Shown piece by piece: positions 1 through 64,000 of a stretch of DNA of 64,000 nt. Position 1 is the first letter of the stretch, and the number at the start of each line of letters is the position of its first letter. Location of the stretch: contig JAILDV010000035.1 of NCBI GenBank assembly GCA_024688885.1, forward strand, positions 1 to 64,000, written 5' to 3'. The notes below the pieces were generated by a model. It was not told the origin of the DNA. It ran no database searches and worked only from the letters and a program-made list of their open reading frames with translations. The stretch is from Bacteroidaceae bacterium. GTDB lineage: Bacteria > Bacteroidota > Bacteroidia > Bacteroidales > Bacteroidaceae. Both the position numbers and the translations under genes were made by a program.

Positions 1-186
1 GAGAAGGCTATTGCAGAGAATGACCCCAGCAAGTATCAATTGATGGCTATGAATGTGTTGGCATCCGGTTCTATTTCTGTTCAGGAGTCATTTGACTACA
101 TTAATAGTCTGAATCTACAGAGCGTTACATTTGGCGCATCATCAAAGGGACACATCCAAAGCTCGTTTGATGCAATCAAGATTTGA
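1..186 (+). CDS. 3' end of a CDS (61 aa visible, ...SSFDAIKI*), product unknown
   Basis: Open frame 1 from the window start to TGA at 184-186, just upstream of gmd. Confidence 0.6.
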   Translation, partial: EKAIAENDPSKYQLMAMNVLASGSISVQESFDYINSLNLQSVTFGASSKGHIQSSFDAIKI

Positions 187-203
187 AATAAGATATAATT
201 AAT

Positions 204-1310
204 ATGGCAAAAGTAGCACTAATTACAGGTGTGACCGGTCAAGACGGTTCATACCTGTCAGAGTTTCTCTTGGAGAAAGGATATGATGTCCACGGTATTA
301 TCCGTCGTTCTTCTGTGGACTTCCGTGAAAGGATTGCACACCTGGAAGGCAAACCTCATTTCCACTTGCACTATGCTGACTTGGGCGATTCCATGTCTAT
401 TGTAAAGGTGGTTGATAAGGTTAAACCGAATGAAATATATAACTTGGCAGCACAGAGTCATGTGCAAGTGAGCTTTGACTCGCCGGAGTTTACGGCAGAT
501 GTTGATGCCACCGGTGTGCTCCGCGTGCTGGAGGCCGTGCGCGCCTGCCACTTGGAGAAGACCTGCCGCGTCTACCAGGCCTCTACCTCCGAGCTCTATG
601 GCAAGGTAGAGGAGGTCCCCCAGAACGAGAACACCCCCTTCCATCCCTACAGCCCCTATGCCGTCGCCAAGCTCTACGGCTTCTGGATTGTCAAGGAATA
701 CCGTGAGGCCTACAATATGTTCTGCTGCAGCGGCATCCTGTTCAACCACGAGAGCGAACGCCGTGGCGAGACCTTTGTCACCCGCAAGATCACCCTTGCT
801 GCCGCCCGCATCAGCCAGGGCCTGCAAGACTGCCTCTACCTGGGCAATATGGACAGCCTCCGCGACTGGGGCTATGCCAAGGACTATGTAGAGTGCATGT
901 GGCTCATCCTGCAGAACGACCGTCCCGAGGACTTTGTCATTGCCACCGGTGTGCAGCACTCCGTCCGCGAGTTCACCCAGCTGGCTTTCAAACATGCTGG
1001 AATTGAACTGAAGTTTGAAGGCAAGGGTATTGATGAGAAGGGTATTGTTGTGAAGGGTCCCGAGAAGCTTATTGGCAAGACCGTTGTTGCCGTTAGCGAA
1101 GATTTCTACCGTCCTACGGATGTCGTTAATCTCTGGGGTGACCCCACCAAGGCCAAGGCCCGTCTGGGCTGGAATCCCGCCAAGACCAGCTTCGAGCAGC
1201 TTGTCAAGCTGATGGTAGAGCACGACATTGCCAAGGTAGCCGCCGAAGGAGCTGCCGCCAAAGTCCGCACGAACCTTGCAGAGTATCTAGAGAAAGGAAT
1301 TGTAAAGTAG
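204..1310 (+). CDS. gmd: GDP-mannose 4,6-dehydratase
   Basis: [37 protein letters not shown] Rossmann N-terminus, YxxxK region ([11 protein letters not shown]), [17 protein letters not shown]. Confidence 0.97.
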
Positions 1311-1317
1311 GCTTGAG

Positions 1318-1361
1318 CCTCCTTTGGTGTTCCTTTAGTCCTCCTTTGGTGTTCCTTTAGT
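1318..1361. repeat. 22-bp tandem repeat, 2 full copies plus partial (cctcctttggtgttcctttagt)
   Basis: Direct reading; identical copies at 1318 and 1340. Confidence 0.9.
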
Positions 1362-1371
1362 CCTCCTTGGG

Positions 1372-1437
1372 TTCGTAGTGGTAAGGTCGTAGGTTCGTAG
1401 TGATAAGGTCGCAGGTTCGTAGTGGTAAGGTCGTAGG
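1372..1437. repeat. 22-bp tandem repeat, 3 copies (ttcgtagtggtaaggtcgtagg)
   Basis: Direct reading at 1372, 1394 and 1416; the middle copy has 2 differences. Confidence 0.9.
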
Positions 1438-2152
1438 TAGGCTGTAGTTGTCAACTGTCAACTCGTAAGGTTATAGGACAAAGGTTAAATAGTTAAATCT
1501 CATTTTTGAGCCTTTTCATTTCATCAACAGCATATTGCATATTATGAATCTGGTAAAATGCAAGAGAGAGGTGACAGTGACCTGTCTCCATTGCTGACTG
1601 TCAATAATCTCCTCCACCCCTTAATTAGTATTCCAGTTTATTCCATATTTTTCTATCTGTTTATGTTACAAATTTATAAAATCAGCCTCAAAAGTACGCT
1701 TTTTTTTTGTATTGTCAAAACTAAGCCTTAACTTTGTGTTGACAATGACCGGAATCGCTAGATGAAGGTTTTAGTAGCAACTTTAATCATAGGAGGCGCA
1801 AAATTATGCGAACAAAAATATAACAGATCAAGGTGACGAAAAAAGTCCCATACTACTGCAATAGTATAGGACTGAGAGGTTGGCTTCCCGATTGGCTTTC
1901 CGAGTTACCCCGAAAAAAAGGAACGAACCTGCTAGGTTTTGCAAAGGTAAGGATTCTTTCTGAATGTTGCAAAAAAATGGTTCTAAAATCGGGATTTCAT
2001 AATTATCTTTATTATCAACTATTTTATATAATAGAATATGAAGACAAGAAAGAACCTCGGTTTTGAGGACGGGAAAAGTTCTTCCCCATTGCTAAAGAAA
2101 GGCATCTTGCCTACAGCGGACAAGACACCACTGCCAGTGCTGGAACATAAAA

Positions 2153-2566
2153 ATGGAGGTCAAAGACATGGGAGGTAGAGGTAGTTTTGATAAAGCCACC
2201 ATGTCAATCCCCGTGGAAAATAGAACATATGTAACACTTGACGTGGTAGATGGTATCAAGATAATAGAGGATTTCAAGAGCGGAAATGGCAAGACACCCG
2301 TCATGTCGAATACAGCTGATACGGTGTATGCCGTTTGGAGTGAGTCGGCTGGACGCATCAAACATATTTTCTATTTCAAGAATCACGTGTTGTACTATTC
2401 CATTGATATGGAAGGGAAAAATTCTCATGCTCACAATGTCTATGTAGATCCCAAGACTGGTGAGATAGGAAGAAAGACTCATGACAAAAATAATCGTCTT
2501 GAACTGAGTCCGAAAGAATGGAATATCGTTAATAAGTTAGAAAAATGGACAAAGAAAAAGAATTGA
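2153..2566 (+). CDS. Hypothetical protein with MGGRGSFDK N-terminus (start may be 2168)
   Basis: ORF; overlaps the next ORF in operon-like arrangement. Confidence 0.6.
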   Translation: MEVKDMGGRGSFDKATMSIPVENRTYVTLDVVDGIKIIEDFKSGNGKTPVMSNTADTVYAVWSESAGRIKHIFYFKNHVLYYSIDMEGKNSHAHNVYVDPKTGEIGRKTHDKNNRLELSPKEWNIVNKLEKWTKKKN

Positions 2567-2958
2567 TTATGAATAACTGGATGGAGTTCCATCCAGTTAT
2601 TACCAGTGCCGATTTAGGCTGGAGTGAGGAGTGCATCAGGGATGCTATGTCTGAAGACCCGAAAGAGATATTCAATTATTTCTGGCATAACTTCTTTTCC
2701 ATCATCTTTTACTATGTGGACGATGGTAACTTCTATGAGTTGTTTATGGAATCGAATCCCCACAAATTTTGGCGTATCCCCAAGATTGAATACTGGGATG
2801 GCAAGTACATAGGTAGACAGATTCAATGGGAAAGTCATCAGGAAGGAGATGTACTGTATGAGTTTGACGACGACACCGATTTGTGGGAAACTCTTCATAT
2901 TGGTGGCAAACCTATTGGCGAGGTACTTAAACGTTCTTATATAGCTGAAATCAATTGA
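2545..2958 (+). CDS. Hypothetical protein
   Basis: ORF overlapping both neighbours. Confidence 0.6.
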   Translation: MDKEKELIMNNWMEFHPVITSADLGWSEECIRDAMSEDPKEIFNYFWHNFFSIIFYYVDDGNFYELFMESNPHKFWRIPKIEYWDGKYIGRQIQWESHQEGDVLYEFDDDTDLWETLHIGGKPIGEVLKRSYIAEIN

Positions 2959-3710
2959 GGATGAGCAATAGACAACTATCATTTTTTTCGGAGTATGAAT
3001 TGACTAAAATGATCTCGCCAGCTTTCTCTAAAAAGAAAAATCAGGCAGAATGGAACCTTAGAGTCAATAGGCTTGGGGCAGTTCGTGCTGATTTGTCAAA
3101 AGACCTTCAGCTGTCAGATGAGGGCTGCCCGACTATCCAACCATATTATGGAATACCTCAACATCCTCTGATTAATTTTAAGGAGGCTTTGGCTATAGAA
3201 AGTTTTGAATACTGGGTGCATTTCTTTATTGATGATGTTCTTTTTGAACAGATATGGAATCCGAGGTACACAGCAAGGGATATTGATATACTCTGCAGGT
3301 TCAAGGGAATTTTCACACCAGATTTCACATTAGATCCGAGACTTTCCCAATGGCAAGAACAGTTCAACATATTTAGAAGCCGAGCCATCGGCCAACTCGT
3401 CCAAAAAAGAGGGGGCATTGTCATTCCGACAATAGGATGGTCTTTCCGAAGGAGCTTTGACTATTGTTTCTGCGGGTTGTCAGAAGGTGGAACGGTTGCT
3501 ATTAGCACAAATGGTGTTTTGAATAATTTTGTTTCATTGAGATTGTTTAAGGAAGGGATGTTCGAATTAGAAAGACGCCTACGGCCCGAAGTCATTTTCA
3601 TCTATGGCGAAAAAATAGAACTTCGTACAAACGCCCGTTTAATCTGGCATCCCAATACGCAAATAGTTCATCTGAGGAAGCACGATTCTCAGAAACGCAA
3701 TAAAGAGTAA
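2955..3710 (+). CDS. DUF4417-like protein
   Basis: ORF; PTIGWSFRRSFDYCFCGLSEGGTVAISTNGV region resembles DUF4417. Confidence 0.65.
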   Translation: MRMSNRQLSFFSEYELTKMISPAFSKKKNQAEWNLRVNRLGAVRADLSKDLQLSDEGCPTIQPYYGIPQHPLINFKEALAIESFEYWVHFFIDDVLFEQIWNPRYTARDIDILCRFKGIFTPDFTLDPRLSQWQEQFNIFRSRAIGQLVQKRGGIVIPTIGWSFRRSFDYCFCGLSEGGTVAISTNGVLNNFVSLRLFKEGMFELERRLRPEVIFIYGEKIELRTNARLIWHPNTQIVHLRKHDSQKRNKE

Positions 3711-3712
3711 AT

Positions 3713-3745
3713 AAAAAGGCAAGTTTGAAAAATAACTTGCCTTTT
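3713..3745 (+). terminator. Rho-independent (bidirectional) terminator
   Basis: AAAAAGGCAAGTT-tgaaaaat-AACTTGCCTTTTT just after the stop at 3710. Confidence 0.85.
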
Positions 3746-3769
3746 TCGTTTTATTTCATTTTTTATTCG

Positions 3770-3778
3770 TAACTTTGC
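3770..3778 (+). promoter_or_regulatory. Bacteroidetes -7 promoter element (TAACTTTGC) upstream of the structured region
   Basis: Matches TAnnTTTG consensus; lies between the terminator and the structured region. Confidence 0.6.
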
Positions 3779-3779
3779 C

Positions 3780-4086
3780 ATCGGTTCGGGGAGAAATCCG
3801 GACTAACAAAAGCATTTGCTATTATTTCGCGTTAAGCAAAATTGCGTAGGAAACAATTTGGAATAATAACGCTCGAAAGTAATAGAGATGTGGGATGTTG
3901 GATAACGGCATCTCCATTCCTGCCAATATAGCAATGTATTCACGCCAATGGCGTGGTGCATTCTTACAAGGCAGGATGGGGTTCCAATTCCTACGCAAGC
4001 CCCAGCTTAACGCATAAGAAGCATCACGCTTTCTTTGTGCGTCAGCGATTGGTAGTCGATGCAGTACTTAAAACTATCAATCGAGT
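3780..4086 (+). ncRNA. Candidate structured RNA / long structured leader (copy 1)
   Basis: Hairpins 3784-3803, 3885-3914 (GAGATG/CATCTC), 3919-3975 (CCTGCC/GGCAGG enclosing CACGCC/GGCGTG) and 4021-4062. Stem CTATTATTTCG (3819-3829)/CGAAAGTAATAG (3874-3885). Long-range pairing 3829-3863 with 3982-4013. Confidence 0.75.
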
Positions 4087-5211
4087 ATGGCTAACACTAA
4101 CCTCGCTAACGCTAAAACGGCAAAGAACGACGAGTTCTACACACAATATGCAGATATACAGAAGGAGATAAATGCTTACTTGGAATTCGACCCGAATGTG
4201 TTTCGCGGTAAGACGGTTCTTCTTCCATGTGATGACCCTGAATGGAGTAACTTCACAAAATTCTTTGCTCAAAACTTTGAGAACTTTGGACTGAAGAAAC
4301 TGGTTAGTACGAGTTATGCTGTAGAGTCGAAGAAGATAAAGGACTGGAAACCTACACTCTTTGAAACAGAAAGCCCTTATTACGACGCAGACAAGAGCCG
4401 TACTAACGGCAAGATATTTATCCTTGATGAAGACATCAATAGCGATGGCCGCTTTAATATCAATGACCTTCATTGGAATTACCTTGAAGGTGATGGGGAT
4501 TTCCGTAGCGATGAGGTGAAAGCCCTTCGTGATGAAGCGGATATAATAATAACTAATCCGCCTTTCTCGCTGTTTAGGGAGTTTGTGGCATGGTTGATAG
4601 AATCCGAAAAGCAATATGCAATAATTGGGAATGTGAATGCCATATCATACAAAGAAGTTTTTCCTTTAATAAGAGATAACAAAATGTGGATGGGTGTAAG
4701 TATCCATAGCGGAGACCGTGAATTTGGTGTACCAGATTCATATCCACTTGAAGCAGCTGGTTGGCGTATTGATGATAATGGTAATAAGTTTATACGAGTA
4801 AAGGGAGTTCGTTGGTTTACAAATATTGACCATGGGCTTAGACATGAAAATTTTCCTTTAATGACGATGGAGGATAACATCCTTTATTCAAAGCACAAAG
4901 AAATCAAAGGAAAAAAATACATTCACTACGAGAACTATGATGCAATAGATGTACCATACACAGATGCTATTCCTGCAGATTATGAAGGAGTGATGGGAGT
5001 ACCTCTAACTTTCTTGGATAGATATTGCCCAGATCAATTTGAAATTATTGGTCATCCTCATGGGGATTATGGTTTGGAATTGGGACTTAAACCATATCCA
5101 CGTGAATTGAAAAAATTGAACAAAGGACTTCGAGATGGAGACCTCTATTTTATGAAGGAAGGCATCCCCGAGTTGCCATATCGTAGAATACTAATCCGCA
5201 AAAAACAATAG
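4087..5211 (+). CDS. EcoRI-family adenine-specific DNA methyltransferase
   Basis: [21 protein letters not shown]-terminus, [19 protein letters not shown] catalytic motif; paralogous to 62679-63809. Confidence 0.88.
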
Positions 5212-5213
5212 CT

Positions 5214-6389
5214 ATGCAAACGAAATTGATGACCGACCTTACGGTCAAAGAGATATGTGAAGGTTTTGTCTATAATCAATTGGAAGGCAAAGGCCTGTTT
5301 GGATGGGCTGGCAAACTGACCATTCAGCCAGAGTATCAGCGCAATTATCTCTATGCTGAGAATGACGGAAAGAAAGAGGTTGCTGTGATTGAAAGCATAC
5401 TGAAAGACTATCCGATAGGACTGATATATTTCAATGAACCAGAGTCAGGTCGCTATGAGATTCTTGACGGACAGCAGCGCATCACAAGTATTGGACGTTT
5501 TGTTACAGGAAAGTTTGCCATCAAAGATAATTTTGGCATGGAGCAATACTTCACAGGACTTAACCCTGAGGAACAAGAGAAGATTCTCAACTACAAACTT
5601 CTTATATACATTTGCGAGGGTACAGAGAAGGAAATAAAGGAATGGTTTGAGACCATCAATATTGCTGGTGTTCCATTAAACAAGCAGGAACTGCTGAATG
5701 CCACCTATTCAGGACCATTTGTTACAAAAGCAAAGGAGACATTCAGTAACTCTCGCCATCCACAACTGCAAAAATGGAGCAGTTATATAAAAGGTAATGC
5801 CAACCGCCAAGAGATTCTTCATGAGGCTCTTGTATGGGTGTCAAAGGGTGAAGATAATGTAGGAGGCTATATGAGTCAGCATCGCAATGAAGACAACATT
5901 GAAGAACTGAAGACATATTTCGATACCGTAATAGAATGGGCAAAGACCTTATTCGGTGAGCCAAAAAGTGAAATGAGAGGTTTGGAATGGGGTGCTTTCT
6001 ATGAGAAATATCATGCCAATTCCTATAACCCCTCACAATTACAACAACGAGTTAACGAACTGTATGCTGATGAGTTTGTAACTAACAAACGTGGAATCTT
6101 TGAATATGTACTCGGTGGAGAGATAGAAAAGAGTCTGTTAAATATCCGTATCTTTGAAGATAGCGTAAAGAAAACTGTCTATGCACGTCAGACGAATGAA
6201 GCTCGCGAGAAAGGCATCAGTAACTGTCCAGAATGTGCGAAAGGACATGAGAATATACGCACCAAGATATACAAGATAACTGAAATGGACGCAGACCACG
6301 TAACTGCATGGAGTAAAGGCGGCAGCACTTCAATAGAGAACTGCCAAATGCTATGCAAAGCACATAACAGAGCGAAAGGAAACAAATAA
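5214..6389 (+). CDS. DUF262 (ParB/Srx-like) protein with C-terminal HNH endonuclease domain
   Basis: [15 protein letters not shown]262 signature; CPECAKG...[35 protein letters not shown] motif. Confidence 0.9.
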
Positions 6390-6408
6390 CGAACAAAAGT
6401 TTATAATT

Positions 6409-6711
6409 TTGAAAAAAGTATTATTATCCTTTATGATGTCGATGACAGGAATGGCTATCAATGCACAGGTGCCTGATATTGATTCTGCTGCCATAATAAT
6501 TAATGAATCAGGGAACTTCGATCCGAAAGCAACACTTAGGGCTGAAGATAGAAGAAGGAACTCTGGAGAGTTAAAGTGGATGGAATTAACTGTGAAACAG
6601 AAAAATAAAAAATATAGAGGGGTGCAAAATACTTGTGCTCCTCTTACTGTTTTAAGTGTCACTCGTATACACACTTCAATGTCACTCGTATACAACATCA
6701 AACGTCACTAA
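6409..6711 (+). pseudogene. Possible truncated exported-protein fragment (TTG start, signal peptide, no recognisable domain)
   Basis: MKKVLLSFMMSMTGMAINAQ signal-like N-terminus; the ORF runs into repeat DNA. Confidence 0.3.
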
Positions 6712-6835
6712 TATACTCAGCTCGATGTCACTAATATACTCGATTCTGTGTCAAGGCTATACTCGTTCGTGCTTAAGGGGTATTCTCACTTCTACTTAAG
6801 GGGCATTCTCAAGTCTGTGTAAGGGCTATCCTCAA
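6656..6835. repeat. Degenerate ~23-bp tandem repeats (about 8 units, gtcactcgtatactc-like)
   Basis: Direct reading: tGTCACTcgTATACaC / tGTCACTcgTATACaaC / GTCACTaaTATACtC / tGTCACTaaTATACtC / tGTCAaggcTATACtC / ...gggTATtCtC / ...ggcATtCtC / ...gcTATcCtC. Confidence 0.75.
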
Positions 6836-6885
6836 AGGGTATGTTTGGCGCTGCGCTAAATGATAAATGAAAAATGATAAATGAA

Positions 6886-6942
6886 AGATGCGATTGAGCG
6901 AGTGCAGAAGTCAAACTTGAACTCTGCCGAGCGTGAGCATCT
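6886..6942. repeat. Inverted repeat / stem-loop
   Basis: AGATGC...GCATCT outer arms; GCAGA-TCAA-ac-TTGA-TCTGC inner arms. Confidence 0.65.
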
Positions 6943-7278
6943 TCGGCGAAGCCAAAAATGAAGAAATGAAAGAATGAAAAATGGGTGACAGTGTTGCCAC
7001 AAAGATGGGCACTCAGTGTGAAATAACATGCGCTGTAAGAACGAAATATTATGCGCTGGGTGCGTGAACCTTTAGCTCGCCGTTAGGCAAATGTGATGCG
7101 CACGGTGCGCACGTAGTAGAGAATGTCTTGTTTTGGTTAAATATAACAGGGAAAGTGGTTTTATGGAAAGAGAAAGAGGATGAATGTTGTGGAAAAGTAT
7201 GGGTGTTTTTGATTTTTTCTTGAAAAAAAGTTGTAACGTCAGAAGAATTTACTACTTTTGCACTCGGAAATGAAAAAC

Positions 7279-7351
7279 GCGGTAGTGGCTCAGTTGGTAG
7301 AGCATTGGCTTCCCAAGCCGAGGGTCGCGGGTTCGAGTCCCGTCTACCGCT
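7279..7351 (+). tRNA. tRNA-Gly (CCC)
   Basis: GCGGTAG...CTACCGC acceptor stem, anticodon loop TTCCCAA, GGTTCGAGTCC T-arm. Confidence 0.96.
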
Positions 7352-7430
7352 CTTAGGTTAAACAATAAACTAAAGGCTGAATGTGAAAAACTAAAAGTGA
7401 AAGTTTCCACTCGTTGATGGTAGATGACTC

Positions 7431-8861
7431 TTGCTTTTAGTTTTTTGTTTTGGTCTTAACTTCAAAAAGGTCGGTTCTATGCTGTTCATGACATTGATTA
7501 TCGTTGCTGTCGTGTTCATTGGTTTGGTTTTGATGAGTACGGAGCAGATGCATCATATCAATCGTGCCACGGTGGCGATGGTGTGTGGTGTTATTGCATG
7601 GGTGATTTATCTGTTGAATGGTGGGGATTTCGTGCCTTTGATGCATGGCGATGAATACAAGGAGTTTTTGGCTGGCGGTGCTTCGACAACAGACAGCCTG
7701 AAATTCTTTGTGGCTGACCACATCATCTTGAAGTATATAGGTGAGGCATGTTCCGTCATTCTTTTCCTGATTGCCACCAACACGATTGTGGAGGTGCTGC
7801 ACAACAATGGTGTGTTTGATGCGCTGATAGAATGGCTGAGGATGCGCAACAGCCGTGTGTTCCTGTGGGTGATTTCCCTGCTGACATTTGCCATATCTGC
7901 CAATGTGGACAACTTGACGACGGTGGTGCTGATGATGAGCATCATCTCGCAGATTGTGCGGAACCACCATCAGCGTGTCATTTATGCCTGCACCATCATG
8001 ATTGCAGCATGCATGGGTGGCTGCTTCACGGCGATTGGCGACATGACATCTGTGATGCTGTGGGTACGTGGCGTCATCACGCCTTCTGCATACGCGGCGG
8101 GTTTGTTCCTGCCAGCGTTTGTAAGTCTGTGCGTGTTCAATGCACTGATAGGCATGAAACTGCATGGGCGTGTGGAGATATTCTCTGTCATTTCCAGGTA
8201 TAATGGAGATGATTCCTATCTGTCCGCTTGGCAGAAGGTGACGTTGCTGGTGTTGGGTATCGCAGGTTTGTGGTTCATTCCATCTTTCCATTTTATCACG
8301 AAACTTCCTCCGTTCCTCGGTTCTCTGTGTGTCTTGGCACTTATCTGGGCGGTGGAAGGATTGTTCAATTTGGAGAGGAACGGCAATGTATTGCTCGTAC
8401 AGCGCCATTATTTCCGCAACACCGAGTTTATCGGCATGCGCATGATTCTCTATTTCCTTGGCATTTCGCTGAGCATAGGCGCTTTTGCAGAATGTGGCGC
8501 GCTTGACTTTGTGGGCAATTGGTTGGAGGCACATATTAATAATGTGTATATATATGGTGTGGCTGTCGGCTTGCTGTCTTCCATCATGGATAATGTGCCG
8601 TTGATGATGACGGGTATGAACATCTTCCAGATGGACACGGTGGCAGGTTCAACATCGGAGTTTGTCCAGAATGGCATCTATTGGCAGTTGCTGTCCTATT
8701 GCTGTGCGTGTGGAGGTTGCCTGTTGTTCATGGGCTCTCTTACAGGACAGGCTGTGCTGGAAGTGGAACGAATCCGTTTCAAGTGGTACATTCGCCATTA
8801 TCTCTGGCGTGCCTTGGTGGCATGGGCAGTAGGTCTTGGCGTGTTCTGGCTGACACATTAG
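7431..8861 (+). CDS. nhaD: NhaD-type sodium:proton antiporter (true start probably 7479)
   Basis: Multi-TM protein; SANVDNLTTVVLMMSI, GGCFTAIGDMTSVMLW, SSIMDNVPLMMT typical of NhaD/ArsB-like carriers. Confidence 0.85.
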   Translation: MLLVFCFGLNFKKVGSMLFMTLIIVAVVFIGLVLMSTEQMHHINRATVAMVCGVIAWVIYLLNGGDFVPLMHGDEYKEFLAGGASTTDSLKFFVADHIILKYIGEACSVILFLIATNTIVEVLHNNGVFDALIEWLRMRNSRVFLWVISLLTFAISANVDNLTTVVLMMSIISQIVRNHHQRVIYACTIMIAACMGGCFTAIGDMTSVMLWVRGVITPSAYAAGLFLPAFVSLCVFNALIGMKLHGRVEIFSVISRYNGDDSYLSAWQKVTLLVLGIAGLWFIPSFHFITKLPPFLGSLCVLALIWAVEGLFNLERNGNVLLVQRHYFRNTEFIGMRMILYFLGISLSIGAFAECGALDFVGNWLEAHINNVYIYGVAVGLLSSIMDNVPLMMTGMNIFQMDTVAGSTSEFVQNGIYWQLLSYCCACGGCLLFMGSLTGQAVLEVERIRFKWYIRHYLWRALVAWAVGLGVFWLTH

Positions 8862-8871
8862 GAACTATTCT

Positions 8872-9022
8872 GAATTAGGAATTAGGAATTAGGAATGAGG
8901 AATTGCCATGCGGGATGTAAGTACAGCGTCAGTTTAACTGTCAATTGTCAACTGTCAACTGTCAACTAAGCAAAGCGATAACTCCTTAACTCCAAAGAAG
9001 TTGAGCATGCGAAACTTAAATT
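8872..9022. repeat. Dispersed repeat copy A (~150 bp), inverted relative to 54101-54270
   Basis: Reverse complement matches 54101-54270 nearly throughout (TTTAAGTTTCGC..TGCTCAACTTCTTTGGAGTTAAGGAG ... CCCGCATGGCAATTCCTCATTCC). Confidence 0.85.
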
Positions 9023-9080
9023 AGAATAATAAACTTAAATAAGAATAATATAGAAGAAAGGAAATAAGGAGAGGTGATAA

Positions 9081-9461
9081 ATGGCGTTTAGTTTCAAGGA
9101 CATCATTGCATGGCAAAAAGCATACGAGTTTGTTTTGCTGACATATAAAGTGACTCGTGGATTCCCGAATTATGAAAAATTCGGTCTTGCCTCGCAGTTT
9201 CAGCGTGCGGCTGTGTCTATTGCAGCCAATATTGCTGAGGGCTCTAAGAAATTAAGTAAAGCGGATAAACTCCGTTTGATGAATGTCGCCCAGGGTAGTT
9301 TGGAGGAGTGCCGTTTCTACGTCATGTTGTCTAAAGACCTTGAGTACATTACAGCAGAAGAATATGCCACGCTCAACTACAGCATTGAGGGTACGAGTTA
9401 TAACTTGAACTCTTATTGCAAAGCTATCAGTAACAACATCGGCATTAAGGATGAACTATAG
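9081..9461 (+). CDS. Four-helix bundle protein (S23/23S-IVP family)
   Basis: FKDIIAWQKAYEFVLLTYKVTRGFP...AAVSIAANIAEGSKK...QGSLEECRFY. Confidence 0.92.
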   Translation: MAFSFKDIIAWQKAYEFVLLTYKVTRGFPNYEKFGLASQFQRAAVSIAANIAEGSKKLSKADKLRLMNVAQGSLEECRFYVMLSKDLEYITAEEYATLNYSIEGTSYNLNSYCKAISNNIGIKDEL

Positions 9462-9528
9462 TATCGTCCCTGTAACTTCCTTTTAACTTCCCTTCCTTTC
9501 CTTTCCAAACCTTTAAAATAACTGCTTT

Positions 9529-10506
9529 ATGAATAAAATCAATTGTATAGGTATTCTGACATCGGGCGGTGACTCGCCGGGTATGAATGCAGCTATCCGT
9601 GCCGTGACACGTTCTGCCATTTGCAAAGGCTTTACCGTGAAAGGCATATACCGTGGCTATGAGGGTTTGATGAATGATGAGGTCAAGACGTTCACGACAG
9701 AGAGCGTCAGCAACATCGTTGCTCGTGGTGGAACCATCCTGAAGAGTGCGCGTAGTAAAGCCTTCATGACTCCAGAAGGCCGCAAGCAGGCATTTGAAAC
9801 CATGCAAAAAGAGGGTATTGATGCATTAGTGGTGATTGGTGGCAACGGCTCGTTGACAGGTGCACGTACCTTCGCGCAGGAGTATGATGTGCCTTGCATC
9901 GGATTACCTGGTACTATCGATAATGACCTCTATGGTACGGATTTGACGATAGGTTACGACACCACGTTGAACACCATCGTGGAGTGTGTGGACAAGATTC
10001 GTGATACGGCTCACTCTCATGAACGTATCTTCTTTGTGGAGGTGATGGGACGTGATGCGGGTTACTTGGCACAGAACAGTGCGATTGCAAGTGGTGCGGA
10101 GGCTGCCATTATACCAGAAGACAGTACCGATGCTGACCAGTTGGAGCACTTTATTGGGCGTGGTATCCGCAAAAGTAAGAATTCCAGTATCGTGATTGTG
10201 AGCGAGAGTCCCAAGTGCGGTGCGATGTTCTATGCAGATCGTGTAAAGAAGGAATACCCGCAGTATGACGTGCGTGTGTCCATTTTGGGACACCTGCAGC
10301 GTGGTGGTTCTCCTTCTGCACGTGACCGTATCCTTGCCAGCCGCTTAGGTGCCGGTGTGATAGACGCCATTCTGGACGGACAGCGCAATGTGATGATTGG
10401 TATCCGTAATGACCAGGTGGTGTACGTGCCATTCACCGATGCCATCCGTTCCGACAAGGGAATGAACAAGAGTCTCATCAGGGTGCTTGACGAGTTGTCA
10501 ATATAA
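9529..10506 (+). CDS. pfkA: ATP-dependent 6-phosphofructokinase
   Basis: [44 protein letters not shown]. Confidence 0.97.
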
Positions 10507-10539
10507 TGTGGAAGTAGCTACAAATTTATTGTTGAGAGA

Positions 10540-11289
10540 TTGAATGACCTTCTGACCATATTAGGACCGACTGCCTGCGGTAAAACAACCTTTGCCGCAC
10601 AATTGGCATATGAGATGGAAGGGGAAATCATCAGTGCTGACAGCCGCCAGGTGTATCGTGGCATGGATATCGGAACAGGAAAGGACTTGGCTGACTACCA
10701 CGTGAAGGACAAAGATATTCCATACCATCTGATAGACATTGCGGAGGCAGGAACAAGGTATAACGTGTATGAATGGCAACGAGACTTCTTGAATGCATAT
10801 AGTGACATTACGAAGAGAGGAAAGACTCCGATTTTGTGTGGTGGCACTGGTATGTACATTGAGAGCGTCATCAAGGGGTACGAGTTTGATGGAAGAAAGT
10901 TTCCCCCCTTCAACTCGTTGATTATAGGACTCAAGATAGACCGGGACCTTCGTCGGGATAAAATCAGCCAACGTCTGCGTGCCCGTTTGGACGAGGGCAT
11001 GGTTGAGGAGGTGAAGGGTTTGATAGACAAGGGCGTGTCAACCGAGCGGCTCATCCGCTATGGATTGGAGTATAAGTATGTCACCCTTTATCTGTTGGGA
11101 CAACTTCCGTATGATGAGATGGTCTCATTGTTGGAGATAGCCATTCATCAATTTGCCAAACGGCAGATGACATGGTTCCGTGGTATGGAAGAACGTCGTG
11201 GCATCCAAATTCATTGGCTCAGTGTGGAGATGCCGATGGAGGAACGTATTGAACAAGTGAAAGAATTATGGAAGAAACAAATCGCATAG
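10540..11289 (+). CDS. miaA: tRNA dimethylallyltransferase-like protein, short form (249 aa)
   Basis: LLTILGPTACGKTTFAAQLA P-loop, ISADSRQVYRGMDIGTGK, PILCGGTGMYIESV. Confidence 0.88.
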   Translation: MNDLLTILGPTACGKTTFAAQLAYEMEGEIISADSRQVYRGMDIGTGKDLADYHVKDKDIPYHLIDIAEAGTRYNVYEWQRDFLNAYSDITKRGKTPILCGGTGMYIESVIKGYEFDGRKFPPFNSLIIGLKIDRDLRRDKISQRLRARLDEGMVEEVKGLIDKGVSTERLIRYGLEYKYVTLYLLGQLPYDEMVSLLEIAIHQFAKRQMTWFRGMEERRGIQIHWLSVEMPMEERIEQVKELWKKQIA

Positions 11290-12212
11290 GTGTAATCTAC
11301 AATCCTCATTCGGGCTTTGACAAGTCGCGGAAACGATGGGAACTGATCAAGAAGTACCTGGAGAAGAAGGGTGTGCAGTATGACTTCTTGCAATCGGAGA
11401 AACCTGACTCGGTGGAGCGCTTGGCGAAGATGATGTGTGAAAATGGTTACAGCACCATTGTGGTGGTAGGTGGTGATGGCTCCCTCAATAGGGCTGTCAA
11501 CGCCATTATGCAGTGTCGGGAATCATTGCCGGAAGACTTTGCACTTGCCAACATTCCCAATGGTATTGCAAATGATTTCTCTCGTTTTTGGGGTGTGTCG
11601 GTGGATGATTACAAATTGGCGATTGATGGCATCATAGCCCACAATGTCAGGAAGATAGATGTAGGGCGATGCACTTATCAAGATGACAGCATACCGCAGC
11701 GGCGTTATTTTCTTAATTGTATTAACATCGGTCTTGGTGCACGTCTTATCAAGACGATGAATGATGCCACGCAGATCATAGGCTCCCGCAAACTTTCTAT
11801 CATTCCTGCCTTGATCAGCCGCATTTTTGAACGTAAGCAGTACAGTTTCTCTCTCAAGATTGAAACGGAAGAAATCAAAGACAAATACATGTCTGTATGT
11901 ATCGGTAATTGTCACGGATATGGACAGACTCCCAACTCAGTTCCCTATAATGGCTTGCTGGACATTTCTCTGATCACACGTCCGAAATGGTGGCAATTGT
12001 TTGAAGGTTTTTGGTTGTTAGGTAAGGGACGTTTCCTTAACTATAAGAATGTGCATCCATTCCGTTCTCGTCAAGTCATTGTCAACGAACTAGACAAGGC
12101 GTTGGTGTCTCTTGATGGGGTGGTGCTGCAATCAAAGCATCCCACTCCTATGAAAATCGGAATAGAAAAAGAAGCCTTGAATTTTATCGTTCCTGTTACA
12201 TCTCAAGAGTGA
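11268..12212 (+). CDS. Diacylglycerol kinase-family lipid kinase
   Basis: GVIYNPHSG, VVVGGDGSLNRAVNAI, IPNGIANDFSR. Confidence 0.92.
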   Translation: MEETNRIGVIYNPHSGFDKSRKRWELIKKYLEKKGVQYDFLQSEKPDSVERLAKMMCENGYSTIVVVGGDGSLNRAVNAIMQCRESLPEDFALANIPNGIANDFSRFWGVSVDDYKLAIDGIIAHNVRKIDVGRCTYQDDSIPQRRYFLNCINIGLGARLIKTMNDATQIIGSRKLSIIPALISRIFERKQYSFSLKIETEEIKDKYMSVCIGNCHGYGQTPNSVPYNGLLDISLITRPKWWQLFEGFWLLGKGRFLNYKNVHPFRSRQVIVNELDKALVSLDGVVLQSKHPTPMKIGIEKEALNFIVPVTSQE

Positions 12213-12213
12213 A

Positions 12214-12918
12214 TCAACCAATCTTGTTGATTCTTTCCAGGCTCTCGTCATCGATGATCTTGATTTTCTTTCCATCGATGGCAATAATCTTTTCTTGAGC
12301 GAATGCCGACAAGGTGCGAATGGCATTCGATGTGGTCATGTTGGACATGTTCGCAAGGTCTTCGCGAGATAAATAGATGGACAGCGTGGCACCATCTTCT
12401 TCCAAACCATAATTGTCGCGAAGAAAGATGAGGGATTCTGCAAGACGTCCACGTATGTGCTTCTGGGTGAGATTGACGGTGCGTTGGTCGGAATTGCCAA
12501 CCTCCACTGCCAACTGACGAATGAAAAAGAGAGCCAGCTGGTTGTTTTCCATAATCCAGCGTTCCATCATCTCGATAGGGATAAGACAGACCGTGCTGGT
12601 TTCGAAAGCGGCAGCTGATGTCACATAGTTCTGGTTGGCAAAATAGGCACGATAACCGAAATACTCGACGGGCTTAATGACACGGACAATTTGTGTTCTG
12701 CCACCAATGCCGTCCTTGTATATTTTCACCTTTCCGCTTAAAAGGCAATGAAACATCTGAGGCACTTCTCCCTCTTGGTAGAGTGTCTCGTTTTTCTTGA
12801 ATTGTTGTATGGTCAGGTTTTCTTTCAGTTCCTCCTGCTCTTCGGGAGAAAGCATCTGCATGATATCCTGAAGGCTGTCTATTGCATCCACCATCACAGC
12901 CAAATCTTTTTTTCTCAT
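12214..12918 (-). CDS. Crp/Fnr-family transcriptional regulator
   Basis: Cyclic-nucleotide-binding-like N-terminus and HTH (LSREDLANMSNMTTSNAIRTLSAF). Confidence 0.92.
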   Translation of the reverse strand: MRKKDLAVMVDAIDSLQDIMQMLSPEEQEELKENLTIQQFKKNETLYQEGEVPQMFHCLLSGKVKIYKDGIGGRTQIVRVIKPVEYFGYRAYFANQNYVTSAAAFETSTVCLIPIEMMERWIMENNQLALFFIRQLAVEVGNSDQRTVNLTQKHIRGRLAESLIFLRDNYGLEEDGATLSIYLSREDLANMSNMTTSNAIRTLSAFAQEKIIAIDGKKIKIIDDESLERINKIG

Positions 12919-13147
12919 TACCTTGAAAACATTTTGTATGCAAAGTTACATACAAGTTGCAAAATACACAAACCTTTTCGTGTTTTTTCTGCTTTTTAGC
13001 ATGTTTTTGGCGCTTTTGCCTTTTTTGTTCAATTTTTTTTTGAAAAAAAACGTGGAAAGGTTGTGTACACCAAAAAAAGTCCCTAAATTTGAAAAATCAA
13101 ACCTAAACTAACAATTCAAAAAACAATAATACCTTAAAATACAAACT

Positions 13148-15091
13148 ATGAGTTATTTGCATTTTGATAAAGCTCAAATGACCAATCTGCAAGAGTCTCT
13201 TCCAAAGGAAATCTTGCGGACAAATAGGTCTGGTGCGTATTCTTGCTCCACTATTGTGGACTGCAATACGCGTAAGTATCATGGTTTGTTGGTCGTTCCT
13301 GTCAAAGAGCTGGATGGCGAAAACCACGTGCTTCTTTCGTCGCTTGATGAAACCGTCATTCAGCATGGTGCACAGTTCAATCTGGGACTTCATAAGTATT
13401 CGGGTAATGTGTTCAGTCCAAACGGGCATAAATACATCCGTTCATGTGAGTGGGAGAAACTGCCGACAACCATTTATCGTGTGGGTGGGGTAATACTGAA
13501 GAAGGAGAAGGTCTTTCAGCATTTTGAAAACCGAATACTCATTCGTTACACCCTGCTCGACGCCCATTCTGCTACAACTCTTCGCTTGCGCCCTTTCCTG
13601 GCATTCCGCAGTGTGGAAGAATGCACGCATGAAAATGCTGGTGCCAGTAGGAAGTATGACTTGATTGACAACGGAATCAAGACAAGTATGTACGCTGGCT
13701 ATCCAGAACTGATGATGCAACTCAACAAGAAGAATGAATTTGTGTATGAGCCTAATTGGTATCGTGGCATAGAGTATCAGAAGGAACAGGAACTGGGGTA
13801 TGAGTATCGTGAGGATTTGTATGTTCCTGGCTACTTTGAATTTGACATCAAGAAAGGGGAGAGTGTTGTGTTCGCTGCCGGATTAAGTGAGTTGAAGACG
13901 AATCAGATGAAAAAAATCTTCGACCATGAATATGATGTGCATGTGCCTCGTAACAACTTCCAATCGTGTCTCGTCAATGCGGCGCATCAGTTCCATTACG
14001 AACGTGAAGGTGAAACCTATATCATAGCCGGCTATCCATGGTTCAAGTGTCGTGCGCGTGATATGTTTGTTTCATTGCCAGGCCTTACCTTGGCAATTGA
14101 CGAGGTGGAGTATTTCGAGAAAGCCATGAAGACAGCTGTTAAGGCATTGAACGCCTTCATGGATGGAACGGAATCAAATATCATGATGTATGAGATGGAT
14201 AAACCGGATGTTCTTTTGTGGGCAGTATGGTGTATTCAACAATATGCTCGACTTGTCAGCGTTGATGTAGCCATTGAAAAGTATGGTAAACTTGTCAACA
14301 AGATAGTCGACTTCATCCGTCAGAGTAAGCATCCTAACCTTCTATTGCATGACAATGGGCTGCTCTTTACCAATGGTCGTGAGCATGCAGTCACATGGAT
14401 GAACTCGGAGGTGCATGGAACCCCTGTCGTGCCACGTTCTGGCTATGTGGTTGAGATTAACGCTCTATGGTATAATGCCTTGCTCTTCAATGCAGAGATG
14501 CTGATGGTGAAAGGACGTCATGCCGAAGCAGGTGCATACACCCAACAGGCAGACATCACAGGTAAGTCCTTTAAGGAAACCTTCCTGAATGAGCATGGCT
14601 ATTTGCTCGATTATGTAGATGAAGGCTATATCTCATGGGAAGTGCGTCCTAATATGCTGATTGCTTCCTCGTTGGAGTATAGTCCGCTCACAACTCCTGA
14701 GCGCAAGAAGATATTTGACATTTGCACGAAGGAACTGCTCACGCCAAAGGGCATGCGTTCTCTCTCACCGAAATCAGGTGCGTATAATCCTCTCTATGTG
14801 GGTGGTCAGGCACAGCGTGATGCCGCATATCATCAAGGAACAGTTTGGCCTTGGTTGTCAGGCTTCTATCTTGAGACCTGTCTGAAGATTTACAAGCGGA
14901 GTGGACTCTCATGGGTTGACCGCTGCTTCTTGGGCTTTGAGGAAGAAATGAATTATCATTGCATCGGTACGCTGCCCGAACTGTTCGACGGAAACCCACC
15001 GTTCAGCGGACGTGGCGCCCTCTCTTTTGCCATGAATGTTGCAGCCGTTTTGCGTGTGAACAAGGTTCTTTCTAAATTCTATAACTATTAA
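13148..15091 (+). CDS. Glycogen debranching enzyme (amylo-alpha-1,6-glucosidase)
   Basis: RSGAYSCSTIVDCNTRKYHGLLV; AGYPWFKCRARDMFVSLPGL; GTVWPWLSGFYLE. Confidence 0.93.
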   Translation: MSYLHFDKAQMTNLQESLPKEILRTNRSGAYSCSTIVDCNTRKYHGLLVVPVKELDGENHVLLSSLDETVIQHGAQFNLGLHKYSGNVFSPNGHKYIRSCEWEKLPTTIYRVGGVILKKEKVFQHFENRILIRYTLLDAHSATTLRLRPFLAFRSVEECTHENAGASRKYDLIDNGIKTSMYAGYPELMMQLNKKNEFVYEPNWYRGIEYQKEQELGYEYREDLYVPGYFEFDIKKGESVVFAAGLSELKTNQMKKIFDHEYDVHVPRNNFQSCLVNAAHQFHYEREGETYIIAGYPWFKCRARDMFVSLPGLTLAIDEVEYFEKAMKTAVKALNAFMDGTESNIMMYEMDKPDVLLWAVWCIQQYARLVSVDVAIEKYGKLVNKIVDFIRQSKHPNLLLHDNGLLFTNGREHAVTWMNSEVHGTPVVPRSGYVVEINALWYNALLFNAEMLMVKGRHAEAGAYTQQADITGKSFKETFLNEHGYLLDYVDEGYISWEVRPNMLIASSLEYSPLTTPERKKIFDICTKELLTPKGMRSLSPKSGAYNPLYVGGQAQRDAAYHQGTVWPWLSGFYLETCLKIYKRSGLSWVDRCFLGFEEEMNYHCIGTLPELFDGNPPFSGRGALSFAMNVAAVLRVNKVLSKFYNY

Positions 15092-15105
15092 CGGAGGACA
15101 GAGGT

Positions 15106-16383
15106 ATGAAAGTTTTAATGTTTGGATGGGAGTTCCCTCCTAAGATTTATGGTGGATTGGCTGTCGCTTCCTATGGCATCACCAAAGGAATGGTTGAAGG
15201 TCAGCCCGATGCTGAAATCACTTTTTGCCTTCCGAAACCATGTGGTGAAGAAGAAAAGTTCCTTCGTATCATTGGAATGAATCAGGTGCCAATCGTCTAT
15301 CGTGGACATGACTACAACTATGTGAAGAGTCGTATCCCTGATTACATGACTCCTGAGCAGTACTATAACTTCCGTGATCATATCTATGCAGACTTCTCTT
15401 ACATGCATGTCAACGACATGGGTTGTATGGAGTTTGCTGGTGGCTATCCTGGAAATTTGCATGATGAAATCAATAATTTCTCCATTATTGCAGGTGTTGT
15501 GGCACGTTCGGAGAAGTTTGACATTATCCATGCCCACGATTGGCTTACCTATCCTGCAGGTGTTCACGCCAAGATGGTGAGTGGCAAACCATTGTGCATA
15601 CACGTGCATGCCACTGACTTTGACCGCTCTCGTGGAAAAGTGAACCCAACAGTGTATTCTATAGAGAAGAATGGAATGGACCATGCCGACTGCATTATGT
15701 GTGTGTCGGAACTGACTCGTCAGACGGTTATTCGTGAATACCATCAAGATCCACGCAAATGTTTTGCCATGCACAATGCGGTTTATCCGCTGCCACAGGA
15801 ATATCTTGACATTCCTCGTGTTGACAATGGTAAGGAGAAGGTGGTCACTTTCCTCGGACGTATCACCATGCAGAAGGGTCCCGAATACTTCATGGAGGCT
15901 GCAGACCTCGTGTGCAAGCGTTCTAAAAATATCCGTTTCTGTTTCGCAGGTTCGGGTGACAAGTATTGGGAAATGGTTGATTTGGCTGCCGCTAAGGGTA
16001 TTGCCGACCGCGTTCATTTCCCTGGTTTCCAAAGAGGCAAGCAGGTGTATGAGTGCTACAAGGCCAGCGATGTGTTTGTCATGCCATCCGTTTCTGAGCC
16101 TTTCGGTATTGCACCTCTTGAAGCGATGCAGTGTGGCACACCGTCTATCATTTCTAAACAGTCAGGTTGCGGTGAGATTCTCGACAAAGTCATCAAGGTG
16201 GACTATTGGGACATCAATGCCATGGCAGATGCCATTTATTCCCTCTGCACCAACGAGGGCTTGCACACCTATTTGCGTGACGAAGGCTTAAAGGAGGTGG
16301 CAGAAATCACATGGGTGAAAGTGGGACATCGCATCCGCAAACTCTATGACGAGTGCATCTATAACGGAGGATTTATTCACTAA
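15106..16383 (+). CDS. GT4-type glycosyltransferase / glycogen synthase
   Basis: MFGWEFPPKIYGGLAVASYGITKGM; FLGRITMQKGPEYF; MPSVSEPFGIAPLEAM. Confidence 0.92.
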   Translation: MKVLMFGWEFPPKIYGGLAVASYGITKGMVEGQPDAEITFCLPKPCGEEEKFLRIIGMNQVPIVYRGHDYNYVKSRIPDYMTPEQYYNFRDHIYADFSYMHVNDMGCMEFAGGYPGNLHDEINNFSIIAGVVARSEKFDIIHAHDWLTYPAGVHAKMVSGKPLCIHVHATDFDRSRGKVNPTVYSIEKNGMDHADCIMCVSELTRQTVIREYHQDPRKCFAMHNAVYPLPQEYLDIPRVDNGKEKVVTFLGRITMQKGPEYFMEAADLVCKRSKNIRFCFAGSGDKYWEMVDLAAAKGIADRVHFPGFQRGKQVYECYKASDVFVMPSVSEPFGIAPLEAMQCGTPSIISKQSGCGEILDKVIKVDYWDINAMADAIYSLCTNEGLHTYLRDEGLKEVAEITWVKVGHRIRKLYDECIYNGGFIH

Positions 16384-16410
16384 CAAACGAACTAAACGAA
16401 TTTATAGAAT

Positions 16411-17907
16411 ATGAAAAAGATTTGTCTTTATTTTGAGATTCATCAGATAATTCATCTCAAGCGTTACCGTTTCTTTGACATCGGTCGCGACCATTATTAC
16501 TATGATGACTACGAGAATGAACGTTCTATTAATGATATAGCAGAACGTAGTTATGTGCCAGCTTTGCAGACACTTATACAGATGTGTAAGGATTATCCTG
16601 AATTCAGGGTTGCTTTCTCATTGTCGGGTTGTGGATTGGAACAACTCGAGTTTCATGCTCCTCAAGTGGTTGACCTCTTGCAAGAAATCAACTCAACGGG
16701 TCAGGTGGAATTTCTTTGCGAACCTTATAGCCATGGACTTTCTTCATTGGCTAACGAAGAGAGTTTCGCTGCTGAGGTGAAACGGATGAGTGATCGTATT
16801 AAGGAACTATTCGGCAAGCGTCCGAAAGTGTTCCGCAACTCCTCGCTCATCTACAATGACGAAATTGGTGCCCAGGTGGCAGCTATGGGCTTTAAGGGAA
16901 TCCTGACGGAAGGTGCCAAGCAGGTGCTAGGCTGGAAGTCTCCACATTATATCTATCATTGTGCTTCCGACCCCCGTCTGAAGTTACTGTTGCGTGACAT
17001 CAACCTGTCAGAAGACATCACTGAACGCTTCACCTCTCATCCACTGATGGCAGACCAGTGGTTGGATTGGATTGCTTCCACTCCAGAAGGTGAAAATGTG
17101 ATCAATATCTTTGGTGAACTTGTCACCTTTGGTGTTTTCCACCCACTTCAGAGTGGTATTCTCGAATTCCTGAAGGCAATTCCTCTATTGGCAAAGGAAC
17201 GTGGTATTGGATTCGCACTGCCATCTGACCTCTGTGCAGAGAAGAGTGTGGGAGCCATTGAGGTACCATATAATATTTCATGGGTTGACGAGGAGCGTGA
17301 TACCTCTTGTTGGCTTGGCAATGTCATGCAGCGTGAGGCATTCAACAAGCTTTATAGCGTGGCAGACCGTGTACGTGTATGTGGCGACCGCCGCATACAA
17401 ATGGACTGGGATTGTCTGCAAGCCTCCAATAACTTCCGCTTCATGACCACTAAGCCTGGTTATCAGTATCGGGGTATTTATGATAGCCCTTACGATGCCT
17501 TCACCAATTATATGAACATCTTAGGTGACTTCATTTCTCGAGTCAATAATCTCTATGGTGGTGCAGACAATGAAGAGATTGACGGTCTTATCACGATGAT
17601 TAAGAATCAGGGCGATGAACTTGCTGCTAAAGACAAGGAAATCGAGCGTCTTCGCAAGAAACTTGAGAAGTACAACCCGACAGAAGTGACAGAGAAAAAG
17701 GCTGTGGCAAAGAAAGTGCCAGCAACGAAGAAAGCACCGGCAGCTAAGAAACCTGCTGCAAAATCGGCGCCAGCTCCTAAGGCTACCTCTGAACAAACGG
17801 CACCCAAAGCGGTTGAGACTCCCAAGGCGAAAGAGGTGAAGAAATCTGTTAAGAAATCTCCTGCCAAGAAAACAGCTGCTCCTAAAACTGCTGCCAAGAA
17901 GAAGTGA
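16411..17907 (+). CDS. GH57 family alpha-amylase with Lys/Ala/Pro-rich C-terminal tail
   Basis: CLYFEIHQIIHLKRYRFFDIG; FSLSGCGLEQLE; EPYSHGLSSL; tail KKVPATKKAPAAKKPAAKSAPAPK...KKTAAPKTAAKKK. Confidence 0.92.
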   Translation: MKKICLYFEIHQIIHLKRYRFFDIGRDHYYYDDYENERSINDIAERSYVPALQTLIQMCKDYPEFRVAFSLSGCGLEQLEFHAPQVVDLLQEINSTGQVEFLCEPYSHGLSSLANEESFAAEVKRMSDRIKELFGKRPKVFRNSSLIYNDEIGAQVAAMGFKGILTEGAKQVLGWKSPHYIYHCASDPRLKLLLRDINLSEDITERFTSHPLMADQWLDWIASTPEGENVINIFGELVTFGVFHPLQSGILEFLKAIPLLAKERGIGFALPSDLCAEKSVGAIEVPYNISWVDEERDTSCWLGNVMQREAFNKLYSVADRVRVCGDRRIQMDWDCLQASNNFRFMTTKPGYQYRGIYDSPYDAFTNYMNILGDFISRVNNLYGGADNEEIDGLITMIKNQGDELAAKDKEIERLRKKLEKYNPTEVTEKKAVAKKVPATKKAPAAKKPAAKSAPAPKATSEQTAPKAVETPKAKEVKKSVKKSPAKKTAAPKTAAKKK

Positions 17908-17922
17908 ATAAATAGTGAGAGT

Positions 17923-17969
17923 AAAGCGTCCAAGATAGAAACTTCGTTGTTCTTCTTGGACGCTTTTTA
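17923..17969 (+). terminator. Rho-independent terminator after GH57
   Basis: AAAGCGTCCAAGA...TCTTGGACGCTTTTT. Confidence 0.88.
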
Positions 17970-17970
17970 T

Positions 17971-18867
17971 TTATGTATTCTGATGATATGCTACCAAGCC
18001 CTCAAGGGGGGATTGCAGGATGGTGCCGACGCTGTAACCGCAACAGGCTGCCGCTTCCGAGAGTTCTGCACGGTAGTAGCGGGCTATACTTCCAACGAAA
18101 TGGACGGTAGAGAGGGGTGGGGTGGTCATCACTTGATTTGAGGTCAAAGGTATGATGTTCCGACGGAAAAATTGCCCGAAACAGTCGAGCAGGAAATCAT
18201 GGATGGCAGGATGTTCCCGATGGCGCGCACAGAATGGACTGAGCGAGGCTAGGTAACGATTGGGCATAGGTGTGCGGTACACACGTTGTATGATGTTCGC
18301 TTGCGTCTCATGGGTTTCATCGAAAAAGAGTTGGCAGATGTCGTCTGGCAGTTGGTGCTTGAGAATGTCGCCCACAAGGCGTTTCCCGATATAAGCGCCA
18401 CTTCCCTCATCGCCAAGGATGTAGCCAAGGGCTGGAATGCCGGGATGAAGGTTGCGCCCGTCGTAGAAACAAGAGTTGCTTCCTGTGCCGAGAATCGCTA
18501 CGATGCCGGGTTGCCGTCCGCAGAGTCCTCGTGCAGCACCGAGCATGTCACTCTCCACGTAAATAGTGGCTGTGGTGCTGACTACTTGCCGCAAGGCTTG
18601 AGCCACAATGGGTGCCTTCTCTGGTGTACATCCTGCTCCATAGAAGTGAATGGCAGAGAGGTGGGGTGTGAGTGATGAGGCTTGGGAAATGAGGTTGGGG
18701 AGCAATTCGTGCTGAAGAATGGCACAGATTTCCTCCTCGTTTTGTTGATAAGGATTGATGCCCTGGGTGTAAATGACGTGTTCAGGGTCTTCAATGAGGC
18801 ACCATGCTGTTTTCGTGGAGCCGCTATCCGCTATTAGAGACATATTATCATTAATATTTGAGGACAA
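17971..18867 (-). CDS. BadF/BadG-type N-acetylglucosamine kinase-like ATPase
   Basis: LIADSGSTKTAWCLIE; AILGTGSNSCFYDG; YILGDEGSGAYIGKRL. Confidence 0.9.
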   Translation of the reverse strand: MSSNINDNMSLIADSGSTKTAWCLIEDPEHVIYTQGINPYQQNEEEICAILQHELLPNLISQASSLTPHLSAIHFYGAGCTPEKAPIVAQALRQVVSTTATIYVESDMLGAARGLCGRQPGIVAILGTGSNSCFYDGRNLHPGIPALGYILGDEGSGAYIGKRLVGDILKHQLPDDICQLFFDETHETQANIIQRVYRTPMPNRYLASLSPFCARHREHPAIHDFLLDCFGQFFRRNIIPLTSNQVMTTPPLSTVHFVGSIARYYRAELSEAAACCGYSVGTILQSPLEGLVAYHQNT

Positions 18868-18990
18868 AATTAGTCTTTTTTTAGGGAAGTATGAACTATT
18901 TGCGACTATTTTTCACTTTTCACTTTTCACTTTCCACTTTTATTTCCTACCTTTGCACTTTCTTAAGCGAATTTATGCTAAAAAAGAAAC

Positions 18991-20073
18991 TTGACCATTA
19001 TGAGTAAGAGCGTGAACCTTAATGACAACCTCGTGATTATGGCAGGAGGTGTGGGTAGCCGTTTCTGGCCTATGAGCACAACGGAATACCCCAAGCAGTT
19101 TATAGATGTTTTTGGGACAGGACGCACCTTTATCCAGATGACTTATGACCGTTTCAAGGGCATGATTGCTCCTGAGAACGTGTGGGTTGTGACGTCACAG
19201 AAATATGCGGGTATTGTTGCGGAGCAACTTCCAGATATACCAAAAGGAAATATTTTGTTGGAGCCGTGTCGTCGTAATACGGCTCCCTGCATCGCCTATG
19301 TGAGTTGGCGAATTAAGGCAAAGAACCCACAGGCGAATCTGGTCATCACCCCTGCAGACCATCTGGTGACAGATGTGGTGGAGTTTCAGCGGGTGATTGG
19401 TTCTGCGTTGAACTTCACTGCTGAGACAGATGCCATTGTGACGTTGGGTATGGCGCCCACTCGTCCAGAGACGGGCTATGGTTACATTCAGGCAGACTTG
19501 CAGGAGCCTTCGCTGAGAAACAAGGAGATTTTCCGTGTGGATTCCTTCAAGGAGAAGCCCGACTACAAGACAGCTGTGCAGTATCTGAAGAAGCGTGACT
19601 TTTTCTGGAACTCGGGCATATTCATCTGGAACGTAAGCACGATTGTGAATTCACTCCGTATCTATGAACCTGAGATTTCAGAGATATTTGAGGACTTACT
19701 CCCTTATTATGGAACGGAGAAGGAGCAGGAGATGATAGACCAGCAGTTCCCGAAATGTCCAAGCATATCCATTGACTATGCGGTGATGGAGCGTGCTGAC
19801 GAAATCTTTGTTTTCCCAGCAGACTTTGGTTGGAGTGATGTGGGGACATGGGGCTCTCTGCACACATTGGCACCGACTGACAAGGATGGCAACAATGTTG
19901 TGGGGAAGAATGTGAAGTTGTATGAGACCAAGGATTGCGTGGTGCATGTGACTGAAGAAAAGCGTGTGGTCATCCAGGGCTTGGATGGGTATATTGTGGC
20001 GGAGAAGAATGATACGTTGCTGATTTGCAAATTGAAAGAGGAGCAGCGTATAAAGGAGTTCTCGGCAGAGTAA
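18991..20073 (+). CDS. manC: Mannose-1-phosphate guanylyltransferase
   Basis: VIMAGGVGSRFWPMSTTEYPKQF; ADFGWSDVGTWGSL. Confidence 0.96.
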   Translation: MTIMSKSVNLNDNLVIMAGGVGSRFWPMSTTEYPKQFIDVFGTGRTFIQMTYDRFKGMIAPENVWVVTSQKYAGIVAEQLPDIPKGNILLEPCRRNTAPCIAYVSWRIKAKNPQANLVITPADHLVTDVVEFQRVIGSALNFTAETDAIVTLGMAPTRPETGYGYIQADLQEPSLRNKEIFRVDSFKEKPDYKTAVQYLKKRDFFWNSGIFIWNVSTIVNSLRIYEPEISEIFEDLLPYYGTEKEQEMIDQQFPKCPSISIDYAVMERADEIFVFPADFGWSDVGTWGSLHTLAPTDKDGNNVVGKNVKLYETKDCVVHVTEEKRVVIQGLDGYIVAEKNDTLLICKLKEEQRIKEFSAE

Positions 20074-20083
20074 AAGTGAGTGA

Positions 20084-21400
20084 ATGAAAGCTTTCCGCTT
20101 GATAATCCTTGTGTGGATAAGCCTGTTGACGTCTTTTGTATGTGCACGTGCAGAAGACGTTGATTCTGTTGTGGTGGGCACAACGCCCAAGTTCATCTAT
20201 TCCTTGGGTGGAACTGCAGGCATCAACCACATGATGAATATTGAACTTCGTGGTGAAAAGCTGGGCAAACGCACGTGGGGAGCCAACTATTCACTCTTTA
20301 TGACTTCGCAGGCCAATCCTCTGGATTCGACAATCAGCGTCTATGATCGTGTGTTTGGCTTTCCCACGCTGGAGGCTGGTGTTCATTTGCTCGACTATAG
20401 TCACATGAGACTGCATACGGAAGATGTACCATACATGTCACGTCCCGGTTACGTCTGGGCTGCGTATATCGCTTTCCGTCGTGATATATACAGAAACCGC
20501 AAGTGGTCTTTTGGCTATGCCCTCGAGAATGGGTTGAGTCTGTGCTCACGCCCTTATCATCCTTCCACCAATGTGGACAATGACTTGTTGGGTCAGCACC
20601 TGTCCCTTTATTTCGGTTTTGGAATGTATGCAGGCTATCGGGTGACACCTCAATTGGAATTGAGCGTGGGTCTTGAGTATAAGCATAACTCGAGTGGTGC
20701 GACAGCCCGACCTAACAAGGGCTTGAATGCCTACGGGTTGACTGTGCGTGGACGTTGTGACCTGAATCGTCCGGAAGGGGATAAGGGACTGACATACCAT
20801 GAAAGGTTAAGCAAGCTGCGACAGTATAAGAAACCCCACTTTGAGCCTTATATGTATCTGGACATAGATGCAACGGTAGGATTCCGAACAATGTATGAGG
20901 AATGGCTTCTGCGTCGTGATCACATGACATACGAAGAGAGAGAGCAAGCTAACTCACAGTTGGGATTGCATACCGTGTGGAGCACGAATTTCACCCCTAT
21001 GGTGCGATATAACCAGGTGCATGCTTCGGGTATAGGTCTGGAATATGCTTTTGCAGGTTATTTGGCTCGTTCACCGTTGATTGAAGAAATGTGTGGGGTG
21101 GAGAAGAACTATAGGCACAGCAAGCACACGCTTTACATCTCTGCACATCATGAAGTGTTTTACAAGCAGTTGTCTTTGGCGATGTCGATAGGCACTTACC
21201 TGTTTCGTCAGCATGGATGGGTGGGTGACTTATATGAGCCAGCCGTCATGGAGACAGTGGGAATACGGTATTACCCAAAGTTCTTCAAGCCCTTCTATAT
21301 TGGGTATAATGTGAAAGCGAACTTGGGCAAGGCTTACGATATGGAGGTGAAAGTAGGCATCCATGCAGGACATTGGCGACTGAAGAAGCACAAGAAATAA
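20084..21400 (+). CDS. Acyloxyacyl hydrolase / PagL-like outer-membrane protein
   Basis: Signal peptide; LSLYFGFGMYAGYRVTPQLELSVGLEYKHNSSGATARPNKGLNAYGL resembles the lipid A deacylase barrel. Confidence 0.75.
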   Translation: MKAFRLIILVWISLLTSFVCARAEDVDSVVVGTTPKFIYSLGGTAGINHMMNIELRGEKLGKRTWGANYSLFMTSQANPLDSTISVYDRVFGFPTLEAGVHLLDYSHMRLHTEDVPYMSRPGYVWAAYIAFRRDIYRNRKWSFGYALENGLSLCSRPYHPSTNVDNDLLGQHLSLYFGFGMYAGYRVTPQLELSVGLEYKHNSSGATARPNKGLNAYGLTVRGRCDLNRPEGDKGLTYHERLSKLRQYKKPHFEPYMYLDIDATVGFRTMYEEWLLRRDHMTYEEREQANSQLGLHTVWSTNFTPMVRYNQVHASGIGLEYAFAGYLARSPLIEEMCGVEKNYRHSKHTLYISAHHEVFYKQLSLAMSIGTYLFRQHGWVGDLYEPAVMETVGIRYYPKFFKPFYIGYNVKANLGKAYDMEVKVGIHAGHWRLKKHKK

Positions 21401-21445
21401 GGCACATGCATCAATAGGGTGCAGTTTCGTCAAGGCATAAAAAGA

Positions 21446-21473
21446 GAGCACGGAAAACTTCCGTGCTCTTTTG
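21446..21473. terminator. Terminator hairpin between convergent genes
   Basis: GAGCACGGAA-aac-TTCCGTGCTCTTTT. Confidence 0.85.
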
Positions 21474-21510
21474 GTTGATTCGATGTGTTGCCACATCAGA
21501 TGCCCGAAGA

Positions 21511-22056
21511 TTATGCCTCAGCAGGTGCTTCAGTTGCCTCTTCAGCAGGTGCTTCCACCTCAGCAGGAGCTTCAGCTTCAGCCTGAGCAGCGAGAGCAGC
21601 AGCCTTCTTCTCTGCAATCTTTGCAGCGAGAGCTTCATTGGCTTTCTTCTCAGCAGCGAGACGTGCCTTCTTCTCAGCAGCCTTGTCAGCAGCTTCCTTG
21701 TCAGCAGCCTTCTGTTCCTTGGCATCCTTTTCTTTCTTCCAAGCTTCAAACTTGCTTTCTGCAGCAGCCTCGTCGAATGCGCCCTTCTTTACACCACCGA
21801 GGAGGTGCTTCTTCAGGTAAACGCCTTCCTGAGAGAGGATGTTGCGAACGGTGTCAGTAGGCTGAGCACCAACGAGCACCCAGTGGAGTGCACGTTCAAA
21901 GTTCAAATCAATTGTTGCAGGATTGGTGTTAGGGTTGTAAGTACCAATCTTCTCGATGAAGCGACCATCACGTGGTGCCTGAGCATTTGCAATCACAATG
22001 CTGTAGAAAGCGTAGTTCTTACGACCGTGACGCTGCAAACGAATTCTTGTTGCCAT
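21511..22056 (-). CDS. rpsP: 30S ribosomal protein S16 with long Ala/Glu/Lys-rich C-terminal extension
   Basis: [42 protein letters not shown]. Confidence 0.96.
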
Positions 22057-22253
22057 TTTGCAATAAAAATGTTTAATTATTAATGATTATGTCGCCAACT
22101 CGTGACGACGTGAACTCTGTCACTAACTCGTAATGACGGTGCAAAGTTACAGCTTTTTCTTTCAATTTCCGCTAAAAATCGAAAACTTTTCACTTTTTCT
22201 CGTGTTTTTTCTGTTTTTCTTTTTATGGTAGGATTAAAATTAGTACTTTTGCC

Positions 22254-22772
22254 ATGTTAAGTTGTAATCTGTACTTTGCAATTTGTTACTATAATTGGCA
22301 GGTTCATGTCAAAATTGTAGTAATGCGAAAAAAAATGAGAGAAAGGCAAATCCAAACGATAGAGCATCAAGGCGTGATTGAATCCGTGGAAGGGAGTCAT
22401 GTGAGGGTGAATATTCTTCAGGTGGCAGCGTGTGGTGAATGCAAGGCTCGTTCATTGTGTGCATCCAGCGAGAGCAAGGAGAAAATCATTGACGTGTACG
22501 AGGATGGTGCAGCGATGAAATACAAGACAGGGGAGTCCGTCAAGGTGTGTGGCGCCTTAAGCATGGCCAAGCTGGCTGTGCGTTTGGCGTTTGGTTTTCC
22601 TGTGGTGCTGATAGTTGTATGGATGCTTGTGGCGATGGCATGGCTCAAACTGGGCGAACTGCTCGCTGTGGGCATTCTTGCTGTCATGCTTGTGGCGTAC
22701 TTTTACATCTTATATATTAATAAGGACAAAATCTCAAAGCGTTTTGCTTTCTGGATAGATAACAATCAATAA
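22254..22772 (+). CDS. rseC: RseC/MucC-type SoxR-reducing protein (true start may be 22323)
   Basis: GVIESVEGSHVRVNILQVAACGECKARSLC; directly upstream of rnf. Confidence 0.85.
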   Translation: MLSCNLYFAICYYNWQVHVKIVVMRKKMRERQIQTIEHQGVIESVEGSHVRVNILQVAACGECKARSLCASSESKEKIIDVYEDGAAMKYKTGESVKVCGALSMAKLAVRLAFGFPVVLIVVWMLVAMAWLKLGELLAVGILAVMLVAYFYILYINKDKISKRFAFWIDNNQ

Positions 22773-22788
22773 TACAAAATAACATTTT

Positions 22789-23925
22789 ATGGATTTTCAA
22801 GTAATTCTAATTGCTGTGGCAGCTTTGGCAATATTGGGCTTCGTGCTTGCGTTGTTGCTGTTTGTGGTGTCAAAGCGGTTTGCAGTGAAGGAAGATCCCC
22901 GAATCGGTCAAGTGCTTGAAGCATTGCCTGGTGCGAACTGTGGTGGATGCGGCTTCCCTGGATGTGGCGGTATGGCTGCTGCATGTGTGAAAGCTGCTGA
23001 TGCAGGTTCGTTGGAAGGACTTAACTGTCCTGTTGGTGGTGCGGAATGCATGCAGCAGGTAGCGGGAATCTTGGGTATGGAAGTTGCAGCATCAGCTCCC
23101 AAGTTGGCAGTTGTTCGATGCAACGGAACATGTGAGAGACGTCCTCATGTGCGCCTTTATGATGGTGTGACAAGTTGCCGTGTTGCCAACTCCACCTGCA
23201 TGGGTGAGACTCAGTGCTCTTATGGCTGTCTGGGTTGTGGCGATTGTGTTGCAGCCTGTCAGTTCGACGCACTCCACATGAATGCCGAGACTGGTCTGCC
23301 CGAAGTGGATGCCACGAAGTGTACAGCTTGTGGTGCATGTCAGAAAGCTTGTCCACGTGGCATCATGGAGGTGCGCACCGTCAGTGGTGAGAACAAGGAT
23401 GCCTTCGTGGTGTCTTGCATGAACATGGACAAAGGTGCTGAGGCCATGAAGATTTGTGCCAGCTCCTGCATTGCCTGCAAGAAGTGCCAGAATGCATGTG
23501 GTAGCGATGCTGTGCATGTGGGCAATAACGTGGCATACATCAACCCCGACGCTTGTGTACTTTGTGGTGCATGCTTCGAGGCTTGTCCTCGTGGAACCAT
23601 CGTTTCGGTGAGCATCAAAGGTGTAGAGCGCAGAGACACGCACAATGTGCTTCCTGGTGCAGCCAAGCCTGCAGCAGCCAAGGCGACAGCTCCAGCCTCT
23701 CAGGGAGAGACGGGTGCTCCAGCTGCTCCTGCTAAGCCAGCCAAGGAATGGAAACCCATCGAGGTGAAGTATGACGCTCCGCTCATGCCGAGCCAGCAGA
23801 TACTCCTTGCCGGTCCTAAAGACATCAGCAATCCTGCTCCGGCAGCCAAAGAAGTTAAATTTGAAGATAAGCGCACAGACGCTCCACTTCCACCAAGCCA
23901 GTTGATTCTGCTTGGCCTTAAATAG
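22789..23925 (+). CDS. rnfB: Rnf electron transport complex subunit B
   Basis: LPGANCGGCGFPGCGGMA; multiple CxxCxxCxxxCP clusters. Confidence 0.96.
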   Translation: MDFQVILIAVAALAILGFVLALLLFVVSKRFAVKEDPRIGQVLEALPGANCGGCGFPGCGGMAAACVKAADAGSLEGLNCPVGGAECMQQVAGILGMEVAASAPKLAVVRCNGTCERRPHVRLYDGVTSCRVANSTCMGETQCSYGCLGCGDCVAACQFDALHMNAETGLPEVDATKCTACGACQKACPRGIMEVRTVSGENKDAFVVSCMNMDKGAEAMKICASSCIACKKCQNACGSDAVHVGNNVAYINPDACVLCGACFEACPRGTIVSVSIKGVERRDTHNVLPGAAKPAAAKATAPASQGETGAPAAPAKPAKEWKPIEVKYDAPLMPSQQILLAGPKDISNPAPAAKEVKFEDKRTDAPLPPSQLILLGLK

Positions 23926-25297
23926 TAATGAATTTATGAAGACATTTAGAATAGGTGGTGTTCATCCAGCAGAGAACAAACTCTCTGCTGCTGAACCAAT
24001 CAAGGTGGCAGAGCTGCCCAAGGTGGCAGTCTTTCCTATGGGGCAGCACATTGGTGCACCAGCCATTCCTTGTGTGCAGAAAGGTGACAAGGTGAAGGTT
24101 GGAACGCAGATTGGCACGCCAATGGAGAAGGCGCTCTCCACATCTATCTTCTCCTCTGTCAGTGGCACAGTGCTGAAGGTGGACATGGTGGTGGATGCCA
24201 GTGGTTACAAAAAACCAGCCGTCTATATCACAGTTGAGGGTGATGAATGGGAAGAGGGTATTGACCGCAGCGACAAACTCGTCACATTGGCAGACAAACC
24301 CGAGCTGACTCCCGAAGCAATTATTGAGAAAGTGAAGAATGCCGGCATCGTTGGTATGGGTGGTGCTTGTTTCCCGACGCATGTGAAACTTATGCCTCCT
24401 CCACAGTTCAAGCCCGAATGGGTGATTATCAATGCGGTGGAGTGTGAGCCATATCTGACAGCAGACCATCGTCTCATGCTTGAAAAGGCTGACGAAGTGC
24501 TGGTCGGTGTGGAATTGCTCATGAAGGCAGCCAAGGTGAACAAGGGTTTTATTGGTATTGAGGAAAATAAGCCCGATGCCATCAAGTTGATGACAGAGAA
24601 GTGTGCAGCTCAGCATCCCAACATTGAGGTGGTGCCTTTGAAGACAAAATACCCGCAGGGTGGTGAAAAACAACTCATCGATGCTGTGGTGCGCCGTCAG
24701 GTTCCTGCACCTCCTGCATTGCCTGTTTCTGTAGGCGCCATTATTCAAAACGTGGGTACTGCCTTCGCTGTTTATGAAGCAGTGATGAAGAACAAGCCTC
24801 TCTTTGAGCGCATCGTCACTGTGACGGGCAAGCAGCTCAAGCAACCAAGCAACTTTCTTACTCGCATGGGCACACCGATGAGCCAACTGATTGAGGCTTG
24901 TGGTGGTTTGCCAGAGGGCGATGTGAAGGTGATTGGTGGTGGCCCGATGATGGGTAAGGCATTGGTCAATACCGATGTACCCATTTGCAAAGGCTCCTCA
25001 GGTGTGCTCATCATGAGTGGTGCCGAGGCACGTCGTGCTGAAGCAGAACCCTGCATCCGTTGTGGCAAGTGCGTCAGTGCTTGTCCTATGGGGCTCGAAC
25101 CTTATCTCCTCGCCACATGTTCAGGCAAGAAGATGTGGGACAAGGTGGAGGCAGAAGACATCACCAGCTGCATCGAGTGCGGCTCGTGTCAGTTCATCTG
25201 TCCTTCCAAGCGTCCTTTGCTCGACCTCATCCGCATGGGTAAAACAACTGTAATGACAAATATCCGAGCTCGTCAGATGGCGGCTAACAAGAAATGA
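23912..25297 (+). CDS. rnfC: Rnf electron transport complex subunit C
   Basis: GVHPAENKLSAAEPI; GGACFPTHVKL; CIRCGKCVSACPMGLEPYLL. Confidence 0.97.
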   Translation: MALNSNEFMKTFRIGGVHPAENKLSAAEPIKVAELPKVAVFPMGQHIGAPAIPCVQKGDKVKVGTQIGTPMEKALSTSIFSSVSGTVLKVDMVVDASGYKKPAVYITVEGDEWEEGIDRSDKLVTLADKPELTPEAIIEKVKNAGIVGMGGACFPTHVKLMPPPQFKPEWVIINAVECEPYLTADHRLMLEKADEVLVGVELLMKAAKVNKGFIGIEENKPDAIKLMTEKCAAQHPNIEVVPLKTKYPQGGEKQLIDAVVRRQVPAPPALPVSVGAIIQNVGTAFAVYEAVMKNKPLFERIVTVTGKQLKQPSNFLTRMGTPMSQLIEACGGLPEGDVKVIGGGPMMGKALVNTDVPICKGSSGVLIMSGAEARRAEAEPCIRCGKCVSACPMGLEPYLLATCSGKKMWDKVEAEDITSCIECGSCQFICPSKRPLLDLIRMGKTTVMTNIRARQMAANKK

Positions 25298-25378
25298 GGA
25301 ATGTGGAATGAGGAAGGGATACAAACATTCAATTCCTAATTCCTAACTCCTAATTCCTAATTAAAAACTCATTTAATT

Positions 25379-26374
25379 ATGGCTAATAAATTAGTAGTAT
25401 CACTTTCACCTCACGTTCACAGTGGCGACTCTGTGCAGAAGAACATGTACTGGGTGTGCATTGCCCTTGTGCCTGCTCTGCTCTGCTCGTTTGTCAGTTT
25501 TGGCGTGGGTGCTATCATAACCACAGCCATTTCAGTGGCTGCGTGTGTGTTCTTCGAGTGGGCCATCAACAAGTTCATGCTGAAGAACCCTAAATGTACC
25601 ATCTGTGATGGCTCAGCTATCCTCACGGGTATTCTGCTGGCGTTCAACCTGCCCAGCAACATCCAGCCTTGGATTATTATTGTGGGTGCCTTCTTCGCCA
25701 TTGGTGTGGTCAAGATGACCTTTGGTGGTTTGGGATGCAACCTCTTCAATCCTGCTTTGGCAGGTCGTGCATTCCTGCTCATCTCCTTCCCCGTGCAGAT
25801 GACCACATGGCCAGTGCCCGGACAGGGTTTTGGCACTTATCTTGATGCCGAGACAGGGGCTACACCGCTATCTGTCATGAAGGCAGCCTTCAAGACTGGT
25901 AATCCAGAGATGCTGAACGAGCTTCCCTCTTTTCAGGACATGTTGCTCGGCAACACGGGTGGCTGTCTTGGCGAGGTGTGTGCTGCAGCCCTCATTCTTG
26001 GCTTCATCATCCTTTTGGTCAAGAAAGTCATCACATGGCACATTCCAGTGAGCATCCTTCTCACCGTGGCAGTGTTCTCAGGGCTTCTCAACCTTGCCAA
26101 TCCTGTCTATGCCAATCCGTTGGCAGAACTCATGAGTGGTGGTTTGTTGCTCGGTGCCATCTTCATGGCAACTGACTATGTCACCTCGCCTATGAGCAAG
26201 AACGGGCAGTTGGTCTATGGTGTGGCAATTGGTGTCCTCACGGTCATCATCCGTGCTTATGGTGCTTATCCGGAAGGCATGTCATTTGCCATCCTCATCA
26301 TGAACGCCTTCGTGCCGCTCATCAACAACAAGTTCAAACCCAAGCGCTTTGGCGAAGTGCCAGCAAAGAAATAA
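25379..26374 (+). CDS. rnfD: Rnf electron transport complex subunit D
   Basis: TM protein; CDGSAILTGILLAFNLP; FMATDYVTSPMSKNGQ. Confidence 0.96.
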   Translation: MANKLVVSLSPHVHSGDSVQKNMYWVCIALVPALLCSFVSFGVGAIITTAISVAACVFFEWAINKFMLKNPKCTICDGSAILTGILLAFNLPSNIQPWIIIVGAFFAIGVVKMTFGGLGCNLFNPALAGRAFLLISFPVQMTTWPVPGQGFGTYLDAETGATPLSVMKAAFKTGNPEMLNELPSFQDMLLGNTGGCLGEVCAAALILGFIILLVKKVITWHIPVSILLTVAVFSGLLNLANPVYANPLAELMSGGLLLGAIFMATDYVTSPMSKNGQLVYGVAIGVLTVIIRAYGAYPEGMSFAILIMNAFVPLINNKFKPKRFGEVPAKK

Positions 26375-26387
26375 AGGAGGATAGCGT

Positions 26388-27092
26388 ATGAAAAAGTTGA
26401 AATCTTCATTAACCAACATGTTGGTGGTGCTCACAGTCATCACCATTGTGGCTGCAGGTGTGCTTGCTTCAGTCAACGCTGTCACAGCTCCTCAGATAGA
26501 GAAAATCAATGCAGAGAACCTTGCTGCCGGCATTAAGGCTGTGATGGGCAGTGACGACATCACCGTGTCAGAGCCCGTGCATGTGGGTGATTATACAGTT
26601 TATGACATCAGTGACAATCAGGGCAATCAGCTCGGCAAGGCAGTGGTTACTACCGAGAACGGGTTTGGTGGTCCTCTGAAAGTCTTGGTGGGCTTTAACA
26701 CCAATGGCGACATCCTTGGCTACACCGTGCTCGAACATCAGGAAACTCCTGGTCTCGGTGCGAAAGCAGGGGAGTGGTTCCAGAAAGACGGCAAGGGCAA
26801 CATCATCGGCATGAACCCCGGCAAGAACAACTTCACAGTCAGCAAAGATGGAGGTGAAGTGGATGCCATCACTGCTTCCACCATCACCAGTCGCGCATTC
26901 CTCCGTGCTATTCACAATGCTTATACGAAAGTCATTGCAGGTGGAGATGTCGTGTCGGGTGCCACTCAGCAAGCTTCTGCTGTGGATGGTGAGTCGGGTG
27001 CCACTCAACAGGCATCTGCTGTGGATGGTGAGTCAGGTGCCACTCAACAGGCATCTGCAGCTGACATGGGAACTCCCGAAGTCATTGAATAA
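26388..27092 (+). CDS. rnfG: Rnf electron transport complex subunit G with tandem-repeat C-terminus
   Basis: EHQETPGLGAKAGEWF; VDAITASTITSRAF. Confidence 0.95.
   Translation: MKKLKSSLTNMLVVLTVITIVAAGVLASVNAVTAPQIEKINAENLAAGIKAVMGSDDITVSEPVHVGDYTVYDISDNQGNQLGKAVVTTENGFGGPLKVLVGFNTNGDILGYTVLEHQETPGLGAKAGEWFQKDGKGNIIGMNPGKNNFTVSKDGGEVDAITASTITSRAFLRAIHNAYTKVIAGGDVVSGATQQASAVDGESGATQQASAVDGESGATQQASAADMGTPEVIE
26955..27071 (+). repeat. 39-bp coding tandem repeat x3 (SGATQQASAVDGE)
   Basis: Direct reading of the rnfG 3' end. Confidence 0.9.
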
Positions 27093-27116
27093 CCCCCAAA
27101 AGAAAGGAACAACATT

Positions 27117-27704
27117 ATGAATAACTTCAAAGTATTGGTGAATGGTATCATCAAGGAGAATCCTACATTCGTCCTTCTTTTGGGTATGTGTCCAACCCTC
27201 GGTACCACCTCATCTGCCATCAATGGCATGTCGATGGGTCTCGCCACCATGTGCGTGCTCATCCTCTCTAACTTGATTATTGCATCCATCAAGAAGCTCA
27301 TCCCCGATGCTGTTCGCATCCCGTCTTACATCGTGGTCATTGCCAGTCTCGTGACGGTGCTTCAGATGGTCATCAAGGCGTATGCTCCAGATATCGACAA
27401 GAGCCTCGGACTCTTCATTCCCCTCATCGTGGTGAACTGCATCATCTTGGGACGTGCAGAGGCATTTGCAGCCAAGAACGGACCTGTTGCCTCCATCTTC
27501 GATGGTATCGGCATCGGACTTGGCTTCACCATCGCACTCACCTGTTTGGGTGCAGTTCGTGAACTTCTCGGCACAGGTGCCATTTTCGGTGTCACCCTTT
27601 GGGGTGAGAATTACGGCATGCTCATGTTCGTGTTGGCACCCGGTGCCTTCCTCGCCTTGGGCTACCTCATCGTATTGTTCAACAAAATCACCAAGAAAGC
27701 ATAA
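27117..27704 (+). CDS. rnfE: Rnf electron transport complex subunit E
   Basis: NPTFVLLLGMCPTLGTTSSAINGMSMG. Confidence 0.96.
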   Translation: MNNFKVLVNGIIKENPTFVLLLGMCPTLGTTSSAINGMSMGLATMCVLILSNLIIASIKKLIPDAVRIPSYIVVIASLVTVLQMVIKAYAPDIDKSLGLFIPLIVVNCIILGRAEAFAAKNGPVASIFDGIGIGLGFTIALTCLGAVRELLGTGAIFGVTLWGENYGMLMFVLAPGAFLALGYLIVLFNKITKKA

Positions 27705-27716
27705 GGAGGACTGACT

Positions 27717-28328
27717 ATGGATTATGTATTGAATCTGATATTGATTATCATCGTTGCCATCTTCGTCAACAACGTCGTATTGGCACAATTCCTCGGCATC
27801 TGTCCTTTCCTTGGTGTGTCGAAGAAAGTGGATACCGCTTCAGGCATGGGTATGGCAGTGACTGCAGTCTTGGTGGTTGCCACCATCGTGACCTACCTCA
27901 TTCAGGTGTACGTGCTCAATGCCTTTGGGCTTGAATACCTCCAGACCATTGCCTTCATCCTTGTCATCGCAGCCTTGGTGCAGATGATTGAGATTATCCT
28001 CAAGAAGACCATGCCAGCCCTCTATCAGGCACTTGGCGTGTTCCTTCCCCTCATCACCACCAACTGCTGCATCCTTGGTGTTGCCATCCTTGTCATCCAG
28101 AAGGACTACGACCTGCTCGAAGGTGTTGTTTATGCACTCTCCACAGGTATTGGTTTCCTTCTCGCCATGGTGCTCTTCGCAGGACTTCGCGAACAGCTTG
28201 ACCTCGCTGATGTGCCCAAGGCATTCCGTGGTGTACCCATCGCACTTGTTACCGCAGGACTCCTCGCCATGGCATTCATGGGCTTCAGTGGTGTTGATGG
28301 TGGCTTGAAGATACTCTTTGGACTATAA
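27717..28328 (+). CDS. rnfA: Rnf electron transport complex subunit A
   Basis: FVNNVVLAQFLGICPFLGVSKKVDTASGMG. Confidence 0.97.
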   Translation: MDYVLNLILIIIVAIFVNNVVLAQFLGICPFLGVSKKVDTASGMGMAVTAVLVVATIVTYLIQVYVLNAFGLEYLQTIAFILVIAALVQMIEIILKKTMPALYQALGVFLPLITTNCCILGVAILVIQKDYDLLEGVVYALSTGIGFLLAMVLFAGLREQLDLADVPKAFRGVPIALVTAGLLAMAFMGFSGVDGGLKILFGL

Positions 28329-28347
28329 CACAGAATACAAATAGCAC

Positions 28348-28390
28348 AAAAAAAAGAGTGGCGCCCTTGTTTAGGGCGCCACTCTTTTTT
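28348..28390. terminator. Bidirectional terminator
   Basis: AAAAAAGAGTGGCGCCCT-tgttt-AGGGCGCCACTCTTTTTT between convergent rnfA and the SGNH gene. Confidence 0.95.
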
Positions 28391-30233
28391 ATTTTCCTCT
28401 CACCACCTTCCTGCTTATACTGCCGTCATCTGCGCGGCGCACTTCGATGTACATGCCTGTTGTTGGCGGGGTGGTCAGTCGTATGCCACTGAGGGAGTAG
28501 TGCTCAATGGACACTGTTGACGAGTTGTTGGCAGACAGTTCGGTGATGGCAGTCGGTGTGGAATTGCCACCCATACCCGATGGTGCCTCAGGGTTGGTGG
28601 TGATGCAGAGTTTGTCGAGACAAGCCCCGTCTTCACGTCCTCCAATATAGAGTGTGTGCTGACCTGCCTGCAAGTTGCCATGATAGATTTCCTTCCATTC
28701 CCATGATGCAGTTTGCAGACCATTGACAAAATTGCTGTTCAGGGCACCGTCCACACTCACAAAGTAACTGTCATCATCCCATGTGGGGCACAGCACACGT
28801 GCATAAATATAATAGGTGTCTGCTTTCGATGCCGTGAAATGGGCTGCAAGGATATGGGTGCTGTCAGTGGGTGCAGGGATGGTTTGTTCTACAGTCTCCA
28901 GATACTTTCCCTTCGATGCCATTGCATCCTCTACCACTTGGAATGCAGTTCCTGACTTCTCAGTGGGCAGGTTTTCTGCCTCTATCCACAAGGCATCGTT
29001 ATCGTAGGGCTCCTCCTCATCTTCCGCATCTGACACGGGGTCTGTCTTGGTGAACAGGTTCAAGTCGATGCACCCACCCATGGTCTCATAGCCCTGTGCA
29101 TTGAGGTGCAGCCAGTCGTTCTCGAAGAGGAACTTCGACTGCATGGCTTCGAGGTCCTGTGGATTGCGCACAGCCTCGTCGAAGTCTATCACACCGTCCA
29201 GCATCTTTGTGGAGCGAATCCACTGGTTGATGGTTGAACGTCCCTTCTCGTGGTCAGTAGAGTAGTATCCACTTCCCTTGAACGGGGTGATGGTGGCACC
29301 AAAGACATAGATGCCCTTCTCGTGTGCTTCACGGATAATCTGCTTATAGACATCAATGATGCGCTTGGCTGTCTGCACACCGTTCTGTGCGCCACCCAAG
29401 TCGTTGACAGCCTCGAAAAGGATAATCCATTTCACACCTTCCTGTCCCAGCAGGTCACGCTGATAGCGGCTCGAACCAGTGGGGCCTAAGCCTCCACCCA
29501 ACACGCAGTTGCCTCCGATGCCCATATTGAGCACACCCACCTGACTGGTTTGCTCGTTTGCCAGCAATCGGCGTGAGAGCACGTCTGCCCAGCGGTTCTG
29601 CTGGTTGGTGGTCGAACCACGCCCGTCTGTGATGGAGTTGCCCAGAATGGCTACAGCACCCGCTTCTTCAGGAGCCTCCACTTCGAGCGCCAAGATGCTG
29701 TACCAATGGTCTGTCTTCGTGGCATTGCTGAAATTCGTGGTGTTGCCCGACTTCAGATATGATGTCGTACGTGAACCGGGATGTCCGCTCACACTGGTCG
29801 AAGATGCCGAACCGTAGTGGATGGTGATGGCGACATTCTCTCGTGGTCCAATCTTGAAGTCCACAGGGTCGGACACAGCCTTGCCCTTTGCAGGCATGGT
29901 CACACCAGCTTGTCCATTGAAGGTCAGGCTCACTGTTGAACTTTCGTCAATCTCGCTGCTGCTGCCAGCTGTTTTGGCAATAGCCAGTTCCACAGCCTTG
30001 ATTTGGGTGGCACCCGCGCTGAACTCATTGGTCAGTTTCAGGCGCACACGTTCACCTCCGATAGACACCTGCACAATCTGGCGCAACGAGTTGTTGCCCA
30101 ATCCTGGTGATGGGGGATTGTTGTTGTTCTCAACCAATTGTGGGGCTGTACCCCATGTACCAACCCAATGACTCTGAGCACATGCCATACCACCAGCCAG
30201 TAAGCAAGCAAATACCAATGCTATTTTCTTCAT
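28389..30233 (-). CDS. Secreted SGNH/GDSL hydrolase with C-terminal carbohydrate-binding/sorting-like region
   Basis: WVGTWGTAPQLVE; AILGNSITDGRGS; NDWLHLNAQGYETMG. Confidence 0.88.
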   Translation of the reverse strand: MKKIALVFACLLAGGMACAQSHWVGTWGTAPQLVENNNNPPSPGLGNNSLRQIVQVSIGGERVRLKLTNEFSAGATQIKAVELAIAKTAGSSSEIDESSTVSLTFNGQAGVTMPAKGKAVSDPVDFKIGPRENVAITIHYGSASSTSVSGHPGSRTTSYLKSGNTTNFSNATKTDHWYSILALEVEAPEEAGAVAILGNSITDGRGSTTNQQNRWADVLSRRLLANEQTSQVGVLNMGIGGNCVLGGGLGPTGSSRYQRDLLGQEGVKWIILFEAVNDLGGAQNGVQTAKRIIDVYKQIIREAHEKGIYVFGATITPFKGSGYYSTDHEKGRSTINQWIRSTKMLDGVIDFDEAVRNPQDLEAMQSKFLFENDWLHLNAQGYETMGGCIDLNLFTKTDPVSDAEDEEEPYDNDALWIEAENLPTEKSGTAFQVVEDAMASKGKYLETVEQTIPAPTDSTHILAAHFTASKADTYYIYARVLCPTWDDDSYFVSVDGALNSNFVNGLQTASWEWKEIYHGNLQAGQHTLYIGGREDGACLDKLCITTNPEAPSGMGGNSTPTAITELSANNSSTVSIEHYSLSGIRLTTPPTTGMYIEVRRADDGSISRKVVRGK

Positions 30234-30380
30234 TTTTTTCTTTTGATTTTAGGTTTTGTCAATTATCGTGCGAAGGTACGTTTTTTATTTCACCCCACCA
30301 AATAATTCCTCCCTTCTTTGCTAAACGTTTCCCAATCTTCACTCTTCACTCCTAAATCTTGATTAAAAAGAAGGCGAAGC

Positions 30381-30490
30381 GCTGCGCTGAAATGACAAAT
30401 AGCGCTTCGCTGGAATGAAAAAACGGGAGCGCTGCGCTGAAATGACAAATAGCGCTTCGCTGGAATGAAAAAACGGGAGCGCTGTGCTGA
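30381..30490. repeat. 50-bp tandem repeat (2 full copies plus partial), REP-like gcgctgcgctga...agcgcttcgctgg
   Basis: 30381-30430 equals 30431-30480, followed by diverged gctgtgctgaaatga. Confidence 0.93.
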
Positions 30491-30579
30491 AATGAAAGAA
30501 TGAGGGAATGAAAAAATGAGATTTAACCTTTTAACCATTTAACTTTAACCTTTTAAGCGTGCGCTGTCGTCACTCACTC

Positions 30580-30662
30580 GCGCATGCAAGTGTTCCCCAC
30601 ACGCGAACGTAAGTGTTGCTAACAAACGAACGTAAGTCTTGCCCACAAACGAGTTGCAAAAC
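30580..30662. repeat. Degenerate ~23-bp tandem repeats (acgtaagtgttgctaacaaacga-like)
   Basis: Direct reading: gcatgcaagtgttccccacacgcga / acgtaagtgttgctaacaaacga / acgtaagtcttgcccacaaacga. Confidence 0.75.
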
Positions 30663-30879
30663 GTGGAAAAGTCTACGATTTGGGACAAAACATTAGAAAA
30701 GTCTAACTTTTCCCGATTTATTTAGATTCTTTGAATAATCAAGATTTTCTGTGTTTTTTTGTGGAAATGGAGGGACGATGACATTTTAATGCATAAAAAT
30801 TGGGGTTTCTCTTTTTTGTTTGAGAAAGTTTCTGTATCTTTGCCGTGATTTAGCGACTAATTGACTAACTAACTGTTTT

Positions 30880-32298
30880 ATGGATAAAGTTTTTGCCTAT
30901 ATTATCGGATTGGGCGCTGCTGTCATGATGCCCATCCTGTTCACCATTATCGGTTTGTGCATTGGCATGAAGTTTGGCAAGGCTCTCAAGAGCGGACTCT
31001 ATGTGGGTGTCGGTTTTGTGGGGCTTGGCATCGTCACGGCTTTGCTGACCACCAACTTCAACAGTCCACTCGACAGTATCTCGAAGATTTTTGACCTTGA
31101 CCTGAAGGTGTTTGACATGGGATGGCCTGCTGCTGCCGCTGTGGCTTACAACACGGCTGTGGGTGCGCTCATCATCCCCGTGTGTCTCGGCATCAATTTC
31201 CTGCTGCTCGTGACGAAGTGTACACGCACGGTGAACATTGATTTGTGGAATTACTGGCATTTTGCCTTCATCGGTGCTGTGGCTTATTTTGTGATGGGGG
31301 AGAGCATGTTGTGGGGCTATTTTGCCGCCATCGTGTGCTACATCATCACGCTGGTGATGGCTGACCTGACCGCGAAGAAGTTTCAGGGATATTATGAGAA
31401 GATGGACGGCATCAGCATTCCGCAACCCTTCTGCCAAAGTTTCACTCCGTTTGCCATTGTCATCAACTGGCTGCTTGACCGCATTCCGGGTTTCTCGAAA
31501 CTGGATATTGATGCGGATGGCTTGAAGAAAAAGTTTGGTGTGCTGGGCGAACCGATTGTGCTCGGTGTGATTGTGGGTGCCTTGATTGGTGCTTTTGCTC
31601 ACTTCGACCACTTCTTGAACTTCAGTGCATACGCTGCTGATTTTGACACGACTACGGATGCTGTGATGAGCATTGTAAAGTCGGTGCTTGTGCTGGGTGT
31701 GACCATGGGTGCCGTGATGGAACTGATACCCCGCATCACGAGACTTTTCATTGATGGCTTGATGCCCATTTCGGAGAAGACACAGGAGGTGGTGAAGAAG
31801 AAATTCAAGGGCAAGGAAATCTATATCGGCATGTCGCCTGCATTGGTCATTGGTCATTCCACCACACTGGTGGTGTCGCTTCTGCTCATCCCTGTGACCC
31901 TCATCATGGCGATCGTCCTGCGTGGTAATCAGTTCCTGCCGCTGGCTTCGTTGGCAGGCATGTTTTATGTGTTTGTGATGGTGCTGCCTTACACGAAGGG
32001 TAATGTGGTGAAGACGTTCATCGTGGGACTTGTGGCACTGACCATTGGACTCTATTTTGTCACGGACATGGCGGGATGGTTCACGCAAGCTGCCAACACG
32101 GTGTATGAACAGACGGGCGATAAGACCGCAAAGATTCCTGAGGGTTTTCAGGCGGGTGCGCTCGACTTTGCCTCTTCACTCTTTGGCTGGACCATCTACA
32201 AGGCTGTGGAGGGCCTGCAATGGGTGGGCATGGGTGTGCTGACGCTCATCACTGTGGGCATGGTGTTGTGGAACAGAAGAAGGATTGTCAAGGGTTAA
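30880..32298 (+). CDS. PTS galactitol-type transporter subunit IIC-like protein
   Basis: LGAAVMMPILFTIIGLCIGMKFGKALKSGLYVGVGFVGLG...VAYNTAVGALIIP typical of GatC/SgcC. Confidence 0.85.
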   Translation: MDKVFAYIIGLGAAVMMPILFTIIGLCIGMKFGKALKSGLYVGVGFVGLGIVTALLTTNFNSPLDSISKIFDLDLKVFDMGWPAAAAVAYNTAVGALIIPVCLGINFLLLVTKCTRTVNIDLWNYWHFAFIGAVAYFVMGESMLWGYFAAIVCYIITLVMADLTAKKFQGYYEKMDGISIPQPFCQSFTPFAIVINWLLDRIPGFSKLDIDADGLKKKFGVLGEPIVLGVIVGALIGAFAHFDHFLNFSAYAADFDTTTDAVMSIVKSVLVLGVTMGAVMELIPRITRLFIDGLMPISEKTQEVVKKKFKGKEIYIGMSPALVIGHSTTLVVSLLLIPVTLIMAIVLRGNQFLPLASLAGMFYVFVMVLPYTKGNVVKTFIVGLVALTIGLYFVTDMAGWFTQAANTVYEQTGDKTAKIPEGFQAGALDFASSLFGWTIYKAVEGLQWVGMGVLTLITVGMVLWNRRRIVKG

Positions 32299-32350
32299 GA
32301 CAGTACAGGTTTTTCAAGAGATATAACAACTAATTAACTAACTGATTGAT

Positions 32351-33322
32351 ATGAAGAAAATATTGTTGTGGGCAGCGTTGGCTGCATCCTTGAGTGCATC
32401 GGCACAGGTGAAGGTGAATTTCCAGAAAGCTTGCCATCCTGACGACGTGAAGCACTATGACACGAAGACGCTTCGTGAACGGTTTGTCATGGAGAAGGTG
32501 ATGGCTCCTGATGAAATCAATTTGACTTATTCCATGTATGACCGCTTTATCTTTGGCGGTGCCATGCCTGTCACCAAGGACTTGAAACTGGAGGCGTTCC
32601 CTGAACTGCGCGCTCCTTATTTCCTGCATAACCGCGAGATTGGCATCGTGAATACGGCTGGTGACGGTGTGGTGATTGTGGATGGCGTGGAGTATCCGCT
32701 GGGCGAGAAGGAAGCACTGTATATTGGGCGTGGAAACCTTGGCAAGGATAAGAACGGCAAGGAGATTGAGTCGAATCAGGAGGTGATTTTCCGCTCAAAG
32801 GACCCTAAGAACCCTGCCAAGTTTTACATTAACTCCGCTACAGCTCATAAGCATTACAAGACTCAGTGGGTGACGCTTGATGGACGCAAGAACGGCAAGG
32901 TGCAATCGCTGAAGGCTACGGTGATGCGCAATCTCGGTTCGGTGGAGGAGTCGAACAGGCGCACTATCTATCAGCTGATTGTCAACACATCGCTGGAGGA
33001 GGGTCCCTGCCAATTGCAGTTGGGACTGACACAGCTGGAGCCCGGCTCTGTATGGAACACGATGCCCCCACACACGCATGGTCGCCGCATCGAGGCTTAC
33101 TACTATTTCAACCTTCCAGAAACTCAAACCATCAGCCACATCATGGGTGAGCCACAGGAGAGCCGTGTGGTGTGGTTGCACAACGAGCAAGCCATCATGT
33201 CGCCCGAATGGTCCATCCACGCTGCTTCTGCCACTTACTACTACACGTTTATCTGGGGTATGGCTGGTGAGAACCTTGACTATAACGACAAGGATGTCAT
33301 CAAGGTGAGTGACCTGAAATAA
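32351..33322 (+). CDS. kduI: 5-dehydro-4-deoxy-D-glucuronate isomerase (KduI-like) with N-terminal signal peptide
   Basis: [73 protein letters not shown]. Confidence 0.9.
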
Positions 33323-33375
33323 GGCGCAGTTGTGAATGAGGAATTTGTTACGCTGAACAACTGACGAAACAGAAT

Positions 33376-33858
33376 TTACGAACAGATGCGTGACAGGTGA
33401 GCTACAATTTCTTCCAAGTGGCGCTTGTCCGTCTCGTCAAAAGTTGCGAGGTCTTTGCTGTCAATGTCCAACACAGCGAAGACCTTGCCGTTTTTCCATA
33501 CAGGCACCACAATCTCGCTTCTGCTCAGGCTGGAACAGGCAATGTGACCGGGAAAGGCATCCACGTCGGGCACTATGACTGTCTCTCCGCGTTGCCATGC
33601 AGTGCCACACACACCTTTCCCTTTCTTGATGCGTGTGCAAGCCAATGGTCCTTGAAAGGGACCAAGCACCAGCTCGCCTTCTGACACCCGATAGAAACCT
33701 GTCCACCAGAACCCGAAGGTCTCGTGCAGCATGCTCGCGATGTTCGCCATGTTGGCAATGAGGTCGTGTTCTCCTTCCACCACTGCCTTCACTTGCGGAA
33801 TCAGTGCCTGGTATTTCTCTTCTTTTGAGCCGTCTTGTATCTTCAGTTCTTCTGCCAT
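33376..33858 (-). CDS. GAF-domain free-methionine (R)-sulfoxide reductase-like protein
   Basis: GFWWTGFYRV...LVLGPFQGPLACTRIKKGKGVCGTAW...HIACSSLSRSEIVVP. Confidence 0.92.
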   Translation of the reverse strand: MAEELKIQDGSKEEKYQALIPQVKAVVEGEHDLIANMANIASMLHETFGFWWTGFYRVSEGELVLGPFQGPLACTRIKKGKGVCGTAWQRGETVIVPDVDAFPGHIACSSLSRSEIVVPVWKNGKVFAVLDIDSKDLATFDETDKRHLEEIVAHLSRICS

Positions 33859-33882
33859 GTCATGTGCTGTTTGTGTGGAAGG

Positions 33883-36135
33883 TCAGAGTTTCAGTTTGGT
33901 GGTGAACTCGAAGGTGAAAGGACGAATGAAGGTGCCTGCCATCACGTAGTTCTTGTAGAGAGAGGGGTCGGTGATGAGGTCGGCAGAGGGAATGGAGCCG
34001 CTGGCTCCTTTCTGGTTGAGGATGTTCACGACGCTGGCAGCAAAGTTGATGTGCTTGTTCAGCTGGAAGTCAACGCCTCCGAAGGTTTCCCAACGCCCAT
34101 TGAAATAGAGACTGTTGGTCTTGTTGATGTATTGTTTGCTGAAATAGCGGGCACTGAGCCATACGCGCCATTTGCTGAAACGGTAAGATGGTTCGATTTC
34201 CAGCTCTGTCTTGGAAAGGGCTGTGATGGTCTTGTCGGTGAAGTCGTAGGTTTCAGTCACACCATCGCTGAAGGTGGGGGTGATTTTGTAGTTCTTGTAG
34301 CGTGGGTCACGAATGGTGAACATCAGATGGATGCTGAGCCCCTTGACGGGTGTGATGATAGCATCGGTGAGCCATCCGAGCGTGGCGATGTCGTAGAAGT
34401 AGTTTTGGGTGAAGGACTCGCTCATGCCTGCCTTGAGGTCACCCACGTCTTTGGTCAGCACATGGCTGAGGTTGGGGCGCTCCTGCGAGTTGCTCATGGA
34501 GATGTGGGTGATTTGTGAGGTGAGGTCTATCCACTGGTTCTTCCAATAGATGCCACCACGGAAGTAGTTGGTGGTCATCCCTTTCTGTGTGGGGTAGTGG
34601 TAGGTGCCGTAATGGAACAGCTGCGAGTGGGCGACTGCAGAGGAATATTCTGCCTGCAAGCCGAAACCACGCAGCAGGGCAAAGCGGGCACTGCCTATGA
34701 AGGCATAGTTGAAGTGGTTGTCGCTGAAGTGGTTCTTCACCACACCTTCGTCAGCCAAACTGAAGCCCACATGGCGGGCATTGCCGGGGGTCATGTCGTT
34801 GGCTGCATGTCCACGCACATTGAGGTATTCGAGCCTCAACCCTCCGTAGAGCCACAGACGCCGGTTGACATTCCATTCGTCAGACACCAGTCCGAAAATC
34901 TTGTGCTCATGACCATCATAGTATTCGGCATAGGAGTTGTAGGAGAAGCCCTCGCTGCCATTGAGCAGCAGGAGCTTAGGGTCTTTCTTGGCTTCGTGGG
35001 CAAACAGGTACATGGATGTGCTGACACCTCCGTGATTGAGCCAGTAGTCCACCTCAGCACGCCAATTGTGACGCTGGTCTTTCGACTTACCCGTGAGTGC
35101 CGCATTGGTCATCCACGAATGTTCAAGCCCGTCGAAATGGAGCATTCTGCGTGTTTGCACCTTGCCGAGATAGTTGTTCCCATCCTCGTAGGTGTATCCG
35201 CTACCGCTCATGGCATCGCTCACACCCATCAGGGTTGTGCTGGAACGTAGGGATTGTCCATGCTTGAACTTGCTGTGGATGGAGAGTTTCAGGTCATTGT
35301 CCCACAGATAGTCCATCACAAAGTTCACGTGGTGTATCTTGCTGGTGTTGGCATCGTTGATGTCCTGTTCCACCATCTTTCCCGTCTCCACGTCGAGATA
35401 TTTTATCGTACGGTTGGCAGGGCGATATTGGTCAATGCCCAATCTGAAACCATCGTACTCCTTCACACTGCCATCGCCTACGAAGATGAACGGACCATAG
35501 TTCTCGTTAACCTCACGGAACTGCGAATATTGGTAGATGAGTCCCGCTTTTCCCCTGCCTTCGTTCCAACTCTTAGAGAGGGCTGCCTTGTAGAAATGCG
35601 CACTCTCGTGGAGCTTGGTCATGTCGAGGTGGTTGCTTCCTGGGTCAAAGTTGTGATAGGTGCCCACACTGATGCCCCATCCCTTGCCGAGTGGGGTGGA
35701 AATGTTGGCGTCGATGGTGTGGCGCCCGTGATGGTTGACAGAGTAGTTCATCTTCCCCTCAAGCTGGTCGCCTGCCAGTTTTGACCAGCTGTCCACGCTA
35801 TAGGTGATGACACCATATTTCAGCACCATGTCCTGTGGCCCCATTGTCCGTACGGATTCTTGGCTCACACCATTGTGCCAGGATTTGTAAGGATAGACTT
35901 GATAATTATAGTACGACACTGGCAGACCATCTTCGAAGATGTAAGAGTAGCCGGAGATGGGCAGTCCCAGAGAAATCTGACGTGGTTGTGTGGCAGATGA
36001 CGCATTCATGAGCACATTCCTGTTGCTGTCGCCAGACGTGTTCTTCGCCGAGTCGGTGAGAACATCCTGTGCCATCACACTCATGCATGTGGTGATGCTT
36101 AGCAGCGTTGTCGTGAGCAATCTTGTGAGGATCAT
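33883..36135 (-). CDS. TonB-dependent receptor-like outer-membrane protein
   Basis: Signal peptide; long beta-barrel with terminal aromatic/hydrophobic strand (FTFEFTTKLKL). Confidence 0.7.
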   Translation of the reverse strand: MILTRLLTTTLLSITTCMSVMAQDVLTDSAKNTSGDSNRNVLMNASSATQPRQISLGLPISGYSYIFEDGLPVSYYNYQVYPYKSWHNGVSQESVRTMGPQDMVLKYGVITYSVDSWSKLAGDQLEGKMNYSVNHHGRHTIDANISTPLGKGWGISVGTYHNFDPGSNHLDMTKLHESAHFYKAALSKSWNEGRGKAGLIYQYSQFREVNENYGPFIFVGDGSVKEYDGFRLGIDQYRPANRTIKYLDVETGKMVEQDINDANTSKIHHVNFVMDYLWDNDLKLSIHSKFKHGQSLRSSTTLMGVSDAMSGSGYTYEDGNNYLGKVQTRRMLHFDGLEHSWMTNAALTGKSKDQRHNWRAEVDYWLNHGGVSTSMYLFAHEAKKDPKLLLLNGSEGFSYNSYAEYYDGHEHKIFGLVSDEWNVNRRLWLYGGLRLEYLNVRGHAANDMTPGNARHVGFSLADEGVVKNHFSDNHFNYAFIGSARFALLRGFGLQAEYSSAVAHSQLFHYGTYHYPTQKGMTTNYFRGGIYWKNQWIDLTSQITHISMSNSQERPNLSHVLTKDVGDLKAGMSESFTQNYFYDIATLGWLTDAIITPVKGLSIHLMFTIRDPRYKNYKITPTFSDGVTETYDFTDKTITALSKTELEIEPSYRFSKWRVWLSARYFSKQYINKTNSLYFNGRWETFGGVDFQLNKHINFAASVVNILNQKGASGSIPSADLITDPSLYKNYVMAGTFIRPFTFEFTTKLKL

Positions 36136-36324
36136 GAATGGTCTTTGTAAATTATCAATCCAATTGCAAAGATACAGATTCTTAGGGAATCAGTGAATAA
36201 AAAAGGAGAAAAATAATAAAAAAGTTAAAAAGTGGGACTTTCATTCGCTCTATTTCGGATGAAAGCCCTACCTTTGTAGTCGAATTACTAAAATAGTTTT
36301 TCTTTATAAATAGTAAATAGATTC

Positions 36325-37593
36325 ATGGCAATAGTAAAACCTTTCAAGGGAGTACGTCCACCAAAAGACTTGGTGGAGCAAGTGGAGAGCCGTCCTTATG
36401 ATGTGCTGGATTCAGAAGAAGCACGTGCGGAGGCTGGCGACAATGAGAAGTCGCTGTATCATATCATCAAACCAGAGATTAACTTTGAACCGGGCACGAG
36501 CGAGTATGACCCCCGTGTGTATGAGGAGGCAGCTCGTCAGTTCGCGAAGTTCCAGAAGAACGGATGGCTGGTGCAGGACGAGAAGGAGCAGTATTACATT
36601 TATGCCCAGACTTCATGCCTGCCTGCCAACGGCAATAAGGAGAAAACCCAGTATGGCATTGTAGTGGGTGCTTACAGCGGTGACTACCAGACGGGTGTCA
36701 TCAAGAAGCATGAGCTGACACGTGCCGACAAGGAGGAAGACCGCATGAAGCATGTGCGTGTGAACGATGCCAACATCGAACCTGTGTTCTTTGCATATCC
36801 TGATGACGAGGTGCTGCTGGCACTCATCGACAAGTATGCCAAGACTAAGCCTGAGTATGATTTCGTTGCACCGATTGATGGTTTCGGACACAAACTCTGG
36901 GTGGTGAGCGATGACAACGACATCAAGACCATCACTGAGCGTTTTGCCAAGATGCCTAACCTCTACATTGCAGATGGTCACCATCGCAGTGCTGCCGCAG
37001 CTCTGGTGGGTGCGGAGAAGGCAAAGCAGAACCCCAATCATCGTGGTGACGAGGAGTATAACTACTTCATGGCAGTGTGCTTCCCGGCAAGCCAACTGAC
37101 CATCCTTGACTACAACCGTGTCATCAAGGACTTGAATGGTCTGACACCTGCTGAGTTCATTCAGGCATTGGAGAAGAACTTCATCGTGGAGAAGAAGGGT
37201 AGTGCAGAGTATCGTGCTCAGGAATTGCACGAGTTCTCGCTCTATCTGGAAGGTGAGTGGTATTCGCTCAAGGCTAAGCCCGGCACCTATGATGAGAACG
37301 ACCCCATCGGTGTGCTGGATGTGAGCATCTCTTCCAAGTTGATTCTGGATGAAATTCTTGGCATCAAGGACTTGCGCCGCGATAAGCGCATTGACTTTGT
37401 GGGTGGACTCCGTGGCCTTGGCGAACTGAAGCGTCGTGTGGACAGCGGTGAGATGAAGACAGCGTTGGCGCTCTATCCCGTGACCATGCAGCAAATCATG
37501 GACATTGCCGATTCGGGCAACATCATGCCTCCAAAGGCAACATGGTTTGAACCTAAGCTGAGAAGCGGATTGGTGATACACAAATTGAGTTAA
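36325..37593 (+). CDS. DUF1015 family protein
   Basis: IVKPFKGVRPPKDLVEQV...SLYHIIKPEI; LYIADGHHRSAAA. Confidence 0.92.
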   Translation: MAIVKPFKGVRPPKDLVEQVESRPYDVLDSEEARAEAGDNEKSLYHIIKPEINFEPGTSEYDPRVYEEAARQFAKFQKNGWLVQDEKEQYYIYAQTSCLPANGNKEKTQYGIVVGAYSGDYQTGVIKKHELTRADKEEDRMKHVRVNDANIEPVFFAYPDDEVLLALIDKYAKTKPEYDFVAPIDGFGHKLWVVSDDNDIKTITERFAKMPNLYIADGHHRSAAAALVGAEKAKQNPNHRGDEEYNYFMAVCFPASQLTILDYNRVIKDLNGLTPAEFIQALEKNFIVEKKGSAEYRAQELHEFSLYLEGEWYSLKAKPGTYDENDPIGVLDVSISSKLILDEILGIKDLRRDKRIDFVGGLRGLGELKRRVDSGEMKTALALYPVTMQQIMDIADSGNIMPPKATWFEPKLRSGLVIHKLS

Positions 37594-37599
37594 GCGTTT

Positions 37600-38190
37600 G
37601 TGGACACTTACAGAACGATAAAGGCAGCCAGTGAAGGCGCATATAGCGAGAAACGCAGCAAGTTTCTCGCTTTTGCTATGCCTGTGCGTTCTGTGGAGGA
37701 TGTGAAGCAAATCGTGGCGGAGTATCAGAAGAAATATTATGATGCACGTCACGTCTGTTATGCCTACATGCTGGGAGCGGAGCGGAAGGAGTTCCGTGCC
37801 AATGACAACGGGGAACCTTCGGGAACTGCTGGAAAACCAATTCTTGGACAAATCAATTCCAACGAGTTGACAGACATCCTGATTATTGTGGTGCGTTACT
37901 TTGGTGGTGTGAAACTTGGCACTTCTGGATTGATTGTGGCATATCGCCTTGCTGCTGCAGAAGCCATTGCCGCAGCGGAGATTGTGGAGAAGACAGTGGA
38001 TGAAGATGTCACCTTCCATTTCGAATATCCTTTCATGAATGACGTGATGCGGATTGTCAAGGAGGAAGAACCGCAAATTGTTGTGCAAGATTTCGATAAT
38101 GACTGCACCATGACTCTCCGCATCCGCAAGGATTCCATGCCACGACTGAAAGCACGGTTGGAGAAAGTGTCTTCACTCCGTTTCGAGTAA
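37600..38190 (+). CDS. YigZ/IMPACT family protein (GTG start)
   Basis: RSKFLAFAMPVRSVEDVKQ; NDNGEPSGTAGKPIL; VVRYFGGVKLGTSGLI. Confidence 0.95.
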   Translation: MDTYRTIKAASEGAYSEKRSKFLAFAMPVRSVEDVKQIVAEYQKKYYDARHVCYAYMLGAERKEFRANDNGEPSGTAGKPILGQINSNELTDILIIVVRYFGGVKLGTSGLIVAYRLAAAEAIAAAEIVEKTVDEDVTFHFEYPFMNDVMRIVKEEEPQIVVQDFDNDCTMTLRIRKDSMPRLKARLEKVSSLRFE

Positions 38191-38234
38191 GTGCCCTCAC
38201 TTCGTGTTGGGGAGTGCTGAAAGTGCTGAAACAA

Positions 38235-38268
38235 AGTGCCGGGAAACATATAGTTTTCTCGGCATTTA
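38235..38268 (+). terminator. Terminator hairpin after the YigZ gene
   Basis: AAGTGCCGGGAAAC-atat-AGTTTTCTCGGCATTT. Confidence 0.7.
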
Positions 38269-38391
38269 TTGTGTCCTCTCGTTAAATTTCACACAAAAGT
38301 CATAATAAAACTTAACTGAGTGTGCGAATTTGAAAAATTGTTGCTATCTTTGTCAAATCGAATGAATGAATTTAATTGATTTTATCCATAT

Positions 38392-39516
38392 ATGACTATT
38401 TCAAAATACATGATAGCAGGGGCGATGTTGCTGATGAGCGCATCGTCTGTGCAGGCGCAGAAAGTGGTGATAGGCAATTATGTCTTCCCAAAGGACCAGT
38501 CCTCCTACTATGGTGAACTGGAAGGAGGAAAGCCGAACGGAAAAGGTAAGACGACATTCAAGACGGGTGACACGTATGAGGGTGAATATGTGAAGGGCAA
38601 GCGTCAGGGTTACGGTGTTTATACGTTCACGGACGGTGAGAAGTATGAAGGCAACTGGCATCAGGATCATCAGCACGGGCGCGGCATCTACTATTTTGCG
38701 AACAACAACAAGTATGATGGCTTGTGGTACATTGATTACCAGCAGGGTTTCGGTACGATGTACTACTATAACGGTGACAAGTACACGGGCGAATGGCTGC
38801 AGGACAAGCGCGAAGGTCAGGGACGTTACACTTGGGCAAACGGCATCTACTATGATGGAAACTGGAAAGAGGACAAGAAGTCGGGCAAGGGTACCTTTGA
38901 CTGGCGTGATGGCTCCCGCTATGAAGGTGACATGGAGAATGACATGCGCAACGGACAAGGTAAGTACACCTATGCGAATGGTGACTTCTACACGGGTGGT
39001 TGGAAAGACGACATGATGCATGGAAAGGGCATCTACAAGTTCAAGAACGGAGATGTGTATGAAGGTGATTATCTGAATGGCGAGCGTACCGGACAGGGCA
39101 TCTTTACCTATACGGATAAACGTAAGTATGTGGGTCAGTTCAAGAATGGCTTGATGGATGGTTTCGGCACTTATACGTGGCCTGACGGTTCAAGATATGA
39201 AGGCTATTGGGTGGAAGACAAGGAGCATGGACGTGGCAAGTTCACAGGTGCTAACGGTGATGTGTATGACGGTGAGTGGGCTGCTGGAGAGATGAATGGT
39301 GAAGGTGTGCTCCGCTTGTCAGACGGCACGAAGTTCAAAGGTCATTTCAAGGATGGCATGAAGAACGGCAAGGGCGTGGAGGAATCTGCAGACGGCACCC
39401 GCTTTGAAGGTTCTTTCTTCAATGACCAGAAGGATGGCTCGTTTGTGGAGAAAGACAGGACTGGCAAGGTGATTCGTAAAGGCATCTATAGCCGTGGACG
39501 TTTGATGGGACAATGA
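38392..39516 (+). CDS. Secreted MORN-repeat protein
   Basis: Many YxGxWxxGxxxGxGxxxxxxGxxYEG repeats after a signal peptide. Confidence 0.95.
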   Translation: MTISKYMIAGAMLLMSASSVQAQKVVIGNYVFPKDQSSYYGELEGGKPNGKGKTTFKTGDTYEGEYVKGKRQGYGVYTFTDGEKYEGNWHQDHQHGRGIYYFANNNKYDGLWYIDYQQGFGTMYYYNGDKYTGEWLQDKREGQGRYTWANGIYYDGNWKEDKKSGKGTFDWRDGSRYEGDMENDMRNGQGKYTYANGDFYTGGWKDDMMHGKGIYKFKNGDVYEGDYLNGERTGQGIFTYTDKRKYVGQFKNGLMDGFGTYTWPDGSRYEGYWVEDKEHGRGKFTGANGDVYDGEWAAGEMNGEGVLRLSDGTKFKGHFKDGMKNGKGVEESADGTRFEGSFFNDQKDGSFVEKDRTGKVIRKGIYSRGRLMGQ

Positions 39517-39572
39517 GAGGGTTGAGAGTTTAGAGTTGAGGGTTTAGAGCGTAGAGTTGGAAAGAGAGGATT

Positions 39573-40385
39573 ATGATGATGGACTTGCAGGGAGTATTGG
39601 AAGAGGTGAAGCAGTTGGCTGTGGAGGTGGGAACATTTATCTCCAAGCAACGTGAGACCTTTGACCTCAGCAGGGTGGAATCGAAACATAGTCACGACTA
39701 TGTGAGCTATGTGGACAAGGAAAGCGAGCGGATGATTGTGGCTCGTCTGAAAGAGATTTTGCCGGAAGCAGGTTTCATCACCGAAGAGAAAACGACAGAA
39801 CAGCAAGGGGGTAACTCTTCATTATTGTGGGTGGTTGACCCTTTGGACGGTACGACGAATTTCATTCATGACCTGGCACCTTATTGCGTGAGCATTGCGC
39901 TGAGAGATGAAAAGGAGCTTTTGTTGGGTGTGGTGTATGAGGTGACGCGAAAGGAACTCTATAGTGCAACAAAGGGTGGTGGCGCCTACTTGAATGGAAA
40001 ACCTATACATGTGTCTTCTTTGTCAGACATGGACGAGGCATTGGTGATGATAGGCTATCCCTATAATGCAGAGGAGTATCGTCCTTTCTGCCTGAACCTG
40101 ACAGGACAGCTGTACGGACATTGTGCCAGCATTCGAAGCAATGGCAGCGCAGAAGTGGAACTTTGTTATGTGGCGTCGGGAAAGATTGATGTGTATGTGG
40201 AGTCATACATCCAGCCTTGGGATGTGGCAGCTGGTGCCTGCATCTTGTTGGAAGCAGGTGGTACAGTGAGTGACTATGATGGTGGAAACGAGTGCTGGAT
40301 GAGTGGGCGTCAGGTGGTTGCCACCAACGGTAAACTGCATCCTCGGATTCTGGAAGAGTTGAGAAGGGCGGCACAAGGCGGGTGA
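39573..40385 (+). CDS. Inositol monophosphatase family protein
   Basis: VVDPLDGTTNFIHDLAPYCVSIAL; WDVAAGACILLEAGG. Confidence 0.95.
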   Translation: MMMDLQGVLEEVKQLAVEVGTFISKQRETFDLSRVESKHSHDYVSYVDKESERMIVARLKEILPEAGFITEEKTTEQQGGNSSLLWVVDPLDGTTNFIHDLAPYCVSIALRDEKELLLGVVYEVTRKELYSATKGGGAYLNGKPIHVSSLSDMDEALVMIGYPYNAEEYRPFCLNLTGQLYGHCASIRSNGSAEVELCYVASGKIDVYVESYIQPWDVAAGACILLEAGGTVSDYDGGNECWMSGRQVVATNGKLHPRILEELRRAAQGG

Positions 40386-40438
40386 TGTATTGGAAACGCA
40401 ACAACTAACAAGATTATAAACCTTAATTCATTGACGGC

Positions 40439-40882
40439 ATGATTTTAGACACCCTTGAAAACATTGGCAAGTATGCCTCTCTCAATCCACTTTTTCCTAA
40501 AGTGGTGGAGTATTTGCAAAACACAGATTTGATGGCTCAAGAGCCGGGCAGAGTGAACATTGACGGCAACAAACTCTTTGTAAACCATAATGTGGTGAAA
40601 GGCAAGATGGTGGACGAGGTGAGAATGGAAACGCATAATGCAATGATTGACATTCAGATTCCTTTGTCATGCGCTGAGGTGATGGGTTACACACCCCGCC
40701 AGTATCTCCCCAAAGCAGAATATGATGCGGCGAAAGACATCACTTTTTATCTGGAGCGTCCTGAACAATACATCACCGTGCATCCGGGTGAGTTTGTCAT
40801 CTTCTTCCCTGAAGACGGACATGCTCCGGGCATTTCTCCTGTTCCTGAGTATAAGAAAGTGATTTTCAAAGTTAAAGCATAA
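40439..40882 (+). CDS. YhcH/YjgK/YiaL (EbgC-like) family protein
   Basis: EAHNAMIDIQIPL-like region; VHPGEFVIFFPEDGHAPG. Confidence 0.93.
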   Translation: MILDTLENIGKYASLNPLFPKVVEYLQNTDLMAQEPGRVNIDGNKLFVNHNVVKGKMVDEVRMETHNAMIDIQIPLSCAEVMGYTPRQYLPKAEYDAAKDITFYLERPEQYITVHPGEFVIFFPEDGHAPGISPVPEYKKVIFKVKA

Positions 40883-40888
40883 AGTTTT

Positions 40889-42952
40889 ATGGCTAAGAGT
40901 AATAAATCCAAGGTGGCTGCCGAGAAGAAGGCGGCTCCAGTGAAGCATATTGGCATCGTGAAGAATGACCCATGGCTCGAACCTTTCGAAGGTGCTATCT
41001 GTGGTCGTCATGATCATGCCCTTTATAAACTAAATGAACTGACGAATGGTGGCAAGCAGACGTTGTCTGACTTTGCCAGTGGGTATCTTTATTTTGGTCT
41101 TCATAAGACATCCAAAGGTTGGGTGTTGCGTGAGTGGGCACCGAATGCCACCGACATCTACTTGGTGGGTGATTTCAATGGTTGGCAAGAAGATGAGGCC
41201 TACAAAATGACGCGTATTGATAATGGCAATTGGGAAATCAAGCTCAAAGCCAGTCAAATGCATCATGGTGACCTCTTCAAGCTGAAGGTCAAGTGGAATG
41301 GTGGGGAAGGAGAGCGTATCCCTTCTTATGCCAACCGTGTGGTGCAGGATGACAATACCAAGATATTCTCTGCTCAAGTGTGGTCACCTGCAAAGCCATA
41401 TGAATTCAAGAAAAAGAACTTCAAGCCCGACACCAATCCTCTGCTCATCTATGAATGCCACATCGGTATGGCTCAGGATGCTGAGAAGGTCGGTTCATAC
41501 GTGGAATTTAAGGACAACATCTTGCCACGCATCAAGAAAGATGGCTATAACGCCATTCAGGTGATGGCTGTGGCAGAACATCCCTATTATGGTTCCTTTG
41601 GCTATCATGTCAGCAACTTCTTTGCTCCGTCCAGCCGTTTCGGTACACCCGAAGAACTGAAGGAACTCATTGACAAGGCACATGAGATGGGTATCGCTGT
41701 CATCATGGACATTGTGCATTCTCATGCAGTGAAGAACGAGATAGAAGGCTTGGGCAACTTTGCCGGTGATGGTTGCCAATACTTCATGCAGGGAGGTCGG
41801 CGTGAACATCCAGCATGGGACTCCCTTTGCTTCGATTATGGCAAGAATGAGGTCATCCACTACCTGCTTTCCAACTGCAAATATTGGTTGGAAGAGTTCA
41901 AATTTGATGGTTTCCGTTTCGATGGTGTGACCTCCATGCTTTACTACAGTCATGGTCTTGGCGAGGCGTTCGGAGGCTATGGTGACTATTATAACGGGCA
42001 TGAGGATGATGAGGCTATCGCTTATCTGACACTTGCCAATCTCCTGATTCATGAGGTGAACCCGAAGGCCATCACCATTGCTGAGGAGGTGTCAGGCATG
42101 CCTGGTTTGGCTGCTCCATTCAAGGAAGGCGGCTATGGTTTCGATTATCGTATGGCGATGAACATTCCCGACTATTGGATTAAAACCATCAAGGAGCTGA
42201 GGGATGAGGATTGGAAGCCTTCTTCCATGTTCTGGGAGACAACCAACCGTCGTCAGGACGAGAAGACCATCTCCTATGCTGAGAGTCACGACCAGGCATT
42301 GGTGGGTGACAAGACCATTGTGTTCCGTCTGATTGATGCGGATATGTATTGGCACTTCAGGAAAGGCGATGAGAACTTCATGGTGGATAGAGGCATTGCC
42401 CTGCACAAGATGATTCGTCTTTTGACTGCCTCAACGATGAATGGCGGTTATCTCAACTTCATGGGCAACGAGTTCGGTCATCCTGAATGGATAGACTTCC
42501 CACGTGAAGGGAATGGATGGGGTTACAAGTACGCCCGTCGTCAGTGGAACCTTGTCGATAATAAGGATTTATGCTATCACTATCTGGGTGATTTCGATGA
42601 AGCGATGCTCAAGGTGATAAAAACTGTCAAGAACTTCCAAAAGACGCCTGTGGTGGAGGTGTGGCACAACGATGGCGACCAGATTCTCGCTTTCTCACGT
42701 GGCGACCTGCTGTTTGTGTTCAACTTCTCGCCTGACAGATCCTACACCGATTATGGTTTCATCGTTCCGCAAGGCAGCTATGACGTGGTGCTCAATACTG
42801 ACAGCAAACTCTATGGTGGCAATGAATTAGCAGACGATTCAGTTCGCCACTTCACCAACTATGACCCAATTTATGAGAGGGACGGTAAGGGTTGGCTGAA
42901 ACTCTACATTCCAGCCCGCTCTGCTGTTGTTCTTCGTAAAAACGCTGAATAA
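40889..42952 (+). CDS. glgB: 1,4-alpha-glucan branching enzyme
   Basis: YLVGDFNGWQ; GFRFDGVTSMLYYSHG; MGNEFGHPEWIDFPREGNGWGYKYARRQW. Confidence 0.96.
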   Translation: MAKSNKSKVAAEKKAAPVKHIGIVKNDPWLEPFEGAICGRHDHALYKLNELTNGGKQTLSDFASGYLYFGLHKTSKGWVLREWAPNATDIYLVGDFNGWQEDEAYKMTRIDNGNWEIKLKASQMHHGDLFKLKVKWNGGEGERIPSYANRVVQDDNTKIFSAQVWSPAKPYEFKKKNFKPDTNPLLIYECHIGMAQDAEKVGSYVEFKDNILPRIKKDGYNAIQVMAVAEHPYYGSFGYHVSNFFAPSSRFGTPEELKELIDKAHEMGIAVIMDIVHSHAVKNEIEGLGNFAGDGCQYFMQGGRREHPAWDSLCFDYGKNEVIHYLLSNCKYWLEEFKFDGFRFDGVTSMLYYSHGLGEAFGGYGDYYNGHEDDEAIAYLTLANLLIHEVNPKAITIAEEVSGMPGLAAPFKEGGYGFDYRMAMNIPDYWIKTIKELRDEDWKPSSMFWETTNRRQDEKTISYAESHDQALVGDKTIVFRLIDADMYWHFRKGDENFMVDRGIALHKMIRLLTASTMNGGYLNFMGNEFGHPEWIDFPREGNGWGYKYARRQWNLVDNKDLCYHYLGDFDEAMLKVIKTVKNFQKTPVVEVWHNDGDQILAFSRGDLLFVFNFSPDRSYTDYGFIVPQGSYDVVLNTDSKLYGGNELADDSVRHFTNYDPIYERDGKGWLKLYIPARSAVVLRKNAE

Positions 42953-42955
42953 AAA

Positions 42956-44194
42956 GTGAACAATTACACAATATCAAGACAGAAGACCGCAGGATTCATC
43001 CGTTATTCCTGCGCTCTTCTGTTTATGTTATTTTCATTCTGTTATCTGTTCTTCTTGCAAGGTGAGATTCTTGCTGAAGCGCAGTTTGTCTATTCGAAAG
43101 GAGTCACCTCCTACAACATCCTGAATGGTGCCGTCATCTGTACAGCGGTGTTTCAGGTTTTACAATGGGTGGTGGCTCTCTTGTCACGCCTGCCTTCAAG
43201 GTATCATGCGTTGTCTTATTTGCCTTCCATGCTATTGCTTGCCATCCTCACAGATGTCAACAGAGATACTATTGCCCATTTTTCTTTCGGGGCATGGGTG
43301 TGGGTGGCACCATGCATTCTGCTGGTGTATGTCCTCATCGTCTTTCTTCTCAGAAAGATGAGTGATGCCAACACCGTCTCCACACTTAGCATCAAATCGC
43401 AGATGTACCCTAATTTCATCATTCTCTTTGTCCTCATGCTTTGCGTAGGTGCCATTCCTCAATCCTTTGATGTCTATCATTATGAGTTGAAAGCGGAACG
43501 CCTTATTATGGAGGAAGACTATGAGGGAGCATCTAAAGTGGGGGAGAGGTCTTTGCGGACCAGTGCCCGACTCACACAACTGCGCATGTATGCCCTTTCG
43601 AAGCAGGGACTTTTGGCTGAACGGCTTTTCGATTATCCTCAGCATGATGGTTCGCGAGGTTTGCTCGACATTGCTGACACCTCTTCTCTTGAACGTTTCA
43701 AATCAAGTGACATCTGTCCTCATTTGGGAGCCTATTGCGGAAAAAACATCCACACCACTGAACGGTACTATCAACGAGTGTTTGAAGATTCTCTTTGGAA
43801 CCAGAACACGGTGGATTACTATCTGTGCAGCTTGTTGCTCGATAAGAATCTGAAAGAGTTTCAGCGTCAGCTGCCTCGCTATTATAATCTCGCCGACAGC
43901 ATTGTTGGTGCTTACGACAGTCTTCCAAGAGCCTATCGTGAAGCCTTGCTTCAAATAGGGAAGAAAAACTATGCTCTTCAGGGAAAAATTGTGGTGGGTG
44001 CTGACACGCTTGCCGCGCTTTCCGATTATGAGATGGTTGACCGCTTCCGCGAATATAACGAATACAAAGCCACCTATGCAGATGAGACGGAGCGCATCAA
44101 TAAGACTCATCGTGAATTTGGCAACACCTATTGGTGGTATCATGATTTCAGTCAAAAGGCCTCAGGAGAGCTGCAAAAGATGGAAGAGAACTGA
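42956..44194 (+). CDS. DUF6057-like membrane protein (GTG start)
   Basis: N-terminal TM segments and soluble C-terminus. Confidence 0.7.
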   Translation: MNNYTISRQKTAGFIRYSCALLFMLFSFCYLFFLQGEILAEAQFVYSKGVTSYNILNGAVICTAVFQVLQWVVALLSRLPSRYHALSYLPSMLLLAILTDVNRDTIAHFSFGAWVWVAPCILLVYVLIVFLLRKMSDANTVSTLSIKSQMYPNFIILFVLMLCVGAIPQSFDVYHYELKAERLIMEEDYEGASKVGERSLRTSARLTQLRMYALSKQGLLAERLFDYPQHDGSRGLLDIADTSSLERFKSSDICPHLGAYCGKNIHTTERYYQRVFEDSLWNQNTVDYYLCSLLLDKNLKEFQRQLPRYYNLADSIVGAYDSLPRAYREALLQIGKKNYALQGKIVVGADTLAALSDYEMVDRFREYNEYKATYADETERINKTHREFGNTYWWYHDFSQKASGELQKMEEN

Positions 44195-44197
44195 CCT

Positions 44198-45547
44198 TTG
44201 AGGGCTGAAGTTATGGAACGTAAAGCACGGATTAGAGCAATCTTCACATTGTCGTACCCCATTGTCATTGCGCAGGTGGGCGGTATCTTTCAAGGATGGG
44301 CAGACACCATCATGGTGGGGCAGTATGGCACTCCTGAATTGTCCTCTGCAGGATTCGTCAACAATGTCTTCAATCTGTGCATCTTTTTCTTGCTTGGCAT
44401 CTCGTATGCCACGACACCGATTGTGGGAAATTATTTCAGTCAGGGAAAATATGGAAAGGTGTTGAGCACGTTTCGCGACAGCAATGTCGTCAACCTTCTT
44501 GCCAGTTTCTTCATCATCGCGTTGCTGTTCATTCTCTATCTCAACATAGACCATCTTGGACAGCCTGTTGAATTGCTCCCTCTGATACGTCCTTATTTCC
44601 TTGTGCTACTTGTCTCTTTGCCATTCATGTCACTGTTCAATTCCATGAAGCAGTTTCTGGATGCATTGGGTGACACCAAGACTCCCATGTGGGTGATGCT
44701 TGGTGGCAACATCCTCAACCTCATCCTCAACTACGTGTTCATTTTCACGCTCGATATGGGACTGTTGGGCGCTGGTATTGCCACGCTGATTTCCCGTGCG
44801 GTGATGCCCCTCGTCATCTACGTGATTATCAAACGGGGAAAGTTGCTTCGTTCCCCCAATTTCGTGAATGCTGAAAAGGATGTGGACAAAGATGGTGTGC
44901 AGTCTCTTTTCAAGTTGGGACTTCCCATCTCCATCCAGTTGTGTCTTGAAGCAGGTTCTTTCAATGTGGTTGTCATTTTCTTGGGATGGATAGGCGCTGC
45001 AGCATTGGCAGCCCATCAGATTATGAATACCGTTTGCACCCTCGCTTTCATGGTTTATTATGGAATCGGTGCAGCTGCAGCCATCCGCATTGCCTATTTC
45101 CGAGGACAAGGCGAGTGGGAGGAGGTGCGTAAGACTGCCAGCACCGCCTTTTGGATGTGCCTTTCTTCGGGCGTGGTTATCATTACTGCCATTTGCTTGC
45201 TGAGTCCACAAATAGCTTCTCTCTTCACCACCGATGAAGAGGTCACCATGCTGTTCTTCTCATTCCTGCCTTGTATGGTTTGTTACCAGGCGGGTGATTG
45301 TCTTCAGGTTATCTATGCTAATGCCCTTCGTGCCGTTGAGCATGTGCGTGCCATGATGCTTTCTGCCTTCATAGCCTATTGCCTCATCAGCGTCCCCCTT
45401 GCTTATGTGTTCGCATTCCCGTTAGGAATGGGTGCCGTAGGTGTTTGGTGGTCATTCCCCTTTGGACTTTCATTTGCAGGATTTTCCTACTATGCTCTCT
45501 TTCATCGTTTAACCAAGAAGCAGTCTTCCATCCCTGACACTTTCTGA
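44198..45547 (+). CDS. MATE family efflux transporter
   Basis: ILTYPIVIAQVGGIFQGWADTIMVGQYG-like MATE N-terminus; 12-TM pattern. Confidence 0.93.
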   Translation: MRAEVMERKARIRAIFTLSYPIVIAQVGGIFQGWADTIMVGQYGTPELSSAGFVNNVFNLCIFFLLGISYATTPIVGNYFSQGKYGKVLSTFRDSNVVNLLASFFIIALLFILYLNIDHLGQPVELLPLIRPYFLVLLVSLPFMSLFNSMKQFLDALGDTKTPMWVMLGGNILNLILNYVFIFTLDMGLLGAGIATLISRAVMPLVIYVIIKRGKLLRSPNFVNAEKDVDKDGVQSLFKLGLPISIQLCLEAGSFNVVVIFLGWIGAAALAAHQIMNTVCTLAFMVYYGIGAAAAIRIAYFRGQGEWEEVRKTASTAFWMCLSSGVVIITAICLLSPQIASLFTTDEEVTMLFFSFLPCMVCYQAGDCLQVIYANALRAVEHVRAMMLSAFIAYCLISVPLAYVFAFPLGMGAVGVWWSFPFGLSFAGFSYYALFHRLTKKQSSIPDTF

Positions 45548-45557
45548 TTTTGGGGCG

Positions 45558-48140
45558 CTAAACATTCTCCAGTTCCTTCTTGAGAAAAGCCGCGGTAATA
45601 CCTTTCCCGCTTTTTGCTACAGCCTCTGGTGTGCCAGTCACTACCACGGTGCCACCTTCTCTTCCTCCTTCGGGACCCATATCAATAATGTGGTCTGCAA
45701 GTTTGATGACATCAAGGTTGTGCTCAATGACAATGACGGTGTTACCTTTATCGACGAGACGGTTCAACACCACCATGAGGGTACGGATGTCCTCAAAGTG
45801 CAGTCCTGTGGTAGGCTCGTCGAGAATGTAGAGTGTCTTGCCTGTGTCTTTCTTGGCAAGCTCGGTAGCGAGTTTCACACGTTGGCTCTCACCACCGCTG
45901 AGGGTGCTGGAGGGTTGCCCCAGTTTGATGTAGCCGAGTCCTACGTCTTGCAACACCTTGATTTTTTGGAGAATCTTCGGTTGGTTCTCGAAAAACTCCA
46001 CTGCCTGATTGATGGTCATGTCAAGCACATCGGAGATGCTTTTCCCCTTGAAGCGCACTTCCAAAGTTTCACGGTTGTAGCGTTTGCCATGACATGCCTC
46101 GCAAGGCACGAGCACATCAGGCAGAAAGTTCATCTGTATGGTCTTATAGCCATTGCCGCCACAAACTTCACATCGTCCACCTGCCACGTTGAAGGAGAAG
46201 CGCCCCGGCTTGTAAGCACGCATCTTCGACTCTGGCATTTCAACAAAGAGTTTACGGATGTCCGTGAAAACATCGGTGTAGGTGGCAGGGTTGCTTCGAG
46301 GGGTGCGACCAAGGGGCGACTGATCCACGCTCACTACCTTGTCAATGTTTTCAAGTCCTTCAATTTTATCAAAATTAAGCGGCTCTTGATGAGAGTGATA
46401 GAAATATTGGCTCAAGTAAGGCTGCAAGGTTTCGTTAATCAATGTTGACTTTCCGCTTCCACTCACTCCGGTCACACACACCAGCATTCCAAGTGGAATC
46501 TCCACACTCACATCTTTCAGATTGTTGCCCTTGGCTCCGACGATGCGCAGGGTTTTTCCATTGCCCTTTCTCCGATGGTCTGGCACCTCTATTTTTTCCT
46601 TGCCGTTGAGAAAACGTGAAGTGAGGGTGTCGGTCTTCAACATGTCCTTTGGAGTTCCCTGAAAGACCACTTCACCGCCTTTCCGTCCAGCCATGGGACC
46701 CATATCCACAATATAGTCAGCATTGAGCATCATGTCCTTGTCGTGCTCCACCACAATCACGGTGTTGCCCTCATCGCGCAGTTCCTTCAGCGAATGGATG
46801 AGCCGCACATTGTCGCGCTGATGCAGCCCGATGCTCGGTTCATCCAAGATGTAGAGCACATTCACCAGCTTCGTGCCAATCTGAGTGGCAAGGCGTATGC
46901 GTTGGCTTTCACCACCGCTGAGACTCACCGAACTGCGTGAGAGACTCAAATAGTGAAGTCCCACGTCCAGAAGAAACTTCAGTCGGGTGCTGATTTCCTT
47001 GATAATCTCATGGGCGATGGCGCGTTGTTTGGAATCCATGTTCTCCTCCACGGTGGTCACCCAGTCATACAGTTGTTGCAACTCCATGTCAGACACTTCG
47101 CTGATGTTCTTGCCATCAATGCGGAAATGCAGTGCCTCCTTATTCAGGCGTTTGCCACCACATTCTGGACACACCACCATCTTGTCAACCGACTCTTCCC
47201 ACTTGCGCGCCCACTCCTTCTGTTCTTCTATGCCAAGGCTTTGCACATAGTTCGCCATTTCCTGATAATCCACATTGTTGATGTCAACAGCAGGCACCAC
47301 ACCCAGCCCTTTGCAGTGTGGACAGGCGCCCTGTGGAGAGTTGAACGAGAAATTGTTGGGGGCAGGGTCACGGTAACACAAGCCAGTGGTGGGGCACATG
47401 AGCTTCTTCGAAAAATGCTTCAAGTCACTTGTCTCTTTGTCAACCACCATCACCTGTCCTTCTCCCATCTTCATCGCCACTTCAAGGCTCTTTTTCAGCC
47501 GTTCCTCGTCCTTGTCGTTGACGGCGAGCTTGTCAATGACCACTTCAATGTCGTGGTTCTTGTATCTGTCCACCTTCATCCCTTCTGTCACATCCACGAT
47601 TTCTCCATCCACACGGGCATAAAGATAGCCCTTCTTTCGGATGCTGTCAAAGAGTTCTCGGTAGTGTCCTTTTCTGCTTTGCACCACAGGTGCCAGAAGG
47701 AAAATGCGCTTGCCGTTGTACTGTTCCAAGAGCAACCGCATCACATCTTCTTCGGTGTATTTGACCATTTTCTCCCCTGTCTCATAGCTGAAAGCTTCGC
47801 CAGCACGGGCATAGAGCAATCGCAGATAGTCATAGACCTCCGTCACCGTTCCAACTGTTGAACGCGGGTTCTTGTTGGTGGTTTTCTGTTCAATGCTGAT
47901 GACAGGAGAGAGTCCGCTGATTTTATCCACATCAGGACGTTCCATCCCTCCCAGAAAATTGCGGATATAAGCACTGAAGGTCTCGATGTACCGTCTCTGA
48001 CCTTCAGCGAAAATGGTGTCGAATGCCAGCGATGACTTGCCGCTGCCGCTCAACCCTGTGATGACCGTCAAACTGTTGCGAGGAATCTCCACATCCACAT
48101 TCTTCAGGTTGTGAACCCTCGCCCCTTCAATCTTGATCAT
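45558..48140 (-). CDS. uvrA: Excinuclease ABC subunit A
   Basis: TVITGLSGSGKSSLAFDTIFAEGQRRYIE; LSGGESQRIRLA; two ABC domains. Confidence 0.95.
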   Translation of the reverse strand: MIKIEGARVHNLKNVDVEIPRNSLTVITGLSGSGKSSLAFDTIFAEGQRRYIETFSAYIRNFLGGMERPDVDKISGLSPVISIEQKTTNKNPRSTVGTVTEVYDYLRLLYARAGEAFSYETGEKMVKYTEEDVMRLLLEQYNGKRIFLLAPVVQSRKGHYRELFDSIRKKGYLYARVDGEIVDVTEGMKVDRYKNHDIEVVIDKLAVNDKDEERLKKSLEVAMKMGEGQVMVVDKETSDLKHFSKKLMCPTTGLCYRDPAPNNFSFNSPQGACPHCKGLGVVPAVDINNVDYQEMANYVQSLGIEEQKEWARKWEESVDKMVVCPECGGKRLNKEALHFRIDGKNISEVSDMELQQLYDWVTTVEENMDSKQRAIAHEIIKEISTRLKFLLDVGLHYLSLSRSSVSLSGGESQRIRLATQIGTKLVNVLYILDEPSIGLHQRDNVRLIHSLKELRDEGNTVIVVEHDKDMMLNADYIVDMGPMAGRKGGEVVFQGTPKDMLKTDTLTSRFLNGKEKIEVPDHRRKGNGKTLRIVGAKGNNLKDVSVEIPLGMLVCVTGVSGSGKSTLINETLQPYLSQYFYHSHQEPLNFDKIEGLENIDKVVSVDQSPLGRTPRSNPATYTDVFTDIRKLFVEMPESKMRAYKPGRFSFNVAGGRCEVCGGNGYKTIQMNFLPDVLVPCEACHGKRYNRETLEVRFKGKSISDVLDMTINQAVEFFENQPKILQKIKVLQDVGLGYIKLGQPSSTLSGGESQRVKLATELAKKDTGKTLYILDEPTTGLHFEDIRTLMVVLNRLVDKGNTVIVIEHNLDVIKLADHIIDMGPEGGREGGTVVVTGTPEAVAKSGKGITAAFLKKELENV

Positions 48141-49030
48141 GAGCCAGACCCTCCTCCTTCAGTGGTCTCCATGCCCTCACGGAATCCCTGCAACACGTTG
48201 ATGCTTTGTTTAATCTTGTATTTCACACCATCACTTCCCTCTGCTTCGAGGTGCAGGATGTAAACTCCGTTCTTCACATACTCTCCATGATACTTTCCGT
48301 CCCACAGAATCAGTTTGTTCGGTTCTCCTTCCACATGCTGTGCCGTTTCCAGCGTGGTGGAGTGCAGTTTCACTCCCCAGCGGTCAAAGAACTTGGCATC
48401 AAGTTTCACGATGGATTGTGCAGTGATGCGGTACGTGTCGTTGATGCTGTCGTTGTTGGGCGTGAATCCGTCAGGATAAGTCAGTTTTGACTCACTGATG
48501 ACGATGCTGATGGGGTCACTCTCATACTCGATGGTGTCGTTGTTCAGCGAGAAGGTCACATACAGCTTGGCATTGTAGCCTCCCGATTTGGTGAGCGTGT
48601 AGGTGGTGTTTTCCTCAAAACGTGTCACCAGTGGAGACTCCTCAGTTCCATTGTCCTTGGTGCTCCAGATCCTCCATTCACAATGGCTTTTGTAGTTCTC
48701 TGGATTACCGATGTTGGCAAACAGGCGTAGCTCTACAGGAGCCTGTGCCGTTTGTGACTCTCCCGGATTCACCACTACCGTGTCCTCATCATCTATCGAA
48801 TAGAGTAGGATGTAGGGGGCTGCACCTGTTTCGTCAGGGACGGCAGGGATGACTCTCGGGTTGACCTCTTCAGTCTCTTCCGTATCTTGTCTTGTCATGA
48901 TGTCATAAACATCCTGCTCATCAGCTTCCTTGCTGCAAGCCAACAGCATCATGACGCCGCAAATCGCCCATATGAATTTTGTCTTAACGCTCATTCTTTT
49001 CTTTCTGTCAATCTGTTCTTTTTGATGCAA
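48137..49030 (-). CDS. Lipoprotein with gliding-motility-type (CHU_C-like) C-terminal domain
   Basis: YPDGFTPNNDSINDTYRI...FFDRWGVKLHS...WDGKYHGEYVKNGVYILHLEA. Confidence 0.85.
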   Translation of the reverse strand: MHQKEQIDRKKRMSVKTKFIWAICGVMMLLACSKEADEQDVYDIMTRQDTEETEEVNPRVIPAVPDETGAAPYILLYSIDDEDTVVVNPGESQTAQAPVELRLFANIGNPENYKSHCEWRIWSTKDNGTEESPLVTRFEENTTYTLTKSGGYNAKLYVTFSLNNDTIEYESDPISIVISESKLTYPDGFTPNNDSINDTYRITAQSIVKLDAKFFDRWGVKLHSTTLETAQHVEGEPNKLILWDGKYHGEYVKNGVYILHLEAEGSDGVKYKIKQSINVLQGFREGMETTEGGGSGS

Positions 49031-49161
49031 ATTTAGCTATTCTCTTCTTGAAATCGTACGAATTTCATCTTAAAAACACTCAACAAGCGGTTTTAATTTG
49101 TTCGGAATGGCATTTTTTTACTAATTTTGTGCCCTGAAATCATACGAATACTTAAATAACG

Positions 49162-50847
49162 ATGAAGAAAGTACTTTTATTGTTGATGACTTTCCTGACG
49201 GTCACCGTCATGTTTGCCCAATCTTCAACACAGAAACATGAAGTGCAGTCGGGAGAGACACTTTATAGCATTGCACGCCAGTACAATGTCACCGTAGCGT
49301 CCCTGCTTCAGGTCAATCCGGGAATGGATGCCGATCATATCATGGCAGGACAGAACATCAATATCCCTGCAGGTGCTCAGAAAAGCACAGCAGCCCCTGT
49401 CAATCAGCAGACGGTCAATCTACAGCCTGTGCAGCAGACACAACAGACACAGCAGGCTCCTCCCGTGCAGCAGTCCATTCAGCAACAGGTGCTGCAGCAA
49501 GTGCGCCAGCAGGTACAGGCTCAGCAGGGCATAGAAGTGCCTTCTACACCGAATCGTCCCCGCTACAAGACTATGCACGAGGTGAAGAAAAAGGAAACCC
49601 TCTATTCGATTTCCCGTCAATATGGCATCACAGTGGACCAGCTCGTCGATGCCAACCCCGACTTGAAGAAAACCAAACTGAAGAAGGGTGTTGTGCTGAA
49701 TATCCCATACACCACGGAAGAGAATGCACAGTATCAGGCTGAACAGCAGAAGGTGATAGAAGAGGCTGCCAAGCCCAAGGTGACCATGTACCCCGCCATC
49801 AAGGTGGCAGTCATCCTTCCTTTCTCAAAAGCGGATGAGAAGGTGAGTGCCGAATCTCAGAAGATGATTAACCTTTACCAAGGTTTCCTGCTGGCAGTTG
49901 ATTCCCTGAAGCAGCGCGGATGCAATGTCGAGGTGTTTGCCTACGATGAAGTGAGCCCTGCCACACCCGTTGCCACCATCTTGCAAAAGCCTGAGCTAAA
50001 GGATGTGCAGCTCATCGTGGGACCTATTCGTCAATGGAACTTGAAGAGCGTGGCAGACTTTGCCCATCAGAACAACATCGCTCATGTGGTGCCACTCTCC
50101 AACGACCTTTCGTTGGTCAACGAGCACCCCACAACTTTCCAAGTCAATTCCCACAACTCCCTGCTGTACAATCAGGTGTATAACCGTTTCTGTCTCATCC
50201 ACAAAGACCACAACATCATCTTTGTCAGCATGAACGACAGGGGTGACAACATGTCTTATATAGCCGATTTCAAGAAGGACCTTGATGCAAAAGGCATCAA
50301 ATACAGCAGCGCCACCACCACCGATTTTGCTACGGTGCGTGATGCGTTGAAGGTGGGCACCAACAACGTCATCGTGCCTACGAGCGGTTCGTCATCAGCC
50401 TTCGAAACCTTGTGCAAGAAACTGGACGGACTGAACCTCACCAGCGAATACACGGTGCAGTTGTTCGGCTTCCCCGAGTGGCAAACCCTTTCTGGCAAGC
50501 ATGACAAATACTTGGGCAAGTATCAGTGCCAATTCTTCACCTCATTCTACAGCAATGGTGCATCCACTCGCACACAGCAGTTCAATGGGCGTTTCCGCCG
50601 TTGGTTCAATCAAGACCAGTACAACAGCTTCCCCAAGTATGGAGAATTGGGTTATGATATTGCTGCCTATTTCATCAAAGGACTGAACGAGTTCGGTTCA
50701 TCCTTCTACGACAACCTCCACAACTATTCCTACATCTCCATGGAATTCCCGATGATGTTTGAGAAGAAAAACTCATGGTCAGGCTATCAGAACCGTTCCA
50801 TGATGATTGTGACACATCGTATGGATGGCTCTGTGTTTGTGAGATAA
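49162..50847 (+). CDS. LysM-domain protein with periplasmic-binding-protein-like C-terminal region
   Basis: Two LysM motifs (HEVQSGETLYSIARQYNV; HEVKKKETLYSISRQYGI); VAVILPFSKADEK. Confidence 0.9.
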   Translation: MKKVLLLLMTFLTVTVMFAQSSTQKHEVQSGETLYSIARQYNVTVASLLQVNPGMDADHIMAGQNINIPAGAQKSTAAPVNQQTVNLQPVQQTQQTQQAPPVQQSIQQQVLQQVRQQVQAQQGIEVPSTPNRPRYKTMHEVKKKETLYSISRQYGITVDQLVDANPDLKKTKLKKGVVLNIPYTTEENAQYQAEQQKVIEEAAKPKVTMYPAIKVAVILPFSKADEKVSAESQKMINLYQGFLLAVDSLKQRGCNVEVFAYDEVSPATPVATILQKPELKDVQLIVGPIRQWNLKSVADFAHQNNIAHVVPLSNDLSLVNEHPTTFQVNSHNSLLYNQVYNRFCLIHKDHNIIFVSMNDRGDNMSYIADFKKDLDAKGIKYSSATTTDFATVRDALKVGTNNVIVPTSGSSSAFETLCKKLDGLNLTSEYTVQLFGFPEWQTLSGKHDKYLGKYQCQFFTSFYSNGASTRTQQFNGRFRRWFNQDQYNSFPKYGELGYDIAAYFIKGLNEFGSSFYDNLHNYSYISMEFPMMFEKKNSWSGYQNRSMMIVTHRMDGSVFVR

Positions 50848-50848
50848 G

Positions 50849-51568
50849 TTGATGATGTTCAGACGTTTCATATTATCTCTTGTTGGATGCCTTACGGTGT
50901 TCCTCGCTGCTGCGCAGGTGGGTGAGCACCGCAACGACCTGTCCATTGGTTTCACAGGTGGCTACACCATGAACAAGATGGACTTCGTGCCAAAAATCAA
51001 GCAGTCGCAGAAGGGTTCCGTGATGTTCGGCTTCTCCTCCCGTTATGTCTGCGAGAAATACTTCACCACCATCTGTGCCGTAGCCCTCGAAGTGCAATAC
51101 AACAATCTCGGATGGGAAGAAGTGATTGAGGACGGTTCCAACAACACCTACAAGCGCGACTGGCACTTCATCGAGATGCCTATCCTCATGCAGATGGGGT
51201 GGGGACGTGAGCGTCGTGGATTCAAGTTCCTGTTTGAGGCAGGTCCTCAAGTGGGACTTTATCTTTCCGGCAAAGAACATCGTGGCGGTGCCACATGGGA
51301 TGTGTCTCACCGTCCTAACGGCGTTGTCTATCAGTACGGGAAAGACCCTGACAATAAGTTTGACTACGGCATTGCAGCAGGTCTTGGCTTGGAATTCTCG
51401 TCCCCCATCGGTCATGTCCTTCTGCAAGGACGCTACTACTATGGTTTGGGCGATATGTACGACAACAGCAAACGGGGCAAATTCGGACGTTCTGCCAACC
51501 AGACCATCTTGGTCAAGATGACCTATCTCTTCGACCTCATTCGCACAAAAGGCGACAATATCAAATAA
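50849..51568 (+). CDS. PorT-family outer-membrane beta-barrel protein
   Basis: Signal peptide; IGFTGGYTMNKMDF; FLFEAGPQVGLYLSGKE. Confidence 0.85.
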   Translation: MMMFRRFILSLVGCLTVFLAAAQVGEHRNDLSIGFTGGYTMNKMDFVPKIKQSQKGSVMFGFSSRYVCEKYFTTICAVALEVQYNNLGWEEVIEDGSNNTYKRDWHFIEMPILMQMGWGRERRGFKFLFEAGPQVGLYLSGKEHRGGATWDVSHRPNGVVYQYGKDPDNKFDYGIAAGLGLEFSSPIGHVLLQGRYYYGLGDMYDNSKRGKFGRSANQTILVKMTYLFDLIRTKGDNIK

Positions 51569-51574
51569 ATAACC

Positions 51575-52399
51575 ATGGCTCGAAAACTATTCTGCGAAAT
51601 CTCTCCATTCACTTACCGTCTGTCCACGGAGAAGGAAATCTTGAAGCGTCATGTCAAGGACATGCTCAACGGTGTCCGCTTTGCTAAGGAACGCACCCAA
51701 GACTCTCTTCCTGTGGTCATCTATCGCCACAATTCTCTCATCCGTCGCCGTTTGGGCAATGTGGATATGCAGTTGCAGGAAAACAAGGCGGTCAACCTCG
51801 CATTGGCAGTCAAGCACATCGACGGACTGCTCATTCATCCCGGAGAGACCTTCTCCGTATGGAGACTCATCGGGCGCACCACAGAGATCCGAGGCTATAA
51901 GGAAGGACTCACCATCACGCATGGAAAGCCCTGCAAGGGCATCGGAGGCGGCATGTGCCAGCTCTCCAACCTCATCCACTGGATGGTGCTCCACAGCGAC
52001 CTCACCATCACGGAACATCATCATCACGATGCCCTTGACCTCTTTCCCGATCATGGCCGCCAAATCCCATTCGGTACAGGCACCAGCATCTCCTACAACT
52101 ACATCGACTACAGGGTGAAGAATGAAACCTCCAACACCTATCAGTTGAGGCTTCATGTCGATGACGAATATCTCTGCGGTGAACTTCGTGCTGTCGAACA
52201 GTTGCCGCACACCTTCCACATTCATGCTGAAGGCGAATACTTCTCACGGGAGGATGGGGTAGTGTATCGCAATGGAGAAGTCTATCGCGACACCATTGAC
52301 CGCATTTCCGGTGAATGTGTGGATAGCCAACTCATTCGCACCAACCATGCACGTGTCATGTACGAATGTCCTCCAGACATGGAAATACAGGAGAAATAA
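51575..52399 (+). CDS. VanW family protein
   Basis: HPGETFSVWRLIGRTTEIRGYKEGLTI...GIGGGMCQLSNLIHWMVLHSDLTITEHHHH. Confidence 0.95.
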   Translation: MARKLFCEISPFTYRLSTEKEILKRHVKDMLNGVRFAKERTQDSLPVVIYRHNSLIRRRLGNVDMQLQENKAVNLALAVKHIDGLLIHPGETFSVWRLIGRTTEIRGYKEGLTITHGKPCKGIGGGMCQLSNLIHWMVLHSDLTITEHHHHDALDLFPDHGRQIPFGTGTSISYNYIDYRVKNETSNTYQLRLHVDDEYLCGELRAVEQLPHTFHIHAEGEYFSREDGVVYRNGEVYRDTIDRISGECVDSQLIRTNHARVMYECPPDMEIQEK

Positions 52400-52636
52400 A
52401 GTCACTCCTTTCACTCCCATCAACCCAATCTTGCAACAGTACATGGAAAAATATTAGGGTGAGCCACAACGCATAGTGATTCACCCTAACAAAAAATTGC
52501 TTATCTCACGACAAGCAATCTTTACTAACCTTAAAATAAATCTAATACCATGAAAAACACGTGGCAAAGTTACGTACTTCTATCAAGAAATACAATAACT
52601 CCTTCACGAACCCTTCTTTCTTTTAAATTTATTTAA

Positions 52637-52676
52637 CTAAAAACAGCACCGTTTTTCTGCAAAACGATGCTGTTTG
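52637..52676 (-). terminator. Terminator hairpin downstream of the GH8 gene
   Basis: AAACAGCACCGTTTTtctgcAAAACGATGCTGTTT. Confidence 0.7.
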
Positions 52677-52695
52677 TATGATTCGCTGAGTATGC

Positions 52696-54042
52696 TTATT
52701 TCTTCGGGAAAATGATTTGGTAGTTACCGCTCAGGTGCATGAATGCAAACAAGCGGAGCAGACCATCATAGTATGCATCGAAATAGCCATCCTCAAATGG
52801 TACGTGCTTGGCATTCCAGAGTGCATCGACAAACTCCTTGCTCTTGTCATGGCTGCACATCATGGATGCCGCAGCGGTGGTGGCAACAAGACCGATGGAG
52901 TGGCGCAGTTTGCGGAAACCGCCAGCCTGAAGAATCTCGTTCTCCTCGGGAAGAGTGCCGTCTGTGCGGTACTGGTCAACGAAGTCGTTGATACCCTGAG
53001 AGTAGAAGAAGTTCTGAATCTTCTCGCCATACTGCTGCTGCCATTCGCGGTCAGCACAGCTCCATTCATAATCCAGCGTGATGTTCATTGGCACACGCCA
53101 AGAGTCGTAACGGAAGTTGTTGCTGCTGTTGCGGCGACCACCCCAACCCTGCATCTCGCTGCCGTCAAACTGGCACATGTCAGGATTCAGACCTGTCTTC
53201 TCGTTGATGGCCTTGTGGAGGAACTCGCGTGACTTGGCAGCACACTCTTTCCAGTAGTCGGCACGACCATCGTCTGCCCACTTTGCCCACACCTCATAGA
53301 AGGCAGGGATGTGGTAAGATGGGTCTGTGTATGTCTGACCGCCGCCGTCAGGAGTGAAGGTGATGAGTTTGCTGTCAGGGTTGATCAGATACATCTTTTG
53401 TTTCTGTGGAGCTGCATTCTGCTGTTGCTGACCGCCACCGAAACCGCCGAAACCGAAGCCGCCGCGAGGAGCCTCATATTCTTTTGGCATGGTGCAGTTG
53501 AGGATGCGCTGTGCCTCAGCCTTGTAGTTGATGCCCGTATCGTCACCCCAACGGTTGGAAGCGAAAATCAGTGCCGTGATGAAGTAAAGTTCACCGTCAG
53601 AGGCAGCACCGGGAGAGTTCTGCGTACCGTCAGTGCGGCAGCTCCATGCAAAGTAGCCCTCACGAATGCCGTCCTGATGCTGCATGTATTTCTTGCTCCA
53701 TCGCCACAGGCGGTCGAAAATGTCCTTCTTGTTAAACTGCACGGCAATCATCAAGCCGTATGACATGCCCTCTGTACGTGCATCGTGGTTCTTGATGTCC
53801 GACACATAACCCATTGAGTCGCCCACCTCAAAATACACCTTGTTAGGACCATAGAAGCAATCGTTGAACACCTCCTGCAACTTGGCGTCCACGTCCTTCT
53901 TCGAATAACCCATCTCAACGAACAGGTTTCTGTACTTCTTCGTCTCAAACGCTCCCTTCTTCCATGGAGTGGCAGCAAACACCGTCTGTCCCGCCATCAA
54001 CAGACATGCTGCAAGCGCGACCTTAGTCAATAATTTCATCAT
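52696..54042 (-). CDS. Glycoside hydrolase family 8 (exo-oligoxylanase-like)
   Basis: DARTEGMSYGLMIAVQ; SPGAASDGELYFITALIFASNRWG. Confidence 0.92.
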   Translation of the reverse strand: MMKLLTKVALAACLLMAGQTVFAATPWKKGAFETKKYRNLFVEMGYSKKDVDAKLQEVFNDCFYGPNKVYFEVGDSMGYVSDIKNHDARTEGMSYGLMIAVQFNKKDIFDRLWRWSKKYMQHQDGIREGYFAWSCRTDGTQNSPGAASDGELYFITALIFASNRWGDDTGINYKAEAQRILNCTMPKEYEAPRGGFGFGGFGGGQQQQNAAPQKQKMYLINPDSKLITFTPDGGGQTYTDPSYHIPAFYEVWAKWADDGRADYWKECAAKSREFLHKAINEKTGLNPDMCQFDGSEMQGWGGRRNSSNNFRYDSWRVPMNITLDYEWSCADREWQQQYGEKIQNFFYSQGINDFVDQYRTDGTLPEENEILQAGGFRKLRHSIGLVATTAAASMMCSHDKSKEFVDALWNAKHVPFEDGYFDAYYDGLLRLFAFMHLSGNYQIIFPKK

Positions 54043-54100
54043 TTTTTCTTTTGTTTGTCGGTTTAGATTTGAATAAATATAGAATTTGCAAATTGTTTAC

Positions 54101-54270
54101 ATTTAAGTTTCGCAAGTGCTCAACTTCTTTGGAGTTAAGGAGTGAGAGAAGTGAGCGCTTCGCTTAGTTGACAATTGACAGTTGACAATTAGGCTGACGC
54201 GATGCTTACACCCCGCATGGCAATTCCTCATTCCTAATTCCTCATTCCTAATTCCTCATTCCTAATTCGG
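54101..54270. repeat. Dispersed repeat copy B, inverted relative to 8872-9022
   Basis: Direct comparison with the reverse complement of 8872-9022. Confidence 0.85.
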
Positions 54271-54487
54271 AGTAGCTTCGATTACTTCGTCACTTCCGAA
54301 AGTTAAGTTGAGTTTTATAATAAAAAGACCTATATTGCCACAAATAGTTTAAAAATCCAACAAATTTATTCTTGTTGTGTTAAAAATTCAACAAAAGCGA
54401 GTATTTTGTTTGGTCAGTCGTTAATAAAACTTTAATTTTGCCCTTGCAATCTATCGCGGGAAGTATAAAAGTTTACTTTTACCACAT

Positions 54488-56626
54488 TTGAATACAAACA
54501 AAAACCTATACTGTTTTATGAAATTAACAAAAATGAAAATTTGGGCGCTTGTCCTGTGCGTGGTGTCAGCCATGCAAATTGCAGTAGTGAGTTGTTCCGA
54601 TGACCCGGGCGTGGAGAATTACTACACCCAGTCAAAAGAATATGCTTCATCCTACCTGCAGAATCGAGAGCAATACTCCGAATATCTGAAGATTCTGGAG
54701 CGGGCGAGGGGAGAGTACAACCTTCGTCTGGTGGATATGCTGGGCACCTATGGCTCCTACACCGTGTTTGCCCCCACCAATGAAGCGGTGGCAAAGTATC
54801 TGGCAGAACGCGGACTCTCTTCTGTCGATGAACTTTCTGTGGCTGACTGCGACACCATCGCGCTCAACTCCATCATCGAGACGGCATACTTCACGACCGA
54901 CATCAACGAAGGTCCTTATCCGAAGTCTAACATGCTGGAGCACATCCTCAGTGTCAAGTCTTTTACGGAATGGGATGCACAGAAACAGGATTCAGTTCTG
55001 ACAATGTACATCAACCAAGCCTCGCTGGTCATTCATGCTGACGACTCTGTGGCAAACGGAGTGGTGCACACCGTGAGCACCATTGTCGGTTCACCCAACG
55101 ACCTCATCGGAGCTGTCATTCTCCAAGACTCCATCTGCTCGCTCTATGCAAAGGCATTCCAGGTGACAGGCATCATGGACACCCTGCAAGACCACTACGT
55201 AGATGACACCTACGGATGGGCAAACGACAAAGACCGTATCGACTCCTGCACATGGACAAACGACAAGATGCTCATCATCACAGCCGACGGTAACGAATAC
55301 GACAACGTGGCATATCCAGCCAAGCGCTACTTCAACTACACCGTCTTCCTGTGCCCCGACTCCATTCTGGAACAGAAGTACGGCATCAAGACATTGGACG
55401 ACCTTCGTGGCAAGGCACATCAGCTTTACGATCCTGTCTTTCCTGAAGATGCAGGCATCACCGACGAGACCGACCGCCGCAATGCCCTTAACCGCTTCAT
55501 CTCCTACCATGTGCTCGACCGCTATGGCGACTACTACAGCCTCACTTGTATGAACAACGACCAGCTGCAATATGAGTTCAACCGCATGAAATACGACATC
55601 TGCGACTGGTACGGCACACTCATGCCTCATTCCTTGATGAAGCTCTCCTTCCCATCAGGCACCCAGCCCGGTCTTTATGTCAACCGTCGCGGTGTGCGTC
55701 ACCATGCCGATGAGCGCGGAGGCTACTATCGAGGCGCCAAGGTGTCCCGTCCACAGGATTACACCAAGGTGAACACAGCCCTGAACGGCATCTACCATCA
55801 CATCGATGACATCGTGGCCTACGACTTCAACATGCAGGAAATCGTCATGAACGACTGCATCCGAATGGACTGCACCACTTTGTCGCCCGACTTCATGACC
55901 AAGCTCACTGACGGTGATGTGGCACGTGGACATGCAGGAACTGACGGTAACAAATACCCTGGCGGTTCCAACAACACCTCCGCAGCCAACAACCCTGGCC
56001 GCAACGTCGGTTTCAAGCCCGGCTATGTGCGCAACTTCAGCATGTCTCCTCAGACCCACATGCACGTCCGTTGCCGTTCACTTTGGTACGGATGCTACGA
56101 AGCTGACGAAGTGCTCTTCAAGGGACGCTACGACTTCACCCTCACCTTGCCATCCGTTCCAGCCGGCACCTACGAAATCCGTATGTTCACCAATGCAGGC
56201 TACTCCACTCGTGGCATCATTCAGGTCTATATCGACGGCGAGCCACAAGGCATTCCGTTCGACATGCGCAAGAACGGTAAGGAACTCTTCGGATGGACAT
56301 CCGACGATAATCTCGGTGACGACGATGCCATTGCAGCATTCGACAAGTCCATCCACAACCTCGGTTGGATGAAAGGTCCAAAGTGCTATCACCCACAGCC
56401 GCGTAACAGCTTCGATGCCTCATCGAGCAACCTCCGCAACGGTGACGCCAACGGACGTCAGATCCGTAAGATATTCGGCACCTTCACCACCGACGGAAAG
56501 ACCGACCACTACCTGCGCATCCAGCAGAAGATGGAGTCCGACAACAACGAGTTGCCATTCGACTTCATCGAACTCTGTCCAAGCTCCGTCTATAACAACG
56601 AGTACTTCCCAGAACCCGTCTGGTAA
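54488..56626 (+). CDS. Fasciclin-domain lipoprotein
   Basis: LVDMLGTYGSYTVFAPTNEAVAKYLAERG; GVVHTVSTIVGSP; Cys in signal peptide (VVSCSDDP). Confidence 0.9.
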   Translation: MNTNKNLYCFMKLTKMKIWALVLCVVSAMQIAVVSCSDDPGVENYYTQSKEYASSYLQNREQYSEYLKILERARGEYNLRLVDMLGTYGSYTVFAPTNEAVAKYLAERGLSSVDELSVADCDTIALNSIIETAYFTTDINEGPYPKSNMLEHILSVKSFTEWDAQKQDSVLTMYINQASLVIHADDSVANGVVHTVSTIVGSPNDLIGAVILQDSICSLYAKAFQVTGIMDTLQDHYVDDTYGWANDKDRIDSCTWTNDKMLIITADGNEYDNVAYPAKRYFNYTVFLCPDSILEQKYGIKTLDDLRGKAHQLYDPVFPEDAGITDETDRRNALNRFISYHVLDRYGDYYSLTCMNNDQLQYEFNRMKYDICDWYGTLMPHSLMKLSFPSGTQPGLYVNRRGVRHHADERGGYYRGAKVSRPQDYTKVNTALNGIYHHIDDIVAYDFNMQEIVMNDCIRMDCTTLSPDFMTKLTDGDVARGHAGTDGNKYPGGSNNTSAANNPGRNVGFKPGYVRNFSMSPQTHMHVRCRSLWYGCYEADEVLFKGRYDFTLTLPSVPAGTYEIRMFTNAGYSTRGIIQVYIDGEPQGIPFDMRKNGKELFGWTSDDNLGDDDAIAAFDKSIHNLGWMKGPKCYHPQPRNSFDASSSNLRNGDANGRQIRKIFGTFTTDGKTDHYLRIQQKMESDNNELPFDFIELCPSSVYNNEYFPEPVW

Positions 56627-56647
56627 TACACACATCGTTATATATAA

Positions 56648-56684
56648 GAACAAGAGGCATCCGAGTGGGTGCCTCTTGTGTTTG
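56648..56684 (+). terminator. Terminator after the fasciclin gene
   Basis: AACAAGAGGCATC-cgagtg-GGTGCCTCTTGTGTTT. Confidence 0.75.
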
Positions 56685-56710
56685 AACAGCGCAAAAACAT
56701 GACGGGCACC

Positions 56711-56742
56711 CAGCGCATGTCATTTCTCGCTGAGTGCCCATC
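56711..56742. repeat. Dispersed stem-loop motif, inverted relative to 7004-7035
   Basis: cagcgcatgtcatttctcgctgagtgcccatc versus reverse complement of 7004-7035 (3 mismatches in 32). Confidence 0.75.
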
Positions 56743-56762
56743 TACAGTCAAGGTGTCAAACC

Positions 56763-57173
56763 TTACGCAGTCACATCCAGTGCCTCGCCAGCACCACCCA
56801 CAGACAAGTCCTTCAGCATCTGCTTGAACTTTCCGCCAGGGTAGAAGTTAATCTTCTTGATGAAACCCTTGCCACCGATGGTGTCGTCCACATCGTCAAG
56901 CAGCTTGGCGGTCTTCGAGTTGAAGACAGGCTTGAACGAACCGAACTGACCAAGGCTGACGGCATGACCAATCTCCATGTAGTGCACCAGCGAAGTGAGC
57001 AATGCCTCCACCACAGCGCGAGTCTGAGCCTTACTCACACCCACAATCTGAATCATTTCAAGCAACTGCTCGTAGGTCACTTTCGGGAACGTCAGCTGAA
57101 TAGCCTTGTACACCTCAGGCTTCTCCTCCAGATACTGGAGCGTCACCTTGCCCTTTCGATACTGTAAACCCAT
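56763..57173 (-). CDS. HU-family DNA-binding protein
   Basis: TYEQLLEMIQIVGVSKAQTRAVVEALLTSLVHYMEIGHAVSLGQFGSFKP. Confidence 0.9.
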   Translation of the reverse strand: MGLQYRKGKVTLQYLEEKPEVYKAIQLTFPKVTYEQLLEMIQIVGVSKAQTRAVVEALLTSLVHYMEIGHAVSLGQFGSFKPVFNSKTAKLLDDVDDTIGGKGFIKKINFYPGGKFKQMLKDLSVGGAGEALDVTA

Positions 57174-57346
57174 AATTTGGTCTCCTTTCTTTTAACTAAA
57201 TTAGACATTCATTTTAACACTCACTCATATCTTTGGCCATTGATATGCTTTTTCTTTGAAACTAATTTGAATAATCCCCATAATCTTATCCACTAATCCT
57301 CATAATATTATTCTTATTAATGGGCAAAATTATTGGCTACGCCGAG

Positions 57347-57865
57347 CTAAAGGTTCATATTATTCACATTGGTTTTAATTTCTTTGTTGTCAATCTCGAG
57401 GTAGAACTCCTCCATCTTTCCGAACGCCTCATACACCAGTGCATCCAGTTTCTTGAACACCTCCTCACCATGCTCAATCCTCCGTTTCTGCGGACACTCC
57501 ACCACGTTGCCCTCTTCGTCGGTGTAGTAGTGGAAGGCTGGCTCACCAATCAGGATTTCCCCCACCTTGCATTGGCGACACCAAGAATGCCCCAACCACA
57601 CCTGCCTGTGCCCCGGGCACTTCGGCACCCTCAGTCCCATTGGCGAGTATGCGCCTCCACCTGCTTTCATCCGCCATCTTCCCACCGGCAGACAGTACCG
57701 TGAAGCTCCGGCAAACGCCTCCTCATACTTCTTGTAACTCGACTCACGAGCCTCACACACCATGCGAGGCTCTGAGTCTCCATCCAGCCACACCTCCATC
57801 ACCGACTTCGTGATGCGGTCATCACCATAATACCTGTGCAATTTAATAGTCATTCGTTCTTTCAA
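57347..57865 (-). CDS. Hypothetical protein
   Basis: ORF without recognised domain; lies in the accessory block. Confidence 0.6.
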   Translation of the reverse strand: MKERMTIKLHRYYGDDRITKSVMEVWLDGDSEPRMVCEARESSYKKYEEAFAGASRYCLPVGRWRMKAGGGAYSPMGLRVPKCPGHRQVWLGHSWCRQCKVGEILIGEPAFHYYTDEEGNVVECPQKRRIEHGEEVFKKLDALVYEAFGKMEEFYLEIDNKEIKTNVNNMNL

Positions 57866-58128
57866 ATTATTAGTTTAGACATTCATTTTTTCGTTCTATT
57901 TCGACCTCCGCCCAACACGTGGGCTGGTTCGTTTTTCGTTTCCTTTTACGCTACAAAGTTACGAAAAAATCCTGAAATATCCAACTATTTTCCACTCTTT
58001 TTTCGTCTTTTATTCAACTTTTTCTTCAACTAATTTCCGCCCCTCATCACAGCCCACAACCACCATTATCCTTTGCCCTAAACCGTAATTTGCCCTTGCC
58101 CTAAACCGAAATTACGTCTGTTCGTGTC

Positions 58129-59295
58129 GTGAAGGAACATTTGCAGCAAAAGCCTTTGCTATTCTCAATAAATGTTCTTACCTTTGTGGCCATGAACAGA
58201 GAAACCTACGAGAAACAGAAAGCCTTCGCTGGTGAGAAAAAGCCATCCATGCTCCGTCGTGCCATCGACCACGATTACACTGACCGTATGATTTATATGG
58301 TCACCATGACCACTGAAGGTCGCCGTCCCCTCTTCGGCACAGTCCTTGGCCGTGGCGATGCCCCTTTTGACAGTCCTGAAGCTCCAAGAGTGGAACTCAC
58401 GCCCCTCGGTCAGCGAGTGCATGACGAGTGGTGGGGCATTCCCCGATATTATCCCCAAGTGGAGATTCTTGCCCTTCAGATGATGCCCGATCATCTCCAT
58501 GGCATCATCTTCGTCAAAGAAAAGATGGATAAAGACCTTAGCAGCGTCATCCGTGGCTTTAAGACAGGCTGCCACCGTGCCTACCGTGAGCTCTTTCCCT
58601 CAGTAGCAGCTCAGTCCGCAGCGTCTGTTTCCCTCCTTGCGTCTGCTTCTTCCGTCTCGTTTGTTGCGTCTGAGTCGCAACAGACAAACCAACCATCCCA
58701 GCCTCAGTTAGCTAAATCTTCTTCCCATCCCACCTATGGTTTCCTCTTCTCCCGTGGCTACAACGACAAGCTTCTCCTTCGCAAAGGTCAGCTTCAGCGT
58801 TGGTTTGACTATCTCCGTGACAACCCACGGCGCCTTCTCATGAAACGAGAGCACCCCGACCTCTTCCGGGTTCAGCGAGGACTCATCGTAGCAGGTCAGC
58901 AATTCTCCGCCATTGGCAACCGCTTCCTCCTCGATTATCCCCTACGAGTGCAGGTGCAATGCTCTCGCCGCCTCACGCCCGAGCAGATTGCCAGCCAAAC
59001 CACCCATTTCCTGACCCTTGCCCACCAAGGAGCAGTCCTTGTCTCTCCCTGCATCTCCCCTGGCGAGAAAGCTGTCATGCGCGCCGCTTTTGAGGAAGGT
59101 CACCCCCTCATCATCCTCCAAGAGAATGGCTTTACCGACCTTGCCAAACCCGGAGGTCGACGCATGGAAGCTTGCCAACGTGGTCAGCTCCTTCTCCTCG
59201 CCCCTTGGGATCACCACAATGAACGGTTGACCATCCGCCGAGGTCAATGCATGGCACTCAACGACATGGCGAGGATGATTTGCGATAGGGGATGA
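58129..59295 (+). CDS. RAYT/IS200-like (Y1 HUH) transposase-related protein with C-terminal extension (likely start 58192)
   Basis: MIYMVTMTTEGRRPLFG...ALQMMPDHLHGIIFVKEKMDKDLSSVIRGFKTGC; extension with GRRMEACQRGQLLLLAPW. Confidence 0.85.
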   Translation: MKEHLQQKPLLFSINVLTFVAMNRETYEKQKAFAGEKKPSMLRRAIDHDYTDRMIYMVTMTTEGRRPLFGTVLGRGDAPFDSPEAPRVELTPLGQRVHDEWWGIPRYYPQVEILALQMMPDHLHGIIFVKEKMDKDLSSVIRGFKTGCHRAYRELFPSVAAQSAASVSLLASASSVSFVASESQQTNQPSQPQLAKSSSHPTYGFLFSRGYNDKLLLRKGQLQRWFDYLRDNPRRLLMKREHPDLFRVQRGLIVAGQQFSAIGNRFLLDYPLRVQVQCSRRLTPEQIASQTTHFLTLAHQGAVLVSPCISPGEKAVMRAAFEEGHPLIILQENGFTDLAKPGGRRMEACQRGQLLLLAPWDHHNERLTIRRGQCMALNDMARMICDRG

Positions 59296-59474
59296 ATGGC
59301 GGCATGAGCGAAAAGCGGACATGCGGACACTTAATAGTGAAGGAGGTGTGGTCATTTTCATATAGGCAATAAAATAAATCCCTAAATACCTTGTTGTATT
59401 ATACAAGTGATTTAAGGATTTATTTTTGATGCTTTAAAGAATTCACCTCACTTCCCTCACCATTGCGTTTGGTT

Positions 59475-61043
59475 TCATTTGAAAACATCCGGTATAAACT
59501 CCCTTGAGTCTGCTTCATTCTCCTTATGGCGAATGTCTTTGTCCACCAACACCACCAGATATTTGGTGTAGCCTAAAATCCGCTTGCTTTCAAAGTTCAT
59601 GCGTTTCATCGCCTTGCCGATTTCGGAGGTGCTAAAGGAACGTCCCCGATGTCCCAAGTCACCCAATTCAGTCAAAATGTCACCAGCCGAGAGCGCAATA
59701 CCTTGTTCCTCCTTTTCGGGTTTGCGAAGGAAAGTCTTTAGAACTTCCTCACAATCGTTTGGCTCGATGTACAGGCTGTTGTGCTGACTGATGAGTTGGC
59801 TTTCCTCTTGGTCGGGTTTGGGCTGGTAGCCATGATCAAGCAAGTAGAGAGCCTGAGCAAATGCTCCTTCGTAAGGCAAGGGAAAATTCTCCAAATCCAC
59901 GGTGCCTTTCAAGTCAACCACCAGATACCGACGGCTACCCTCCGCATTGCGGATGAAGTTGTCTTCATTCGTGGTGGCAATCAGGGAGGCCCTGCGCTTC
60001 CGCGACTCTCGGAATCGGGCATAGGCATCGCGCAAATTCGACCGGCTCGATGTGACGATGTATTTGAATGCCTCATTCTTTTGGGTACTGCCGAATGAGA
60101 TTTCGTCAAAGATGATGAGCGGAGTTTCCGACAGCGAAATGACAAAGTCCTTGTCGAGCCGTTCCGATGGTCCCACTTCCAGACGGTAATCTCGGAGGCA
60201 TGGAGGCAAGATGTGCCGTGCGAAGAACGTCTTGCCGATGTGTTGCTTACCCTTCAGGATAGGCATCATCGGATTTTCGTTCGTGCGGTCTAACACCAGT
60301 GCCACCAGCCCCACATGCCACTTCTTGAGCATGCGGTCATAGAAATCCTCGTTTTCCGGGTCATTGAATTCCATGTGACCAACGTAGAAATCATGCAGAT
60401 AATCGGGGTCGATGTCAGGATTCCATGGTTTCAGCCCATCGAGCCATGTGGCCAATTCATCATAGTCGGGACAAAAATCCCTGCTGAAAATCATGGCTTT
60501 CACATCTTGTTGTTTCACCCTCAGCCCGTTTTCCAGTAACCGACAGTAGAACGTGTCGAGGTCTCTGTCTTGAAAAGGACGCCAATCCAGCCCACTCTCC
60601 TTCACCTCCGGTCTTTGTCGCCACGTGTTGTAGCGCCACTCCGCCTGCTCTTTCAACTTCTCCGCAATCTGAGCCATGCGGTTACGCTGTTCCTCTTCCT
60701 GCTCCTCCTTACGCTGTTTCTCGTTTTGCGACCTTCTTCCTGAAGGCATTCGGATGTCAATGCCTGCATCCTTTGCACTCTGCATCAAGGTGCCCAGTGA
60801 CACCATGCCCCGACCGCTTTTCAAACAATTGTCAAACTTCTCGTCACACTCCTTTCGGTCATATTTCGGATAAACCGAACAAATGGTTTGATAAGCCTCC
60901 CTCGCACCCTCTCCAAGAGAGGCACACGCGAGGGTAATGTTCACCCAGTCGCTGTACTGGGCTGTAAGGTCAATCTGACTCTCTCTGATTCTCTTGGCAA
61001 CGACCTCCAGCCGTTCCAAGTCCGTGAATTGATTCTGTGTCAT
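59475..61043 (-). CDS. VapE-like (virulence-associated E) helicase/ATPase
   Basis: VALVLDRTNENPMMPILKGKQHIGKTFFARHILP; IIFDEISF; ASLIATTNEDNFIRNAEGSRRYLVVDL. Confidence 0.92.
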   Translation of the reverse strand: MTQNQFTDLERLEVVAKRIRESQIDLTAQYSDWVNITLACASLGEGAREAYQTICSVYPKYDRKECDEKFDNCLKSGRGMVSLGTLMQSAKDAGIDIRMPSGRRSQNEKQRKEEQEEEQRNRMAQIAEKLKEQAEWRYNTWRQRPEVKESGLDWRPFQDRDLDTFYCRLLENGLRVKQQDVKAMIFSRDFCPDYDELATWLDGLKPWNPDIDPDYLHDFYVGHMEFNDPENEDFYDRMLKKWHVGLVALVLDRTNENPMMPILKGKQHIGKTFFARHILPPCLRDYRLEVGPSERLDKDFVISLSETPLIIFDEISFGSTQKNEAFKYIVTSSRSNLRDAYARFRESRKRRASLIATTNEDNFIRNAEGSRRYLVVDLKGTVDLENFPLPYEGAFAQALYLLDHGYQPKPDQEESQLISQHNSLYIEPNDCEEVLKTFLRKPEKEEQGIALSAGDILTELGDLGHRGRSFSTSEIGKAMKRMNFESKRILGYTKYLVVLVDKDIRHKENEADSREFIPDVFK

Positions 61044-61046
61044 ACT

Positions 61047-61649
61047 TTACTGATATTGATGATTAATAAAACAATCCTTATCCCAAGGTAGGAAACAAGC
61101 CCTACACACATCTGAGCCGCTTTTGTCAATAGTGATGCCATGGTGAAATGCCACATAATGCTGCAAACCCTCAAACTGAGCCTTGAAGTCTTTGCCTTGC
61201 AGCCATTCGGGAACACGGACAATCCACTTCACGCCCCGTCCCTTGGGCGATACAAAGCAAAGCCCAGTCTCAATGTGCTTGTCGGCAATCAACAGTTGCT
61301 GTACCTCGCGAGCATCCTCAACAGATGAGAGGTCGTCAATGTCAGCCACCAGCCAAGGAGAACGCACGACCAGACTACGGGCATTCCTGTAAGAAAACAC
61401 CCCATTGAAGGTTGCCACCTCAAAGTTCAACTTCTTGAAGTCGCCCATCTCTTCTTTAGTTGCTTTTTCCGCCATACTTCGAAGTGTCTCCGTTGCCCAT
61501 CGTGCGCGTTCAGATTTAATATATTCATAAACCCACTTGATGTCTTGTGTTTGCTGGGGTCTTGTAGCCAGAACGGCTTTCCCCTCTTTGTTTCGATATC
61601 CTCTTCCGAAAATCGAAAACTTCTCATTAATTATCTCTTTAATAGCCAT
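61047..61649 (-). CDS. BT4734/BF3469-family primase-like N-terminal protein
   Basis: SPWLVADIDDLSSVEDAREVQQLL; CFVSPKGRGVKWIVRVPEW. Confidence 0.88.
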   Translation of the reverse strand: MAIKEIINEKFSIFGRGYRNKEGKAVLATRPQQTQDIKWVYEYIKSERARWATETLRSMAEKATKEEMGDFKKLNFEVATFNGVFSYRNARSLVVRSPWLVADIDDLSSVEDAREVQQLLIADKHIETGLCFVSPKGRGVKWIVRVPEWLQGKDFKAQFEGLQHYVAFHHGITIDKSGSDVCRACFLPWDKDCFINHQYQ

Positions 61650-62387
61650 TAATATTTTATATTTGTTTAATTTACTTTCAAAATAGTCCTTCGGGTTTAC
61701 TCATCCGCATCAGACGGAAGAAGCCCCCGAAGTTTCTGATGCAAAGATACGATGAATTAAGCGAAAATAATCGAGGCACATTTATCCTTAAAACGCACAA
61801 TCATTTATCTTATTAATAATCAACAATATAGCAAAAACACTATTTTATTAATAGAATAATTTGAGAAAGGATTCTCATGCAAGATGTTCAACAAGCCACG
61901 ATCAAAAACGTGGTACAAGTTTATCAGCAAATTCCTCCGAGTGTTGTTTGCAACGATCGCAAGATAGCGACACGTATACAAAAAGTCAAGGGCAAAGTAC
62001 ATTTAACATTTACAGTGTATGTAATTCACGCTCAGGTTTACTCGTTACATTAACGAAAGCATCCAAGAACATGTTCTCAGGTGTAAAGGTACAATGAATC
62101 CACGAAACAGGGGGTAACAAAAAATGTATCGATATTACATGTTAGGTTGTCCTATTACGGAATGCATCTTGTATAAAATAACAAATTATAGAAACATATC
62201 AGCCAAAAGGAATGAATATTGGATGATATATGTTTAAATGAGTGAAATGAAATGAGAAAAGAAGTTGTGACACCTGTTATGTCAATTTCGTACTCTTTAT
62301 TCACTATTTTTTTACTTTTTTTAGTTATACACTTTCTCTTTTCACTAATTCTTCTCCCAAAACTTTTGTCGTTCGAAATTATCTTTG

Positions 62388-62396
62388 TACTTTTGC
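62388..62396 (+). promoter_or_regulatory. Bacteroidetes -7 promoter element (TACTTTTGC) with TTTTG about 25 bp upstream
   Basis: Sequence match; positioned just before the structured region of cassette copy 2. Confidence 0.55.
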
Positions 62397-62399
62397 AAC

Positions 62400-62678
62400 T
62401 AATCATCGGCATAAGCCTCGGCGGAGGCGCTGATGTGACATATTAGAATAATAACAAGCGTTTGCTGTTATTCGGAATTGCTTCAAGAACCTAGGAAATT
62501 CAAGAACTAATATGCCGAAAGAATAAGTCGCAAACGTCTGTGCGTTAAGCATGGGCGTGACTTATCTGGTGTATTTAGGCTTCCTAGGGCCGTTGAAGCA
62601 TGGATGGGAATATCGTCCATGCTTTTTGCAGCCCTATAGCCTGCCTCCGAAGATAAGCATGCGCATAATGCATAGCGT
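62400..62678 (+). ncRNA. Candidate structured RNA / long structured leader (copy 2)
   Basis: Hairpin GCCTC/GAGGC nested in CATC/GATG (62404-62435). Stem CGTTTGC..TTATTCGG (62459-62475)/CCGAAAGAATAA..GCAAACG (62515-62536). Long-range GCTTCAA-gaa-CCTAGGAA (62480-62497)/TTCCTAGG-gccg-TTGAAGC (62581-62599). Hairpin GCATGGA/TCCATGC. Confidence 0.75.
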
Positions 62679-63809
62679 ATGGCTAAAAGAAATTTGGATG
62701 CTGCCAAGACAGCCAAGAAAGACGAGTTTTATACGCAGTTGACAGATATTGAGCGAGAGTTGCAGCACTACTGGCCGCACTTTCGTGACAAGGTGGTATT
62801 GTGCAACTGCGATGACCCCTACGAAAGCAACTTCTTTAAGTACTTTGCTCTGCGGTTCAATCAGTTGGGATTGAAGAAGCTGATTTGTACGTGCTACAAT
62901 GGTTCACCTGTACAAGGGAACGAGTTGTTACTCCGTTTTGAGCCTTGGGATGACGAAGCGGAAATCAAGAAAAAGGCTTATAAGGTAGAGATTACGGAAG
63001 TGAAAGACATGAATGGTGATGGTGCTGTTGACCTTTCTGATGTGCGTTATCTACTCCAGAACGACAAGAATGTGCTTTCCACTTTGCAAACAGGCGATTT
63101 CCGTGACCCGGAATGTATAGAATTGCTAAAGCAGGCAGATATTGTGGTGACCAATCCACCTTTCTCACTGTTTAGAGAATATCTTAGACAATTGATGGAG
63201 TATGAGAAAAAATTTATAATTGTAGGACATCAGAATGCTATAACGTACAAAGAGGTCTTTCCTCTTCTTAAAGAGAACAAGGTTTGGCTTGGATATGGAT
63301 TCAAAGGTGGTGCAGCTCATTTCTTTTCTCCATATGAAGACGTGGCGACTGCAGGTGATCACAAAAAAGATATGATTCGTGTTTCTGGAGTGAATTGGTT
63401 TACCAATATAGAGATTGCCAAACGCAATGAACAAATAGATTTGGTTTGTAAGTATTCTCCTGGAGAATACCCTACTTATGATAACTACGATGCTATAGAG
63501 GTTTGTAAAACAGCGGACATTCCTTGTGATTATGATGGTCTAATGGGTGTCCCTATCACCTTTATGGATAAGTATAATCCCAACCAATTTGAGATTGTAA
63601 CATTGGGGATAGGCGAAGGTAATTTCACACCCAAAAAGAAATATGAGAAATTTAGAAATCCAGAAACAAAGGAGTTTATATCGGATAAACGTGATTTTCT
63701 TTTGTATGTAAGAAAACCCAATGGAAAATATCTAACATCTGAAGGATATAGACTCGATAAAGTATATGCCCGTATAATTATCCGCAATAAACATCCCAAA
63801 GCCTTATGA
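62679..63809 (+). CDS. EcoRI-family adenine-specific DNA methyltransferase (paralogue of 4087-5211)
   Basis: [62 protein letters not shown]. Confidence 0.9.
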   Translation: MAKRNLDAAKTAKKDEFYTQLTDIERELQHYWPHFRDKVVLCNCDDPYESNFFKYFALRFNQLGLKKLICTCYNGSPVQGNELLLRFEPWDDEAEIKKKAYKVEITEVKDMNGDGAVDLSDVRYLLQNDKNVLSTLQTGDFRDPECIELLKQADIVVTNPPFSLFREYLRQLMEYEKKFIIVGHQNAITYKEVFPLLKENKVWLGYGFKGGAAHFFSPYEDVATAGDHKKDMIRVSGVNWFTNIEIAKRNEQIDLVCKYSPGEYPTYDNYDAIEVCKTADIPCDYDGLMGVPITFMDKYNPNQFEIVTLGIGEGNFTPKKKYEKFRNPETKEFISDKRDFLLYVRKPNGKYLTSEGYRLDKVYARIIIRNKHPKAL

Positions 63810-64000
63810 TGACAATAAAGAGAACAGAAGTGACTGTGGGTGAAATCACCCGTGGTTACGTGAACAATGACGAACAGGGCGTTCGTGGTTATGATGGGCG
63901 GCTCGACATCCGTCCTCCTTATCAGCGTGAGTTCATCTACAGCGAGAAGGAGCAGCAGGCGGTCATCAACACGGTGCTGCATGGCTACCCGCTGAATGTG
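63806..64000 (+). CDS. DUF262 protein, N-terminal part only (runs off window end)
   Basis: ATGA overlap with the MTase stop; MMTIKRTEVTVGEITRGYVNNDEQGVRGYDGRLDIRPPYQREFIYSEKEQQAVINTVLHGYPLNV aligns with the start of 5214-6389. Confidence 0.85.
   Translation, partial: MMTIKRTEVTVGEITRGYVNNDEQGVRGYDGRLDIRPPYQREFIYSEKEQQAVINTVLHGYPLNV

What the first reader, a model, noticed from the sequence alone, without database searches (positions are those of the whole stretch)
3780..6389. Three-part cassette: structured RNA, EcoRI-family adenine methyltransferase, DUF262-HNH nuclease (copy 1)
Seen: a terminator closes the upstream gene at 3745 and a Bacteroidetes-type promoter follows at about 3770. Then comes a ~307 nt non-coding, highly self-complementary region, the MTase ORF, and 2 nt later a DUF262 ORF with DGQQR and a C-terminal HNH domain. 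Established: EcoRI-family MTases make m6A; DUF262 proteins (GmrS-like, ParB-fold NTP-using) and HNH domains are common in modification-dependent or anti-phage nucleases. Inference: this is a restriction/defence-like module in which the long RNA is an integral component, acting as a regulator, scaffold or guide. I do not know of a described system with this combination.
Basis: partly seen in the sequence, partly recalled or inferred. Interest (0 to 1): 0.92.

Follow-up and report, generated by a model that had tools for sequence, protein, structure and literature searches.

The report
Switch-like leader RNA before defence genes
The long structured RNA in front of this restriction-modification gene pair is not a part of the enzyme but one copy of a large, apparently undescribed family of RNA leaders that Bacteroidia carry in front of many unrelated defence and cell-surface genes, where it probably acts as an on/off switch for the gene behind it.

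Summary
Window 3780-4086 is strongly structured (z -7.6), has no Rfam match, and precedes an EcoRI-family adenine MTase and a DUF262-HNH nuclease.

The interpretation changes. The gene pair looks like an ordinary candidate type II restriction-modification system, and most homologous pairs have no such RNA; some have an XRE regulator gene in its place. The RNA shows heavy compensatory covariation. Covariance models find it in front of unrelated genes: Tsp45I, MmeI, type III and Eco57I systems, DUF262, PEtn-transferase-like sulfatases, acyltransferases, a GDSL hydrolase, HTH proteins and many secreted or lipoproteins. It is co-directional in 53/53 (class 1) and 37/39 (class 2) cases and lies behind a Bacteroidetes-type promoter. 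Class 2 hits 162/393 Bacteroidales genomes and about 60 of 285 other Bacteroidia; the window's genome has about ten copies.

A distal segment next to a U-rich tract can pair either with the 3' arm of the apical hairpin or with the RNA's 5' end. Both pairings covary. This is the layout of a strand-exchange expression platform.

Best reading: a new cis-acting leader RNA class, probably an attenuator-like switch of contingency genes, trigger unknown. Transcription, termination and regulation are inferred, not shown.

The parts
3713..3746 (+). terminator-like hairpin of the upstream gene
   Evidence: 13-pair stem followed by a T-rich tail
3770..3777 (+). Bacteroidetes-type -7 box TAACTTTG (promoter of the leader)
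   Evidence: sequence; TAnnTTTG is enriched upstream of the RNA in relatives: 43 found vs 6.7 expected (class 1), 26 vs 3.6 (class 2), peaking at -40 to -100, and nearly absent inside the RNA
3780..4086 (+). copy-1 leader RNA (class 1; model R1 covers 3804-4089)
   Evidence: fold z -7.6; R1 hit 161 bits (this sequence was among the R1 seeds); covariation
3812..3816 (+). 5' GCATT, proposed pseudoknot partner of GATGC 4058-4062 in the last hairpin loop
   Evidence: positions; seen by eye in several relatives, not formally tested
3828..3837 (+). helix PA, 5' strand (CGCGTTAAGC), pairs with 4005-4013
   Evidence: covarying pairs in A2 and independently in A5
3842..3850 (+). helix PB, 5' strand (TTGCGTAGG), pairs with 3990-3998
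   Evidence: covarying pairs in A2 and independently in A5
3941..3955 (+). apical hairpin CACGCCAATGGCGTG; its 3' arm with flank is GGCGTGGTGC, 3950-3959
   Evidence: 100% paired in A5
4021..4030 (+). distal segment GCATCACGCT, complementary to apical 3' arm 3950-3959 (10 bp)
   Evidence: p=0.010 for this copy; class-wide covariation
4030..4036 (+). U-rich tract directly after the distal segment
   Evidence: sequence
4047..4082 (+). last hairpin GATTGGTAG...CTATCAATC ending 4 nt before the ATG
   Evidence: covarying in A2; ends 0-4 nt before ATG in most RNA-bearing MTase loci
4087..5211 (+). EcoRI-family adenine-specific DNA methyltransferase
   Evidence: PF13651 E 1.4e-130, 5-373 of 374 aa; PADLOC MTase_II
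5214..6389 (+). DUF262 (GmrSD_N) + HNH nuclease, presumed cognate restriction enzyme
   Evidence: PF03235 and PF01844; PADLOC REase_II PDLC03418 over 11-391 of 391 aa, E 1.2e-91
62380..62387 (+). copy 2: TATCTTTG box upstream of the leader
62405..62678 (+). copy-2 leader RNA (class 2 core 62453-62637)
   Evidence: R2 hit E 7.9e-18 (seed of R2); fold z -5.8
62549..62557 (+). copy 2: apical 3' arm GCATGGGCG
62614..62622 (+). copy 2: distal segment CGTCCATGC (complement of 62549-62557), followed by TTTTTGC
   Evidence: (p=0.022)
62679..63809 (+). copy 2: EcoRI-family MTase
   Evidence: PF13651 E 1.1e-144
63809..64000 (+). copy 2: DUF262-HNH nuclease (373 aa, runs out of the window)
   Evidence: translation from L352, contains DGQQR

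Best explanation
The RNA is the 5' leader of the MTase-nuclease mRNA and belongs to a Bacteroidia-wide, multicopy family of cis-acting leader RNAs. The gene pair behind it is a candidate type II restriction-modification system. Shown by comparison: the leader folds into nested covarying helices (PA, PB, apical hairpin), stands behind a promoter box, is co-directional with the next gene, and can adopt mutually exclusive pairings through one distal segment next to a U-rich tract. Inferred: in one state the apical hairpin is closed and the distal segment is held elsewhere, mainly by the RNA's 5' end in class 2; in the other, the distal segment displaces the apical 5' arm, pairs with the 3' arm, and leaves a duplex followed by a U-tract, i.e. 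a terminator-like OFF state. The leader thereby gates expression of genes that pay off only at times: restriction systems, envelope-modifying enzymes, surface proteins. The trigger (ligand, protein, or spontaneous bistable folding) is unknown, and control of translation through the last hairpin at the start codon is an alternative output.
For: Conserved structured leader upstream of MTases, bimodal z distribution over about 190 loci. Covariation: 24 of 33 pairs with double changes in class 1; PA/PB in class 2, which were not in the model, score 0.900 vs 0.250 shuffled with 158 vs 55 double-change cells. Apical hairpin 100% paired. Distal segment x apical 3' arm: 98.6% paired, 7 double-change cells vs 0.9; 20 vs 7.7 for the longer helix in A5; the complement is directly followed by a U-rich tract in most leaders. 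Distal + first U's x 5' end: score 0.184 vs 0.094, 18 vs 6.7 double changes. At one apical position the hairpin mostly uses U.G where the distal strand mostly uses a C-G pair, favouring strand exchange. Unrelated downstream genes. Co-directional 53/53 and 37/39; signal peptide-like N-termini 27/37 vs 13/52 background. Promoter box upstream and not inside. XRE gene replaces the leader in some homologous operons.
Against: No transcript, structure-probing or reporter data. The terminator-like pairing is long-range (about 60-70 nt loop holding other helices), unlike a textbook intrinsic terminator, and the simple scan finds no local terminator inside either leader of the window. Part of the U-tract can pair with the 5' end, so it may not end transcription at all. 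No ligand or protein partner is known. Class 1 lacks the exact 5'-end:distal pairing seen in class 2, so the alternative state may differ between classes. Covariance-model E-values are rough, and R2 was built on only 8 modelled pairs.
Confidence: 0.62

Rival explanations
1. The RNA is an integral part of the restriction enzyme: a guide, scaffold or cofactor of the DUF262-HNH nuclease or the MTase.
For: Found upstream of many such gene pairs; HNH nucleases with upstream structured RNAs exist elsewhere (IscB; own knowledge).
Against: Most homologous pairs lack the RNA. The same RNA precedes unrelated enzymes and surface proteins. No RuvC or other RNA-guided nuclease domain found by Pfam.
Confidence: 0.04
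2. The transcript is cut or terminated after the structured part and acts in trans as a small RNA, for instance on the encoded proteins (compare type III toxin-antitoxin RNAs) or on other mRNAs; read-through expresses the gene.
For: U-rich tract between RNA and ORF in most copies; compact fold with 5'-3' end pairing in class 2.
Against: No conserved protein partner across the downstream genes. In class 1 the RNA model ends at the ATG (45 of 53), which a free RNA would not need. Not tested by transcript data.
Confidence: 0.13
3. A DNA element rather than an RNA: an invertible promoter (inverton) of phase-variable genes, or a recombination site behind which coding cassettes are exchanged.
For: The gene set (restriction, surface) resembles that of invertons. 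Inverted repeats are present. An M-R operon 97.6% identical exactly from start codon to stop codon sits behind a different leader.
Against: All elements have one orientation relative to the gene (53/53, 37/39). The promoter box lies outside, upstream of, the repeats and is nearly absent inside. Nested, G.U-tolerant helices differ from locus to locus and covary, whereas a recombinase would need a shared repeat sequence. The cassette observation concerns very few pairs.
Confidence: 0.08
4. A leader whose switching acts on translation only (start-site masking by the last hairpin and its loop-5' end interaction), without transcription attenuation.
For: In class 1 a covarying hairpin ends 0-4 nt before the ATG.
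Against: In class 2 the start codon often lies 10-130 nt downstream, while the distal/U-tract module is conserved in both classes.
Confidence: 0.13

Closest known systems
Cis-regulatory leader RNAs of the riboswitch / transcription-attenuator kind
   Same: Structured 5' leader before many functionally related genes; overlapping, mutually exclusive helices; a strand whose alternative pairing is directly followed by a U-rich tract.
   Different: Ligand or signal unknown; terminator-like helix is long-range; no match to any of 4227 Rfam families in the loci scanned, except DUF805 elements that lie next to it.
Controller (C) proteins of restriction-modification operons
   Same: In some homologous operons a small XRE regulator gene stands exactly where the RNA stands in others, suggesting interchangeable control modules.
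   Different: An RNA, shared with many non-restriction genes.
Type III toxin-antitoxin loci (ToxIN kind)
   Same: RNA, U-tract, then ORF in that order.
   Different: Single structured RNA rather than the short tandem repeats typical of these antitoxins; no RNase toxin; many unrelated partners.
DUF805 / DUF805b RNA (Rfam RF03081, RF02914)
   Same: Cis-regulatory candidates that lie directly downstream of this RNA in L226 and L287.
   Different: 35-68 nt elements, located next to, not within, the family described here.
Type II restriction-modification pair (PADLOC MTase_II + REase_II)
   Same: Both proteins match these models end to end.
   Different: The nuclease carries a GmrSD/SspE-like DUF262-HNH architecture; no solved relative by sequence.

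Membership tests
EcoRI-family adenine MTase (PF13651) | Full-length match above the curated cut-off; NPPF catalytic motif | tested here: met
   436 bits vs cut-off 26.4, residues 5-373; NPPF invariant in 16 relatives
DUF262-HNH nuclease (GmrSD-like) | DUF262 domain with DGQQR and C-terminal HNH | tested here: met
   ILDGQQR in the translation
Type II restriction-modification system | Adjacent cognate MTase and restriction enzyme, conserved as a pair | tested here: met
   pair kept in most homologous loci; PADLOC REase_II E 1.2e-91
Type II restriction-modification system | Same target sequence methylated and cleaved | not testable with these tools
   needs methylation sequencing and a restriction assay
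Known Rfam family | Score above a family's gathering cut-off | tested here: not met
   none for the leaders; in diverged loci only neighbouring DUF805 elements
Cis-regulatory leader RNA | Co-directional 5' position, promoter upstream, many unrelated genes of related function | tested here: met
Cis-regulatory leader RNA | Conserved secondary structure with compensatory changes | tested here: met
Transcription attenuator / riboswitch | Mutually exclusive helices ending in a U-tract | tested here: met
   (sequence level only)
Transcription attenuator / riboswitch | Signal-dependent termination or ligand binding | not testable with these tools
   needs transcription assays and probing
RNA-guided nuclease RNA (IscB/HEARO type) | RuvC-HNH nuclease partner; RNA tied to that nuclease | tested here: not met
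   no RuvC by Pfam; RNA found with many unrelated genes
Type III toxin-antitoxin RNA | Tandem-repeat RNA next to an RNase toxin | tested here: not met
   no RNase toxin domain in either protein; tandem repeats were not searched for by tool, none is visible in the sequence
Inverton (invertible promoter) | Promoter between inverted repeats, both orientations among relatives | tested here: not met
   promoter box upstream of the RNA; single orientation

The most novel reading that the evidence does not exclude
Bacteroidia use one ancient RNA switch, in up to about ten diverged copies per genome, as a common gate for contingency genes (restriction systems, envelope modification, surface proteins). 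It responds to one shared signal such as phage attack or envelope stress, or flips by itself to diversify cells, and coding cassettes are exchanged behind these leaders at the start codon.
Probability: 0.25. Interest if true: 0.95.

Novelty: new variant of a known kind. Interest (0 to 1): 0.85.

Why it matters
If right, a large RNA family missing from Rfam controls restriction systems and surface proteins in the bacteria that dominate animal guts. It would link phage defence and surface variation through RNA rather than through DNA inversion, make the question 'what switches these genes on' directly testable, and its covariance models would let anyone list the regulon in any Bacteroidia genome.

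Tried and rejected
Guide or scaffold RNA of the nuclease: rejected because the RNA precedes unrelated genes and most homologous pairs lack it. Known Rfam family: none. Inverton: promoter outside, single orientation. Integron attC-like site: a GTTRRRY...RYYYAAC match in PA of copy 1 is in the wrong order and not conserved, so dropped. Mobile repeat/MITE: position and orientation fixed to start codons; the two window copies share no BLAST-level identity. Phage or plasmid origin: a class-1 RNA gives no match in phage and plasmid records and its 5' signature none in viral contigs. Simple local terminator in the window leaders: not found. 'Leader swap at the ATG' as a general rule: many pairs start at the ATG simply because intergenic DNA diverges faster, so only the few near-identical pairs are informative. 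Papers: searches found no description, but the library lacks most subscription papers; Fremin and Bhatt 2021 (PMC8040213) lists thousands of unnamed candidates that may include it (its main text names no restriction or lipoprotein link).

Full report
Observation. Upstream of the MTase is a terminator-like stem (3713-3746), a TAACTTTG box (3770-3777) and a 307-nt non-coding stretch that folds far better than shuffles (z -7.6). The two ORFs are an EcoRI-family adenine MTase (PF13651) and a DUF262-HNH protein, both matching PADLOC type II models over nearly their full length. Copy 2 at 62.4-64 kb has the same gene order. Neither leader matches Rfam.

The gene pair does not depend on the RNA. PF13651 occurs in 54 of 393 sampled Bacteroidales genomes, usually with the nuclease gene next to it. 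Over about 190 MTase loci the 280 nt upstream fall into two groups: about 60 strongly structured (z below -3.5) and the rest near zero; loci with an XRE regulator gene in that place have no structured leader. On a quick maximum-likelihood tree the RNA label changes at least 15 times on well-supported branches, though it is clustered compared with shuffles (labels rest on a z cut-off). So leader and enzymes are separable.

The RNA is real and conserved. Thirty-three leaders align; 24 of 33 consensus pairs have compensatory double changes. Model R1 built from them found matches in 37 of 393 Bacteroidales genomes, many not beside PF13651. The genes directly behind them include Tsp45I restriction enzyme + MTase, MmeI, type III Mod, Eco57I and N6_Mtase enzymes, a D12 MTase + HNH, a helicase-HNH, sulfatase/PEtn-transferase-like enzymes, acyltransferases, a GDSL hydrolase, small HTH proteins and a P-loop ATPase. 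In 45 of 53 strong R1 hits with an identified gene the model ends at that gene's ATG (the model was built on sequences ending in ATG, so this is partly by construction for MTases, not for the other genes); 53 of 53 are co-directional.

A second, larger class. Weak R1 hits proved to be shorter relatives of the copy-2 leader. Model R2, from 20 of these, matches 162 of 393 Bacteroidales genomes, often several copies each, and about 60 of 285 other Bacteroidia; in the phylum sample, only six weak hits (best E 1.7e-6) lie outside the class. The window's genome has about ten copies. Downstream genes are mostly secreted or lipoproteins (27 of 37 signal-peptide-like by a simple hydrophobicity rule, against 13 of 52 window ORFs), 37 of 39 co-directional, plus restriction genes, DUF262 and regulators. 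R2 hits outside Bacteroidales fold with z -4 to -9 in the same architecture, again mostly before secreted proteins.

Structure and switch. In 49 class-2 members, helices PA and PB, which were not part of model R2, score 0.900 against 0.250 in shuffles and 0.01-0.19 when slid. The apical hairpin is paired in every cell. In 34 of 56 MTase leaders (p<0.05) the apical 3' arm is complementary to a distal segment, which in most leaders is directly followed by a U-rich tract, and the same holds in most leaders of other genes. Across 62 class-2 members this alternative helix is 98.6% paired with 7 double-change cells against 0.9 expected (for the longer version). The same distal segment with the first U's also pairs with the RNA's 5' end (85% of cells, covariation 0.184 vs 0.094). 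These pairings exclude each other. A U.G pair in the apical hairpin is mostly a C-G pair in the alternative helix. This is the layout of an expression platform: 5' arm, 3' arm, spacer, competing strand, U-tract. That it ends transcription is inference.

Position. TAnnTTTG boxes are enriched 6- to 7-fold upstream of the RNA and nearly absent inside it, so the RNA is most likely transcribed as the leader of the gene; with the fixed orientation this argues against an invertible promoter.

Leader exchange. The window's copy-2 M-R operon is 97.6% identical to that of L110 over 2252 bp, from the first base of the MTase start codon to the stop codon of the nuclease gene, with unrelated flanks; L110 carries a class-1 leader, the window a class-2 leader. 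An MTase ORF in two viral contigs (99.8%) and L015/L077 (88.9%) show the same boundaries. This is unexplained and rests on few pairs.

Conclusion. The most likely reading is a new family of cis-acting leader RNAs that gate restriction and surface genes in Bacteroidia. Expression control, its direction and its trigger are untested; many loci come from metagenome-assembled genomes, and model E-values are approximate.

Noticed in passing
window 62679 onward / L352 1180-3430 vs L110 3998-6248; L157/L158; L015/L077: Near-identical coding sequences whose identity begins exactly at a start codon and ends at a stop codon, with unrelated flanks: precise exchange of coding cassettes.
   Followed up: partly
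L016, L017, L018, L019, L025, L063, L091, L196: A small XRE-type regulator gene stands in place of the RNA upstream of the homologous MTase, like a controller protein.
   Followed up: partly
window 52487-52560, - strand: Rfam match to the Bacteroidetes sRNA FopS (RF04319, 61 bits).
   Followed up: no
L226 1703-1861; L287 1289-1356 (-): DUF805/DUF805b cis-regulatory RNA elements lie directly downstream of the leader RNA.
   Followed up: no
L293-L322, between RNA and ORF: A further small hairpin (GCTTTGGGGACTGAAGC-like) whose GGGAC complements the 5' half of the distal segment in several loci (e.g. L308, L312, L314, L320): possible third competitor, not formally tested.
   Followed up: partly
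G000 C8:33750, C11:18076, C28:10025, C8:142962, C51:25801, C58:1172, C2:53243, C67:68371: Further copies of the leader RNA in the window's own genome, before an Eco57I MTase, lipoproteins and other genes.
   Followed up: partly
window 2955-3710: DUF4417 protein gene directly upstream of copy 1.
   Followed up: no
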